From positions 83,526 to 139,507 of the forward strand of contig NZ_JAHKPW010000043.1 of NCBI RefSeq assembly GCF_018860755.1: a stretch of 55,982 nt of DNA. The letters run 5' to 3'. Both the position numbers and the translations under genes were made by a program. The first letter of the stretch is position 1; every line of letters begins with the position of its first letter. The stretch is from Colwellia sp. D2M02 (GTDB taxonomy: Bacteria > Pseudomonadota > Gammaproteobacteria > Enterobacterales > Alteromonadaceae). Shown here piece by piece: positions 1 to 55,982 of this stretch. Below the pieces are notes generated by a model. The model was not told where the DNA came from. It made no database searches and was given only the letters and a program-made list of their open reading frames with translations.

Positions 1-67
1 TTATAAGGTTATTAACGACACTTATTCCAAGGCAAGGTCTTTCCCTTACACACACCCTTGGTTTTTT

Positions 68-104
68 GCGAGTTTTAACCATGTGTTAAAGCTCGCTTTT
101 TTTT
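68..104 (+). terminator. Intrinsic terminator of an upstream gene outside the window
   Basis: A 12-bp stem (68-79 with 85-96, one G-U pair), a 5-nt loop and a run of eight T at 97-104. The T-run lies only on the plus-strand side, so it ends a plus-strand transcript entering from before position 1. Confidence 0.85.
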
Positions 105-225
105 AAGCTAATTTTAGTTAAACTTTTATTCAAACAGGTAAAATAAACGAGCAATCGCACTATAAACACAGTAGAATTAAAAAACCTTTTAAATTGTTAA
201 ACTGCTGTGGATAACTGAATTTTTC

Positions 226-1635
226 ATGAGATATCATCTTATCAATACCTATGTATATTATATGATTATTTCTCTGTGCATCACTTTTAGCTTTAGCACC
301 AAAGCTGACTTACTTTCTGCCACCCTAGCTTACAATAATGGTAACTATCAACAGGCTCATTATGAGTTTCAACGCTTAGCTAAATTAGGTCATAAAGACG
401 CCATTTATAATATCGGGGTCATGTACCTTTATGGCCAAGGTGTTGAAAAAGATCTCATCTCAGCCCATTCTTGGTTTTCACTCGCCGCCGATTACGGTTT
501 AGAAGAAGCTCGCTCCGCTGCTCGCTTAATAGAGCAAGAACTTAAAGGAGATAAAGCCCAACAAATCGCGTTAACCTCTAGCCTAAAAGCGCTCAATCAG
601 TCACTCAGTTTTGAACTATACACTCAAACATTACAGCCCGTTTTTAACGAAAAAAAATATACTAATCATAATAACCAACCGCCCTTAAGAGTGCATACTG
701 TTGATGCTATTTACCCAAAAGAAGCTTACGAAAAAGGCATTGAAGGCTGGGTATGGTTAGAATTTGACGTAGATAAGTCCGGTGCGGTTAAAGATGTCGA
801 CATTATTGATGCTTTTCCCGATAAAACCTTTAACCGCTCCATATACAATGCTGTACGTCGTTGGCGTTATGAGCCTTTTAGAGTTGACGGACAGCTTGCA
901 AACTATGGCAGTCGCTCATTGTTGTATCACTTTACCACTTTTAAAGGTAAACGTTATCAAGCAAGCTTTGCCCATCAGAAGAAAGATTATCAGAAAAAAA
1001 TTAACTTACTCATTGAAGGTGCAGAGCAAGGAAACGCGCTAATTCAGTATTATATTGCCAACTGGCTGGTAGCCGACGAATATAATGCCACCCGTTTATT
1101 GCGATTTCATTGGCAGCAAGAAACAGCTAGTTCAGACTTATTACTTGAGTCTGCCATTAACGGCTACCCTAACTCACAATATCGCTTAGGGACTAATTTA
1201 CTTAGAGGCGAGTACACCAAAACCGATCGTAAAAAAGGCATTAACTGGATATTAAATGCAGCGCAATCAGGCTTTGTTTATGCGCAATATCGTTTAGCAC
1301 GAGAACTACTCGACCAACGTCATATTGAATACGACAAGCAAAAAGCGAAGCGCTGGTTAGAAAGTGCCGCCAAGCAAAATCATTTTCGCGCGCTACGTGA
1401 TTTAATCAATCTAGAGTTAGCCGAGAAAAATTATCAACGGGCTAATTCATACATTATTCAAGCATTAAAGTTAGATGATGAACATCCCGACTTGTTATTC
1501 GCACAAGCGAAGGTACTAGCCAATACTCAACAAAGTGCTAAAGCAAAAGTCATATTAACCTTAGCGATTAAAGAAGCGAAAGCCAGACAGTGGTACTTTA
1601 AAGAAATAGAAGAGTACTTAACTACAATTAGCTAA
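226..1635 (+). CDS. Exported Sel1-repeat protein with internal TonB C-terminal domain
   Basis: 469 residues. The N-terminus is hydrophobic (about residues 9-24, ending near a TKA site), so the protein is probably exported or anchored. Residues about 30-100 and 250-400 contain Sel1/TPR-like repeats of the A-x-x-x-G-x-x-x-A-x-x-x-L-G type, with clear units such as NIGVMYLYGQGVEKD and YRLGTNLLRGEYTKTDRKKG. Between them, about residues 150-238, is a TonB C-terminal fold: YPKEAYEKGIEGWVWLEFDV followed by VDII, the partner RSIYNAV and RRWRYEPF. In TonB this domain contacts outer-membrane receptors. Here it sits mid-protein, with solenoid repeats on both sides. The ATG at 226 has a weak ribosome site; a second ATG at codon 13 would leave a shorter signal peptide. 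The gene is convergent with the next one. The role is unknown; a periplasmic scaffold or energy-transduction partner is inference. Confidence 0.8.
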   Translation: MRYHLINTYVYYMIISLCITFSFSTKADLLSATLAYNNGNYQQAHYEFQRLAKLGHKDAIYNIGVMYLYGQGVEKDLISAHSWFSLAADYGLEEARSAARLIEQELKGDKAQQIALTSSLKALNQSLSFELYTQTLQPVFNEKKYTNHNNQPPLRVHTVDAIYPKEAYEKGIEGWVWLEFDVDKSGAVKDVDIIDAFPDKTFNRSIYNAVRRWRYEPFRVDGQLANYGSRSLLYHFTTFKGKRYQASFAHQKKDYQKKINLLIEGAEQGNALIQYYIANWLVADEYNATRLLRFHWQQETASSDLLLESAINGYPNSQYRLGTNLLRGEYTKTDRKKGINWILNAAQSGFVYAQYRLARELLDQRHIEYDKQKAKRWLESAAKQNHFRALRDLINLELAEKNYQRANSYIIQALKLDDEHPDLLFAQAKVLANTQQSAKAKVILTLAIKEAKARQWYFKEIEEYLTTIS

Positions 1636-1671
1636 GTTTACTCGCATTTAACTGCACTCTCCCTTTTATAG

Positions 1672-3816
1672 TTACAGGTTTTGCTCTTTTTTCTGTAATA
1701 AAATATCGGTTTCAAAGCCCTCTACTTTTGAGAACGCTAGTTGTTTACCGTCTGATGAAGCACTAATATTAAGCATTAAATGGGTATCCTGCTCATGGTT
1801 ACCAATATTAGCAATTTTAATATTTTCTTGTGACTCAAAATGATACAAATATAACGTTAATACATTGCCTTGTTTTACCACATAATAAATGCCTAAATCG
1901 AAGATATACGGACGATATAACATAAATGATGGTGCTAAATTTTCAACTGGTAATAGTTCTGCTAATTGGTGTGTTAAAAAAACATTAATTATTTCACGAT
2001 AATGCTTATACGATGGGTTAATTTTTCTTATTTCATCAACCGATAATAGTTGCTGCTCTGTTTCAATATCAACCACCGCTTCGCTAATTAATTCTGTAGT
2101 AGAAAGTTGCATATCATAGCGCCAATTCTGTACTAGTTTAGCGCTACGTGTAGTAAAATTAATTTGTTTGCCGTCTGAAGACCAGTTAACTTTCTCAACA
2201 TTTTTATAGTCTGAAATAATCGGCACCATATGACGGCTATAAATATTAATTAAGTACAAGTTATGCTGACTATCGCCTAGTAATAAATTCTCAGAGTTAG
2301 CTGACCATAATAAAAAACGTGGCAAGATACTTTCTTGCAAATTAACTAATAAATTAGCGGCTTTTTTGTCTTTGTTTTTTAACCAAATTTCTACATGTTT
2401 TAAACCATCCATCGAGCGGCGCTGATAAGAAACAAAAGCGGTTTGACGACCATTGCTCGATAGTGTTGGTAAAATATCAGTTCGTGCTGATGAAGAGAGT
2501 TGTTGAATGTCGACCGATTGTTGCATCGCCAATGACTTAACTTGCAGAGTATATAAATTGACATTAATCAAACCTTCAGCATGTGCAAGTTGTTGATTAA
2601 TGGGGTTCAGGTCAATATCAGGGATGAAACCTATAGGTAAGTGTACCACTTCACTCTCGCCATTAAGTGACACTAAACGTAAATTCTCATTACCCAGCCA
2701 AAAACTCTGCTCGCTTTCGTTCCATTTAAGCCCCCAATATTCTTGCTCGCGTTGTTCGATGGCTCTGCGAATCGAGGTCTGCAAGTTCAAATGTTGTAAT
2801 ACATACCCTTGAGGTTTTTTCTCTACAAATAACAATTGTTGTGAGGTTTTATCTAAGTCCATCAAAATAGGAGCAATGTTATCAACTTGTTCTTGCTTGA
2901 TGACACTTGGATAGCCTTCTAAAGACAAAGTAAATTGCGTTAAAATTGGCTGATTATTTTGCCATTGCTGTACATACAAGGTGTTATCGTTATACCAATG
3001 CATTTTTTGACGGCTAAAGCCAACTTCACAATAAGCTAAATGAAAGTCAGGACTTAATCGCCAGGTTTCCACGGGGTTGCTAACAGACATTACTCTTATT
3101 TCACAACTAATAGGGTCATGACGATAATAAATTAACCAATTACCATCGGGCGACCACTCTGCAGCCTCTTCACTATATCCTGTACTTTTAAAAACATGTA
3201 CTGATTGACTTTGCGCGTCATAAACCGCCAAGTCCATTTGACTACGACGGCTATCGCTTTGGCTAAACGCTAAATAACGCCCTTGCGGAGAGTAGCGCAA
3301 ATAACTTTCAGGGCCTGGTGTTGAGGTTAATCGCGACTCGTAACTATAGTGGGGGATTTGCAAACTGGGTTTTGCTAGTTCGATGATCCCCATCGTAAGC
3401 CCTATCCCCAATAATGCACTGCCGCCACCAATCACCAAATAGGTAAGGCGCTTATTTCGACTACTTTGTACGGTTTTTGCAACTTGCTCAGGAAAAGTAA
3501 GCTCGGCAATAAGTTGATAACCAACTCGGGGAACGGTCTTAATAAAACGCGGGGTATCTTTATCGTCATGTAGTGATTTTCGTAACTGGGTTACCGCCTG
3601 CGAAACCGAGTTATCACTAACAATAGTGTCACTCCACAGAGCATTCATTATTTGATTTCGAGACAGCGCTTTACCATGATTTTTAACAAATAAATGCAAT
3701 AGTTTAAGCTGCCTAGCCTCAACGGCTAGCCACTCATTGTTAATTAAAAGCTTTAAACCGACAAAGTCGACTTCTACTTCATTAACTTTTACTTTTTCAA
3801 TTGGCTGCTGCGGCAT
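1672..3816 (-). CDS. Transmembrane winged-helix regulator with TolB-like propeller (ToxR/CadC type)
   Basis: 714 residues from the ATG at 3816; an upstream in-frame TTG at 3864 has no ribosome site and is less likely. Residues about 10-105 are an OmpR/ToxR-type winged helix (ARQLKLLHLFVKNHGKALSR, then NSVSQAVTQLRKSLHDD and the wing VPRVGYQL). A single hydrophobic span at about 128-150 would cross the inner membrane. The remaining ~550 residues carry repeated WD40/TolB-like motifs (YSPQGRYLAFSQ, WSPDGNWLIYY, WSSDGKQINFT, ASSDGKQLAFSK), typical of a periplasmic beta-propeller sensor. This matches one-component membrane-tethered activators. It is divergent from the TonB-dependent receptor at 4144, which is its likeliest target (inference). 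The ligand is unknown. Confidence 0.85.
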   Translation of the reverse strand: MPQQPIEKVKVNEVEVDFVGLKLLINNEWLAVEARQLKLLHLFVKNHGKALSRNQIMNALWSDTIVSDNSVSQAVTQLRKSLHDDKDTPRFIKTVPRVGYQLIAELTFPEQVAKTVQSSRNKRLTYLVIGGGSALLGIGLTMGIIELAKPSLQIPHYSYESRLTSTPGPESYLRYSPQGRYLAFSQSDSRRSQMDLAVYDAQSQSVHVFKSTGYSEEAAEWSPDGNWLIYYRHDPISCEIRVMSVSNPVETWRLSPDFHLAYCEVGFSRQKMHWYNDNTLYVQQWQNNQPILTQFTLSLEGYPSVIKQEQVDNIAPILMDLDKTSQQLLFVEKKPQGYVLQHLNLQTSIRRAIEQREQEYWGLKWNESEQSFWLGNENLRLVSLNGESEVVHLPIGFIPDIDLNPINQQLAHAEGLINVNLYTLQVKSLAMQQSVDIQQLSSSARTDILPTLSSNGRQTAFVSYQRRSMDGLKHVEIWLKNKDKKAANLLVNLQESILPRFLLWSANSENLLLGDSQHNLYLINIYSRHMVPIISDYKNVEKVNWSSDGKQINFTTRSAKLVQNWRYDMQLSTTELISEAVVDIETEQQLLSVDEIRKINPSYKHYREIINVFLTHQLAELLPVENLAPSFMLYRPYIFDLGIYYVVKQGNVLTLYLYHFESQENIKIANIGNHEQDTHLMLNISASSDGKQLAFSKVEGFETDILLQKKEQNL

Positions 3817-3880
3817 TAAATCATTACAAGTAGTAGTGTTAATTATGGTCAATAGACCTAACAAAGGGTATTATGGTTAG

Positions 3881-3948
3881 TTACAAACGAGGTTAATTAT
3901 TAGTATTAAAATCTCATTAAATTACAAACGAAAGAGCAAATAATTAAC
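3881..3948. promoter_or_regulatory. Paired direct and inverted 10-bp repeats in the divergent promoter region
   Basis: TTACAAACGA occurs at 3881-3890 and again at 3922-3931, 41 bp apart, about four helical turns. Interleaved with it, GTTAATTATT (3892-3901) is the exact reverse complement of AATAATTAAC (3939-3948). Both lie between the winged-helix regulator and the TonB receptor, so they are candidate operators. No promoter start can be fixed from sequence alone. The rest of the 327-nt gap (3817-4143) shows nothing else definite. Confidence 0.4.
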
Positions 3949-4143
3949 TGACTCTATTCTATGCTGCACAAGCCGCTATATCAATTGATAAAACCGCTAA
4001 CAGCCTAAGTTTTACAATGAAGATATACCGTTGAAAAATATTATATTATCGGTAGTGGTTCTACTATTACAATTTTAGCAATAACGGCACAATGTAACTT
4101 ATTTGCTTATAACTAAAAACAACACAAATGAGTAATTTACAAC

Positions 4144-6786
4144 ATGAGTAACATGAAAATTTCAATAAGGTTTTGCGTTAATCTATCAGTGCTATTAAGC
4201 ACCTGCGCATTAACCGTTTTCGCTGAGGAACAGCCGACACAGAAAACAGCATCAACGATTGATTCTTTAGAAAAAATTCAAATTCGTGGTATTCGTGGTA
4301 GCTTAGTCAAGTCAATTGAAACCAAACGTTATAACAATGCAATTGTCGATGCGATAACCGCTGAAGATATTGGAAAGTTTCCCGATAAAAATGTTGCCGA
4401 GTCATTACAACGCATTACCGGCGTGTCGTTAACTCGTGTACAAGGCGAAGGTGAACGTATTGGTGTTAGAGGTACAGCGCCAAGTCAAAACCGTACTTAT
4501 ATTAACGGACAAAATATTGCCTCTGCCGACTGGTGGATTTCTTCACAGCCTAACCGTGGCTTTAATTACACTTTATTACCCGCAGAAATTGTCAGTTCGC
4601 TAGAAATATATAAATCTCCAGAAGCCGATCATGACGAGGGCTCACTTGGTGGCTCAATTAATATTAAAACGCATGCTCCACTTGAAACTCTAGACAATAT
4701 GTTTGTTGGCACAGTGCAATTACAATACAGTGATATTTCACAAAAAACCGATCCGCAACTGTCATTATTCTACAACTACATTAACGACGCTAAAGACTTT
4801 GGCGTAATGGTGTCATTAACTCAGCACGAGCGCAGTTTGCGCCGCGACGGTTTAGAGTCTTGGGGCTGGGCTGAACGTAATTATAATAAAACCGACCAAG
4901 GCGGCTTACGATTAACACAAAATGAAGAAGCCGATTTAACTAATGTTTGGTCGCCCGGTGGCGGTGGCTCAGCAGTATTTGAGCAAGATCGTGAGTTATC
5001 AAGCGCCATGGTTGCTATACAATATCAACCTAACAATGACTGGAATATTGAACTAAACACCCTTTACTCGGTATTAAATGCTGATAATACTAATCAAAAT
5101 TTTCTTTGGCAGCCCAGCACTGTTTATGACCGTGGCGGTGAAATAAGTGCTTATCAACTTATCGATAACACCTTAACACAAGCTAATTACACGAAAGTAC
5201 CAAGTACGAACAGTAAAGGTGTGCCTTTTAGTACAGCGATGGAAGCGATTTGGCGAGAGTCGAGCATAGAAACCAGCTTAGTGCACTTACTTGCTGAGCA
5301 CACGGTGGATTACTGGAAAATGCAATACCAAATAGGTTTCACTAAAGCGAGCGGAGGAACCAGTAAAGACTTTACTTCACAATGGTCTGCAAACACTGAT
5401 TTTTCGGTTAATTTACGCACTCCTAAAGATATTGTCGCTCAATATCAAGTTGATCCATTATCTGCAAAAGACTGGCAAATATCTGAGGTTAGAGAAGATG
5501 CTCAACACTCTGATGATAGTGAGTTTTTTTTACAAGGAGATTTTGAATATCAATTAGATCGCCCTTTTATTCAATCAGTAAAGTTTGGTGCTAAATTTAA
5601 ACAGCACCAACGAGACTTTATTCGTTTGCGCTCTAAAAACAGTGACTATACGGGGATGGCCAGAGAATTAGATTGGACTTTAGCTGATTTTCCAGCCGCA
5701 TTTCCATCGCATTATTTATCAGGCGTTGGCTCCAATAATACTTTGAAGAATTATGCTTTCGCTGATATTAACTCGCTTAATAACGCATACCAAACCCTTG
5801 ATTTTGTACAAGGAGAAGAAAAGCCGAGTACTTTTGATATTACCGAAACCAGCTTAGCCGCCTACGGTAAAATGAACTTTTCAGGGGATTTTTATCGCGG
5901 CAATCTAGGTGTTAGGCTGGTTCACACCCAACAAGATGCTGACGCCTATGAAAAGGTGTCTGAAGTTGAGAGCATTTATAGAGAGTACCTTTGGACTCAA
6001 ACCAGTAAAAGCTATACCGATTTTCTTCCTAGCATTAATATTGCCATCGACTTAAGTGATAATGTTTTATTAAGGCTTGCAGCGTCAAAGGTAATGTCTC
6101 GCCCTGAATATAATCATTTAATGCCTTCAACTAACTATAACGTAACGCAAGCACAAGGTGCTGGTGGAAATCCTGACTTAGATCCCTTTAGATCGACTAA
6201 CTTTGATTTAGGTATAGAGTGGTATTTTGACCATACCTCTTTGCTGTCAGCTGCAGCTTTTCATAAAGATATTCAATCATTTATTGATATTAAACGTTCT
6301 CAAGAAGAATATGAAAATATTAATATGATTATCAACCGCCCTGTTAACGGCAGCGGTGGTAGCATTTATGGGCTTGAACTAAACTTTCAAAAAGAACTTT
6401 TTTATGGTGTTGGTATTATTGCCAATTATACCTTTGTTGATGGTGAGCGTAAGGAGCTAATAACAGGCAAAAACATTCCTATTCCAGGTAATTCAAAGCA
6501 TAGTAGTAATTTTACCACCTATTTCGAAAATGACTGGCTGAGTACTCGCCTAGCTTATAACTTTAGAACTGAATTTGCGACTGGCGTAGGCGAAGAAATC
6601 ACTGATGATTATGGCCAGTGGGACATTAACGTGTCTTTCATGATAACGGAGTCATTATCACTTGTTTTTGAGGGAATTAATTTAACCGACGAAGTTAATT
6701 ACACCTATGAAAGAAATGAATTTGCTCCTATCGGTATTTATAAAAATGGCCGTCGCTATTATGCTGGCATCAGAGTGAGCTTATAA
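4144..6786 (+). CDS. TonB-dependent outer-membrane receptor
   Basis: 880 residues. The signal peptide ends about residue 27 (LTVFA before EEQ). A TonB-box-like stretch (LEKIQIRGIRGSL) follows at about 41-53. Then comes the plug domain: AITAEDIGKFPDKNVAESL, QRITGVSLTRVQGEGERIGV and ...VSSLEIYKSPEADHDEGSLG. The C-terminal two thirds are a beta-barrel with the usual SRPEYNHLMPS and NPDLDPFRSTNFDLGIEWYF signatures. The protein ends in a short strand (YYAGIRVSL) and is full length for the TIGR01782-like subfamily, which often takes up glycans, peptides or other large substrates in marine Alteromonadales. The substrate cannot be read from the sequence, and no hydrolase lies beside it. Control by the divergent membrane regulator is inferred from the gene arrangement. 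Confidence 0.93.
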   Translation: MSNMKISIRFCVNLSVLLSTCALTVFAEEQPTQKTASTIDSLEKIQIRGIRGSLVKSIETKRYNNAIVDAITAEDIGKFPDKNVAESLQRITGVSLTRVQGEGERIGVRGTAPSQNRTYINGQNIASADWWISSQPNRGFNYTLLPAEIVSSLEIYKSPEADHDEGSLGGSINIKTHAPLETLDNMFVGTVQLQYSDISQKTDPQLSLFYNYINDAKDFGVMVSLTQHERSLRRDGLESWGWAERNYNKTDQGGLRLTQNEEADLTNVWSPGGGGSAVFEQDRELSSAMVAIQYQPNNDWNIELNTLYSVLNADNTNQNFLWQPSTVYDRGGEISAYQLIDNTLTQANYTKVPSTNSKGVPFSTAMEAIWRESSIETSLVHLLAEHTVDYWKMQYQIGFTKASGGTSKDFTSQWSANTDFSVNLRTPKDIVAQYQVDPLSAKDWQISEVREDAQHSDDSEFFLQGDFEYQLDRPFIQSVKFGAKFKQHQRDFIRLRSKNSDYTGMARELDWTLADFPAAFPSHYLSGVGSNNTLKNYAFADINSLNNAYQTLDFVQGEEKPSTFDITETSLAAYGKMNFSGDFYRGNLGVRLVHTQQDADAYEKVSEVESIYREYLWTQTSKSYTDFLPSINIAIDLSDNVLLRLAASKVMSRPEYNHLMPSTNYNVTQAQGAGGNPDLDPFRSTNFDLGIEWYFDHTSLLSAAAFHKDIQSFIDIKRSQEEYENINMIINRPVNGSGGSIYGLELNFQKELFYGVGIIANYTFVDGERKELITGKNIPIPGNSKHSSNFTTYFENDWLSTRLAYNFRTEFATGVGEEITDDYGQWDINVSFMITESLSLVFEGINLTDEVNYTYERNEFAPIGIYKNGRRYYAGIRVSL

Positions 6787-6999
6787 CTATAAATTATTAG
6801 CAGAAAGTTAGCATAGACATATACGGTAAAGCCTTTTTTTCATGGTAAGAAAGTATTCATGCTAACCTTCGTATAAATTTGCGATGTAAATGGCGAAGAT
6901 CATGAGCACTTTTGTCGTTAGCTTTATCAAACTGCCTATTGAGCAGCTGCATTATATTGCCTACAATAGCGCAATTTTATTTTACTATAGGTCAACAAC

Positions 7000-7248
7000 A
7001 TGAATGACACTAAATCATTACCCGATTTACCCGATCGCCTTTCAGGAAACCCCCGCAGCCCGCATTATATTGAAGAAGTTTTCGAAAACGAAATTGGTAT
7101 TATTCTTAACGGTAAAGAACGCTTTGACGTAGAAGAATACTGCATTAGTGAAGGCTGGGTAAAAGTACCAGCTCATAAAGCACTAGACCGTCGTGGACAA
7201 CCATTGTTAATGACGATAAAAGGCAAAGTAGAAGCGTTTTATCGTTAA
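7000..7248 (+). CDS. DUF3297 family protein
   Basis: 82 residues, the usual family length. It matches the DUF3297 pattern: LPDRLSGNPRSPHY, then NGKERFDVEEYCISEGWVKV, and the DRRGQPL...KGKVEAFYR tail. It is a small soluble protein with no signal peptide or catalytic motif, and the biochemical role of the family is not known to me. It stands alone, 213 nt after the receptor stop, and is followed by a bidirectional terminator. Confidence 0.9.
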   Translation: MNDTKSLPDLPDRLSGNPRSPHYIEEVFENEIGIILNGKERFDVEEYCISEGWVKVPAHKALDRRGQPLLMTIKGKVEAFYR

Positions 7249-7282
7249 ACACAGTTACGAGCTAAAGCGCAAGTTAACAACT

Positions 7283-7330
7283 AAAAACAGGAACTCAGCG
7301 ACATTTTAAACGCTATGTTCCTGTTTTTTT
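7283..7330. terminator. Bidirectional terminator between convergent genes
   Basis: An 11-bp outer stem (7284-7294 with 7317-7327) and an inner AGCG/CGCT pairing (7297-7300 with 7311-7314). T-rich sequence follows on the plus side, and A-rich sequence before it gives a T-run on the minus side. It serves the DUF3297 gene and the YdcF-type gene. Confidence 0.85.
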
Positions 7331-7354
7331 ATGTATTGGTATCACATATTGAGA

Positions 7355-7882
7355 TCATTTGTTGGTATTGCTTACTGCTAACGCTTCAAGAAATAACGCT
7401 TTATTTTTATATTCACGTAACATCGCTTTATTTTCATGTTCATGCAAAGCTGCTAGTTCGTCCGCTGCTAATATCGTTAGAGCAGGCGCGTAGCTAAATT
7501 GAATGGTAGGAAAGACATAGCTAAAAATAAATTTAGCACGAGTCATATGAAAATCAGAAGTAACTAAAACAGCATCAGTTATTTGTGCTGCTTCAATAAC
7601 TATTTTTGCAAGTGTTGCATCTTCTAAGGTAAAACGACTTAGCACCAAAGGTAAAAACTGTGTTTTAGGAACACCTTTGTTAATTAAGTACTCTCGCGTA
7701 TAAAAGCTATGAGGTTGATTAGTAACATTAAAGCTGGCACCAAAACCACCTGTGCATAGTACTTTCGTATCAGGGTTTTTAGTGTATTCCTGCCAAGCTT
7801 GCTCACAGCGAGCAATACCTAATGCCGATAAATTACCTTGCTCATCATTAGGCGAACCTAATACAATAATTACACTGTTCAT
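7355..7882 (-). CDS. YdcF/SanA-type DUF218 domain protein
   Basis: 175 residues. A DUF218 fold is indicated by VIIVLGSPNDEQGNLSALG at the N-terminus, KVLCTGGFGASFN in the middle, the acidic ...RFTLEDATLA segment and VLVTSDFHMTRAKFIF. It is short, has no signal peptide or membrane span, and therefore resembles cytoplasmic YdcF rather than membrane-bound ElyC/SanA. The start has a good ribosome site (GGGAG, 6-7 nt before ATG). DUF218 proteins are linked to envelope or nucleotide-related functions, but the substrate here is unknown. Confidence 0.8.
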   Translation of the reverse strand: MNSVIIVLGSPNDEQGNLSALGIARCEQAWQEYTKNPDTKVLCTGGFGASFNVTNQPHSFYTREYLINKGVPKTQFLPLVLSRFTLEDATLAKIVIEAAQITDAVLVTSDFHMTRAKFIFSYVFPTIQFSYAPALTILAADELAALHEHENKAMLREYKNKALFLEALAVSNTNK

Positions 7883-7940
7883 ACATACTCCCTAAGCGTT
7901 ATCAGCATTTAGTCTACTCTTGGTTTACTAGTTATCACAA

Positions 7941-7965
7941 CAAAAAGCTCACCGAAGTGAGCTTT
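7941..7965 (-). terminator. Terminator of the porin-like gene
   Basis: A 9-bp stem (7944-7952 with 7957-7965) closed by a C(UUCG)G tetraloop on the minus strand, followed by a T-run on that strand. It lies about 30 nt past the stop of the gene at 7996. Confidence 0.88.
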
Positions 7966-7995
7966 ATAATTTAGATAAATATCATTCTGTAATGA

Positions 7996-8910
7996 TTAAA
8001 ATTGCGCAGTGAAGTTTACACCATAAGTATCATAATCATTTGTATCATTACTCGAAGCGTAATAAGCACCTAACGCATAGTTTTTATTGAAGTAATGATT
8101 TGCACCTACGCTATAACTTTCATCATTTCCATAGCTTGCTGATACCGAGGTTTTAGTATTGAAGTAATAGTTTACATTAGCATTCCAAGAATCGTCTTCG
8201 TAATCACCACTGTTATCATAAATATAATCAGCGCCCATTACTAAATAACTCTCGTTAGCTAAACCCATAAAGTATTTAGCTGATAAATTATGAAAGTCTA
8301 AGTCTTCATCGGTTGAATAAGTAAAACCAACATAGTCAACGTCGCCTAATTGCCAATTGTAACTCGCACTCATGGTGACATAAGCGCTTTCCCCTTCGTA
8401 TTTGTTCACGTTAACTTTAACTAATAAATCATCAGAAAATAAGTAACCTGCTGTCAAAAAGTAAGCATCTGAATTTCTACTATAACTAGTATTATAAGTA
8501 TCATTTGAGCGTACTTTAACTTCGCTATCAGCATAAGAATAACCACCACCTATAAGAAAGTCGCCAGTAAACCACTCGCCGCTGGCACTAAGATTATGGG
8601 TGTTACTACTGCCAAAGTAAGATGATTGTCCGTTCCCGTAATCTAAACCAATATCGCTGTCATTATATTGATAACCAACTGAAATATTACTAATTTTCTC
8701 AATAAATTTAAATTGATTTAGTGGCCCCAGAACTGCTCGACCATCAAAGTAATAACGACTATTAAGGTTAAACATTGAAGTGTCTGTATCGCCCTCATCA
8801 GTTAAGCTATAACCAGCTCCTGAAAATGACTGATAATCTTGCGCTGAAGCTTGTAATGAATGGCCTAAAAGTAAGCTTGGGATAAGTACTGCTAAGGCTG
8901 ATAATTTCAT
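7996..8910 (-). CDS. Outer-membrane porin-like beta-barrel protein
   Basis: 304 residues. A signal peptide ends about residue 23 (HSLQASA before QDY). The mature part is made of alternating polar/aromatic strands rich in Tyr, Ser, Asn and Asp with short turns (for example ISNISVGYQYNDSDIGLDYG, FLIGGGYSYADSEVKV, YALGAYYASSNDTNDYDTYG). It ends in a C-terminal phenylalanine (VNFTAQF), the usual barrel-assembly signal. It resembles the putative porin families found in Colwellia and Pseudoalteromonas. The ribosome site is AAGGA. It is a single gene with its own terminator. Substrate and trimer state are unknown. Confidence 0.8.
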   Translation of the reverse strand: MKLSALAVLIPSLLLGHSLQASAQDYQSFSGAGYSLTDEGDTDTSMFNLNSRYYFDGRAVLGPLNQFKFIEKISNISVGYQYNDSDIGLDYGNGQSSYFGSSNTHNLSASGEWFTGDFLIGGGYSYADSEVKVRSNDTYNTSYSRNSDAYFLTAGYLFSDDLLVKVNVNKYEGESAYVTMSASYNWQLGDVDYVGFTYSTDEDLDFHNLSAKYFMGLANESYLVMGADYIYDNSGDYEDDSWNANVNYYFNTKTSVSASYGNDESYSVGANHYFNKNYALGAYYASSNDTNDYDTYGVNFTAQF

Positions 8911-9100
8911 AAATACGTCCTTGTAAACGTTAATTGATTAATAATATAAAAATCGCTTTCCTCTGACAAATAAAGCCTAAAAAGGTAAAGCGAACAATGC
9001 CGTGCATCATACCTAAATAAAAATTTAACACATTAAAAAATCGGGAAAAAATCACATTTTATTACAAATTAACCACACTTCGTATCCCCATAAAATACAA

Positions 9101-9128
9101 ATAAAAAAACCCGCCGAAGCGGATTTTC
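9101..9128 (-). terminator. Terminator of the M3 peptidase gene
   Basis: On the minus strand a stem including CCGC/GCGG is closed by a UUCG loop, extended by a U-G pair and AAAA/TTTT, and runs into a T-tract. It lies about 50 nt downstream of the stop at 9178. Confidence 0.85.
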
Positions 9129-9177
9129 ATTAACTAACATCATCACCTTATAAACCGGTGAATATCATCACCGTTAA

Positions 9178-11367
9178 TTATTTTTTAGTCTTTATTTTTA
9201 CAGGAAAGCCTCTGTCACGCATCAGCGCTTCAACTTGCGCATCACGACCTCTAAAGGCGCGATAAGCTTCAGATGGGTCGACCGCATTACGTACGCTAAA
9301 TAAGTGCTCAACTAATTTAGCTGCCACTTCTTTATCGTAAAAACCGCCTGGCGCTTGTGCAAAAGCTTCTGCTGCATCAGAGGTTAGTACTTCTGCCCAC
9401 ATGTAACCGTAATAGCTTGAGGCATAACCTTCACTGCTAAAGATATGACCAAATTGTGGACTACGATGACGCATAACCACTTGTTCTGGCATATTTAAGG
9501 CTGCTAACGTATCGCGCTCAAACTTATCAGGGTCGATACCTTTAGGGTCAACCGTATGAAACTTCATATCAACTAATGCTGAGGCTAAATACTCTGTAGT
9601 TTTAAAGCCTTGATTAAAGGTGGCCGCTTGCTTAATTTTAGCAATTAATGCTTTTGGCATTGGCTTACCTGTTTTGTAGTGCACAAGGTAGTTATTAATC
9701 ACTTCATCCGTTGATAACCAACGCTCTAACAGTTGAGACTGAAACTCAGTATAATCACGTACGCCACCGTTAAGTGTTGGGTATTCTACTTTTGACGCTA
9801 AGAAATGCAGTGCATGACCAAACTCATGGAAGTACGTCTCAGCATCTGACCAAGAAATAAGTGTTGGTTGCCCTGCCGCCCCTTTACTGAAGTTTGAGTT
9901 GTTTGACGAAAGTACATTCTTTTTGCCGTCAAAGGTTGTATGGCTTCTATAGGTAGTTGCCCACGCACCTGAACGCTTGCCTTTACGTGCAAACGGGTCT
10001 AAATACCATAAACCAATATGTTCGCCTGAGGTTTTATCTTTTACTTCCCAAACGCGTACATCTTCATGAAAAACAGGTACTGAGCCGTCAGTAATTTCCG
10101 TGAAATTAAAGTTAAATAAACGACCGGCAACATAGAACATTGCTTCACGTAGCTTATTTAGCTGTAAGTATTGTTTTACTTCATCAGAGTCTAAATCGTA
10201 TTTATCTTGACGTACTTTTTCAGCATAAAAACGGTAATCCCACGCTTCAATTTTTTCAATGCCGTCTTGTCGCTTACCAATTGCTAACATATCAGCAACT
10301 TCTTCATCCACACGAGCAATAGCCGCAGGCCATACTGACTCCATTAACGCGATCGCATTTTCAGGCGATTTAGCCATGCGATCTTCTAAGCGCCAAGAGG
10401 CATAGTTTTTATAACCTAATAAGCCAACACGTTCATGACGAAGTTTTAAAATTTCTGCAATAATCGCGTTATTATCAAACTCATCACCGTTATCACCACG
10501 GCTGTAGTATGTTTGCCATACTTTTTTTCTTAATTCGCGTTCAGTTGAATAAGTTAAAAATGGGTCCATTGATGAACGTGTATTAGTAATGGCATATTGA
10601 CCATCATGATCACGCTCAGTAGCCGCAGCAGCTGCAACGGTAATAATTGACTCAGGTAAACCACCTAACTGATCTTTTGTTAAATATAAAACATAGTTTT
10701 CTTCATCAGCTAACACGTTATTACCAAATTGCGTATGCAGCTGCGCTAAACGTAAGTTAATTTCTGCATAACGTTTTTGATCTTCAGTATTTAGCGTAGC
10801 GCCATTACGAGCGAAGCTATTATACTTTAACTGTACTAAGCGCTGTTTTTCAGGGCTTAACGATTTTACTTCATCGCTATTATAAACAGCTTTAACACGT
10901 GCAAATAACTTGGCATTTTGACGAATAGTTGAAGAAAAAGCAGAAAGCTTAGGTGCTAACTCGCTTTGTAATTGACGAAATTCACTGCTTGATTTATTTG
11001 AACGCCAAATACCGTAATAAGTAAATAGTCGGTCTAAATCAGCTCCTGTTTTTTCCATCGCCACAATGGTATTTTCAAACGTAGGCGTTGCAGGGTTATT
11101 GGCAATCACGTCGATTTCAGCTAATTCACTTGCCATTGCTTGTTCCATTGCAGGAACAAGGCCGGCTAAGGTTACTTTATCAAAGGCAGGAACACCTTGA
11201 AACGGGCCTTGCCACGGCGCTAATAACTGCTCTTTAGATTGTTCGACAACTGTCGCATTAACAACAGCAGTTGCAGCTTCAGTAACATTTGACTGAGTAT
11301 TATCGGCGGCTGTACAACCCATCAAAATACTTGATGTTAACAACGCTTTAAAAAATATTTTTTTCAT
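9178..11367 (-). CDS. dcp: M3 family zinc metallopeptidase, lipoprotein (peptidyl-dipeptidase Dcp type)
   Basis: 729 residues. The lipobox SSILMGC at about residues 12-18 indicates a lipoprotein. The C-terminal catalytic domain has the zinc motif HEFGH with His514, Glu515 and His518, and the third ligand Glu541 in RDYTEFQSQLLERW. Upstream are the conserved M3 features DYRFYAEKVRQ and GLWYLDPFARKGKRSGAW. Dcp/OpdA-type enzymes remove C-terminal dipeptides from short peptides. The lipid anchor places this copy in the envelope, where it would finish periplasmic peptide digestion. The length is typical. GAGAG before ATG is the ribosome site. It is a single gene with a strong terminator. Confidence 0.92.
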   Translation of the reverse strand: MKKIFFKALLTSSILMGCTAADNTQSNVTEAATAVVNATVVEQSKEQLLAPWQGPFQGVPAFDKVTLAGLVPAMEQAMASELAEIDVIANNPATPTFENTIVAMEKTGADLDRLFTYYGIWRSNKSSSEFRQLQSELAPKLSAFSSTIRQNAKLFARVKAVYNSDEVKSLSPEKQRLVQLKYNSFARNGATLNTEDQKRYAEINLRLAQLHTQFGNNVLADEENYVLYLTKDQLGGLPESIITVAAAAATERDHDGQYAITNTRSSMDPFLTYSTERELRKKVWQTYYSRGDNGDEFDNNAIIAEILKLRHERVGLLGYKNYASWRLEDRMAKSPENAIALMESVWPAAIARVDEEVADMLAIGKRQDGIEKIEAWDYRFYAEKVRQDKYDLDSDEVKQYLQLNKLREAMFYVAGRLFNFNFTEITDGSVPVFHEDVRVWEVKDKTSGEHIGLWYLDPFARKGKRSGAWATTYRSHTTFDGKKNVLSSNNSNFSKGAAGQPTLISWSDAETYFHEFGHALHFLASKVEYPTLNGGVRDYTEFQSQLLERWLSTDEVINNYLVHYKTGKPMPKALIAKIKQAATFNQGFKTTEYLASALVDMKFHTVDPKGIDPDKFERDTLAALNMPEQVVMRHRSPQFGHIFSSEGYASSYYGYMWAEVLTSDAAEAFAQAPGGFYDKEVAAKLVEHLFSVRNAVDPSEAYRAFRGRDAQVEALMRDRGFPVKIKTKK

Positions 11368-11615
11368 GTGTACTCTCTACGATTGAGAACCAAATAACAT
11401 AATCTGGGTTCAGGTAAGTTAATTATTCATGTCTGAGTTGATGTTGAAGCTATATAAATAGTCACAACGCATAATCAGTAGTACTCGAATAAGTTACTTT
11501 TATTCTATCAATATTTAGTCACGATAACCGTCTTGCTATTACCGTTTGTCGTTTGTAGCCTACCACTGAGCTTAAAAGCGATATTTTCATAAACTGAAGG
11601 GAGTATTTTATAAAC

Positions 11616-11649
11616 AGAAAAAACCGACTGTAAAAGAATTACAGTCGGT
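11616..11649 (-). terminator. Terminator downstream of the EF-hand gene
   Basis: A perfect 11-bp stem (11623-11633 with 11639-11649), a 5-nt loop, and a T-run on the minus strand. It lies 120 nt past the EF-hand stop. The leader between them holds a second GGGGAG/CTCCCC pairing at about 11653-11679. The rest of the gene-free stretch 11368-11768 shows nothing recognisable. Confidence 0.85.
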
Positions 11650-11768
11650 AAAGGGGAGTATAAGTTGGGAGCCTCCCCATAAACACATAATGCGAAAACG
11701 TTTGTGCTAGGGTCGATTATTTTTTGTCCGTCCAGAATAAAAAATAAAAGTCGTTGTACTATAGTTAA

Positions 11769-12104
11769 CTAAGCCCCTTTAACTAGCTCAACAAACTCAG
11801 CAAGCTCTTGTTTACTAACAAGTAAGTCGGCATTGCTATCAATTTTTTCAAATGAGCTTACTAATACTTCGTTTTTGCTTGAAGTGATTTCTGCTTTACT
11901 TAGTGAGCCATCTTTATCAAGATCTAAGTTATTAAATACCACTTCATTGATACTTGCTTTTACTGGTTGAACTGGCTCTGAACTAGCAATTTGAGGAGTA
12001 TCACTTCCTAGCGGTGCTGTCATTTCATTAGCACTCACAAAAAATGATGCTGCTAACATAGTTACAACCACTACGGAAATTTGGCTTAAGCTAATATTTT
12101 TCAT
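11769..12104 (-). CDS. Secreted EF-hand protein
   Basis: 111 residues. The signal peptide ends about residue 25 (FFVSA before NEM). It has two EF-hand loops: a canonical DLDKDGSLSKAE with all ligand positions filled, and DSNADLLVSKQE, in which the usual glycine at loop position 6 is leucine, so calcium binding may be weaker. Helices flank both loops. It is probably a periplasmic calcium-binding protein; a partner cannot be inferred. The ribosome site AAGGAAG precedes the ATG. It is divergent from glrK across a 490-nt gap. Confidence 0.85.
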   Translation of the reverse strand: MKNISLSQISVVVVTMLAASFFVSANEMTAPLGSDTPQIASSEPVQPVKASINEVVFNNLDLDKDGSLSKAEITSSKNEVLVSSFEKIDSNADLLVSKQELAEFVELVKGA

Positions 12105-12374
12105 TGTTCTTCCTTATTATTTATTCACTGTAAAAGTTATGACACCACAATATGTAATTAGCTATGTCTGATTAAATCTAATTTCATATTGATTATTTAA
12201 ACTGCTAGGTATAAACAGTTAATTAAAATATATAACGGTAACAACACTAAACGCGGGAAAGTCGTTTATTAATCACCGTTATTCAAACAGGATATAGCAC
12301 AGTGTGTACCAACTTTTTAATCGATTGATTTGAAAGGAATTTAATTAAACAGCAAGCTTTTCAAACCCCACAAC

Positions 12375-12514
12375 TGTAGTTAATTAGAGACAGGTAATAA
12401 AAATTATAAATTTTTTGCCGAGCCACAACATATAACAAAACAAAAATAACATTAAATTACAATAACTTAAACAACAAAAAAACACCCTAACACCCATGTC
12501 GCCAAAAGGTGACA
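12375..12514 (+). promoter_or_regulatory. GlrR-like binding sites upstream of glrK
   Basis: TGTC at 12497-12500 and GACA at 12511-12514 are separated by exactly 10 nt and form a near-perfect dyad around AAAA. This is the TGTC-N10-GACA pattern described for GlrR (QseF) in enterobacteria. A second copy with one mismatch (TGTA-N10-GACA) lies at 12375-12392. The exact copy is 80 nt before the glrK start. I scanned the gap 12105-12594 for a sigma-54 promoter (GG-N10-GC) and found no convincing match on the plus strand. Confidence 0.5.
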
Positions 12515-12594
12515 CCATTGTTTTTCGCGCGCTTTTAGCATAAAAAGGCACTCTATTAAATTTCTCCGCTAGTAATCAAGAAAGGAAACATGAC

Positions 12595-14130
12595 GTGCCA
12601 AGTAAGTTAACCGCTAAGCAACTTTGCCAGTCACTATTGAAAAAAGTATCTATCAGTAAATTAACCTTGCTAGGTTTTTTATTAGTTGCGCTGCCATTAA
12701 CCGCAGCATTACTTTTTAGCGTCAGTAAATTAAGTGACCTCGCTAAGCAAAGCACTGTTTCGGTTTACCATGTTGCTCAGTTAACCCAATTAAATAATCA
12801 ACTCAGCGATAGACTGGTCTCTATAGAGCGTTTTGCTAGTCAGTATGTTGTATTGAAAGATACTGCTTTACTCACAACATTCACCGAACAACAACGAAGC
12901 TTTCTTAATATTATTGAGCATTTTTTACTACAACAGCAGGATTTAACATTAGTTGCGTTACTCAAAGAGCTCAGTGTTGAGAGCCAGCTAATAAAAGATG
13001 AAATACAAAAAGATAGTGATGAAAACTCAGGTAATTTAACCTTAGATATAGTACAGCGAAAGTTTAAAATACTGGTTAACTTAAAAAATAAAATTAAAGA
13101 TCGAAGCAATACCATTATCAACGAACAAGCCACCAACATTGACTTTACCGCTAAGCAAGTTAACCAAAATATTTTAAATAGTCTCTATACCATTCCAATA
13201 ACATTATTAATTGCCTTAATATTTTTATTATTGATAACCAGACCATTAAAGGCACTGATCCGAAAAATTAACACTTTAGAGCAAGGCAACTTTAGTGAGA
13301 AAATTGATGTCCAAGGAACGAGTGAAGTAGAAGAAATAGCTCAAGCCCTTGAGATGATGCGTAAAAGGTTGCATGCGTTAGAGCTTCAAAAATCAAGTTT
13401 TATTCGTCATATTTCTCACGAGCTAAAAACGCCGCTAGCAGCGATTAGAGAAGGCACTGAGTTAATTTATGATAATAGCGTTGGCCCTTTAAATGACGAC
13501 CAGCAAGAGATTTGCGACATTATTCGCGGTAGCGTTACTCGCTTACAGCGTTTAATTGAAGACTTACTCGATTTTAATATTGTTCTTGATTCAACAAGCT
13601 TACAAGATGCTGAAAAAATTCACTTACCTACGCTAATTGACAGCGCCTTAGCATTACGAAAATTAGATATAAAACGTAAAAATTTAGTTATAGATAGCAG
13701 CGGTAGTGACTGTGATTTTTACAGTAATACAAAACAAATAAGCGTGATTTTAGATAACGTATTATCTAACGCGATAAAATTTTCACCACTGGGCGGCATT
13801 ATCACCATTAAATATCACAGTACTCATAATAATAAAAACAACTTAATTATTGAAATCACCGACCAAGGCCCTGGGATGAGCAATAATTTAAAAGACAAGG
13901 TGTTTGACGCCTTTTACCAAGGTCCTCCACCGCAAGATAACCAAATAAAGGGTAGTGGTTTAGGGTTAACTATAGTGAAAGAGTTATTAATGCGTCTTAA
14001 TGGCTTTATCGATTTAAGTGACAACCACACATCGAACCACGACAAATCATCATTAAAACAACATGGTAAAGGCAGCTGCGTTACGATAACACTACCACAA
14101 GAAAATAAAGCTAAATCAACAGCTCCTTAA
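12595..14130 (+). CDS. glrK: Sensor histidine kinase GlrK (QseE)
   Basis: 511 residues. The start is GTG at 12595, chosen because AAGGA ends 8 nt before it; an ATG 5 nt upstream is in another frame and stops after six codons. A first transmembrane helix (about 22-42) and a second (about 196-216) bracket a ~150-residue periplasmic sensor domain. A HAMP segment follows, then a HisKA box HISHELKTPLAAIREG with phospho-accepting His275. The HATPase domain is shown by NVLSNAIKFSP (N box), DQGPGM (G1) and GSGLGLTIV (G2). GlrK phosphorylates GlrR. With the lipoprotein gene and glrR directly downstream, the order is that of enterobacterial glrK-qseG-glrR. The periplasmic signal is unknown here. Confidence 0.9.
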   Translation: MPSKLTAKQLCQSLLKKVSISKLTLLGFLLVALPLTAALLFSVSKLSDLAKQSTVSVYHVAQLTQLNNQLSDRLVSIERFASQYVVLKDTALLTTFTEQQRSFLNIIEHFLLQQQDLTLVALLKELSVESQLIKDEIQKDSDENSGNLTLDIVQRKFKILVNLKNKIKDRSNTIINEQATNIDFTAKQVNQNILNSLYTIPITLLIALIFLLLITRPLKALIRKINTLEQGNFSEKIDVQGTSEVEEIAQALEMMRKRLHALELQKSSFIRHISHELKTPLAAIREGTELIYDNSVGPLNDDQQEICDIIRGSVTRLQRLIEDLLDFNIVLDSTSLQDAEKIHLPTLIDSALALRKLDIKRKNLVIDSSGSDCDFYSNTKQISVILDNVLSNAIKFSPLGGIITIKYHSTHNNKNNLIIEITDQGPGMSNNLKDKVFDAFYQGPPPQDNQIKGSGLGLTIVKELLMRLNGFIDLSDNHTSNHDKSSLKQHGKGSCVTITLPQENKAKSTAP

Positions 14131-14174
14131 AACAAGCCAAAATAATTAGCACAACAGGTTACAGGTAAATAGAT

Positions 14175-14798
14175 ATGTTCAGCACTAAACACGACAACAG
14201 CAATACATCACAAGCATTTAATTCAGTGTTATTGCCCACTGTCATCGCACTTATACTCATAACAATGCTAAGCGCTTGTCAGTTAACGCCCAAAGCGGAG
14301 CCAAAGGTAGCCAAAAATACCCATAAAACGTTGCATTATAGTCATTACTATTTATGGTTAAAAACGTTATCACCACAAGAGTTAGTTGCTGAAATAGACA
14401 GTCGAAAAAAAGCACTTTCCCTACAATCAGATACCATTACTGAGCAAGGAACAAATCACAAATTTACTCAGCACCACGCTAAAATGATGCTTATTTACAG
14501 CTTACCTAGCTCACCTATTTATCAACCTTATGCAGCAAAAACACTACTTAACAATGCCAACTTTTCTGACGATGATTACTCTTCTCCAAGCGATAATAGT
14601 GACTCTCTGCATAACTTAGCTTTTATGTTGTTACTGAAAGACCAATTAAATGCACAATTAAAATTACTGACCGCGCAAGCGGCATTAAAAACAAAAGCCA
14701 AACAAGAATATGCTCGAAAAGATGCAGCAATAGAACAACTTGAAAAGCAGTTACATCAATTGAAAAAAATAGAAGAAAACTTAACAAAGCATCAATAA
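14175..14798 (+). CDS. qseG: QseG-like lipoprotein
   Basis: 207 residues. A long N-terminal segment is followed by a hydrophobic helix and the lipobox MLSAC (Cys at about residue 35), so an envelope lipoprotein is expected. The middle is helical (YLWLKTLSPQELVAEIDSRK), and the last ~45 residues form a charged coiled coil (AIEQLEKQLHQLKKIEENL). The call rests mainly on position: in enterobacteria qseG lies between glrK and glrR and its product helps the kinase at the membrane. Sequence similarity to enterobacterial QseG is low by eye. The N-terminus before the hydrophobic helix is unusually long (about 18 residues), so a downstream start is possible, but none is evident. The gaps are 44 nt to glrK and 103 nt to glrR. 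Confidence 0.7.
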   Translation: MFSTKHDNSNTSQAFNSVLLPTVIALILITMLSACQLTPKAEPKVAKNTHKTLHYSHYYLWLKTLSPQELVAEIDSRKKALSLQSDTITEQGTNHKFTQHHAKMMLIYSLPSSPIYQPYAAKTLLNNANFSDDDYSSPSDNSDSLHNLAFMLLLKDQLNAQLKLLTAQAALKTKAKQEYARKDAAIEQLEKQLHQLKKIEENLTKHQ

Positions 14799-14901
14799 AT
14801 ACGTTCGTAAAAGCACCACTAAAGAAATTATTAAAGTGGTGACATTTATTTAAAGTACACCGTGTAGATTATATACTTACAGCTTAAATGAGAGAGTAAC
14901 C

Positions 14902-16269
14902 ATGAGCCAACAAGACTTACCTAATGCAGCAACAAAAGTATTAATTGTTGATGACGATCCAAGCTTACTAAGGTTGCTCAGTATTCGCTTAAAAGCCGCG
15001 GGCTATGATGTAGAGTCGGCTGCTAATGCCAAAGTTGCTTTAGGTACCTTACAAAGCTTTTTACCTGAAGTGGTTATCAGTGATTTACGCATGGAAGGTA
15101 TGGACGGAATGGCGCTCTTTCAGCAAATTAGGCAACAACACCCTAATATGCCGGTTATTATTATGACCGCGCACGGCACCATTCCCGATGCAATTAGCGC
15201 CACTAAGCAAGGTGTATTTAGTTTTTTGACTAAACCGTTTGAAAGTCAGCAGTTATTAGACACAGTACAACAAGCTATTTTATTGCAACCATCAACTAAC
15301 GAAGATAATGCTGATAAAGATCATTGGCGCGCTAACATCATCAGTCGCAGCACTGTTATGGCCTCGTTATTACAACAAGCTAAACAAGTAGCAAGTAGTG
15401 ATTTTAGTTTATTAATCCACAGTCAAAGTGGTACCGGTAAAGAGCTGCTAGCAAAAGCAATACACTTAGCCAGTAGTCGTAAAGACAAACCTTTTACCGC
15501 AATAAACTGTGCTGCAATTCCTGAGCAACTATTAGAGTCTGAGCTTTTTGGTCACACCCGAGGCGCTTTTACGGGTGCCGCTAAAGATCATGTCGGTTTA
15601 TTCCAAGCAACCGATGGCGGTACGCTGTTTTTAGATGAAATCGGCGATATGCCGTTAAATTTTCAAGTAAAACTATTACGGGTTTTACAAGAAAAAGAGA
15701 TACGCCCCGTTGGTAGCACGCAATCAATTAAGGTTGATGTTAGAATTATTTCTGCCACCCATAAAAACTTACAACAAGCCATTATCAACAATAGCTTTCG
15801 CGAAGATTTATATTACCGACTCAATGTTGTTGAATTAGAGCTACCACCACTGGCTGAGCGCCGAGAAGATATTCCATTATTGGTGCAATATTTCCTCAAT
15901 CAAGCGGTACAACGTTCAAACTCACCGATAAAAAGCTTAAATGTGGAAGCAATGGAGTTATTAATTGCTGCGCCATGGCCAGGTAACATCAGACAATTAC
16001 AAAATGTGGTAGAGCAAAGTATTGCCCTGTGTAGTGAAAATGTTATTAGTGAGGTAGTAATAAAAAATGCTCTGCGTGATAAAACAACGCAATTACCGTC
16101 ATTTCAACAAGCGCGAGAGCATTTTGAACGTGATTATTTGGCGCGACTTTTAAAAATTACCGCCGGTAATGTTTCGCAAGCCGCCCGTATTGCGCAGCGT
16201 AACCGCACAGAGTTTTACAAGTTACTTAATCGCCATCACTTAATACCTGAATCATATCGAGAAGAGTGA
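14902..16269 (+). CDS. glrR: Sigma-54-dependent response regulator GlrR (QseF)
   Basis: 455 residues. The receiver domain occupies 1-130, with the acidic pair in VLIVDDDPS and phospho-acceptor Asp61 in ISDLRMEGMDG. The AAA+ domain occupies about 145-380, with Walker A-like SQSGTGKELL, the sigma-54 contact loop GAFTGA at 221-226, Walker B GGTLFLDEIGDMP and an arginine-finger region. The C-terminal Fis-type helix-turn-helix ends NVSQAARIAQRNRTEFYKLL. It activates sigma-54 promoters when phosphorylated by GlrK. The exact TGTC-N10-GACA site upstream of glrK suggests autoregulation (inference). A 7-bp hairpin (14814-14841) lies in the gap before it but lacks a proper T-run. GAGAGAG is the ribosome site. 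Confidence 0.92.
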   Translation: MSQQDLPNAATKVLIVDDDPSLLRLLSIRLKAAGYDVESAANAKVALGTLQSFLPEVVISDLRMEGMDGMALFQQIRQQHPNMPVIIMTAHGTIPDAISATKQGVFSFLTKPFESQQLLDTVQQAILLQPSTNEDNADKDHWRANIISRSTVMASLLQQAKQVASSDFSLLIHSQSGTGKELLAKAIHLASSRKDKPFTAINCAAIPEQLLESELFGHTRGAFTGAAKDHVGLFQATDGGTLFLDEIGDMPLNFQVKLLRVLQEKEIRPVGSTQSIKVDVRIISATHKNLQQAIINNSFREDLYYRLNVVELELPPLAERREDIPLLVQYFLNQAVQRSNSPIKSLNVEAMELLIAAPWPGNIRQLQNVVEQSIALCSENVISEVVIKNALRDKTTQLPSFQQAREHFERDYLARLLKITAGNVSQAARIAQRNRTEFYKLLNRHHLIPESYREE

Positions 16270-16304
16270 ACAGCGCATAAAGTACCAAAAAGTGCGTAGT
16301 TAAC

Positions 16305-16976
16305 TTAGGTTAAACGCGCTTGTAACCATGCCGAAATATCGGCCAACTGCTCAGGTATAACGCTATGTGGCATGCGATACGTTTGCCAGCTAACATTATA
16401 GCCATCGGCTTTTAATAATTGATGCGCCATATGCCCAGCGCTCATTGGCACAACATCATCTTGTTCGCCATGCTGCTGTAATATAACCGTATTTTTGTTA
16501 GCTTCATGGCAGTTTTCAGGAAGTTTATCTGCGGTAGGTAAATAACAAGACAGCGCTAAAATACCCGCGAGTTTTTCAGGGTAACGTAAGCCAGTAAACA
16601 AACTTAAAACCCCGCCTTGACTAAAACCAGCGAGTACAATATTACTGGCTGCAATACCTGAATCAATTTGTTCTTGAATTAACGCCTGCACTAGTTTTTC
16701 AGACTCAAGCACGCCAGCCATATCTGCACGATTATGTAAATCCATACTCTTAATATCGTACCAAGAACGCATCACATAGCCTTGGTTAATGGTTACCGCT
16801 TGCTCAGGCGCATGAGGAAAAATAAAACGAATACTGTGATTTGGTGGCAAACCTAAAACAGGGACCACAGGAGCAAAACCATCACCCGAGTCACCCAAAC
16901 CATGTAACCAAATAACACAAGCTGTCGCAGGGCTTTTCGGCTCTATGGTTACGCGCTCTAAAGGAGAAATTGACAT
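16305..16976 (-). CDS. Carboxylesterase / acyl-protein thioesterase-like hydrolase
   Basis: 223 residues, the usual size for the phospholipase/carboxylesterase (APT1-like) family. The oxyanion region is VIWLHGLGDSGDGFAPV. The nucleophile is Ser119 in the elbow GFSQGG, the acid lies in QHGEQDDVVP, and the His is in YRMPHSVIPEQ. There is no signal peptide, so it is cytoplasmic. It hydrolyses short-chain or acyl-thio esters; the natural substrate is unknown. It is convergent with glrR, with only 35 nt between stops. The ribosome site AAGG precedes ATG. Confidence 0.9.
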   Translation of the reverse strand: MSISPLERVTIEPKSPATACVIWLHGLGDSGDGFAPVVPVLGLPPNHSIRFIFPHAPEQAVTINQGYVMRSWYDIKSMDLHNRADMAGVLESEKLVQALIQEQIDSGIAASNIVLAGFSQGGVLSLFTGLRYPEKLAGILALSCYLPTADKLPENCHEANKNTVILQQHGEQDDVVPMSAGHMAHQLLKADGYNVSWQTYRMPHSVIPEQLADISAWLQARLT

Positions 16977-17513
16977 AATAAACCTTATTTTTTTAAATTT
17001 GCCACATCTTATCAGGCAATATTCGTTAACCCAATCACTTCATTCGCTCAACGGAGCTTTTAGCCATATTTTTTCAGTAAGGGTATTTTAGAAAAATATA
17101 CTCCTTCGATTAAAGTAGCCTCACCATAATAAACAGAGTATGCATGGCATAAATTACGAGCTCTTTGTACGCATTCCTGACATTAACTGTGGATTGATCT
17201 TTAGGTCAACTATTAGCCAGTTGCGGACATTGTTTCCTGGATATGAAATGCTAACTATTATCACAAAACGGTCCTAATTTTCATGTCAATTATCACCAAT
17301 ATTATGTCTACTACCTTCAAGAGTAGCTGACATTAGCAATATTTTTCTATCTCGCATTTCGCCCCCAAACCGCCATAGAGGCTTTTAGAATAAGAGTTTT
17401 TAGAACATATACTTTGTGACACAAATTCCCCCTGAGCGAGGTAGAATTCATACTCACTTTTATTTAGAAGAAGTAATTGAACTAATGTTCATCTAAGAAC
17501 ATATTACAGTTAC
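16977..17513. other. Gene-free stretch of 537 bp
   Basis: No frame here shows protein-family features and no RNA gene is evident. It separates the esterase promoter from the decayed OsmC end. It may be degenerate sequence left from lost genes, which would fit the pseudogenes beside it, but nothing in it is recognisable. Confidence 0.5.
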
Positions 17514-18342
17514 TTACCCTACAATCAGTGAGGTAATGACTTGAGGATTATTGTGTAAAGTCCTATGAACTGGGCAGCGACCAGCAACTTCCATTAGTCG
17601 TGCTTTTTCTGAGTCGTTCATTACTCCAAATAGCTGAACCTTACGGAGTAATGATTCCATTTACAAACCTTGCTGCTCAGCACTGCTGGCATCTTCCAAA
17701 TAATTACGTTGGTGTGATAAAGAGACTTCCACACGCTCAAGTGGAATGTTTTTATGATCAGCGTACATTCGAATTGTCATCGCGGTGCAAGTGCCTAGAG
17801 CAGCTAGTAAATGCTCGTAGGGATCGGGGCCTGAGTTTTTTCCGCCTACTTGTACGGGCTCATCGGCATAACAATGATGATGAGCACTAAAAATTTCCTG
17901 CTGAAATTTATGATCAAGCTCAGCCACCACTACATGCCCTTTAGCTAGGTTAATCGTCGATGTTTTAGCCGTTGGAATATAGTGACTATCGCTTTCACCT
18001 TGAGAAGTTGTGCTGCCATCGCTAGTACCGCAGCCCCGCCAAGGCTATGGCCAATGAGTAATTGCGACGCTTCATAATGTGCTGCCAGTAAATCTTCGGT
18101 ATTGGATAAAAAATTAGTGTTGGCAAAATCGCCATCACTATTGCCTAGACCGGTAAAATCAAATCGAAAAACGGCAAAACCATGCTGCACCAGAAATCGG
18201 CTAATGCGCGAGGCTGCTGCAACATCTTTACCACAGGTAAAGCAATGAGCAAATAACACATAAGCTTGCACTTTACTGTCAGGCGTTTCAAGTAATCCTG
18301 CTAGTATTTGTCCTTGACTAGAAAACTCTACTTTGCTCTCAT
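17514..18342 (-). pseudogene. Decayed alpha/beta-hydrolase-OsmC fusion gene
   Basis: On the minus strand an ATG at 18342 with AGGAG 9 nt before it is followed after four codons by TAG. One frame over, from codon 2, the hydrolase reads on without a stop ([19 protein letters not shown], then [13 protein letters not shown] and the nucleophile elbow IGHSLGG), so one base was probably lost. The hydrolase ends abruptly after KVKAIVTI near 17980; its C-terminal half is missing. The next frame carries an OsmC domain (YADEPVQVGGKNSGPDPYEH, LLAALGTCTAMTIRMYADHK), interrupted by an in-frame TAA near 17661. It then resumes in the same frame to NDSEKARLMEVAGRCPVHRT and a stop at 17514. Intact relatives are ~400-residue bifunctional proteins. 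It is the last gene of the bufferin operon, 43 nt after the DsbA-like gene. Confidence 0.88.
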
Positions 18343-18385
18343 TGCTTTAATCTCCTATTTCTATTAAACCTTTTAATTTCAAATA

Positions 18386-18963
18386 CTAATCAAGCAACAA
18401 TGGCTCGATAACGGCCTGCCAATCAGCAAAGGTTGACTTGTGATCAACCGGTACTTTATTAGCATTATTGATAAATAGAGTTGGTGTAGCCCAACCCCCC
18501 TTGGTGGCGGCATAACGAATGGGTGTTCGCGCTTGTTCATAAATATCACTGTCGGCCATTCTCTTTAGAAATGTTTCACGCTCTTGGCCTGAATGCTGCT
18601 GAGCAAAACTCGCAACAAGCTGTAATAGATCGGCATGTGTTTTATCGAGAAAACGACCATTGTAAAATTGTGATTGCCGCTCAAAAATAAATATCGTGAA
18701 ATCATAAAATTTATCGGCATCTCCCTCTGCAAAGGCGAAGAGAGCTAAACTCATATCCCAAACTTGTCTATGATTACTCAACGTTATTAAGTGCCCCTTA
18801 AACTGACAGATTTATTTTTATAGTAGTTTGCAACCTCAAGCAAGGTTGGCCAAATTTTTCGTGAATGCGGACATTGAATATCAATGAAGGCATCAATGGT
18901 TATTTGAACTGCTGCGTCACCAAGTAAAAAGCCGCTTGGGCGATGTGGAATTGGTATCGTCAT
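18386..18963 (-). pseudogene. Frameshifted DsbA-like thioredoxin-fold gene with CPHS site
   Basis: The full gene would start at the ATG at 18963 (GAGGAAA ribosome site), 12 nt after the DoxX stop. The first 53 codons read MTIPIPHRPSGFLLGDA then IDAFIDIQCPHSRKIWP. At about 18805 one base is missing: the frame meets TAA 5 codons later, while the next frame continues QFKGHLITLSNHRQVWDMS through ATKGGWATPTLFINN to the stop at 18386. The total of 578 nt is one short of a whole number of codons, and restoring a base gives 192 residues. The active site is CPHS (Cys31, Ser34), one cysteine short of the DsbA CPHC, so the ancestor would be a monothiol protein. A fragment could still be translated from an internal start, but it lacks the active site. 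Confidence 0.85.
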
Positions 18964-18975
18964 CTTATATTTCCT

Positions 18976-19449
18976 CTACTTTACCTTCGCATTGAATAAC
19001 TTTTCTTCTGCTAAGCGATCCAAGGCAAAGCGTCCGCCACTAAAAATAACCACTTGTAATAAAAGTGTTCCCCAAAGAACATGCTCTGCAAAGGCTGCCG
19101 CGGCAATATCTTCTAAACTAATCACCGCCACGATATTGACAAAAAATAACCCTAAGGCAGAAAATCGACTAGCTATGCCCGCCATTAATAACAAGGGCAA
19201 TATGATTTCTGCGGCGGTGCCTAAATAAGCGGCTAATTCAAAAGGTAATATTGGTACTTGATATTCATATTCAAAAAGCATCAAGGTGCTGTCCCAGTCT
19301 CTAAGCTTAGTTAGCCCAGAAGCGAAAAATGCCCAGCCAACATAGAAGCGAGCAGCTAATAAAGCTACCGGCTCTAATAGGCTAATTTTGCTGGAAATTG
19401 CAATATAAAGCTGACTAATAGGTATCAGGCGTTGTTTTAAAGTATTCAT
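18976..19449 (-). CDS. DoxX family membrane protein (bufferin operon)
   Basis: 157 residues with about four membrane helices: LLAARFYVGWAFFASGLTK, ELAAYLGTAAEIILPLLLMA, SALGLFFVNIVAVISL and LWGTLLLQVVIFSGG. The motif FFASGLTKLRDWDSTLMLF is typical of DoxX. DoxX proteins are the usual fourth member of DUF2282-DUF692-DUF2063 operons (GigT/BufD position). They are thought to act in membrane redox or metal-related steps, but the mechanism is unproven. The start is 2 nt after the bufC stop, with AAAGAGA as ribosome site. Confidence 0.9.
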   Translation of the reverse strand: MNTLKQRLIPISQLYIAISSKISLLEPVALLAARFYVGWAFFASGLTKLRDWDSTLMLFEYEYQVPILPFELAAYLGTAAEIILPLLLMAGIASRFSALGLFFVNIVAVISLEDIAAAAFAEHVLWGTLLLQVVIFSGGRFALDRLAEEKLFNAKVK

Positions 19450-19451
19450 AA

Positions 19452-20252
19452 TTAATTCTCTTTAAAGGTGTAAATTAAATTTCGTTCGATGGCTTTCATT
19501 AGCCAGTTTTCAAATGAAAAATGCTTGCTCTCACTTACCAGATTGAGCGCATTAGCCAGTGACTGACCTGAGATTAAACAGCGCATAAACACATCTTCAC
19601 CAGCCATTAGTAGTGTTGTTACTTTTGGCTGAAATTCAGGCCGATAAATCATCACGGTTTGCTCTTTCGGCGCTATAGCCAGAGCTTTTTGTGCATTATT
19701 CATTGAGATTGTTCGTTGCTGCTCATCAACATCATGATGTGCTTGAAAAATGTCGGTAAGCGGATACTTAGTTTCAAGCAATTTCACGTTATGATTGAAC
19801 TTGACAAAGATGTGCTCAGGCTCGCAATTTCCCAGTAATTGCAATGACGATTGCTGAAAAATTTGATCGATACCATGCAGTGCACAATGAACATGCCAAT
19901 CTAACGCAGCACAATCTGCAAGATAGGGATATTCATAACCAACATCTGTGGTTTCGATAAAGCTTGCCAATGCTGCTCCCCATTGAGCCCAATCACCCTG
20001 TGTTGGAGGTGATGATTTCAAAAACTGTTGAGTAATATGCTCACTGGCATCACTATCAAGTAATTCAAAAACAGTGGGAAAACTGATGCTTAAAGCTCGC
20101 TGTGCATTAGCCAACAAGTTGCGTCGATAGATGTAAATGCCCTCAACATCAAAGCCACTTTCAGCAATAGTCTTGGGATCATCACTCCAAATAGCCTCTA
20201 ACAAACACTGTTGCTCGTTTATCACTGACTCACTCTCACATTGAGTATTCAT
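19452..20252 (-). CDS. bufC: DUF2063 partner protein of the MNIO enzyme (BufC/HvfC)
   Basis: 266 residues. The N-terminal DUF2063 domain shows GIYIYRRNLLANAQRALSIS, FPTVFELLDSDA and GDWAQWGAALASFI, then PYLADCAALDWHVHCALHG. The C-terminal half is a second domain that probably binds the peptide. DUF2063 proteins are the RiPP-recognition partners that bring the precursor to the DUF692 enzyme. The gene overlaps bufB by 4 nt (ATGA), which indicates translational coupling. Nothing appears truncated. Confidence 0.92.
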   Translation of the reverse strand: MNTQCESESVINEQQCLLEAIWSDDPKTIAESGFDVEGIYIYRRNLLANAQRALSISFPTVFELLDSDASEHITQQFLKSSPPTQGDWAQWGAALASFIETTDVGYEYPYLADCAALDWHVHCALHGIDQIFQQSSLQLLGNCEPEHIFVKFNHNVKLLETKYPLTDIFQAHHDVDEQQRTISMNNAQKALAIAPKEQTVMIYRPEFQPKVTTLLMAGEDVFMRCLISGQSLANALNLVSESKHFSFENWLMKAIERNLIYTFKEN

Positions 20253-21121
20253 GCTGATTCCTTATGTAAAACAGCCTGCGCAATATCACGTGCTTTACGC
20301 GCTTCATCAACCAATACAGACCATTGAGGTAAATCGTTATCCCATTCAATCAAGGTAGGTACAGCGCCAAATCGCTCTATAGCTAATTGATATCCTTGCC
20401 AAACTTCATCAGAAACGGGTCGAGCATGATCATCAATCACTAACTGCCCCAAGGTTGGCATTTGGCAACCAGCAAGATGAATTTGTGCAACCCTTTCCAC
20501 GGGTAAGACATTGATATAATCGGCGACAGATTGTTGAATGTTTCCCTCTTCAAAGTTCAAGCTATTAACAGCAATATTGTTAATATCTAACAATATTTTT
20601 GCCCCCGTGCGCTGACAAATCTCAGTTAAAAATTCTGCTTCAGATAAATAACTGCCATCAAATTTCACATAGGCAGAAACATTTTCAATGATCAGCTCTC
20701 TGCCTAAAAACGATTGCACCTTATCGACTTGTTCACACATACGCGCTAAATTTAAGTGGGTATGGGCAATAGGTAATAAATCTCCACTATGCATGGTTTG
20801 TCCATGTTGCTTACCCCAGGTAAAGCAGGCATGTTCAGACATCAAAAATGGGTCAATTGTTTGCGTTAAGCTTTTTAAGCGCTCTAAATATGCCATTGGA
20901 ATGTCATGCATAGAGCCAAGCCCCATTGAAGTTGAGTGCAAACTGACAAGATATTTTTCTCTTACTTGGCTAAGCACAGATAATGCCGCGCCCCCTTGAC
21001 CGAAAAAATTTTCAGAATGCACTTCAACAAAGTCAACTTGCTTAGGCGTGGTTAATATGTCAGTAAAATGCGGATGTCTTAAGCCAACGCCCACTAATAG
21101 CTTTTTGTTATTTACCAACAT
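20249..21121 (-). CDS. bufB: MNIO (DUF692) peptide-modifying enzyme BufB/HvfB
   Basis: 290 residues from the ATG at 21121. An AGGAG lies 7 nt before this codon but directly against the alternative ATG at 21127, so 21121 is preferred. It is a TIM-barrel multinuclear non-heme iron oxygenase. Visible motifs are GVGLRHPHF (11-19), VDFVEVHSENFF (29-40), His62 in SLHSTSMGLGS, His97 in SEHACF, Glu146 in IIENVSAYV, Asp179 in LLDINN, His215 in IHLAGC, His232 in DDHARPVSDEVW, and Glu259 in LIEWDND. Family members convert precursor cysteines to heterocycles such as thiooxazoles. The position usually occupied by the second His of HLAGH is Cys219 here. It is coupled to bufC and lies 10 nt after bufA. Confidence 0.93.
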   Translation of the reverse strand: MLVNNKKLLVGVGLRHPHFTDILTTPKQVDFVEVHSENFFGQGGAALSVLSQVREKYLVSLHSTSMGLGSMHDIPMAYLERLKSLTQTIDPFLMSEHACFTWGKQHGQTMHSGDLLPIAHTHLNLARMCEQVDKVQSFLGRELIIENVSAYVKFDGSYLSEAEFLTEICQRTGAKILLDINNIAVNSLNFEEGNIQQSVADYINVLPVERVAQIHLAGCQMPTLGQLVIDDHARPVSDEVWQGYQLAIERFGAVPTLIEWDNDLPQWSVLVDEARKARDIAQAVLHKESA

Positions 21122-21131
21122 ATTCATTCTC

Positions 21132-21416
21132 CTACGCTTTTTTTGTTGCTTTATATAATTTCTTGGCTTCTTTTTTAGACAACCCACCAAGGGTCGAACA
21201 GGTACCTTTTTTTACTAGTTTCCATTCACCTTTGTCGTTGTCGACTTTTGATTGCCCTGCACATGAGTGTGTTCCTGCTAAGTTTGCACAATCATTTTGG
21301 GCCGCTTTTGCTACGCCGTAACATTTTTCTTTCTTGCCACCGGCTTCTGCCGGTGCAACTACGCCGGTAGAAATCACGGCCGCTAATGCCGCGCTAACTA
21401 ATAATTTATTATTCAT
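21132..21416 (-). CDS. bufA: Bufferin precursor peptide, DUF2282 (BufA/HvfA/GigP type)
   Basis: 94 residues. The signal peptide is cleaved after about Ala25 (VVAPAEA before GGK). The mature part has four cysteines, Cys32, Cys43, Cys52 and Cys73, in the DUF2282 pattern (KCYGVAKAAQNDC, GTHSCAGQSKVDNDKGEW, KKGTC). In bufferins the enzyme modifies cysteines, and the exported product sequesters copper in the periplasm. The last 16 residues (LSKKEAKKLYKATKKA) are a lysine-rich helix. The ribosome site GAGAGGA precedes ATG. Whether all four cysteines are modified cannot be told from sequence. Confidence 0.93.
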   Translation of the reverse strand: MNNKLLVSAALAAVISTGVVAPAEAGGKKEKCYGVAKAAQNDCANLAGTHSCAGQSKVDNDKGEWKLVKKGTCSTLGGLSKKEAKKLYKATKKA

Positions 21417-21447
21417 AATAAATCCTCTCGTTGGGTAAAGTGAGCAA

Positions 21448-21762
21448 CTAGGTATGTTGCTCTAACCATTGCATTAATTGTTGTGGCGGTAATCTGCCAA
21501 CACGTTGATCAATGATTTCATTATGTTTAACTAACATCATTGTTGGCACACTACGTATGCCATAATCAGCAGCTACTGTTGAAGCACTATCAATATCGAT
21601 TTTGATGGTATTAAATCGGTCACTCATCATGCTGGCTATATCCTCAACTATTGGCGACATTGATTTACAAGGCCCACACCACGAGGCACTAAAGTAAAGT
21701 AATGAATATTCATGTTGTGATAACAGATCTTCAATAGCATTGGCAGATGTTAGTTGTTTCAT
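21448..21762 (-). CDS. Thioredoxin-like protein of the bufferin operon
   Basis: 104 residues, a single thioredoxin domain. The active site is SASWCGPCKSM (about residues 26-36), with the cis-proline in RSVPTMMLV. There is no signal peptide, so it is cytoplasmic. It lies 29 nt after the YHS gene and 31 nt before bufA. Thioredoxin is not a standard member of the minimal bufferin operon. It could keep the precursor cysteines reduced before modification (inference). It differs from the second thioredoxin at 24687, which has WCAPC. Confidence 0.9.
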   Translation of the reverse strand: MKQLTSANAIEDLLSQHEYSLLYFSASWCGPCKSMSPIVEDIASMMSDRFNTIKIDIDSASTVAADYGIRSVPTMMLVKHNEIIDQRVGRLPPQQLMQWLEQHT

Positions 21763-21791
21763 AATTAAAATCTCACTTAAATGGTTAACTA

Positions 21792-22277
21792 TTATTCGTA
21801 CACTTTTTCGATTTGCGCTTCAGTTAAGCCCTTAATATCAACCCACTTAACTTGTGCAGTTTCTATATAACTAGGAATGTCAGTTGCCCATTTCTTTTGC
21901 ACGTCTTTGTTTAGGTTCAGATATAATTTGTCGCCACGGATATGCCATGCTGTTGGGTCAGTATCAAATTTTCTATTCATAGTAACACCGAAGGCACAGT
22001 AACCACCGTATTGAGGTGCATATTTACTTGGTTCAGATTGAAATAAGTCACGGTTTGCAGCACTTGAAAATTGGTAAATGGCGCCATTGTATGCCGCAGT
22101 ATATTTATCAGAACCTTTAGTAGGTGCGCCTTTAGTGAAATAAGAAACTGTGTCGTAACCTTTTAGTGCCAAGTCATTAGCACTGGCATTAACTTCAATG
22201 TTGGCTGCGAAGCTTAAGCTGCTTACCAATAATGCCGAGGTAGCGAATGTTGTTTTAACAAATGATGAAAGTCTCAT
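21792..22277 (-). CDS. Periplasmic YHS-domain protein
   Basis: 161 residues. The signal peptide ends about residue 24 (SSLSFAA before NIEV). A YHS-like domain follows: LALKGYDTVSYFTKGAPTKG, YQFSSAANRDLFQSEPSKYA and PQYGGYCAFGVTMNRKFDTD. The YGGYCA cysteine is the conserved metal-associated residue. YHS domains occur in heavy-metal and copper proteins. As first gene of the operon, exported, it could hand over or sense metal, which is inference. The ribosome site GGAGA precedes ATG. It is divergent from the AraC regulator over 148 nt. Confidence 0.88.
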   Translation of the reverse strand: MRLSSFVKTTFATSALLVSSLSFAANIEVNASANDLALKGYDTVSYFTKGAPTKGSDKYTAAYNGAIYQFSSAANRDLFQSEPSKYAPQYGGYCAFGVTMNRKFDTDPTAWHIRGDKLYLNLNKDVQKKWATDIPSYIETAQVKWVDIKGLTEAQIEKVYE

Positions 22278-22318
22278 TTTTTTCTCCAGTATGTAATGTT
22301 CAAAGTTTAATAATTAAT

Positions 22319-22382
22319 AAGGATGTCGTCCTTGGTTGATAATATAGGGCTTTCAATTAGCCAAAAGGAATGACATAGTCCT
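22319..22382. promoter_or_regulatory. Repeated dyad elements between the YHS gene and araC-type gene
   Basis: AAGGA-TGTCG-TCCTT is a 5+5 palindrome at 22319-22333. A similar element AAGGA-(8 nt)-GTCCT occurs at 22365-22382, 46 bp further on. The two share AAGGA(A)TG(T/A)C, so they may be tandem operators for the AraC-type regulator. The half-sites are short, so this is tentative. Confidence 0.3.
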
Positions 22383-22425
22383 AACATTGAACCCGATCGT
22401 CCAAAGTAGACAAAATGAGAAGAAC

Positions 22426-23247
22426 ATGGATCAACTTTCAGTAATCTTGCAGCGCTTTTCGATGAATACCGAAGTTTTCTTCACTGGTAATTTATGTGGG
22501 ATCAGTAATTTCAATAGAGAGCCCAACCAAGGACACTTGCATTTATTACGCAGTGGCGCGCTAACCATTATTGACGAGAAAGGAACGTCTCAATTAATTG
22601 ATGAGCCGACAGTACTGTTTTTTCCAACGCCTCATGCGCACCGGATTATTGGCAGTGAAGAAAATCCGCCTGAATTGGTATGTGCCAACATTCTTTATGA
22701 CGAAAGCAGCTCTAACCCTATTGCCAATGCACTGCCGTCACTACTGTGTTTTAAACTCAGTGATTGTCAAAAGCTTAAGCAAACCGCGCTATGTTTATTT
22801 GAAGAGGCATTTCAAGAGCAATGCGGACGAATTCCAATGATTAATTTACTTACCGATATGTTTCTTATTCATGTGCTTCGTCATGTGCTCAATAACAATA
22901 TCATGCATTATGGACTGCTCGCTGGCTTAGCTCACCCTCAACTGTCTAAAGTACTACTTGCTATTCATGAAGCGCCTGAGCAGCAATGGGGATTAGAGAC
23001 TATGACCGAACTTGCCTTAATGTCACGCTCTAAATTTGCCGAGCTTTTTAAACGTGTTGTTGGCCAAAGTCCTGGTGATTATTTGATTGATTGGCGTATT
23101 GCTGTCGCAAAAATCTTATTAAAACAAAACAAACCTGTTGCGCTAGTTGCCAATGCTGTTGGTTATGAAAATGGCTCAGCTTTAGCGCGAGTGTTTAGGA
23201 AGAAGCTAGGAATGGCTCCGAAAGAATGGTTAGATAAGATGATCTAA
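22426..23247 (+). CDS. AraC family transcriptional regulator
   Basis: 273 residues from the ATG at 22426, which has a GAGAAG ribosome site; an upstream in-frame TTG at 22387 is less likely. Residues 1-170 are a cupin-type AraC ligand domain (GHLHLLRSGALTIIDEKG, TVLFFPTPHAHRI). The C-terminal 100 residues hold two helix-turn-helix units: WGLETMTELALMSRSKFAEL, then the linker GQSPGDYLIDWRI and VALVANAVGYENGSALARVF. It is divergent from the bufferin operon and is the obvious candidate regulator. Bufferin operons are more often described under ECF sigma factors, so an AraC partner is notable. The inducer is unknown. Confidence 0.9.
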   Translation: MDQLSVILQRFSMNTEVFFTGNLCGISNFNREPNQGHLHLLRSGALTIIDEKGTSQLIDEPTVLFFPTPHAHRIIGSEENPPELVCANILYDESSSNPIANALPSLLCFKLSDCQKLKQTALCLFEEAFQEQCGRIPMINLLTDMFLIHVLRHVLNNNIMHYGLLAGLAHPQLSKVLLAIHEAPEQQWGLETMTELALMSRSKFAELFKRVVGQSPGDYLIDWRIAVAKILLKQNKPVALVANAVGYENGSALARVFRKKLGMAPKEWLDKMI

Positions 23248-23571
23248 TATATTTATAATTGAAATTATCGCGTAAAGTGCCCCATAGTGAAATAGAGCAA
23301 ATAAATTTATGTCCGCGGTATGATCAGAAAGCAGACCCACTTTGAATCTTGTTTTTTATGTCTACAGAACAAATTAAGTATTAAAATAGAATTTTCATAA
23401 AGGTCCGCTTTCGTATCCAAGCAGCCTTTAAGTAGCTACTTTCTTGTTTTCAGCTTACAGTTAGAAAAAACAGCAGGTACAGCTGATTTACCACGGTTAA
23501 CTTCGCTTAGCTAGAAGTAATTAGGTGGTATTTTAAAGTGCTATTTTTCAGTTATAGCTGGACACGACTCA
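23248..23571. other. Gene-free stretch between convergent regulators
   Basis: 324 bp between the AraC and LysR stop codons. I see no open frame with family features, no strong hairpin with T-run and no repeat longer than chance. Confidence 0.5.
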
Positions 23572-24486
23572 TCAAATCAATTGACCAATATTACTTTGAA
23601 AATAATCTAAAAAAGTACGTGTTTTAATCGGAATATTGCGACTTTGATAAAGTACGCTCAAGCGCTGCGCCACCACTGGATTATTTAAATGAAGTTTATG
23701 CAGCTTTTCACCCTGTACTTGGTGTAATAAATAATCAGGAAGTTTACTTAAACCTATACCTTGTTGGCTCGCCTGCAAGCGCATTTCAGGGCTAGCGAGT
23801 ATTACCCGCCCTTTTACATTCACCGTTTGTACTTTCTGTTTATCTCGAAATAACCAAGGCTGGTTTGGCTCAGATAAAATACATTCACAGCCCGATAAGT
23901 GTTCCGGTTTAATTATTTTTTGTTTGAGTAAGTTAGCTAAGCAGCTATTTCCATCATTATTATCAAGCGCCGCGTAATAAATAGATTGAGAGAAACTCAG
24001 TAATTCTTTACCTATCCAGTTTGAGGGTGGCAAGTCTTGCTCGTGCAACACAAATGATAAGTCAAACTCAGGTGTAAATTCAGGAACAGCACCTGAGTAA
24101 TGCTGACAGTTCAATTGAATTTTAGGATATAACAAACAAAAGTCTGAGATTAGCGTACCAATAACCTGATTAAAAAACTCTAATGGTAATAAAATATTTA
24201 ACTTACCTTGCGGCTCATGTAGTAGCGAACTTAGCTCTTCTTGAGCTTGCGATAATGCATCAATATGAGTTTTACAGGAGCAAAAAAGTAAGCGACCACT
24301 TTCGGTTAGCTGTTTATTTCTGGTAGTACGAATTAATAACTCAACGCCCAATTGTTGCTCTAACTGCACCAAGCGCCGGCTAATTTTAGACTTAGCCATA
24401 TTCAACTTTTTGGCCGCAATAGTAAAAGACCCCGCTTCTACAAGGGCGACAAATAATTGTAAATCATCTAGGTTACTATGCTTCAT
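23572..24486 (-). CDS. LysR family transcriptional regulator
   Basis: 304 residues from the ATG at 24486 (a GTG directly before it is in frame). The N-terminal winged helix-turn-helix is clear: LDDLQLFVALVEAGSFTIAA, KKLNMAKSKISRRLVQLEQQ and LGVELLIRTTRNKQLTESG. The C-terminal part is a periplasmic-binding-like effector domain of ~215 residues (GKLNILLPLEFFNQVIG). It is divergent from a thioredoxin gene with a 200-nt gap, the normal arrangement for an autoregulated LysR and its target. The gap contains a TATTA-(7 nt)-TAATA dyad at about 24510-24530. The ligand is unknown. Confidence 0.93.
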   Translation of the reverse strand: MKHSNLDDLQLFVALVEAGSFTIAAKKLNMAKSKISRRLVQLEQQLGVELLIRTTRNKQLTESGRLLFCSCKTHIDALSQAQEELSSLLHEPQGKLNILLPLEFFNQVIGTLISDFCLLYPKIQLNCQHYSGAVPEFTPEFDLSFVLHEQDLPPSNWIGKELLSFSQSIYYAALDNNDGNSCLANLLKQKIIKPEHLSGCECILSEPNQPWLFRDKQKVQTVNVKGRVILASPEMRLQASQQGIGLSKLPDYLLHQVQGEKLHKLHLNNPVVAQRLSVLYQSRNIPIKTRTFLDYFQSNIGQLI

Positions 24487-24686
24487 CACCTTTCCCGTAC
24501 TTAATCTGAATCCGTATTATTGATAGTAATATTAATCACACTAATTGTTGCAAATATAGAACAATGAATTCTATTAAACCTATCTAATCAAAGTAATGCA
24601 AGTTGCGTAAACTACTTTCATCGAGCAAAAGCTAGATACAACAGCTCTAAACAGCATTCAATCAACATAAAAATAGCGAGAACAAT

Positions 24687-25013
24687 ATGACAACACTAAG
24701 CAAAGTTAATGAGATATCAGCAGAGCAATTTCAGCAAGAAGTAGAGCAACACCAAGGAAAGGTATTGGTCGATTTTTATGCCCCTTGGTGTGCACCTTGT
24801 AAAATGCTTGCGCCCGTGGTTGAGCAAATTGCTCAAGAGCATCAACAACTGAAAGTTATTAAAATTAATGCCGATAATAGCCAAGAGTTGATGACAAAAT
24901 TTGGCATTAGGGGCATTCCAACGTTGCTATTAATGGAACAAGGGCAACTGCTTTCAACCAATGTTGGCGCGGCATCTGTTACACAAGTAAAAAAGTTTAT
25001 CGGTTTGCATTAA
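24687..25013 (+). CDS. Thioredoxin
   Basis: 108 residues, the length of TrxA. The active site is DFYAPWCAPCKMLAP (about residues 28-42), with cis-Pro in RGIPTLLLM and glycine-containing strands near the C-terminus. The WCAPC site is a common natural variant of WCGPC. There is no signal peptide, so it is a cytoplasmic disulfide reductase. It lies between the divergent LysR gene and nnrS, which is 107 nt downstream in the same direction, so the two may be co-transcribed. Confidence 0.93.
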   Translation: MTTLSKVNEISAEQFQQEVEQHQGKVLVDFYAPWCAPCKMLAPVVEQIAQEHQQLKVIKINADNSQELMTKFGIRGIPTLLLMEQGQLLSTNVGAASVTQVKKFIGLH

Positions 25014-25120
25014 TAAACGGATATTAGGCTCCCCTTCATTAGCACTTTTATTGATCTGTACTAAGGATTATATTAATCGCTGTAATACAATAACGACAAA
25101 GTGCTAACGAAGGCATAACT

Positions 25121-26323
25121 ATGATGCAAATAACTGACTTAAAAGAAGAACAAAAAACTCCCCCACTCTTACGCTTAGGTTTCAGACCTTTTTTTCTTAG
25201 TGGTGCTATTTTCGGTGTTTTTGCGATACTGCTTTGGGTATTAATGTACCGTGGTGTAATTAGTTTATCGCCCTTAGGTGGTGGGTACTGGTGGCATATA
25301 CATGAAATGATTTTTGGTTTTGGCTGCGCTATTGTTGCAGGTTTTTTGCTCACAGCCGTGCAAAATTGGACAGGCATGCGTGGCGTACAAGGAACAACGC
25401 TATTATTACTTTTTTTATTATGGCTAGCTGGCCGTATCGCGTTATTAACACCTGAAATTTTTGGTAATATATTAGTAACGATCCTTGATTTAAGCTTTTT
25501 ACCTGCTGTAGCTTATGTACTCGCCAAGCCTATTTTAGCGATAAAACAGTACCGAAATTTGTTTTTTGTTCCCCTATTAACCCTATTTACCTTAGCCAAC
25601 TTAGAAATGCATCTTGCAGTCTATAACCATAGTTTTAGCATTATTTATTCAGCTTACGCGGGGCTAATGCTAATGACCTTTTTAATGTCTGTTATGGCGG
25701 GTCGGGTCGCCCCTATGTTTACCGCTAACGGCACTAAAACCACCAAAGTAACGCCAATCGCTTGGTTAGATATTGCCGCTAATGGCAGTTTAGCCGTTTT
25801 AATGATTAGCTTATTGCTTGAGCCTGTTGTTGGTTTCTCTGCAACATTTTTTGGTGCACTCTTAATTATTGCAGGTTGTTTTCAAACTTTACGTTGGCTG
25901 AGATGGCGTCCTTGGATAACATTACAAGTGCCACTGTTATGGTCTTTACATGCTTCAATGAAGTTTATTAGTGTTGGTTTAATCCTACTAGGCATTGCTT
26001 ATTTAATACCAACGGTACCCACTAACCATATTTGGCACCTACTTACCGTGGGTGGCATGGGTGGCTTAATTTTAGCGATGATTTCACGAGTATCACTAGG
26101 TCATACTGGACGTAACTTAGTTCCCCCTAAAACGATGACTATTGCTTATATTGCTATATCTCTCGCCGCAGTAGTTCGAGCTTTTGGTCCGTGGTTTATG
26201 CCTGAAAAAACCATGATGTTTATCGATATTAGCGCAACCTTGTGGATGCTAGCGTTTATTATTTTTATCGCGTTCTATGGTCCAATGTTAATGACTGCCC
26301 GTAAAGATGGTAGACCTGGCTAG
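25121..26323 (+). CDS. nnrS: NnrS family membrane protein
   Basis: 400 residues, almost entirely membrane helices (about 12). The family signature starts at residue 18 with LRLGFRPFFLSGA. It continues with GGYWWHIHEMIFGFGCAIVA, whose histidines are conserved, and later WHLLTVGGMGGLILAMISR. NnrS is a heme/copper membrane protein linked to nitric-oxide resistance; it protects metabolism against NO and nitrosothiols. GAAGG 7 nt before ATG is the ribosome site. The order LysR / thioredoxin-nnrS suggests a nitrosative or thiol-stress unit (inference). Confidence 0.93.
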   Translation: MMQITDLKEEQKTPPLLRLGFRPFFLSGAIFGVFAILLWVLMYRGVISLSPLGGGYWWHIHEMIFGFGCAIVAGFLLTAVQNWTGMRGVQGTTLLLLFLLWLAGRIALLTPEIFGNILVTILDLSFLPAVAYVLAKPILAIKQYRNLFFVPLLTLFTLANLEMHLAVYNHSFSIIYSAYAGLMLMTFLMSVMAGRVAPMFTANGTKTTKVTPIAWLDIAANGSLAVLMISLLLEPVVGFSATFFGALLIIAGCFQTLRWLRWRPWITLQVPLLWSLHASMKFISVGLILLGIAYLIPTVPTNHIWHLLTVGGMGGLILAMISRVSLGHTGRNLVPPKTMTIAYIAISLAAVVRAFGPWFMPEKTMMFIDISATLWMLAFIIFIAFYGPMLMTARKDGRPG

Positions 26324-26369
26324 CTTTAATAGTGCTTTACGTGTAAACAATAAGCCGTCAAAAATATTT

Positions 26370-26394
26370 AACGAGTTTTACCTAAAAACTCGTT
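26370..26394. repeat. Hairpin downstream of nnrS
   Basis: A perfect 10-bp stem (26370-26379 with 26385-26394) with a 5-nt loop. Plus-strand sequence after it is A-rich, so it is not a standard terminator in that direction. It may protect the nnrS mRNA end or slow polymerase. Confidence 0.45.
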
Positions 26395-26446
26395 AAAATA
26401 GTCTAAAACCAGAATGATAAATTCAGCTATTTTTAGGCGCCTCTTT

Positions 26447-27400
26447 ATGCATGCAGTATTTTTAGACACTCAAACGTTCAGCACTTCAACATCACTTTCA
26501 AGTATAAGTGAACAAGTAGAAACGCTTACTTGTTATGAGATAACAGCTCCTGATGAGGTGCTATCACGCGCGCGCAACGCCGATATTATTATTACCAATA
26601 AAGTCGTACTCAATGCTGAATTGCTTGCCTCCCTTGCTAACTTAAAACTCATTTGCATTACCGCAACGGGTTTTAATAATGTTGATATTATCGCAGCCAA
26701 AAAACATAACATTGCTGTTACCAATGTTAGCGGTTACGCTGGCAATTCTGTGGCGCAATATGTATTTGCTCAATTACTTGGGTATTACCAACAAACCACA
26801 CACCATAATGCGAATACAGAACAAGGTTTATGGGCGAGTAGCAATACTTTCTGCTACCACGGCAACAGCATTACTGAACTAGCAGGTAAAACGATAGGCG
26901 TTATTGGTTATGGCAGTTTAGGGCAAGCTGTAGCAACTATTGCACGCGCCTTTTCAATGAAGGTTATTATTAGTGAGCGCCCTAATAGCAATATTATTAG
27001 AGAAGGTCGCTTGAGTTTTGACGAGGTCATTCAACAAGCCGACATACTCACCCTACATTGTCCGCAAACCGCAGACACTGAAAACCTAATTAATCGCAAT
27101 GTACTGGAAAGAATGAAAAACAATGCGGTATTAATCAACACCGCGCGTGGTGCATTAGTCGATGAATTAGCACTGCTAGATGCTCTGAAAAATAAAAAAA
27201 TTGCTTATGCTATTCTTGATGTGCTATCTCAAGAACCGCCCCCAGCGAGCCATCCTTTATTAAATACTGAATTAGCTAACCTTAAAATTACTGCACACAT
27301 TGCTTGGGCCAGTTCTGAAGCGCAACAACGCTTACTTGAGTTGGTCGCGCAAAACATTTTATCGTTTAAAACCGATGAAAGACTCAATCGTCTAGACTAA
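26447..27400 (+). CDS. D-2-hydroxyacid dehydrogenase (hydroxypyruvate/glycerate dehydrogenase type)
   Basis: 317 residues from the ATG at 26447. A longer reading from 26414 adds 11 residues unlike the family. The Rossmann domain is marked by TIGVIGYGSLGQAVA, NAD-binding loop acidic/basic residues, and LHCPQTADTENLIN. Catalytic residues are Arg in NTARGALVDE, Glu in DVLSQEPPP and His in TAHIAWAS. The catalytic-domain motif ITATGFNNVDI is also present. It reduces 2-keto acids such as hydroxypyruvate to D-2-hydroxy acids with NAD(P)H; the exact substrate is not determined. The stop codon lies inside the stem of its terminator. Confidence 0.9.
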   Translation: MHAVFLDTQTFSTSTSLSSISEQVETLTCYEITAPDEVLSRARNADIIITNKVVLNAELLASLANLKLICITATGFNNVDIIAAKKHNIAVTNVSGYAGNSVAQYVFAQLLGYYQQTTHHNANTEQGLWASSNTFCYHGNSITELAGKTIGVIGYGSLGQAVATIARAFSMKVIISERPNSNIIREGRLSFDEVIQQADILTLHCPQTADTENLINRNVLERMKNNAVLINTARGALVDELALLDALKNKKIAYAILDVLSQEPPPASHPLLNTELANLKITAHIAWASSEAQQRLLELVAQNILSFKTDERLNRLD

Positions 27401-27420
27401 CTACCATTAGTCATTTTTTT
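27395..27420 (+). terminator. Probable terminator of the hydroxyacid dehydrogenase gene
   Basis: A 6-bp stem (27395-27400 with 27407-27412, including the stop codon), a 6-nt loop and a run of seven T. The stem is short, so efficiency may be modest. Confidence 0.6.
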
Positions 27421-27499
27421 ACAAGGTTATTCATGGACTTTCATTCACTAGCCCTCTATTCTTGCAAGTGTAGTTCTACTTATTTTTAGGAAATAATGC

Positions 27500-29947
27500 A
27501 TGAGAAAGCTTGGTTTTATATTTATTTCATTGTACCTGTCATTACTCATTGGCTGTAATGGTCATACTGATAATGGCGACTCCCAAACACCACAAACAGT
27601 GGCAACTATTAGTTTGTCGATCACTGACAGTGAAGGTAATACCAAGGTTAGCTTTGATAAAAATGAAACCGTAACATTAATAGCAACAGTGCTAGATGAT
27701 AAACAGCAAAGCATTGCTAACAAAGCAGTAGCTTTTTCAAGCTCGCTAGGAACCTTAACCGTTGATTCTAAGTTAACAAATAGTGAAGGTATCGCCTTAG
27801 TAACCTTAACCAATGATGAATTAACGCTTGGCGCAGGTAGCGCTACAGCTACTATTGGGGAAATAAGCAGTGACAGTTTCGATTTTGAGTTTATAGATAA
27901 TAGCTCCCCTGTTGAACTACCAACAATTGCCACAAAAATATTATTAAATGGTGAGCTAGTTAACCAATTTAAAACTGACCAAGAAGTACAAGTACTCAGC
28001 ACATTATTAGATAGTAATGGCCAAGGCATTGAAAATAAATTAATTAATTTTACCGCAGATATTGGGCAATTAAGTGCACAAAGCGCACTCACTAATGCTC
28101 AAGGTATTGCTTCAGTTTATCTGACAAGTGACAGTGACATCATTGGCGCAGGGGTTATGACTAGCGCTTATGACCTTACCAATAACGAAGATGAAAATAG
28201 CACTATTTCCAGCACGGTGAATTATCAAATATTATCTGCCGGCGCTATTATTAATAGCAATGTTCGCATTGGTCATTTTAACGATGCGGGTAGCTTTGTT
28301 GAAGGTGAAATTGCCCTATCAGTAGCTAATAATAGTATTAGTGCGGGTGGTACTTTGGGCTTACGTGTTGATTTAGTTGACGACAATAACGCCTTAATTA
28401 GTACCCCAATTCCTGTTTCGTTTTCCTCAAATTGTGTACAAAATGAAAACGCCATCATAGATGAGTCAATCTTAAGCATTAACGGGAGCGCAACTGCAAC
28501 TTTTGAAGATACAAGCTGTGCCGGTAAAAATGGTACTGACGATGTATTAATAGCGAGTATTACTATTAATGGTGTTACCACAACAGCAAGCAAAGTGATT
28601 AGCATCCAAGGAGAGCAAATTGGCTCTATCGAGTTTATTTCTGCGGAGCCAACATCTATTGTATTAAAAGGCACAGGTGGACAAAATCTGCAAGAAACCT
28701 CAACACTCACCTATCGCGTTAAAAGCCAGCTTAATAATGTGCTTGCCCAACAAGAAGTTAACTTTACACTAAGCACAACGGTTGGTGGTATTACACTAAG
28801 TCGTCACTCTGGTGTTACCAATAGTCAAGGGCTTATTACTACTCAAGTTAGCGCTGGTACAGTGCCAACAGCGGTCAGAGTTACCGCCAGCGCTGCAATG
28901 GACCTTAACGGCGAAACAATTACAGTCCAAAGCCAATCAGACTTACTTTCTATTAATACTGGACTGCCAGAGCAGCGCTCTATGAGCATTGCCGCCAGTG
29001 TATTAAATCCTGAAGCACATAATGTTTTTGGTGAAGGGTCAATTATTACGGTGTGGCTCTCTGATAACTTTAATAACCCTGCCCCAGACGGTACCACCGT
29101 AAACTTCACTGCTGAGGGTGGCCAAATAGCCCCCACCTGTTCAACCGTTAATGGCAGTTGCTCTGTTGCATGGCAAAGTGCAGAGCCTCGTGTTGCAGAT
29201 CATCGCATTACTATTTTGGCAACGGCTTTAGGTCATGAAAGTTTTTTTGATACTAATGGTAATAACACCTTTGATGATAACGACGGTAGCGCAATTATTG
29301 ACGTTGCCGGTATTAATGACTTCACTATTGATTCAGGTTTAGATAACTATCCAGCTCAAAGCAGTGGTTTTATTGATATGTCTGAGGCATGGCGTGACGA
29401 TAATGAAAACAGTATTTATGATAGTGGCGAAATATTTATCGACTTTAATAACGATAACCAGTTTAACAGCGCCGATGGTTTATTTAATGGTCCGCAATGC
29501 ACAGGCACAAAATGCGCCAATACTCAGGCAAAAACGATTCATACGAGAAAAGCCATTCGTTTAGTTATGGCAAGCTCTGCAGCAGAATACCGTTTAAGTA
29601 ATTCTGACTACAGTACTATTTATAATGACAGCATAACAAACGATGTCGCTAATATTCCTGCTATTGCCGACGGCAGCACACAAGCGTTTAATTTTGACTT
29701 TGCTGATACTGGTACACCTAATCAAATTATGCCAGCGGGCACTACCGTAGCTATTGAATTAAGCGCAGGTACCTTATCAGGGCAAACAAGCTACCTTGTT
29801 GGTAATAGTAACCGAGCAGGTTTTAGCAATATGAGTTTTTCAATTACCAACCCTGTAGAAGATAACTCTACTTCAGCGGTATTAATCATTACTATCACTA
29901 GCCCTAAAGGATTTGTGACTAGCCTTACACGCACTATTTTCATGTAG
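27500..29947 (+). CDS. Large lipoprotein with bacterial Ig-like (Big_1) domains
   Basis: 815 residues. Lipobox LLIGC at about residues 15-19. Ig-like domains of the invasin/Big_1 type follow. The first two are clear (SFDKNETVTLIATVLDDKQQ, then AFSSSLGTLT and NSEGIALVTLTND; and again VQVLSTLLDSNGQGIENKLI, NAQGIASVYLTSD). Three further, more diverged copies reach residue ~570, each with a V-x-F-(S/T) and a G-x-A-x-(V/A) strand. Residues about 580-660 carry Asp/Asn-rich loops (DTNGNNTFDDNDG, DFNNDNQFNSADG) that look like calcium sites, and a CTGTKC pair. It is probably anchored at the outer membrane as an adhesin or structural protein; the partner is unknown. The ribosome site is TAGGAAA. It is near GNAT at 29986 (38 nt). 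Confidence 0.85.
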   Translation: MRKLGFIFISLYLSLLIGCNGHTDNGDSQTPQTVATISLSITDSEGNTKVSFDKNETVTLIATVLDDKQQSIANKAVAFSSSLGTLTVDSKLTNSEGIALVTLTNDELTLGAGSATATIGEISSDSFDFEFIDNSSPVELPTIATKILLNGELVNQFKTDQEVQVLSTLLDSNGQGIENKLINFTADIGQLSAQSALTNAQGIASVYLTSDSDIIGAGVMTSAYDLTNNEDENSTISSTVNYQILSAGAIINSNVRIGHFNDAGSFVEGEIALSVANNSISAGGTLGLRVDLVDDNNALISTPIPVSFSSNCVQNENAIIDESILSINGSATATFEDTSCAGKNGTDDVLIASITINGVTTTASKVISIQGEQIGSIEFISAEPTSIVLKGTGGQNLQETSTLTYRVKSQLNNVLAQQEVNFTLSTTVGGITLSRHSGVTNSQGLITTQVSAGTVPTAVRVTASAAMDLNGETITVQSQSDLLSINTGLPEQRSMSIAASVLNPEAHNVFGEGSIITVWLSDNFNNPAPDGTTVNFTAEGGQIAPTCSTVNGSCSVAWQSAEPRVADHRITILATALGHESFFDTNGNNTFDDNDGSAIIDVAGINDFTIDSGLDNYPAQSSGFIDMSEAWRDDNENSIYDSGEIFIDFNNDNQFNSADGLFNGPQCTGTKCANTQAKTIHTRKAIRLVMASSAAEYRLSNSDYSTIYNDSITNDVANIPAIADGSTQAFNFDFADTGTPNQIMPAGTTVAIELSAGTLSGQTSYLVGNSNRAGFSNMSFSITNPVEDNSTSAVLIITITSPKGFVTSLTRTIFM

Positions 29948-29985
29948 TAAACACGCTTGATGCTAACAAATATAAAAGGCTATTT

Positions 29986-30576
29986 ATGGCTAATAAAGCA
30001 AAAAAGGTAATAGATTATCAAATAAATTACCAAGTACTTACCTCGCAATATTTTGCAGAGGTTATACAACTCGCGAATAAAGTGCATGGTGATGGTTACC
30101 TCAATAATGAAACATTAATAAGCTGGGTCAACACTGGTATCACCGACAATATCAATACCAGTTTTGTTGCATTACATAATAGAAAAGTCGTTGGCTTTCG
30201 CATTACTTTTTCAGCCGATAACTGGCATATAGATCAATGGTGTAGCCCTGAAAAGTGGCAAGTACCTAAACAACAATGTTGCTATTTTAAATGTAATACC
30301 GTTGATGATGATTTTCGCGGTTTAGGTATTGGCAAAAAATTACTTAATTTGGCTATCACATCGGCTCAACAACAAGGTGCTGTTGCCGGGGTAAGCCATT
30401 TATGGAAACAAAGCCCAAATAATAGCGCCGTTGCTTACTTTACGCATTGTGGAGGTGAGCATGTAGCTTCTCATCCTGATAAATGGCATGAAGACTCTAA
30501 GCAAGGTTATGATTGTGTTTTATGTGGTTATAACTGCCATTGTGAAGCCGCCGAGATGATCATTTATTTCGATTAA
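29986..30576 (+). CDS. GNAT-family N-acetyltransferase, cysteine-rich
   Basis: 196 residues. The acetyl-CoA site is DDDFRGLGIGKKLLNLAI (about 106-123), preceded by a beta strand (CCYFKCNTV). The N-terminal part fits the GNAT fold (TSFVALHNRKVVGFRITFS). It is unusual in having nine cysteines, clustered as QQCCYFKC in the middle and DCVLCGYNCHC near the C-terminus. These could bind a metal. The substrate is not predictable. It starts 38 nt after the Ig-like lipoprotein gene and may be on the same transcript. Confidence 0.82.
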   Translation: MANKAKKVIDYQINYQVLTSQYFAEVIQLANKVHGDGYLNNETLISWVNTGITDNINTSFVALHNRKVVGFRITFSADNWHIDQWCSPEKWQVPKQQCCYFKCNTVDDDFRGLGIGKKLLNLAITSAQQQGAVAGVSHLWKQSPNNSAVAYFTHCGGEHVASHPDKWHEDSKQGYDCVLCGYNCHCEAAEMIIYFD

Positions 30577-30865
30577 CGTTAACAGTTAGGTCAATAGTAA
30601 TACTCAAAATCTACGTAACACCCAAAACATACAAGCTAATCAAGCTAGAAAAAAAACACTGTAAGCCATTGAAAAACAAACATTGTCACTTAGTTGTCAC
30701 CTAACTGTCGTGGTGGTTATGGCTAAAAATCTGCATAGTTAACTCGACAGCAGCGCTTGGGGGGTTGAGCTGGTTTAACTTGAGTTTTACTTAGCCAATA
30801 CCGTAGCACTAAGGCAAAAACTAATACTGCGAGCTGAACTTAGATAACATATATTGGAACAAAAT

Positions 30866-31378
30866 ATGATAGTAAAAAAATTACGATTACAAAAAAGTTG
30901 GTCACAAGAGCAACTATCACAGTTTAGCGGGTTGAGTGTACGGACTATTCAAAGAATTGAACGTGGCCATCAAGCAAGTATTGAGAGCTTAAAAGCTTTA
31001 GCTGCTGTATTTCAAATAGACCTTAACGATTTACAGCCGGAGCATGATATGAATACAAGCAACACCGTTAACGATAATGTTTCATCCCCTCTTAACCATC
31101 AAACAACTCAACTGTCTGATGATGAAAGAAAGGCAATGAAGTATGTAGAAGGTATTAAAGGCTTTTATGGGCATTTATTTTCTTTTGTAAGCTCTATTAT
31201 TGTATTGACCTTAATAAACTTATTTCTTACCCCCGGCTATTTATGGGTACTTTGGGTTATTTTCGGTTGGGGCATAGGTATAGTAAGCCATGGTATACAA
31301 GTTTTTGAAGTGTTCTCATTTTTTAGCCCTGAATGGGAAAAGAAACAAGTAGAGAAGCGCTTAGGACGTAAATTATAA
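30866..31378 (+). CDS. HTH-XRE regulator with C-terminal 2TM domain
   Basis: 170 residues from the ATG at 30866; the in-frame TTG at 30854 overlaps the ribosome site region and is not used. Residues 1-55 are an XRE-type helix-turn-helix (LRLQKSWSQEQLSQFSGLSV, RTIQRIERGHQASIESLKAL). A polar linker is followed by a 2TM domain at about 95-165 (YVEGIKGFYGHLFSFVSSII, YLWVLWVIFGWGIGIVSHGI) ending in a basic tail. It is thus a membrane-tethered DNA-binding protein. Proteins of this architecture are common in marine bacteria but little characterised. It is a single gene ended by the bidirectional terminator. The 289-nt gap before it shows no other gene. Confidence 0.85.
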   Translation: MIVKKLRLQKSWSQEQLSQFSGLSVRTIQRIERGHQASIESLKALAAVFQIDLNDLQPEHDMNTSNTVNDNVSSPLNHQTTQLSDDERKAMKYVEGIKGFYGHLFSFVSSIIVLTLINLFLTPGYLWVLWVIFGWGIGIVSHGIQVFEVFSFFSPEWEKKQVEKRLGRKL

Positions 31379-31388
31379 ACCCAATATT

Positions 31389-31425
31389 AAAAACGTGAAT
31401 TCATTCAATAAATTCACGTTTTTTC
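31389..31425. terminator. Bidirectional terminator between the HTH-2TM gene and ung
   Basis: A perfect 13-bp stem (31389-31401 with 31411-31423), a 9-nt loop, A-tract before and T-tract after, so it works on both strands. Confidence 0.9.
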
Positions 31426-31462
31426 TGTTACATAAACCCGAGTTATATAAACTCAAAGGCAC

Positions 31463-32155
31463 TTACCCTGCTATTACTGGAAGTCGCCAATCAATAGTGG
31501 CTTGTCCTTGTGCTTGCAGCCAACTATTGGCTTTAGAGAAATGCTGACATCCAAAAAAACCACGATAAGAAGAAAGTGGAGACGGGTGCGGCCCCGTTAA
31601 TACTAAATGCTTACTTTCATCAATATTACGGCCTTTTTTCTTTGCATGCGCACCCCATAAAATAAAAACACAATGGGGATTTTCTTCACTAATCTTGTCA
31701 ATCACTGCATCGGTAAAGGTTTCCCAACCAAGTTTAGCATGTGAGTGCGCATTAGCTTGTTGCACGGTAAGCACCGTATTTAATAATAATACACCTTGCT
31801 CAGCCCAAGTAGTTAAACAGCCGTGTTCTGGCGCGATAAAGCCATCAATATCATTTGTTAACTCTTTATAAATATTAACTAAAGAAGGTGGGATTTTAAT
31901 GGTCGGTTGCACCGAAAAAGCTAAACCATGGGCTTGTGCAACACCCAATTGCTCACCGTGATAAGGGTCTTGCCCTAAAATAACCACGTTAATTTCTTTT
32001 AAATCTACCGCTTTAAAGGCATTAAAAATGTCATCATCTTTGGGGAAAATAGTAATACCCGCTGAGCGCTGTTGCTTTATTTCAGCTAATAAGGCTTCAA
32101 AGTAAGGTTTACGCTGCTCGCTATTAATGAGTTGTTGCCATTGTGGTTTAATCAT
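31463..32155 (-). CDS. ung: Uracil-DNA glycosylase
   Basis: 230 residues from the ATG at 32155. The frame stays open upstream to 32245, but that part is a translated tandem repeat and its first codon lies inside the thr terminator, so it is not used. Catalytic motif [11 protein letters not shown] (Asp63), [15 protein letters not shown], and the DNA-minor-groove loop [15 protein letters not shown] with its catalytic His are all present. The enzyme removes uracil from DNA in base-excision repair. AGGGA, 8 nt before ATG, is supplied by the first, altered repeat unit. Only about 75 nt separate it from the upstream thr terminator, so its promoter must lie in the repeats. Confidence 0.95.
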
Positions 32156-32159
32156 AAAG

Positions 32160-32219
32160 TTAATCCCTAAATTAATACCTAAGTTAATGCCTAAGTTAAT
32201 ACCTAAGTTAATACCAATA
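32160..32219. repeat. Five-copy 12-bp tandem repeat in the ung leader
   Basis: Units at 32160-32171, 32172-32183, 32184-32195, 32196-32207 and 32208-32219, consensus TTAATACCTAAG on the plus strand. The two middle matches are identical, one unit has A-to-G, and the outer two are diverged. On the minus strand each unit holds TTAGG and TATTAA, resembling ribosome-site and -10 elements. Being a multiple of 3, copy-number changes would not alter frame if translated. Confidence 0.92.
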
Positions 32220-32228
32220 TTGAAACAT

Positions 32229-32256
32229 AAAAAAACGCGAACCATGTCGCGTTTTT
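32229..32256 (-). terminator. Terminator of the thr operon
   Basis: A 10-bp stem (32231-32240 with 32247-32256), a 6-nt loop, and a T-run on the minus strand. It lies 74 nt past the thrC stop. Confidence 0.88.
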
Positions 32257-32329
32257 AATAATGCTTGTCAATAACTATTCAAGCTTAGTATTGCTATTAA
32301 CCCGAAGAGATTAATAGCATCTAATTATA

Positions 32330-33637
32330 CTATTGCTTTAATAAATAAGCACGTAGCTCAGTAAAGTCTGCTGGCATATCCGTAGATAATATTACCTCAC
32401 CTGCACAGTCAGCTAACTCTTTTGGTAACCCTAACGGACTACCTAAAATACTTTCAACAACTTCTTTAAATTTAGCTGGGTGTGCTGTGCCTAAGAAAAC
32501 ACCAAACTCACCTTCTTGAGCGCTATATTGTAAGGCTTTATAAGCAACGGCAGCGTGAGGTTCACTAATGTAACCTAACTTATTTAAGCCAATCATGGTT
32601 GATTGTGTTTGTTCTTCATCAATAGAAACCGAGCTAACACAGTCTTGCGGTACAATACCCGTTTTAAGCATGTGCTCTACGCGAGGCCAGTTGTTAGGGT
32701 TACTAACATCCATGGCATTAGAAATAGTGGCAACGGTTTCGTGTGGTGTCCACTCACCTGTTTCTAAATAACGAGGTACAGTGTCGTTCGCATTCGTTGC
32801 CGCAATAAAGCGCTTAATCGGTAAGCCCATTGCTTTAGCAAACAAACCTGCTGTTAAGTTACCAAAGTTACCACTAGGAATTGAAAACACTAAACTGCTT
32901 AAGTCACTTTTAACACGAGACAATTGCGCTACCGCTTCAAAGTAATAACAAACCTGTGCCAGTAGGCGACTAATATTAATAGAGTTTGCTGAGTTTAATC
33001 CAATAGTATTTGCTAGCTCTTTGTCATCAAAAGACTGTTTTACTAAAGCTTGGCAATCGTCAAAGTCGCCATCAATTGCTAAGGTTTCAATGTTATCACC
33101 TAAAGTGGTAAACATTTTTTCTTGTAATAAACTGATTTTACCTTTCGGGTACATAATAACAACGCGGATATTATCAATACCATGAAAAGCATGAGCAACC
33201 GCGGCACCGGTATCGCCTGATGTTGCGGTTAAAATAGTTAGCTTTTTATCTTCGCCACTGGCTTTAGCGTCTTTAGCACAAAAAGCTTGTAAACACTTCG
33301 CCATAAAGCGCGCGCCGAAATCTTTAAATGCTAAGGTAGGACCGTGAAATAACTCTAAAATGGCACGTTCTGGGTTGATAGGTTGCAATTGCGCAGGGAA
33401 GTTAAACGCATCAGTGATGATTTCAGTTAACTCAGCTTCAGATAAGTCTTCTTCAACAAATGGTAATAATACTTTAACGCTACGCTCAACCATAGGTAGT
33501 GCTAATAATTCTTCAATATTGTCTAAAACAGGCATTGAAGTTGGAAAAAATAATCCTTGGTTTTTACCTAAACCTTGCTTTACTGCGCCAGCAAAGCTGA
33601 CTTGTTCATCATTTTCTTTTAAGTTATAAAATTTCAC
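32330..33637 (-). CDS. thrC: Threonine synthase
   Basis: 435 residues. Start GTG at 33637, supported by AGGAA 7-8 nt upstream and by the usual N-terminus KFYNLKENDEQVSFAGAVKQ. The PLP lysine is in FHGPTLAFKDFGARFMAKCL. The phosphate-binding and serine/threonine motifs are TATSGDTGAAVAHAF and SIPSGNFGNLTAG. It converts O-phosphohomoserine to threonine, the last step of the pathway. The gap to thrB is 114 nt, longer than in most thr operons, but no terminator is seen in it. The operon ends in the hairpin at 32229-32256. Confidence 0.96.
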   Translation of the reverse strand: MKFYNLKENDEQVSFAGAVKQGLGKNQGLFFPTSMPVLDNIEELLALPMVERSVKVLLPFVEEDLSEAELTEIITDAFNFPAQLQPINPERAILELFHGPTLAFKDFGARFMAKCLQAFCAKDAKASGEDKKLTILTATSGDTGAAVAHAFHGIDNIRVVIMYPKGKISLLQEKMFTTLGDNIETLAIDGDFDDCQALVKQSFDDKELANTIGLNSANSINISRLLAQVCYYFEAVAQLSRVKSDLSSLVFSIPSGNFGNLTAGLFAKAMGLPIKRFIAATNANDTVPRYLETGEWTPHETVATISNAMDVSNPNNWPRVEHMLKTGIVPQDCVSSVSIDEEQTQSTMIGLNKLGYISEPHAAVAYKALQYSAQEGEFGVFLGTAHPAKFKEVVESILGSPLGLPKELADCAGEVILSTDMPADFTELRAYLLKQ

Positions 33638-33751
33638 TGTCTATTCCTAATCAATAAACTCATTAATAGAGCTTAATAAGTTTTCGCGGTTAATACCACG
33701 GTTATCTGGTCGAAGCGATGTGATAGAGAAGCCTCTTTGTATCGCGTTCTA

Positions 33752-34723
33752 TTATAATTGTGCTACACCATCATCACTGGCTTTACACACATGAACAAAG
33801 CCTTGCTCTGTTTGTAAATAATTGTCTTGTAACCATAAAGCAAACTGCTTGGCATGTTGCTCACTATCACTAATACAAAAAAGTGTCGGTCCTGAGCCTG
33901 AAATGCCTACACCAAGTGCACCTTGAGCGATTAAGTAATCATGCGCTTGTTGGAATTTAGGTAACAAACCTTTGCGGTATGGTTCAGCAACAACATCATG
34001 TAATACCGAAAATGCTTGTGCTTTATCTTGACGATGACAAGCATCAACAAAGGTTGCTAGGTTTTGACCATAAGCAATTAAGTCAGCGCGGCTATAATTG
34101 GTCGGTAATACTTCACGTGCCGCTTTAGTTGACACTTCAATACCTGGGTATGCCATAACATAATAACAGTCATCAAACAGAGGTAAAGCACGTGAAATAA
34201 TATCTTCATCGGGCACCATTAATTGTAAACCACCTAAATAACATGGGGCTACATTATCGTAATGCAAGCTACCACTAATTTGTGCTTCCATTTCGCCAGT
34301 CATTTTCAATATTGTTTTTTTATCAAAACTAAAATCATGATACTTTGCATAAAAATCATTCAGCGCTGCCAGCGCTGCAACAACTGAGCAAGCACTTGAC
34401 CCTAAACCACTACCGACAGGCATTTTTTTATCTAGTGTTAGCGCAACGTTAGCAACAGCTTGATTACTAGCTTGTAATGCTTGGTTAAATAACTGTAAAC
34501 AAGACCAAACAATATTATCTTCTTTATTGGCTGGCAACTTATTAGCAAATTGACCAACAACGGTTAAGTTACTCTCGCCATCCGTTGCACTTACTGTGAC
34601 TACATCGCCTAATAAAGTACCATCGATTGGTTTAACAGCTAAGCCTAAAACATCAAAACCAACACTTACATTACCAATAGAAGCAGGCGCAAAAACTGAA
34701 ACACTATTTGAAGGTGCAGACAT
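33752..34723 (-). CDS. thrB: Homoserine kinase
   Basis: 323 residues from the ATG at 34723. This ATG overlaps the thrA stop (TAATG), so translation is coupled; a longer reading from 34738 is rejected. It is a GHMP kinase: N-terminal FAPASIGNVSVGFDVLGLAV, ATP motif MPVGSGLGSSACSVVA (glycine-rich loop), and the C-terminal GVGISGSGPTLFCI. It phosphorylates homoserine with ATP to give O-phosphohomoserine for ThrC. Confidence 0.96.
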   Translation of the reverse strand: MSAPSNSVSVFAPASIGNVSVGFDVLGLAVKPIDGTLLGDVVTVSATDGESNLTVVGQFANKLPANKEDNIVWSCLQLFNQALQASNQAVANVALTLDKKMPVGSGLGSSACSVVAALAALNDFYAKYHDFSFDKKTILKMTGEMEAQISGSLHYDNVAPCYLGGLQLMVPDEDIISRALPLFDDCYYVMAYPGIEVSTKAAREVLPTNYSRADLIAYGQNLATFVDACHRQDKAQAFSVLHDVVAEPYRKGLLPKFQQAHDYLIAQGALGVGISGSGPTLFCISDSEQHAKQFALWLQDNYLQTEQGFVHVCKASDDGVAQL

Positions 34724-37206
34724 TAGTGTTGCTCCCAAGCTAAAGTTCTTAATAAGTCACCAAAAACACCTGCGGCAGTAACTGATGCACCAGCACCGTA
34801 GCCACGTAATACAAACGGTAATGGTTGATAATAACGACTATGAATAGCTAAAGCATTTTCACCATCTTTAATGCTGTATAAAGGGTGCGAAGCATCTACC
34901 GCTTCAATAGAAACTTGGCACTTTCCGTCAACAATATTACCAATATAACGTAACACTTTACCTTCAGCTTTTGCTTTAGCAACACGTTCACTAAACTCAC
35001 CATCAATAGCTTTTAAGTTAGCCATAAAAGTATCTACATCACCACTTGCATCAAAGTTAGCAGGTAGTACCGGCTCAATCGTAATATCTGATAGCTCAAG
35101 CTTCATCCCCGCTTCACGGGCCATAATTAATAGCTTACGCGCAACATCCATTCCGCTTAAATCGTCACGAGGATCTGGCTCTGTAAAACCATTTTCTTTC
35201 GCGATTGCAGTCGCTTCTGAAAGTGCCATACCTTCGTCTAACTTGCCAAACATATAAGATAACGAGCCCGACAGAATACCTTCAAAACGCTGTAATTTAT
35301 CGCCCGCTTTAATTAAGCTTTGTAAGGTATCAATGACTGGTAAGCCAGCACCTACTGTTGTTTCATATAAAAATCGACGGTTAGTTTGTTGTGCTGTTTG
35401 ACGCAATGCTTGATAGTATTCCCACGAATCGGTATTCGCTTTTTTGTTCGGTGTTACCACATGGAACCCTTCAGCTAAATAATCAACATAGCTCATCGCT
35501 AATTGCTCATTTGATGTTGAGTCAACAAACACAGGATTAATCAAGTGGTTTTCACGAACAAATCGTTTTAGGTTATCAATATTTACAGGCTGTGCTTTGC
35601 TGTTACTAACACCTTGCGCAATAACTTCTTTCCAGTTATCTAAATCAATACCTTCTTTTTCAAAGACCATGCCTTGAGAGTTAGCAATACCATATACTTT
35701 TAAATCAATATTTTGCTCGTGTAAGCTTTCTTGCTGACGAGAGATTTGCGCAATAAGTTCACTGCCCACCACGCCACAACCAACAAGAAATACATCAATC
35801 GTCGGTTTATGAGAGAAGAAGTTTTGATGACTCACTTTCATCGCATCAGTACATTTACGTTGTTCTATTACCACAGAGATACTGCGCTCTGATGAGTCTT
35901 GCGCAATAGCAATAACATTAACGCGTGCCTGTGCTAGCGAGCTAAAGAACTTAGCTGCTACACCACGTTGCTGGTGCATGCCGTCACCCACTAATGAAAC
36001 AATAGATAAGTCACCTGTTAATGACACTGGCTCAAGTAAGCCATTTAGTAACTCTAATTCAAATTCGTCTTGTAAGCTTTGTTGAGCCAGCGCAGCATCA
36101 CTAGAGTATATACAGAAGCTGATACAGTATTCGCTTGATGACTGACTAATTAATACTAACGAGATATTTTCACGGCTCATTGCTGCAAAAACGCGGCTTG
36201 CCATGCCAACCATACCTTTCATACCCGGACCTGAAACATTAACCATAGTTAAGTCGTCAAGGTTAGAAATTGCTTTTACGCATTTCTGTTGATCGTTCTC
36301 GTTAGAAATTAATGTCCCTGGTGCACTTGGATTGCTAGTGTTTTTAATTAAGCAATCAATATGATACTGGGCAATAGGGCCAATGGTTTTAGGGTGTAAA
36401 ACACTGGCGCCAAAATAAGAGAGTTCCATTGCTTCTTGGTACGACAAATAATCTAATAATTTTGCTTCTTTGATCATACGAGGATCAGCATTGTAAATAC
36501 CGTCTACATCAGTCCAAATTTCACAACACTCTGCTTGCGCACATACCGCTAATACCGCCGCTGAATAATCAGAGCCATTACGTCCTAAAGTAGTAACTTG
36601 TGGCAGTTCATCATTACTCTCAACACTAACCCCAATAAAACCTGGCATTAAAGCAACTTGAGAAAGCTGACTATACTCTTGTGAGAATTTTTCTTTTGAT
36701 AGTACTAAATCTGCCACCGCATTTAATGATGAATCATTAGTAAATAAGAATTTTTCTGGTGCTAATAGTGACACCTGTAAGCCAGACGTTTGTAATACGG
36801 CATCTAAAATAGCAACACTTAAGCGTTCGCCTGTACTGATAATGCGTGCGCGAATATGGTCTGGACAATAAGATAGCATTGTCGCACCTTGCATATAGCG
36901 ACTTAATTGATGTTCGTAATTAACTAATGCTTGTTCACAATGTTGATGATTGAAGTTACTAATGCTGGCAGAAAGATCATCGATAATGGTGGTAATTGCG
37001 CGTTTAAAGTGCCCTAAATCTGTCACAAGTTTTGCTTCATCGCTAATATTTTCAGCCATAGCAACTAAATGGTTGGTAACACCTTGTGGAGCAGAAACGA
37101 CTACTGCTACTTTAGATTCTTGGCTTTTGTCTTTAATGATCTCAGCAACTTGGCGAAAACGCTCTGCTGAAGCTAATGATGAGCCACCAAATTTAAGTAC
37201 ACGCAT
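34723..37206 (-). CDS. thrA: Bifunctional aspartokinase I / homoserine dehydrogenase I
   Basis: 827 residues from the ATG at 37206 (AAGGAAG, 8 nt upstream); the longer frame from 37257 runs into the attenuator. The N-terminal aspartokinase is marked by [17 protein letters not shown] and [16 protein letters not shown] central pair of ACT domains ([20 protein letters not shown]) provides threonine feedback control. The C-terminal homoserine dehydrogenase has [37 protein letters not shown] and [12 protein letters not shown]. It performs the first and third steps from aspartate to threonine. Its expression is set by the thrL leader directly upstream. Confidence 0.96.
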
Positions 37207-37227
37207 TGTTTTTCTTCCTTTCTGATA

Positions 37228-37263
37228 AAGAAAAAGCCCGTAACCTTTATAGGTCACGGGCTT
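37228..37263 (-). terminator. thr operon attenuator
   Basis: A 12-bp stem (37234-37245 with 37252-37263, one G-U pair), a 6-nt loop and a T-rich run on the minus strand. It lies 25 nt after the thrL stop and just before the thrA ribosome site, as expected for translation-controlled attenuation. Confidence 0.92.
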
Positions 37264-37288
37264 CGATAAAAATAGTATTTTTTACACG

Positions 37289-37360
37289 TTAGCCAGCGAC
37301 CGCCATCCTAATAAGGGTGGTGGTGGTAATAATGATAATGTGGCTTTTTTTGAATTTCAT
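37289..37360 (-). CDS. thrL: thr operon leader peptide
   Basis: 23 codons from the ATG at 37360 to TAA at 37289. After a basic start (MKFKKSH) come four consecutive isoleucine codons and four consecutive ACC threonine codons (residues 8-15), then LIRMAVAG. When charged Thr-tRNA or Ile-tRNA is scarce, ribosomes stall here and the downstream hairpin does not form, so thrABC is transcribed. The peptide sequence differs from the E. coli leader but keeps the Ile/Thr logic. Confidence 0.93.
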   Translation of the reverse strand: MKFKKSHIIIITTTTLIRMAVAG

Positions 37361-37514
37361 GCAGTTAAAATGCCTTAACAGAGTAGAACTGTCAAGCACT
37401 AATCGACACAAACACCGTATAAAAAATTATATTTTATGCATAAAAATTCATAGAGGTACTATTTACGGTAGATGTATGTCTTACTTCAACCGTAAATAGT
37501 ATTGTTATATGAAG

Positions 37515-38522
37515 TTAAGCAGAAAGAGATTCATCAGAGAGGTCTAGGGCATTAAAGACTTGATTTCGACCATTGGCTTTTGCTTGATATAAAGCGGCAT
37601 CAGCATTAGCAATAAGCTTTTCATAGCTGGTATCATTGTCTGATAACTGAGAAACACCAATACTGACTGATAATTGAATAATATGCTCTTGGAAAAGCAC
37701 AGGCGTTTTAGCAACGGTGTTACAAACACGTTGAGCTAAATCAAGCGCCCCCTGAATATCTGTTTCAGGTAAAATAATAGCAAACTCTTCACCGCCATAA
37801 CGACCAAAAACATCTTCAATTCGTAATACCGACTTTACTATTTGAGTAACATCAATCAGAGCTTTATCACCACCTTGATGGCCATAATTATCATTAAGCT
37901 TTTTGAAGTGATCTAAATCCAACATTATCAGCGCTAATTTTTTATTGTGACGACGCGCTTTTGCGTACTCTTGCTCTAATGACTCTTGCCAATGCCTACG
38001 GTTAAATATTTGTGTTAAACCATCGATACGACTAATTAGTGCTAATTCTTTTAAGGTTTTTTGCAGTTGACCTTGGTAATGGCATACGTCAGTAACATCT
38101 TCAATAAGAATACAAATATAACTGTGCTCACCGGCGACATCTAGCGGTAGAAAAGTACAGTTTTGCGCCATAAACTCACTATCGGTGGTAATGGGTCTAG
38201 TATGAGGTAACTCAAATAAATGGTGTCGTTGTTCCCATGAAGAAAAGCTGGGAGTGTTAAGCTGTAATACCCCTGAAAGTTTACGCTCGAACCAACGTTG
38301 AGGTAGCTCAGGAAAGACATCAAAAATTAAGCGCCCTACCACCTCTTCAGAGCTTTTATTAGCATGGACTTGAATAAAGCGATTCCACATTACTACCTTA
38401 AAGTCTCTATCAACAACAAGTACCCCAGTATTAAGCTGATCTGAAACTTGATTAGTAATAGAAGAAACCACATCACTGGGCAGTGAGGTGGTTGAAGGAG
38501 CACTTTCATTGGTATTAGACAT
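37515..38522 (-). CDS. PAS-GGDEF diguanylate cyclase
   Basis: 335 residues. The N-terminal PAS domain covers about 25-150 (NTGVLVVDRDFKVVMWNRFI, with C-terminal part FLPLDVAGEHSYICILIEDV). A short helix links it to a GGDEF domain from about 165 (LTQIFNRRHW). The active site GGEEF is at 243-247 (RYGGEEFAIILPE), with LDLDHFKKLNDNYGH for substrate and metal binding. An inhibitory RxxD site five residues before GGEEF is not obvious. It makes c-di-GMP. Its ATG overlaps the stop of the CheC-like gene (TAATG), so the three-gene module is translated together. Confidence 0.93.
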   Translation of the reverse strand: MSNTNESAPSTTSLPSDVVSSITNQVSDQLNTGVLVVDRDFKVVMWNRFIQVHANKSSEEVVGRLIFDVFPELPQRWFERKLSGVLQLNTPSFSSWEQRHHLFELPHTRPITTDSEFMAQNCTFLPLDVAGEHSYICILIEDVTDVCHYQGQLQKTLKELALISRIDGLTQIFNRRHWQESLEQEYAKARRHNKKLALIMLDLDHFKKLNDNYGHQGGDKALIDVTQIVKSVLRIEDVFGRYGGEEFAIILPETDIQGALDLAQRVCNTVAKTPVLFQEHIIQLSVSIGVSQLSDNDTSYEKLIANADAALYQAKANGRNQVFNALDLSDESLSA

Positions 38523-39130
38523 TAGAAGTCTTCCAATATTCTATCAATGACTTTTTTGATATTCATAATTGCCGTTTCTGGAATTAACAGAATCATATTA
38601 CAGTTAAAAGAGTAATCTGTTACCTGGTAATTAATATTTACTTTTAAAGCAAAATCCCAACTAAAAGTCATTTGCTGTAAATGTTCAGACAAGCTATTTT
38701 GTGCACTTGGTAATAGTTTCGGTGCGTTATACGACATTTGGTTGTCAATTTGACTCGCAAAAACATTTAAAAAAGTGGTCGTAAGGATTGAGCTAATATC
38801 GATTAGCTGTTCATCATGCGAAAGCTCATCTGGCTCATAACCTAATAAATCAGCAATACGACCCGAGTCTTCATCTTGATAAACCAATAAGGCTTCACCA
38901 CGAATACCTTCATAGCCAAAAAAGCCTTGACTAACAATGGCAACAGCACTTTCTTTATCATCTAATGTTTGCGTTAAGCTGCTGGTGCTAATACTTTCAA
39001 TACTAGGGACCTTTAAATAAACAAAGGTGTCAAGGTAACGAGCAAGTTGATCACTCGCTTGACCCATCGCCACATTGATAAGCTCTTGCAAACAGTCCTG
39101 TTGATCTTCTGTTAAATGAAATGCGTTCAT
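38522..39130 (-). CDS. CheC/CheX-like phosphatase
   Basis: 202 residues. The N-terminal half fits the CheC-family signature (D/S)-x3-E-x2-N-x22-P exactly: Asp12, Glu16, Asn19 and Pro42. The second half has the same fold (SSILTTTFLNVFASQI) but lacks the acidic residue, so only one active site is expected. These phosphatases dephosphorylate CheY-like receivers. It lies between a stand-alone receiver (ATGA overlap) and a diguanylate cyclase (TAATG overlap), so the receiver is its probable substrate (inference). Confidence 0.85.
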   Translation of the reverse strand: MNAFHLTEDQQDCLQELINVAMGQASDQLARYLDTFVYLKVPSIESISTSSLTQTLDDKESAVAIVSQGFFGYEGIRGEALLVYQDEDSGRIADLLGYEPDELSHDEQLIDISSILTTTFLNVFASQIDNQMSYNAPKLLPSAQNSLSEHLQQMTFSWDFALKVNINYQVTDYSFNCNMILLIPETAIMNIKKVIDRILEDF

Positions 39131-39492
39131 AGTAGGCCGTGCTGTTGTAGCTCTTGGGTTAAACGTTCAGCTTTAATTGGCTTTTGTAAAAAAGCTTTTG
39201 CTCCTAATGCCAGAACTTTACTCTGCATCTCAGGTTGAATATCTGCCGAAATAACAAAAACACTACATTCAATATTCAGTTTTTGTATGCCTTGAAGCAC
39301 ACCAACACCATCAATACCTGGCATAGTTAAATCAAGAAAGAGTATGTCAATATTGCTGGCACGCAGTATTGTTAAGGCTTCAACGCCGTTAGTCGCAGTT
39401 TGAAGGTTATCATGCCATGATTCAGGCAAGCTTCGAAGCACTTGCTTTCGAGCCATATTTGAGTCATCACAAATAAGTACAGCTGGGCTCAT
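39127..39492 (-). CDS. Stand-alone response regulator receiver
   Basis: 121 residues from the ATG at 39492, chosen on family length; the frame is open to 39555, and neither start has a strong ribosome site. The acidic pocket is ICDDSN (Asp9, Asp10). The phospho-acceptor is Asp54 in LFLDLTMPGIDG, the switch residue is in VFVISAD, and Lys in FLQKPIKAERL. There is no output domain, as in CheY. It is the first gene of a three-gene overlapping module with the CheC-like phosphatase and the cyclase. No histidine kinase lies nearby. Confidence 0.9.
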   Translation of the reverse strand: MSPAVLICDDSNMARKQVLRSLPESWHDNLQTATNGVEALTILRASNIDILFLDLTMPGIDGVGVLQGIQKLNIECSVFVISADIQPEMQSKVLALGAKAFLQKPIKAERLTQELQQHGLL

Positions 39493-39856
39493 AAGAGGGG
39501 GGATCCTTGCGCCATTATTATTATATTGCTGATAACTTACCCTAAAAAGCCTCATTTGTTAATCAACAATTGCTTTTTTTTCACATTTATTAAGAGCAGG
39601 ATTGACGTTTTTACTAACAGCCCTACTATAAATACTCAGCATAACTAACATCAACCAACACCATGAGAAGACCTGCCTGAGTAAAGGTTCAAAATCGATA
39701 ACTTAACTATCAACGCGAAAGTAACATTAGGGTGATATGTAGTAGGGGTTGTAAAATTAACACTAATACAAGATAACGAAAAGGGCTAAAATCTCATTTA
39801 GATGTAGGTCCGTGTATAGTTCGAAATTGACATATAAAACAATTATTTGTTAAAAA
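39493..39856. other. Intergenic stretch of 364 bp
   Basis: It should hold the promoter of the receiver-CheC-cyclase module and the end of the YgjP-like gene. No RNA gene, strong hairpin or long repeat was seen. Confidence 0.4.
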
Positions 39857-40633
39857 TCATTTTAACGTTGGCCAATAAAGTGCCTGTTGATGTTCACTAA
39901 GCCATTGCTTAGCTTTTAGATATTCTGGGCAGTGTTTAGCAACCAAACGCCAAAAGTTATTTGAATGGTTCAAATGCACTAAATGACAAAGCTCATGAAT
40001 AATCACATAATCAATAACCCACCACGGCGCCATCATTAATAAATAGTTAAGACTGATTTCTTTACGACTATTACAACTTCCCCATCGAGCTTTATATTGA
40101 CGAATATTAAGTTGCGCAGGAACAAGTTTAGTTTGCTCGCTGAGCTGCTTAACTCGCGCTGGCATCAATTCTTTAGCTTGCTCACTTAAATAGCTTTCGA
40201 TATGTTTTTTGACCGAACGAGCTAATGCTGCTTCATTACTGAGTCTGTTATAAATACGATGGCTAATATTAACCTGTAAATAATTCAGCTCAGTATTTTT
40301 GTGATGAGTACTTTTGTGACTAGTGCTTTCCTGATTAATGACTGCGTGGTTATAAACAACACTCACATCACTACGCTTAGCCTGCGCAATAGTTAGCGTA
40401 TATTGTTCGCCTAAAATATACAGCTTTGCCCCTTCAACAAAATGACATTGATGGCTCAAATTTTCACGCTGAGCTAGCAACTTCTCTTGTAGCCAAGCTG
40501 ATTTTTTGTTGATGAAGCCCTTAATAAAAGCATCATCAACAAAAGAAGGTGCGCGAACAATAATACGTCCTTGCTTTACTTGTAGTCCTAGGGTTTTACG
40601 CCGCTCACTACGAATTAATTGATATTCAAGCAT
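39857..40633 (-). CDS. YgjP-like (DUF45) metallopeptidase
   Basis: 258 residues from the ATG at 40633 (an upstream TTG at 40639 is in frame). The N-terminal region is the beta-rich DUF45 part (YQLIRSERRKTLGLQVKQG, RIIVRAPSFVD). The C-terminal peptidase has KARWGSCNSRKEISLNYLLM and the zinc motif VIIHELCHLVHLNHSNNFW, with HELCH and a third His six residues on. The family resembles SprT/WLM-type peptidases. The substrate is unknown. It is 47 nt after yebG on the same strand, so co-transcription and SOS induction are possible. Confidence 0.9.
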   Translation of the reverse strand: MLEYQLIRSERRKTLGLQVKQGRIIVRAPSFVDDAFIKGFINKKSAWLQEKLLAQRENLSHQCHFVEGAKLYILGEQYTLTIAQAKRSDVSVVYNHAVINQESTSHKSTHHKNTELNYLQVNISHRIYNRLSNEAALARSVKKHIESYLSEQAKELMPARVKQLSEQTKLVPAQLNIRQYKARWGSCNSRKEISLNYLLMMAPWWVIDYVIIHELCHLVHLNHSNNFWRLVAKHCPEYLKAKQWLSEHQQALYWPTLK

Positions 40634-40680
40634 CAACAAAAACGGTGTGATAGTCTAAAATCAATCAAAAAATAGCGCTC

Positions 40681-41037
40681 TTAATTAGGCTTTACTTTAG
40701 CTTTTGGCGCTTTTTTCTCAACATCAGACGTTACCTTATCCACTGCTGCTTGTTCAGCTACTGGCTCACTCGCTGGTGTTGGTACTTTTTTCGTTGCCTT
40801 TTTAGCAGGCTTTTTGGCGAGTAAAGCAACAAGCACTTCTTCACGTTTTTGTGCTAAATAAATGCTCAACTCTTCTGCTAATCCATCGCTTAGCTCAACA
40901 GGTGATTCGGCAAACACTTCTGCTAAGTTATCAGCCATATCCAACATGCGATCATATTCATCTGCTGATTTCTTATCCATAAACGTTTTTACCTCTGCCC
41001 CATGTCTAATCACTACAAATCGACTTTCAACTGCCAT
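40681..41037 (-). CDS. yebG: DNA-damage-inducible protein YebG
   Basis: 118 residues. The first ~75 match YebG (MAVESRFVVIRHGAEVKTFM, DKKSADEYDRMLDMADNLAE). The C-terminal 40 residues are a Lys/Ala/Pro-rich tail (AKKPAKKATKKVPTP), longer than in E. coli YebG (96 residues). It belongs to the SOS regulon in E. coli; its function is not established. A consensus LexA box 77 nt upstream supports the same control here. The ribosome site is AGGAAAA. Confidence 0.93.
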   Translation of the reverse strand: MAVESRFVVIRHGAEVKTFMDKKSADEYDRMLDMADNLAEVFAESPVELSDGLAEELSIYLAQKREEVLVALLAKKPAKKATKKVPTPASEPVAEQAAVDKVTSDVEKKAPKAKVKPN

Positions 41038-41113
41038 GCGTTTTCCTATTCCTCTAAAGTAAACAAAGCGTCACGCTACCTAATTTCACACAATACCACA
41101 GACTCAACAAAAA

Positions 41114-41129
41114 CTGTATATAAAAACAG
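41114..41129. promoter_or_regulatory. LexA (SOS) box upstream of yebG
   Basis: CTGT-N8-ACAG with an AT-rich centre (ATATAAAA), matching the gammaproteobacterial LexA consensus exactly, 77 nt before the yebG start. The remainder of the gap 41038-41496 shows no other gene. Confidence 0.9.
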
Positions 41130-41496
41130 TTACATTTATGACGCACTCCCCAAATTTAACAATAATTAATTTAAACGAACTGACATTCAACTGATGACCA
41201 ACTGCATATACTAATAATTTCGTATGTTGAAATACGTCTAAATGTAAATGTTCGTAACAGAGATAACATCTGTTTATTTAATAAGCAACAAAACAATCAA
41301 CTACTTAATAAATATTAATCATTCTCTTTGACATTTTTTACTTACATCCGTAACCGAAATGCTTACAACTTTTCTATAAAAACCAGTCACTATTATAAGT
41401 GTGCAGAGGGCATTGCATTAATAACTGCACGGTTGTTAGTTAACGCAATTAACTAGCTAAAAATATAATTTAACTGACTTATTATTGGAGAATATA

Positions 41497-41841
41497 ATGA
41501 CTACTTTTAAAAAAACCTTATTAACCGCTGCAGCAATTCTACCTCTAGTGGCTTTATCACTACCTAGCCATGCTGTTATGGACTCTTACATGGAGAAAGC
41601 GCTAATTAATGTTTGTAAAGCAGCGAAAAGTAATAGCGTACTTAAACTTAAAAGCACTACCAAATATTACCGCTTAAAAACGAAAACCGTTGCTTTGGGT
41701 TTGGTTTGTAACGGTGATGATGTCATTACTTTTGCTGAAAGCTATGGCGCAAACAAAACTGCAGCTACGCTGCAAAAAAGTATCGGACGAGTTAGTATTA
41801 CTGATGTTGCTTCTGTACAAAAGTTAAATGTAACTTTCTAG
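41497..41841 (+). CDS. DUF3718 family secreted protein
   Basis: 114 residues from the ATG at 41497, which has GGAGA 6 nt upstream (the in-frame TTG at 41485 overlaps this site). The signal peptide ends about residue 26 (LPSHA before VMD). The mature part has the DUF3718 pattern: LINVCKAAKSNSVLKLK, YYRLKTKTVALGLVCNGDDV and FAESYGANKTA, with two cysteines that could pair. It is small and periplasmic, of unknown role, common in Colwellia and relatives. Confidence 0.88.
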   Translation: MTTFKKTLLTAAAILPLVALSLPSHAVMDSYMEKALINVCKAAKSNSVLKLKSTTKYYRLKTKTVALGLVCNGDDVITFAESYGANKTAATLQKSIGRVSITDVASVQKLNVTF

Positions 41842-41886
41842 AGCGTGAAAATACAATAAGATTAAATGAAAGTTAATAGGCTCTTG

Positions 41887-41942
41887 AATAAGTTATCGTT
41901 AATAGCATGCTTAGAGTAACTCATGCTATTAACCTGCTTATT
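41887..41942. terminator. Terminator between DUF3718 gene and mrcB
   Basis: A perfect 12-bp stem (41898-41909 with 41922-41933), extended by AATAAG/CTTATT outside a small internal loop. The flanks are T-rich rather than pure T-runs. It lies between convergent genes and may work both ways. Confidence 0.75.
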
Positions 41943-41986
41943 TTACTATTAATTAAAAATCGTTTTCTTAGCTCGCGACGCTGAAA

Positions 41987-44368
41987 TTAGCTTGTGCTAA
42001 AGAGCTTTTCAAACCATGATCGTTTATCTACTTTAGGTTGTAAGCAGTTTTTAGAAATACGAACCCCCGCAGCAACGGCAGGATAAAGTGTAGTACCTTC
42101 ACACTGCTCGTTTACCGCTAGCCCTGTTTTTTGTTCAAATGGCAGCATAATAACCCCATCAGGCATATGCTCTTTTCTATCGCTAATACCTTGCGCTTTC
42201 ATAAAATCAGCAAATAAAGGTAATGCGCCACTACTGCCTGTTAGCCCTGTCGGCTTGTTATCATCGTTGCCTAGCCATGTGGTCACTAGATGTTTGGCAT
42301 CATAACCAACAAACCAACTGTCACGTAAGTCATTACTGGTACCGGTTTTACCTGCAACACTGTTATTAGGTAAGCGCCAGCTAAGTGATTTTGCCGAGCC
42401 AATTTGAGTAACTTGCCCTAACGCATAATTTAATAAATAAGCACCATAATTAGATAGACGCTGCTCTTGCAAGTCATTATACGTCCACAAGGTTTCACCT
42501 TGGTTTGACATAATATGAGTAATTGCATGGTTTTTCTTATATTGACCATTCGCTGCAATAGGTAAATAAAGCTGATTAATTTCTACTGGCGACATAGTCA
42601 TCGAGCCTAGCAGCATTGCTGGGCGCATCGTAATATCTTGCTGATAGCCTAATAAATGTATAGCATCTGCGACATTATCAAGCCCTAGCGCCATACCTAA
42701 ATTCACCGTTGGTATATTTAATGAATTCACTAAGCCGGTAATAAGTGGCACTTGACCACGGTATTTACCATCATAGTTTTTCGGTCGCCACAAGTGGCTT
42801 CCTTGTGTATCACTCTTTTTATTTTGGCCGGTTTCACGGCTTAATGTAATAGCTTTATCGTCAAGTAATGTTGCTAAATTATATTGTTCAAAACGCTCTA
42901 ACGCAGCTAAGTAAATAGCAGGTTTAATTAATGAACCTATTTGACGTTTTGCATCTAACGCGCGATTAAAGCCAGCAAAACCGCTAACACGATCTCCCGC
43001 TAAAGCTCTTACTTCTCCCGTTGAAATATCACTAACCACCATAGCGGCCTGTAAAGATTTTTGTTGGTATTTTTTTTCTAACAACGGCAACTGCGTATTA
43101 ATAGTTTGCTCAACTAATTGCTGACTACGATGAGAGAAACCAGTAAAAACTTTAATGCCTGATTTGCGAAGATCTTCAGAAACCAACTCGTTTAATTCTT
43201 GGTTAACTAATTGTAAATACGCTGGGTATTTTTTCTTTCTACTTTGTCGCTTATTTGTCACGCTTAACGGTGCATTTACCGCATATTTAAACTCAGCAAG
43301 CGATAACATGTCTTGCTCAAGCATTAAACGTAAAATTAAATCTCTGCGTTGTTTAGCGCGTTTAGGGTGGCGCCGAGGATCATAGTAGCTCGGGCCTTTC
43401 ACTTGTGCGATGAGTAATGCTATTTCATGGTTTGTTAACTGCGCAATATTTTTTCCAAAATAGAAGTTTGATGCCAAGCCAAAACCATAAACACCATGAG
43501 CAAAGTTTTGTCCTAAATAAACTTCATTTAAATAGGCTTCAAGTAGCTGATCTTTGCTGTAGCGAAACTCTAAAATAAGCGCCATTAAGGCTTCTTGCGC
43601 TTTTCTGGTTAAAGTGCGGTCTCGCGTTAAAAACATATTTTTAACTAACTGCTGTGTTAGCGTACTTCCCCCTTGCACTGTTCTGCCTGCACGCATATTT
43701 GCATACAAGGCTCGAAGAATACCTAATGGTGATACACCGCTGTGGTGATAAAAATCTCTATCTTCAATTAATAACAATGTATCAATGAGCTGTGCTGGCA
43801 CCTGTTGTAAAACAATTAATTCACGATCTTCTTTATTGTCTGGTACTAATCTAGCGATTAACTGCGGCTCCAGCTGAATACTCGGCACAACATTATGTTG
43901 CACATATAAGGCTGTAATGTGGTTATTTTCCACTTCGATAGTTAACGGCTCAGCCCCCATAAAACCTTGCGCAAACGTAAATGCTCGCTGAAAGATAATC
44001 AACCGATGGCTCGACTGCGCAAACTGCCCCGGTGCACTAACTTTGGCAACTTTTTTATAACCTTTTAATTTTAATTCTTGCGCAATATGGCTAAGGTTAG
44101 CTTCATCACCAACATGTAACGTATCTACCTTACCATAAACTTGCACAGGTACTTGCCAACGTTCACCTTCAAAGGTTTTTTTCACCTTTGCATCAAGATA
44201 AATAAGCACAATAATCAAGGTAAAAAAAGCGGCAATGCATACTTTAAAAAAAGTACGTAGGCACCACGATAACCAACCTTTCGCTTGCCCATCATTTGTT
44301 TTAATCGCTGATTTTTTTTCGCTAGTATTTTTACTTTTTTTAGCGCGTGTTTTTTTATTGTCTGTCAT
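41987..44368 (-). CDS. mrcB: Penicillin-binding protein 1B
   Basis: 793 residues. A basic cytoplasmic tail (about 1-35) and one membrane helix (about 38-58) are followed by the UvrB-like UB2H region. The glycosyltransferase domain has catalytic Glu202 in LIEDRDFYHHSG, GRTVQGGSTLTQQLVKNMF and EAYLNEVYLGQ. The transpeptidase has nucleophile Ser479 in GSLIKPAIYL, SLNIPT and KTGTSNDLRDSWFVG. It polymerises and cross-links peptidoglycan at the inner membrane. The gene follows hrpB by 91 nt on the same strand, as in E. coli. Confidence 0.96.
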   Translation of the reverse strand: MTDNKKTRAKKSKNTSEKKSAIKTNDGQAKGWLSWCLRTFFKVCIAAFFTLIIVLIYLDAKVKKTFEGERWQVPVQVYGKVDTLHVGDEANLSHIAQELKLKGYKKVAKVSAPGQFAQSSHRLIIFQRAFTFAQGFMGAEPLTIEVENNHITALYVQHNVVPSIQLEPQLIARLVPDNKEDRELIVLQQVPAQLIDTLLLIEDRDFYHHSGVSPLGILRALYANMRAGRTVQGGSTLTQQLVKNMFLTRDRTLTRKAQEALMALILEFRYSKDQLLEAYLNEVYLGQNFAHGVYGFGLASNFYFGKNIAQLTNHEIALLIAQVKGPSYYDPRRHPKRAKQRRDLILRLMLEQDMLSLAEFKYAVNAPLSVTNKRQSRKKKYPAYLQLVNQELNELVSEDLRKSGIKVFTGFSHRSQQLVEQTINTQLPLLEKKYQQKSLQAAMVVSDISTGEVRALAGDRVSGFAGFNRALDAKRQIGSLIKPAIYLAALERFEQYNLATLLDDKAITLSRETGQNKKSDTQGSHLWRPKNYDGKYRGQVPLITGLVNSLNIPTVNLGMALGLDNVADAIHLLGYQQDITMRPAMLLGSMTMSPVEINQLYLPIAANGQYKKNHAITHIMSNQGETLWTYNDLQEQRLSNYGAYLLNYALGQVTQIGSAKSLSWRLPNNSVAGKTGTSNDLRDSWFVGYDAKHLVTTWLGNDDNKPTGLTGSSGALPLFADFMKAQGISDRKEHMPDGVIMLPFEQKTGLAVNEQCEGTTLYPAVAAGVRISKNCLQPKVDKRSWFEKLFSTS

Positions 44369-44459
44369 ATAACTTAATTTATCTTCTCAGCCACATTGGG
44401 CTATTTTCGGGTAATAATTTATTAAATCGCAAATTACTTTATTTAGCTGGTACCATCAA

Positions 44460-47036
44460 TTATGTGATTTTAATATGTCGTTTAGTTTTATTAGTGGCAA
44501 CCGCATTAGCGGGATCATCTGGCCAATAATGTTTTGGATAACGACTTTTCATGTCTTTTTGCACCGCTTGATAACTTCCTTGCCAAAATTGTACTAAGTC
44601 TTGCGTTACCTGAATGGGTCGCTGCGCGGGTGATAGCAATTCTAATAATAATGGAATACCTGCAATAGCGGTATTGCCTGTAATAATACCCACACAAGGA
44701 GTTTGCGTTAAACCATAGAGCTCTTGCATGGGCAATGACACTTTCGGTGATTTTTCTTGGTTATACGTTATGGGGCAGTGTCGTCCTGTTGGCCCAATGA
44801 ATACAGTAGGTGCAGCATGCTTAAGTTGTTGCTGCTGCTGATAATCAAGTAGTGACAATAACATTGCACTTAAATCAATTTTATCTAACTGTGCTTTACT
44901 TTTAATAGCGCCAACAAAAGGCGCGAACCATATCGGTAAGTGATTAAGTAAATAATCCTCATCTATCATTGGAAATTTCAACTCAGACACATAGTGATTA
45001 AGCCACAGCCAGCGTGCCTTAAGAGCAATATCTTTTGCTTGCCAATTAAGAAAAGACAAACCTTTTTGTCTGACTAAATCACACCACATGGTACTAATAC
45101 TTTGCTCATTAAGCCCTGTAGAGACTTTTTGTTCATTGAGCACTAAAGCGCCAAGTTTGCTTTGATGACGGGCAATAATTTTACCTGTAGTTGTATCGAA
45201 GGTAGCATTGTCTTGCGCGATAATCTGTTCACTAAAAAGCAGTTCTATCGCCGATAAATCAATGCTTGCGGCTAATTTAGCACTCAATTGGTGATTAAAT
45301 TGCATTAGCTGTGCAAGAACTAGAAACTCTTCATTTGCTAAGGCATCATCACTATTCACCTGTGCCCCTTTGCCGTTAGCACATAAAAAACTACAAGCAC
45401 TAACACCTGAGTTTACATTTGCACGACCACGAACTTTAGCAACACGCTCAGGGTAGGCTAGTGCTAAAATAAGCCCCGTATTTTCAAGTGATATATTGTT
45501 AATTTTGAAACTAATATCAGCACGTTTAGCGACTATTTGTGCTTGCTTGACAATGCGTTTCATCAAGCCATTATTCGTAAAAGAGTTTTCAGTAAATAAC
45601 TGTAAACGATGCACTAAATTAATATTATGCTGTGCTTGCTCTGCACGAAATATATCACGTTCTTCTAACAGCGCCGCCATTAAACAAGCTAACGACGGAT
45701 CACTATTGAGCACTTGGTTATTGGCTTTGCTATAGTTTTTAATGGCAAAAATCATATGTGCAAAGCGAGGGTGGCAAGGTAAAGCGGCAACTAAATCACC
45801 ATGTGCAGTTAAACGTTTTTGCCTATCAACTATTAATAGGCTTTCAAGCTCTTGCCAGCCTTGTTGCTCTTTACTAGCACTTGGTAACTCTAACATTGGC
45901 AGCTCTGCTAATGCACTAACACCCCAACGGGCGGCTTCAATTAATGTTGGTAATAAATCAGCCTGCTGAATAGCATTCTCTGGGTATTGCGGACGTCTAT
46001 CAAAACTGTCTTTTGCAAATAACCGAATACATTTGCCCGGCATTAATCGCCCTGCTCGTCCAGCGCGTTGAATGGCAGACGCTTTTGCTATTTGTTTTTG
46101 CACTAATTTGTTAAGCAAGCTGGCGCTATCATAAATAGCCACTTTTTCTAAACCACTATCAATAACTAAATTAACCCCCTCAATAGTTAATGAAGTCTCT
46201 GCAATATTGGTGGCTAGTACGACTTTGTTAACACCTAGCTCAGATGGCGCTATTGCCAGCTGTTGTTCACGTAACGATAATTCACCATATAAAGGGCATA
46301 TAAGTGTGTTATCAGGTAGTGATGATGCTAATCGTTCAGCCACAAAGCGAATATCGCCAACCCCAGGTAAAAAGACTAAAATAGCACCATCATGTTGTTG
46401 CGCTTGTTGCTTAATCACATTAACGGCATGTTCTCGCCAATACTGTGCATTAGTTGGTGCTTGATATTCTATGTCGACGGGAAAACTGCGCCCTTCACTC
46501 GTAATTGAAACAGCATCAGGTAATACGTCCAATAAATTATCACTATCGAGGGTTGCCGACATCAGGAGAATTTTTAAATCGTCGCGTAACTCAGTTTGCA
46601 CTTCTCTAGCTAAAGCGAATGCTAAGTCCCCCTGTAGGCTACGCTCATGAAATTCATCAAAAACAATTAAGGCAGTACCAACAAGCTCGGCATCTTGTTG
46701 AATAATTTGCGTTAAAATACCTTCAGTGATCACTTCAATACGTGTACATGCTGATACTGATTTTTCATGTCGTAACCGATAACCAATAGTATCACCAACA
46801 CGTTCACCTAACTGGCTTGCTAAAAAATTAGCAATATTTTTTACCGCTAAGCGTCGTGGTTGCAATAAATAAATTTTTTGGTTTGTTAGGGCTGGTAAGG
46901 TTAATAACCATAAAGGCAACCCTGTAGACTTACCTGCTCCAGGGGGGGCAGATAAAACCACAGTATTATGCTGAGTTAAAAGCTGCTCAAATTCAGCTTT
47001 AATAGCGGTAATAGGTAATGCAGGCAAAGACGACAT
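44460..47036 (-). CDS. hrpB: ATP-dependent helicase HrpB
   Basis: 858 residues. DEAH/RHA-type helicase core: Walker A GAGKST at 33-38 in SAPPGAGKSTGLPLWL, DEFH in IVFDEFHERSLQGD (a DExH variant usual for HrpB), SAT in LLMSATLDSD, and helicase-C motifs NIAETSLTIEGV and QRAGRAGRL. The C-terminal HrpB domain ends KSRYPKHYWPDDP. Its cellular role is poorly known. The hrpB-mrcB adjacency matches E. coli. Confidence 0.96.
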   Translation of the reverse strand: MSSLPALPITAIKAEFEQLLTQHNTVVLSAPPGAGKSTGLPLWLLTLPALTNQKIYLLQPRRLAVKNIANFLASQLGERVGDTIGYRLRHEKSVSACTRIEVITEGILTQIIQQDAELVGTALIVFDEFHERSLQGDLAFALAREVQTELRDDLKILLMSATLDSDNLLDVLPDAVSITSEGRSFPVDIEYQAPTNAQYWREHAVNVIKQQAQQHDGAILVFLPGVGDIRFVAERLASSLPDNTLICPLYGELSLREQQLAIAPSELGVNKVVLATNIAETSLTIEGVNLVIDSGLEKVAIYDSASLLNKLVQKQIAKASAIQRAGRAGRLMPGKCIRLFAKDSFDRRPQYPENAIQQADLLPTLIEAARWGVSALAELPMLELPSASKEQQGWQELESLLIVDRQKRLTAHGDLVAALPCHPRFAHMIFAIKNYSKANNQVLNSDPSLACLMAALLEERDIFRAEQAQHNINLVHRLQLFTENSFTNNGLMKRIVKQAQIVAKRADISFKINNISLENTGLILALAYPERVAKVRGRANVNSGVSACSFLCANGKGAQVNSDDALANEEFLVLAQLMQFNHQLSAKLAASIDLSAIELLFSEQIIAQDNATFDTTTGKIIARHQSKLGALVLNEQKVSTGLNEQSISTMWCDLVRQKGLSFLNWQAKDIALKARWLWLNHYVSELKFPMIDEDYLLNHLPIWFAPFVGAIKSKAQLDKIDLSAMLLSLLDYQQQQQLKHAAPTVFIGPTGRHCPITYNQEKSPKVSLPMQELYGLTQTPCVGIITGNTAIAGIPLLLELLSPAQRPIQVTQDLVQFWQGSYQAVQKDMKSRYPKHYWPDDPANAVATNKTKRHIKIT

Positions 47037-47307
47037 AAAATCATATCACTGTAAATAATAACAGCATAATAGCAATTATTTCACTGACACCCAAGATAAG
47101 TAAAACAAACTCCAAAAATTTACCGTTAATATCCCTATAAATATCAAATACTCGTTACTTTCATGGATTAAATTTTACAAACCAACAGCTAAGTTATCAT
47201 TAATTTTTATCAAAAATAATCTTGAAAATATAAAAATCCATGCTTACTTGCAAGTTTACTTCAAACTGGTATACCTGTACCTCTTGGCTTACTTATAAGG
47301 AACTATT

Positions 47308-47721
47308 ATGCAATTTTCACAACATGGACAGTACACCATAGAACACCAAGACAACATTTTGATTGTTGATGCCGCTGGCCCTTTTAATGACGAAACAGCA
47401 AAGCATTATCACCAAGATATAACACAATTAATTAATGAATTATCTGGCGAGGCGTGGGGCTCATTAGTCACTTTCCATGGTAACAGTATTTTTACCCCCG
47501 ACGCTGAGCAACAATTAATTGAAACGACACGTTATCGACAAGAGCGCGGTATGATAGCGATTGCTGTAGTAATCACTAATAGTGCCTATGCTGATATTCA
47601 ACAAATGCAATTACAACGCATTTATCGTCAATGCCGTATAGATTTTCATGTTTTTAGCGAGGTGAGCCGTGCCAAGTCTTGGCTCAATCAGTTTATAACC
47701 CGTCGCCAAGATAAAGGGTAA
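47308..47721 (+). CDS. Uncharacterised small protein, possibly SpoIIAA/STAS-like
   Basis: 137 residues with a good ribosome site (AAGGA). I do not recognise the family with certainty. The pattern of strand-helix units (NILIVDAAGPFNDETAKHYH, WGSLVTFHGNSIFT, MIAIAVVITNS, IDFHVFSEVSRAKSWLNQFI) resembles SpoIIAA-like STAS-fold proteins. There is no signal peptide or membrane span. It lies between hrpB and sfsA, where E. coli carries ligT (thpR), but it shows none of the H-x-T/S motifs of LigT. Confidence 0.65.
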   Translation: MQFSQHGQYTIEHQDNILIVDAAGPFNDETAKHYHQDITQLINELSGEAWGSLVTFHGNSIFTPDAEQQLIETTRYRQERGMIAIAVVITNSAYADIQQMQLQRIYRQCRIDFHVFSEVSRAKSWLNQFITRRQDKG

Positions 47722-47801
47722 GAAAGCACAGCGTTGATAAAGTTTTTAGCGTAGAGTAAGCATAATCTCGATTTTATTTTACATTACTTTTAACATTATC
47801 T

Positions 47802-48542
47802 ATGCAATTTACTTTATATCCCGCAACACTCATCAAACGTTACAAACGCTTTCTGGCCGACATAACCTTACCCGATAACACACAAACAACTATACATTGT
47901 GCCAATACAGGAGCAATGACCGGCTGTGCAACCCCCAACGATACTATATGGTATAGCACGTCTGATAACCCTAAGCGTAAATACCCTTTTAGTTGGGAAA
48001 TAACACAGAATAAAAATAACCACTATATATGTATTAATACTTTACGCGCCAACCAATTAGTTGAAGAAGCAATTAACAACAAAGTCATTACTGAAGTTGC
48101 TGATTACGGCCAACTACAAAGAGAAGTAAAATATGGTAGCGAAAATAGTCGTATTGATTTTTTACTAACAGCCGATAACAAGCCTAAGGTCTATATCGAG
48201 GTTAAGTCTGTCACCTTACTCACAGACCAACAAGGCTACTTTCCTGATGCAGTAACCAGCCGTGGGCAAAAGCATCTACGAGAGTTAATAGAAATGACAG
48301 AGCAAGGACATAGAGCCATCTTATTATTCGCGGTACTTCATAGCGGCATTAATAGTGTTAGTCCTGCAGAGCATATTGATGAAAAATACACAGCACTGCT
48401 AAAACAAGCAATGGCAGCGGGTGTCGAGGTGATAGCTTATAAGGCGAAATTCACCGAAAACGATGCAAAATTTACGGTGATTTTGCAAAACAAGGTACCA
48501 CTTATTATTGAGAAAGAACCAATAAAGATTGACTTAGCCTAG
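47802..48542 (+). CDS. sfsA: DNA/RNA nuclease SfsA family protein
   Basis: 246 residues. The N-terminal OB-like part ([40 protein letters not shown]) is followed by a restriction-endonuclease-like domain. There, [13 protein letters not shown] and the [13 protein letters not shown] motif give Asp, Glu and Lys for metal-dependent cleavage, then [20 protein letters not shown]. First named for sugar-fermentation stimulation, SfsA proteins are described as nucleases. The start has a weak ribosome site. It precedes dksA by 256 nt, as in E. coli. Confidence 0.94.
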
Positions 48543-48798
48543 TAAAACTTGCTAAAAGAGCTTGCTAAAAATGTTTAGTAAATTTAAAACTCGCATTTAA
48601 AACACCTAATCAATTGATTTAATTAGATTTAAAAATTTTTTACTATTAAACAGTTGATTTTTATCAAGAGCGACACAATATAGTCCTAATTCATCGGGCC
48701 ATATATATTATTGGCGCTTACAACTAAGTTAGCTCATCATACAATTAAATGATGAATACAGTCGCTGACTTGGTCTATGTAGCACTAGGAGATTAAGC

Positions 48799-49245
48799 AT
48801 GCCAACAAGTACAAACAAACCATTAGGGATTCTTGCGTTAGCTGGCGTTGGGCCATACCAAGAAAAAGCTGGCGAAGAATACATGGGTGAGCCTCAATTA
48901 GCGCATTTTAAGAAAATTTTAGATGCTTGGCGTATACAGTTACGTGAAGAGGTTGATCGTACCGTAACACACATGCAAGACGAAGCAGCTAACTTTCCAG
49001 ATCCTGTTGACCGAGCAGCTCAAGAAGAAGAGTTTAGTTTAGAATTACGTACTCGTGATCGTGAACGTAAACTCATCAAAAAAATAGAAAAAACGTTACA
49101 ATTAATTGAAGATGATGATTTTGGCTTCTGTAACTCTTGCGGTATTGAAATTGGTATTCGCCGTTTAGAAGCACGCCCAACTGCCGATCTTTGTATTGAG
49201 TGTAAAACCTTATCTGAAATAAAAGAGCGTCAAATGGCAGGCTAA
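48799..49245 (+). CDS. dksA: RNA polymerase-binding transcription factor DksA
   Basis: 148 residues. The coiled coil carries the two acidic tip residues ([19 protein letters not shown]). The C4 zinc finger is [19 protein letters not shown] followed by CIECK, with all four cysteines, as in canonical DksA. It binds the secondary channel of RNA polymerase and works with ppGpp in the stringent response. The ribosome site AGGAG precedes ATG. gluQ follows by 38 nt. The 256-nt gap before it contains no other gene. Confidence 0.97.
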
Positions 49246-49283
49246 GAGTTAACTTCAATTTTATTGTGAGTTAAACTTTACCT

Positions 49284-50222
49284 ATGCACATAACGTCTAT
49301 TCAGCGACCCGAAAATACTAGCTCTGCTAGCCATTATCGCGGTCGCTTTGCTCCCTCTCCTTCTGGATTACTCCATTTTGGTTCATTAATTACGGCTTTA
49401 GCGAGCTTTCTCGATGCCAAATCAGCTGTAAGCGCTTGTGGTACTCAAGGAAAATGGTTAGTACGTATTGAAGATATTGACCCTCCACGAGAGCAAGCGG
49501 GCGCAAGTCAAAAAATTCTCGCCACATTAGAAGCATTTGGTCTGCATTGGGACGAAGAAGTACTTTACCAAAGCCAGCAAAGCTCTCGCTATAACGCCTT
49601 ATTAGAGCACCTACACCAGCAACAATTAAGTTATTACTGTCAATGCACGCGTGCAGATATTAAAGCCATAGGTGGCATTTATCAAAGTCACTGCAAATCG
49701 CTAAATATTGATTCTAAACACAGTGCTATACGTTTAATTAATCAATATGGGCTCTATCAATTTAGTGATATATTTCAAGGAAAGGTTAGCTGTGAGCAAG
49801 CACTAGCCAATGAAGACTTTATTATTCATCGCAAAGATGGCTTATTCGCATATCAGTTAGCAGTAGTAGCAGATGATATTGAACAAGGTATCACCCATAT
49901 AGTACGCGGTTGTGACCTACTAGAGCCCACGGCAAGACAATTAACGTTATTTAAAACACTAAACAGCACTGCGCCACAATTTGGTCATATACCACTGGCA
50001 GTCACGAGCCAAGGTTATAAGCTCAGTAAGCAAAATAAAGCGCTCGCCATTGACACTGATAAGCCACAACCTGCATTAGTCAAAGCATTGAGCTTTCTTG
50101 GACAAAATCCCCCCAAGGCATTGGTTTTCGAATCAGTGGAAAAGATTATCAGTTGGGCCATAAACAACTGGCAGCGCAGCGCTGTCCCTCAAAAAACCAA
50201 AATTAGCATTAATGAAAATTAG
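49284..50222 (+). CDS. gluQ: Glutamyl-Q tRNA(Asp) synthetase
   Basis: 312 residues. Class I synthetase core without an anticodon domain: the HIGH-like APSPSGLLHFGSL (about 28-40), WLVRIEDIDPPREQAG, and the KMSKS-like YKLSKQNKA near 250. The zinc-binding cysteines are in YYCQCTRADI and YQSHC. It attaches glutamate to queuosine in tRNA-Asp. In E. coli it is co-transcribed with dksA; the short 38-nt gap here suggests the same. Confidence 0.95.
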   Translation: MHITSIQRPENTSSASHYRGRFAPSPSGLLHFGSLITALASFLDAKSAVSACGTQGKWLVRIEDIDPPREQAGASQKILATLEAFGLHWDEEVLYQSQQSSRYNALLEHLHQQQLSYYCQCTRADIKAIGGIYQSHCKSLNIDSKHSAIRLINQYGLYQFSDIFQGKVSCEQALANEDFIIHRKDGLFAYQLAVVADDIEQGITHIVRGCDLLEPTARQLTLFKTLNSTAPQFGHIPLAVTSQGYKLSKQNKALAIDTDKPQPALVKALSFLGQNPPKALVFESVEKIISWAINNWQRSAVPQKTKISINEN

Positions 50223-50279
50223 TTAAAGATTTATTTACCCTATCAGCTCTAAGTAGAGCGACAACTAAAGGAAATTAAC

Positions 50280-50957
50280 ATGTCAAAAACAATTGTGATC
50301 ACTGGCGCAAACCGCGGTATAGGGTACGCCATGACAAAACTATGTTTAGCGCGTGGCGATACCGTATATGCTTTATGCCGTAAAAGCTCAGCCGATTTGA
50401 ACCAGCTTCAAGCGACATTTAAGTTAACTATCATCGAAAATATCGACGTATCAACAGAGTTTGGCATTAACAACGCAGTTGTTGCCCTAAAAGGTATTAC
50501 CATTGATTTATTAATTAATAATGCCGGTATTTTACGTAATGAATCACTAAACGACTTAAACGCTGAAACCATTACCGAGCAATTTCATGTTAATGCTTTA
50601 GCGCCATTACAAGTAAGTCATGCATTATTACCTAACTTAACTAACGGTAGTAAAATTGCTTTAATTACCTCTCGCATGGGTTCAATTACTGATAACACTT
50701 CGGGTGGGCGTTATGGCTATCGTATGTCTAAAGCTGCTTTAAATATTGCTGCAATGTCACTGGCACAAGACTTAAAAGCCGATAACATTGCCGTAGGAAT
50801 TTACCACCCAGGTTACGTACAAACTGATATGGTAAATCATAGCGGTGATATTAGCAGTGACCTTGCAGCCGAACGTTTAATTGGCTTAATGGACAACTTA
50901 TCATTAGTTGAAACAGGCGTATTTAAGCACTCTAATGGAGAAACTCTTCCTTGGTAG
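50280..50957 (+). CDS. Short-chain dehydrogenase/reductase
   Basis: 225 residues, a classical SDR. NAD(P) motif TGANRGIGYAMTKL (about 8-21), the structural LLINNAG, catalytic Ser in LITSRMGSI, and the YxxxK in RYGYRMSKAALNIAAM, followed by YHPGYVQTDM. The substrate is unknown. It resembles the SDR type near CsgA/carbonyl reductases. It lies between gluQ and pcnB, where E. coli has no gene. The ribosome site is AAGGA. Confidence 0.9.
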   Translation: MSKTIVITGANRGIGYAMTKLCLARGDTVYALCRKSSADLNQLQATFKLTIIENIDVSTEFGINNAVVALKGITIDLLINNAGILRNESLNDLNAETITEQFHVNALAPLQVSHALLPNLTNGSKIALITSRMGSITDNTSGGRYGYRMSKAALNIAAMSLAQDLKADNIAVGIYHPGYVQTDMVNHSGDISSDLAAERLIGLMDNLSLVETGVFKHSNGETLPW

Positions 50958-51004
50958 TTGATACTACTCAAAGCAAGAGCGTCTCCCATTAGTCATTGCA
51001 CAAG

Positions 51005-51039
51005 GCATCAAGTAATAGCGCCTATTGCATGATGCTTTT
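51005..51039. terminator. Terminator after the SDR gene
   Basis: GCATCA/TGATGC plus GTAATAG/CTATTGC (one G-U pair) with one A-A mismatch and a 3-nt loop (51005-51035), followed by TTTT. The stop codon of the minus-strand EAL gene lies in this T-run, so the two transcripts end against each other. Confidence 0.75.
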
Positions 51040-52813
51040 ATGCCACTTCTTCTGTTACCTTGCAGCATGACGGACTACCACGGCGACAAACGAAAATAGC
51101 TGAACCCTGCAACTTTTTGGCTTGTTTTTTAGCATCACTGGCAAGCTCAGCAATATCATGATGTGAATGGCATAAGTGAAGATCTGGTGATACAACGCCA
51201 ATAGCTAAACTCAGTAACGAAAAAAACTGCCACTCACCCGTTCTCGATTTAGCTTCAATCCCCCCAGCTTTCAAGTGTGCGTCATCATAAAAATGCTCAA
51301 TGTGTTGATCAAATTCACTAATAATTTTTTCGCAACTCTTTTTCCAATTTTCTTTCTGATAATCTTCTTTAAAAATAACCACAAAATCATCGCCGCCAAT
51401 ATGGCCAACAAAATCCTGGCTGGGAGCATACTTTTTAATAAGCCCTGCAACGAGCTGAATAATTTGATCGCCTTTAGCATAACCATAAATATCATTAAAA
51501 GGTTTAAAGTTATTTAAATCAAAATAGGCAAAATGGAAGTTCTTTTGCTGGAATATTAATGAGTCTACTTCTTGATAAATAGGCACATTACCGGGCAACA
51601 TGCTCAAAGGGTTAGCATAGCGAGCATGTTGCAGCTGCTGCTGAGTGACTTGCCGAAGTAAATCTCGAACCGAGCCAATACCAATATAGCGCCCCTTATC
51701 GGTAATAATGAAATGCCATAATAGCTTTTCATCATGCTCTGAAGTTACCAATTGTGCCACTTCATCAAGTTGGGTATTGGCCTCAACAATAACGGGAGTT
51801 TTAGTCATGGTTTCACTAATCGGTTTACGCTCATTCAGTGCCCTACCAAAAGGGGTTGAAAAAAGTTCCAATAAGTTATCACGTAAAATCATCCCGATAG
51901 GCTTATCATTATCAATAACAGGAATCGAATGTACTTTCGGGTGCTTATAAAGAAACTCTACCACCTCTTTTGTCAGTTCATTACCATGACGCGGTTGCAT
52001 AAACTGCAATAGTGATGAAGCCATCTGCTCAAAATGTACTGGAAAGTTCTGCGCTCTCGCATAGCTTCTTAATATAGCGGGCAAATCAACAGCTGGAAAT
52101 GGCTCTGGACGAGCAAAAAGAAAACCTTGATATAAATTCATACCAAATTCTTGTAATTGCTCAAACTCTTCTACTGTTTCAATACCTTCAGCAATCACTT
52201 GTGCATTAATACTACGCCCTAGACTAATAATACTTTTAATAAACTCGCGTTTAATTGGGTCTTGATGGCACTGGTTAATAAAATATCGGTCTATTTTCAC
52301 AAAGTTTGGGTTTACTTCTGACCATAACTTCAAACCTGCGTAACCTGCCCCTAAATCATCCACAGCTATTTGAAAGCCTAAATCACGATAATGCATTAAC
52401 GCACGTTGTAGTAACTCAGGCGACTCTATTGGGTATTTTTCGCTTAATTCAATCACTACTTGTTCTGGCTGCAAGTCATGCTCAGCCAAGTAAGATAGCG
52501 TTGCTCCTTGTGGGTGATCCTCTTGTAGAAACACCATCGGGCTAACATTTAAAAATAGTTTGCCTTTTAATGCTAATGCAACAAAGCGAGCAATGGAGAT
52601 TCGACGGCAAACTAACTCCAACTCTGACAACAGCCCAAATTCAAATGCTGCATCAAACAAAGCTTGTGGGTTATGCAGCGGACTATCTGATGGTCCACGT
52701 ATTAGTGCCTCATAGCCATAAACATCATTAGCGTTAGTTGCATAAATGGGTTGAAAGAAGGCGGTGAGCTGTTGGCGTTGAATAATATTAACGAGCGTAC
52801 TTTTTAACTGCAT
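51038..52813 (-). CDS. EAL-CBS-GGDEF c-di-GMP protein
   Basis: 591 residues. The EAL domain (about 10-245) has YEALIRG (EAL at 35-37), VIELSEKY, DDLGAGYAGL, FVKIDRYF, AEGIET and YQGFLFARP, so phosphodiesterase activity is expected. A pair of CBS domains follows (about 260-395; HSIPVIDNDKPIGMILRDNL, KGRYIGIGSVRDLL). A C-terminal GGDEF domain (about 405-590) contains FAYFDLNNFKPFNDIYGYAK and IGGDDFVVIF. Its signature is GGDDF, with the usual Glu replaced by Asp, so cyclase activity is doubtful. CBS pairs bind adenine nucleotides and may regulate it. The gene stands alone on the minus strand inside a plus-strand block. Confidence 0.93.
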   Translation of the reverse strand: MQLKSTLVNIIQRQQLTAFFQPIYATNANDVYGYEALIRGPSDSPLHNPQALFDAAFEFGLLSELELVCRRISIARFVALALKGKLFLNVSPMVFLQEDHPQGATLSYLAEHDLQPEQVVIELSEKYPIESPELLQRALMHYRDLGFQIAVDDLGAGYAGLKLWSEVNPNFVKIDRYFINQCHQDPIKREFIKSIISLGRSINAQVIAEGIETVEEFEQLQEFGMNLYQGFLFARPEPFPAVDLPAILRSYARAQNFPVHFEQMASSLLQFMQPRHGNELTKEVVEFLYKHPKVHSIPVIDNDKPIGMILRDNLLELFSTPFGRALNERKPISETMTKTPVIVEANTQLDEVAQLVTSEHDEKLLWHFIITDKGRYIGIGSVRDLLRQVTQQQLQHARYANPLSMLPGNVPIYQEVDSLIFQQKNFHFAYFDLNNFKPFNDIYGYAKGDQIIQLVAGLIKKYAPSQDFVGHIGGDDFVVIFKEDYQKENWKKSCEKIISEFDQHIEHFYDDAHLKAGGIEAKSRTGEWQFFSLLSLAIGVVSPDLHLCHSHHDIAELASDAKKQAKKLQGSAIFVCRRGSPSCCKVTEEVA

Positions 52814-52988
52814 GTGAATTCGAAATAGCTTAATTTAGTTAAGCTTAATCAAAAACTATGACAAAAATGTGACGACATCTGCCGACTTTTCACACAAATT
52901 AAGTTTTTGTTAATTGCTTTTACGCTGTTATTTTTTTCAACGCTGTTATATCATTGCGCCACTATTTATCTGTGTTCTTTAAAGGCCT

Positions 52989-54536
52989 GTGATTATCAAA
53001 AGTGTTATCGATTTATGTAAAAAAATTTTTACTCGACCCAGTAATAATGCGCAAACTATTACCTCAAAAGTAACAACTCATAAGACGAGTGCTCCACCCA
53101 AGAAAAAAGCGCATGCGAGTACGAAACAACATAATGTTAGCGCCTCATTTGATGCGCCCTTAGTCTTAACTCGAGATCAACACCCAGTATCACGCCAATT
53201 ATTAAGTCCAAATGCACTTAAAGTATTGTATCGCCTAAACAAAGGAGGCTTTGATGCCTACTTAGTTGGTGGTGGTGTTCGCGATATTCTTTTAGGGTTA
53301 AAACCAAAAGATTTTGATATTGCAACCAACGCAACGCCAGAAGAAATTAAAGGCTTATTTAGAAACTGTCGCTTGATTGGCCGTCGTTTTCGCTTAGCAC
53401 ACATTGTTTTTGGTCGTGAAATTATTGAAGTTGCCACCTTTCGAGGTCATCACGACAGTACTGCTGAAAAAAGCAAAAAACCAACTAAAGAACATACTAA
53501 AACATCAAAACAAAATGATGAAGGTATGTTATTACGTGACAATATTTACGGCACTATTGAAGAAGATGCTGAACGTCGTGATTTCACTATCAACGCGCTA
53601 TATTACTCAACCAAAGACTTCAAAGTATTTGACTTTGCTAATGGCGTAAAAGACATTGAAGATAAAGTGATTCGCTTAATCGGCGATCCTGAAACGCGTT
53701 ACCGTGAAGACCCTGTACGCATGTTAAGAGCAATTCGATTTGCGACTAAACTTAATATGCAAATTAGCCCTGAAACCAGTGCGCCAATTCAAGAGCTAGC
53801 AACGTTAATGGCGAGCATTCCTGCTGCTCGTATGTTTGAAGAGTTCTTGAAAATGTTTATTTCAGGCAAAGCCATTGCAAACTTTGAACAATTACGTCAC
53901 TACAACCTCTTTGGTTACTTTTTCCCAGCCGTTGAGCAAGCACTCAATGCTCAGCCCGAAAACGAGCAAGCAAAAGTCGAACAACAGCAATTGCTGGCAT
54001 TAATTGTCTTAGCAATGGGTAATACCGACCAACGTATTAATAACGATCAACGAGTAACACCTGCGTTCTTGTTTGCCGCATTATTGTGGTATCCACTGCA
54101 AAAGCACATCAAGCAAATTAATGCCGCACAGCAATTAGCGCCACAGGATGCTTTTTTTGCTGCGTTAAGTGAAGTGATGCCAGAGCAGCAACGTAGTATT
54201 GCTATTCCTAAGCGCTTTCAGGGCGTAATGAAAGATATTTGGATATTACAAGACAAACTTGCTCGTCGTGAAGGTAAGCGTGCTTTTAAAACCTTTGAGC
54301 ACCCTAAATTTAGAGCGGGCTACGACTTTTTATTATTGAGAGCTGAAATAGAACAAAGTGCCGAACTTAAAGAACTTGCTCAGTGGTGGACTGACTTTCA
54401 AGAAGTCTCAAATGACGCTCGTGTTCAAATGATCAAAGGCATTAAAATGGTACCAGGCTCAAAACGACGCTCACCAAGAAAACGTCGTAAGCCAACTAAA
54501 TCAGCGGCTGCCAACAATAGCGCTAACCACGACTAA
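52989..54536 (+). CDS. pcnB: Poly(A) polymerase I
   Basis: 515 residues. Start GTG at 52989, with AAAGG close upstream and the expected basic N-terminus; no ATG fits the family better. The nucleotidyltransferase core is YLVGGGVRDILLGLKPKDFD followed by IATNATPEEIKGLF. The tRNA-nucleotidyltransferase-like RNA-binding region has RRDFTINALYY and REDPVRMLRAIRFATKL. The basic C-terminal tail (RRSPRKRRKPTKS) is typical of PcnB rather than Cca. It adds poly(A) tails that promote RNA decay. A lysine/glutamine-rich insertion after GHHDS (about 157-177) is also present. Confidence 0.95.
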   Translation: MIIKSVIDLCKKIFTRPSNNAQTITSKVTTHKTSAPPKKKAHASTKQHNVSASFDAPLVLTRDQHPVSRQLLSPNALKVLYRLNKGGFDAYLVGGGVRDILLGLKPKDFDIATNATPEEIKGLFRNCRLIGRRFRLAHIVFGREIIEVATFRGHHDSTAEKSKKPTKEHTKTSKQNDEGMLLRDNIYGTIEEDAERRDFTINALYYSTKDFKVFDFANGVKDIEDKVIRLIGDPETRYREDPVRMLRAIRFATKLNMQISPETSAPIQELATLMASIPAARMFEEFLKMFISGKAIANFEQLRHYNLFGYFFPAVEQALNAQPENEQAKVEQQQLLALIVLAMGNTDQRINNDQRVTPAFLFAALLWYPLQKHIKQINAAQQLAPQDAFFAALSEVMPEQQRSIAIPKRFQGVMKDIWILQDKLARREGKRAFKTFEHPKFRAGYDFLLLRAEIEQSAELKELAQWWTDFQEVSNDARVQMIKGIKMVPGSKRRSPRKRRKPTKSAAANNSANHD

Positions 54537-54545
54537 GTAACGCTA

Positions 54546-55028
54546 ATGACTATAGTATATATTGGGCTAGGTAGTAATTTATCAGACCCAGCAGAACAAG
54601 TTAAACAAGCAATAGTTGAAGTTGCTAAAATACCTCACAGCAGTGTTTTAGCAACATCGAGTATTTATTTAAGTCGCCCATTGGGACCTCAAGATCAAGA
54701 CGATTATATTAATGCCGTACTTGCTCTTGAAACGACATTAGCACCTCTTGATTTATTAGATGCGCTACAAGCGATAGAAAATGCTGCGGGTCGTGTTCGT
54801 AAAGATAATCGTTGGGGCGCACGCATTCTTGATTTAGATATTCTATTATATGGTGACCTAGTTATTAATAATGATCGTTTAATTGTCCCCCATTATGGTA
54901 TGAAAGTACGTGAATTTGTTTTACTGCCTTTAGCTGAAATTGCGCCAAAATTATGCTTACCTTGTAATGAAGCCGTAGCAAGCTTGGTAAATAAAGTTAA
55001 TACTAATGGCATTCAAAAGCTTACTTAA
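54546..55028 (+). CDS. folK: 6-hydroxymethyl-dihydropterin pyrophosphokinase
   Basis: 160 residues. HPPK motifs: YIGLGSNLSDPAEQ, SSIYLSRPLGPQDQDDYINA, and the ATP/metal motif NRWGARILDLDILLYG, then VPHYGMKVREFVLLPLAEI. It uses ATP to pyrophosphorylate hydroxymethyl-dihydropterin in folate synthesis. It starts 9 nt after pcnB, so the two are co-transcribed, as in E. coli. Confidence 0.96.
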   Translation: MTIVYIGLGSNLSDPAEQVKQAIVEVAKIPHSSVLATSSIYLSRPLGPQDQDDYINAVLALETTLAPLDLLDALQAIENAAGRVRKDNRWGARILDLDILLYGDLVINNDRLIVPHYGMKVREFVLLPLAEIAPKLCLPCNEAVASLVNKVNTNGIQKLT

Positions 55029-55099
55029 AAAGACATTTTTTCACCGACTCAAATAGCAACACTAACACTTTGTAACAGTACACAAAAACCGGAACACTT

Positions 55100-55894
55100 A
55101 TGGCTAAAATAACCACCGCGACTTTGCTTAAAATGAAGCAGCAAGGCGAAAAAATATCAACGATTACCGCGTACGATGCAAGCTTTGCTAAGCTTTTCGA
55201 CCAAGCAGGTATTCATGCTATTTTAATTGGCGATTCATTGGGTATGGTATTGCAAGGACAAGATAGCACTTTGCCTGTGACTGTTGACGATATGGCCTAT
55301 CATACCCAGTGCGTAAAACGCGGAGTTGAAGACACCTTGATTATCGCCGACATGCCATTTATGAGTTACGCCACTAAAGAGCAAGCTTTCACGAGTGCTG
55401 CTCAATTAATGCAAGCCGGTGCTAGCATGATAAAAATGGAAGGTGGTGCTTGGTTAAATGACACCATTAGCGCTTTGGTAGAGCGTGGTATTCCTGTTTG
55501 TGCGCATTTAGGACTAACACCGCAATCGGTTAATGTATTTGGTGGTTTTAAAGTACAAGGTCGTGAAAACGACAAAGCGCAACAAATGATTGAAGATGCC
55601 AAAGCCCTCGAAACCGCTGGTGCACAATTATTGGTATTAGAATGTATTCCAAGTGCTCTAGGTAAAGCAATTTCACAAGCGCTTACTATCCCTGTTATTG
55701 GTATTGGCGCAGGTAAGGATACCGACGGTCAAATTTTAGTTATGCATGACGCTTTAGGTATTGCTTGTAACTACATGCCTAAATTCTCACGTAACTTTTT
55801 AAAAGATACCGGCGATATTAAAGCCGCAGTAGAGCTATATATTAGTGAAGTAAGCGCAGGTAACTTCCCTGGCGATGAGCATATTTTTAACTAG
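55100..55894 (+). CDS. panB: 3-methyl-2-oxobutanoate hydroxymethyltransferase
   Basis: 264 residues, the usual length. Motifs include [40 protein letters not shown] (metal Asp), [23 protein letters not shown] and [18 protein letters not shown]. It transfers a hydroxymethyl group from methylenetetrahydrofolate to 2-oxoisovalerate, the first committed step of pantothenate synthesis. It is 71 nt after folK; panC would be expected next but lies outside the window (55895-55982 shows no start I can support). Confidence 0.96.
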
Positions 55895-55982
55895 CGGTAA
55901 GTTAACCTGAGATCGGTTTAGATTTAAGAGATATTTAACACATTGAAATATCAAAACAAATCACTTTCTGAATCGCTAGCTT

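Follow-up and report, generated by a model that had tools for sequence, protein, structure and literature searches.

The Buf1 bufferin operon of the marine bacterium Colwellia sp. D2M02 has probably been recruited to an oxidant-switched unit, which pairs an RclR-like AraC regulator with a YHS protein. Judged from sequence comparisons, this setting suggests that oxidant stress, and not copper alone, calls for production of the bufferin peptide. The locus lies in a stretch of 55,982 nucleotides, hereafter the window. Order, strand and tight spacing of a run of eight same-strand genes and a divergent AraC gene, as originally predicted, were verified in the window sequence and borne out by the HMM families (Table 1). 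The gaps between yhs and trx, trx and bufA, and bufA and bufB measure 29, 31 and 4 nt, respectively. Six genes of the run are intact (YHS, thioredoxin, BufA, BufB, BufC and DoxX); the DsbA-like and hydrolase-OsmC genes are broken, which had been missed. The designation of periplasmic redox genes could not be sustained: read by eye, only YHS and BufA among the proteins of the run have signal-like N-termini, DoxX belongs to a membrane family, and the thioredoxin and the intact relatives of the two tail genes start without such a segment. Rfam and tRNA searches of the window gave no match. A defence role was rejected, as PADLOC returned no defence match for the four proteins submitted (YHS, AraC, DoxX and BufC).

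Table 1. Features of the bufferin locus, with positions in the window
Feature	Position	Strand	Basis and remarks
RclR-like AraC regulator, Cupin_6 + HTH_18	22426..23247	+	HMM families; Cys 24 and Cys 86 of redox type, counted from ATG 22426; frame also opens at TTG 22387 in the frame list, relatives align from ATG 22426
Predicted operator, direct repeat GGACgAT / GGACtAT	22372..22402	-	AraC-YHS gap; conserved in relatives
YHS protein, NF041384 subfamily	21792..22277	-	HMM; signal-like N-terminus
Small thioredoxin, WCGPC	21448..21762	-	HMM; no signal-like N-terminus
BufA, Buf1 bufferin precursor, DUF2282	21132..21416	-	HMM; signal-like N-terminus; four conserved Cys
BufB, MNIO maturase	about 20249..21127	-	HMM; start set at ATG 21127
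BufC, DUF2063 partner protein	19452..20252	-	HMM; 4 nt overlap with BufB end
DoxX-family membrane protein	18976..19449	-	HMM
DsbA-like (Thioredoxin_4) gene, broken	18386..18963	-	Two frames share the gene; L031 relative intact
Hydrolase-OsmC fusion gene, broken	17514..18343	-	Frame changes, internal deletion of ~350 bp, in-frame TAA; L031 relative intact

By its HMM family matches the core of the locus does not depart from known Buf1 bufferin (captophorin) clusters; it is the setting that is unusual. BufA (PF10048, 84 bits) combines the DUF2282 family and a signal-like start with four cysteines, which recur in all 20 relatives listed. BufB lies barely above the cut-off of NF050167 (310.4 versus 310 bits), reaches 295 bits with PF05114 and matches the MNIO structure 3bww. 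BufC (PF09836, 48 bits) and DoxX (PF07681, 61 bits) each exceed their cut-offs. The four-cysteine DUF2282 precursor, the MNIO enzyme BufB, the DUF2063 protein BufC and DoxX are shared with published Buf1 bufferin or captophorin clusters (Caulobacter buf, gig operons). The window locus differs from these in its RclR-like AraC regulator, the YHS protein, the thioredoxin and a lineage-specific tail. As companions of Buf1 clusters PMC12452194 names genes for sigma factors and NrsF anti-sigma factors, other conserved genes being described there as present 'in extremely low proportions'; that survey admitted unrelated genes only if they lay within 10 bp. PMC13097082 reports that 'transcriptional regulators' co-occur and refers to a supplementary table for them.

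The AraC protein consists of a Cupin_6 sensor and an HTH_18 domain. E. coli RclR likewise combines Cupin_6 with HTH_18. The best NCBIfam match was RclR (NF040475), but the 94 bits obtained fall short of the 400 that NCBI requires for RclR, so the protein is classed as RclR-like. Counterparts of the E. coli RclR residues Cys21 and Cys89 were found in all 34 regulators of a set made up of 33 loci and the window, each scoring 200 bits or more against the window AraC; the match to Cys21 hinges on a 3-residue gap, being aligned in one MAFFT run and 3 columns off in another. Both cysteines, together with His39 and His72, show no variation among 31 aligned sequences, one of them from the window. In a more distant set of 31 RclR-like regulators, from which E. 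coli was left out and which has L174 in common with the 34-regulator set, 30 keep both cysteines; His39 is likewise retained in 30, and so is His72. L226 lost both cysteines and also His39. Since the histidines are about as conserved as the cysteines, a metal site would also fit. The link to thiol status that had been proposed for the locus is strengthened, because the regulator is RclR-like and retains both redox cysteines.

Two characterised systems offer comparisons. The window and E. coli rclR-rclABC have in common an AraC regulator with two redox cysteines beside genes that include one for a periplasmic and one for a membrane protein, and a copper theme, in E. coli through RclA, which reduces Cu(II) (PMC7464077). 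They differ in that no match to RclA, RclB, RclC or CMD was found within 7 kb of the window AraC, and in the DNA site discussed below. Profile comparison gave no support for DoxX as an RclC homologue, the profile being shallow, and this candidate was rejected. As in P. aeruginosa rclR-rclX, where an RclR-type regulator adjoins its target, the relatives of the window AraC outside the order often lie by a CMD (AhpD-type) gene (8/17; YHS adjoins 3/17), and CMD adjoins AraC in three named plasmid records. Where no bufferin genes accompany them, RclR-like relatives are often found next to YHS or AhpD-type genes. The neighbour of the window AraC, in contrast, is YHS with the bufferin operon and not an AhpD-like enzyme.

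The YHS protein (PF04945) scored 154 bits with NF041384, against a cut-off of 70, and is the sole match to this model in the genome. It has one cysteine, residue 94, which is invariant among 31 aligned sequences including the window. A PDB search returned no relative at E <0.6, and this periplasmic family now gains a regulatory context.

The window BufB falls in a clade (SH-aLRT 99), defined as one side of a branch, that spans six families of the order. Within this clade the RclR-like AraC gene is found near 34 of the 36 BufB loci, YHS near 35 and, less strictly, thioredoxin near 24, which upholds the original assignment of all three to the unit. AraC was near none of the 28 other BufB loci, and the 20 BufB loci taken from the wider class likewise had no such gene nearby. 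In the sequences compared, the association of AraC, YHS and bufferin genes is greater than chance, and within the sampled loci the arrangement is restricted to a single BufB clade. It is not uniform: two of 28 close regulators lack YHS within 7 kb, in L086 AraC is not divergent, and in L105 and L106 it lies by DoxX, more than 5 kb from YHS. Three loci (L213, L214 and L215) keep AraC and YHS in the absence of bufferin genes; the bufferin is therefore not the regulator's essential target.

The gap between AraC and YHS contains the predicted operator, a direct repeat with half starts 21 bp apart that occurs once in the window; a search of the genome likewise gave a single exact match. Across 42 AraC-YHS intergenic regions a mean of 12.7 of 14 core positions agreed, versus 7.95 for letter shuffles, a score that is partly circular because the consensus came from the regions scored. 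Seven Colwellia loci carry the repeat with altered spacing (10/14). No such site was found in the E. coli rclA-rclR intergenic region, where the two strands scored 9/14 and 8/14, near the shuffled level. A further operator-like site with one mismatch, at C5 in the genome, was read as chance and rejected, since the reversed control gave 11. A promoter scan listed no promoter at yhs.

We propose that a thiol-reactive oxidant, such as hypochlorous acid, hypothiocyanous acid or, in the sea, another hypohalous acid of this kind, would oxidise both cupin-domain cysteines of AraC. The oxidised regulator would act at the direct repeat, whose inner half sits just upstream of the probable -35 element, and would switch on yhs-trx-bufABC-doxX. 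Buf1 bufferins are characterised by thiooxazoles formed from cysteines and by copper binding; accordingly, BufB and BufC would modify two cysteines of BufA so that they can bind copper, and the modified BufA, once exported to the periplasm, could hold copper freed as oxidants destroy copper sites, while YHS and thioredoxin may act on the same oxidant damage. A rise of free copper in E. coli under HOCl was inferred by the authors of PMC7527725. Beyond this, we suggest tentatively that the RclR-like regulator and periplasmic YHS form an old oxidant-response pair of Gammaproteobacteria, into which a copper-binding peptide was wired in one lineage for the hypohalous-acid response, handling oxidant-released copper; through its conserved Cys2His2 set the regulator may respond to both oxidant and metal. 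A hypochlorous-acid-type regulator with a predicted site found once in this genome would make the question of the bufferin inducer, and of a role beyond copper excess, open to a testable answer.

The same four invariant residues could instead constitute a cupin metal site, in which case AraC would sense copper and the operon would be a plain copper-excess response. The joint conservation of C24, H39, H72 and C86, including the loss of His39 together with both cysteines in L226, fits such a site, and Caulobacter bufferins enhance growth under copper excess (PMC12452194). We nevertheless consider this unlikely: the four residues are also present in regulators for which CMD peroxidase-like genes were the neighbours recognised, and the characterised RclR proteins respond to oxidants, HOCl activating RclR via Cys21/Cys89 (PMC7464077) and P. 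aeruginosa RclR inducing, under HOCl and HOSCN, the AhpD-like gene rclX (PMC7950407).

Slightly less probable still is that AraC controls yhs alone and that the bufferin genes form an independent downstream unit with their own promoter. Loci with AraC-YHS alone and the two in which AraC adjoins DoxX far from YHS are compatible with this division, as is the position of the conserved site upstream of yhs, the sole site looked for and found. The short spacings from yhs to bufB argue against it, and so does the retention of the YHS-bufferin arrangement in six families. That shared descent and local transfer alone preserved the order, the YHS/RclR-like pair and the bufferin having no shared function, appears very improbable. 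The loci are indeed non-independent, because all form one clade in one order. Yet the end branches of distant clade members reach 0.4-1.05 changes per column, a distance over which neutral neighbours are expected to be shuffled, and the AraC label requires only two changes on the BufB tree, as against six for thioredoxin. Recruitment of the bufferin operon to the putatively oxidant-responsive regulator remains the preferred reading.

The thiol-active tail had been counted as part of the larger unit; the wider survey did not support it as a general part. Fourteen loci were compared, namely the window, 11 from the same genus and two from Colwellia-titled records; one of them, L038, stops at a contig edge 0.8 kb beyond DoxX. 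The DsbA-like gene was found in five of these loci and hydrolase-OsmC in three, the broken copies of the window included. The 27 other loci of the order yielded one hydrolase-OsmC-like gene above 100 bits, 4 kb away, and no DsbA-like gene was seen among them. Of the co-occurrence with BufABC anticipated in related genomes, that of YHS and thioredoxin was thus recovered and that of OsmC hardly at all. In the window the DsbA-like gene has a frame change; the hydrolase-OsmC gene has a frame change, a loss of ~350 bp within the hydrolase and an in-frame TAA in the OsmC part. Decay looks recent, because close relatives such as L031 keep intact copies of both genes. Compared with L031, the tail pieces gave dN/dS values of 0.058-0.085, inside the range of the core genes (0.005-0.167); long-standing neutral decay was therefore rejected, and the lesions arose recently or, with lower probability, reflect errors of the assembly. 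We propose that the two tail genes were added in this lineage specifically and that the window genome has lost them recently. A genome search with the N-part of the DsbA-like gene, looking for a second copy, returned only its own locus, and the OsmC model found one further weak place in the genome (C79, 40 bits). The '(seleno)protein' wording of the YHS and OsmC models raised the idea of selenoproteins, which was rejected, as YHS has a cysteine and the codon that interrupts OsmC is TAA rather than TGA.

The bufferin operon of the window, which lies on the minus strand, is ordered YHS, thioredoxin, BufA (the bufferin precursor, DUF2282), BufB (the MNIO maturase), BufC (the DUF2063 partner) and DoxX, with successive intergenic spacings of 29, 31, 4, -4 and 2 nt. 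An RclR-like AraC gene is located divergently from YHS on the plus strand. The family assignments of the operon genes are secure; BufB scored 310.4 against the NCBIfam cut-off of 310, a minimal margin. By BufB, the closest named relative is a Colwellia metagenome-assembled genome (L031, 92%). The thioredoxin-NnrS-LysR group just past AraC forms a small redox-type cluster of its own. Coordinates are compiled in the table.

Coordinates of features in the window and in two compared loci
Feature	Sequence	Position	Strand	Remark
Predicted direct-repeat site	Window	22372-22402	minus	Sole match in the window, sole exact match in the genome
Second thioredoxin gene, then NnrS	Window	24687-26323		Just past AraC; LysR gene before both, on the opposite strand
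12/24-bp tandem repeat	Window	32148-32230		Within a frame reading as a uracil-DNA glycosylase-superfamily gene
YHS-Trx-BufA-DoxX	L211	7506-9307		Beside AraC, without BufB and BufC
AraC gene	L226	6223-7089		Neighbours look like secreted hydrolases (by eye)

The two genes following DoxX are broken in the window. The DsbA-like gene is split over two frames, and the hydrolase-OsmC fusion gene carries a frame change, an in-frame TAA and a deletion of about 350 bp within the hydrolase, its two aligned pieces overlapping by 9 bp at their ends. An intact DsbA-like gene occurs at four related loci (L031, L032, L036 and L049), two of which, L031 and L036, also have the hydrolase-OsmC gene intact. Compared with L031, the remnants had dN/dS values of 0.058-0.085, inside the span of 0.005-0.167 seen for the core genes. 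As the simplest account, these ratios suggest that the tail genes were under selection until lately and then lost recently; an assembly error is a less likely source of the lesions.

The neighbourhoods of 64 BufB loci were compared, including that of the window and leaving out L037, a duplicate of L031. BufB scores fell into two groups, 36 loci with at least 409 bits and 28 with at most 285 bits. With minimum scores of 200 bits for AraC (within 6 kb), 100 bits for YHS and 80 bits for thioredoxin, the high-scoring group contained AraC in 34/36, YHS in 35/36 (a locus with a weak YHS match only, L108, was counted as lacking it) and thioredoxin in 24/36 loci, whereas the low-scoring group contained AraC in 0/28, YHS in 1/28 (L113) and thioredoxin in 0/28; these counts are not a census, because the 40 loci of the order were hand-picked from the listed matches as likely relatives plus others. 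The high-scoring group forms one side of a branch with an SH-aLRT support of 99, in a tree in which the program flagged several long branches, and spans families f1, f2, f9, f11, f16 and f23. A class-wide search of 369 genomes retrieved two clade members (493 and 465 bits), the next BufB scoring 326. Neither an AraC nor a YHS match was found at 20 loci outside the order, taken from the 24 best-placed, where far neighbours could be missed because several contigs are short. Most of these loci had BufA, BufC and DoxX close by; the one clear thioredoxin lay about 2 kb upstream in L259, and two thioredoxin matches reached only 20 bits.

From the regulator side, 295 genomes of the order contained 28 regulators with at least 397 bits to the window AraC, and all 28 neighbourhoods were compared. 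YHS lay within 2 kb of 24 and at 5-6 kb of two more; none was found near the regulator in genomes G176 and G225. BufB was present within 5 kb of 22, in one case (L216) as an open frame only 196 aa long. Three loci (L213, L214 and L215) carry AraC and YHS alone, with an operator-like repeat and without bufferin genes. Among the regulators at 238-322 bits, 13 of 24 were compared, yielding YHS in five cases, the AhpD-type peroxidase-like gene CMD in two and BufB in none. Outside the order, all 17 regulators with at least 240 bits were compared, yielding CMD in eight cases, YHS in three, a cytochrome P460-like gene in three (one weak) and BufB in none. Among loci with regulators of at most 157 bits, the three compared had CMD and, some kilobases off, a BufB of another clade (L180), CMD (L181) or YHS (L182). 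Regulators of this type thus repeatedly have YHS close by, and the presence of bufferin genes next to them is a lineage-specific arrangement.

Most AraC-YHS intergenic regions contain TTTGGACGATTGGGTTCAA....GGACTATGTC or a close variant, with half-site starts 21 bp apart. This predicted site scored at least 12 of 14 core positions in 30/42 regions; seven Colwellia loci reached 10 with a shifted repeat spacing, and five further regions 10 or 11. Letter shuffles averaged 7.95, the consensus being derived from the same 42 regions that were scored. In the window a TATATT hexamer follows the inner half-site, whose end lies, by eye, at roughly -35 spacing from it; a consensus promoter scan listed no promoter there.

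The switch of Escherichia coli RclR depends on Cys21 and Cys89, according to the available text of PMC7464077. Equivalents of both were aligned in 34/34 regulators similar to the window AraC; six further AraC-like proteins of the same genome, each matching weakly, did not keep the pair. Because the 34 had been chosen by similarity, 31 more distant RclR-like regulators were aligned too, an alignment in which E. coli Cys21 stands three columns off. Both cysteines were kept in 30/31, the exception (L226) having lost both along with His39. His39 and His72, each present in 30/31, are nearly as constant as the cysteine pair, so that a sensor with bound metal is also conceivable. The main rival reading is that AraC senses copper. 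We consider a bufferin unit under RclR-like control somewhat the more probable interpretation of the window operon, and beyond gene identity we infer every functional step.

None of the papers listed combined RclR or 'YHS domain' with a bufferin term, in a search outside which most subscription papers fall, and YHS, thioredoxin, AraC and OsmC are absent from the main text of PMC12452194, PMC12538549 and PMC13097082. In its available text the last refers to a supplementary table of transcriptional regulators co-occurring with such clusters. The hypochlorite connection of such clusters is not wholly new, since the same text cites, by title, a hypochlorite study of Haemophilus influenzae RpoE2.

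Several variants of the arrangement were observed. In L211 the bufferin precursor has no adjoining maturase, and BufB and BufC occur at another locus (L102) of the same genome. In L105 and L106 the bufferin unit is rearranged: tandem AraC genes adjoin DoxX, YHS lies more than 5 kb from AraC, and BufC is followed by a second thioredoxin-like match, a weak one. L087 and L088 carry two tandem copies of BufA within the operon. Plasmid records matching the window AraC at E <=1e-30 numbered 115; the plasmid loci L233, L234 and L235 combine an RclR-like AraC (about 42% identical) with CMD, and L234 with cytochrome P460 too.
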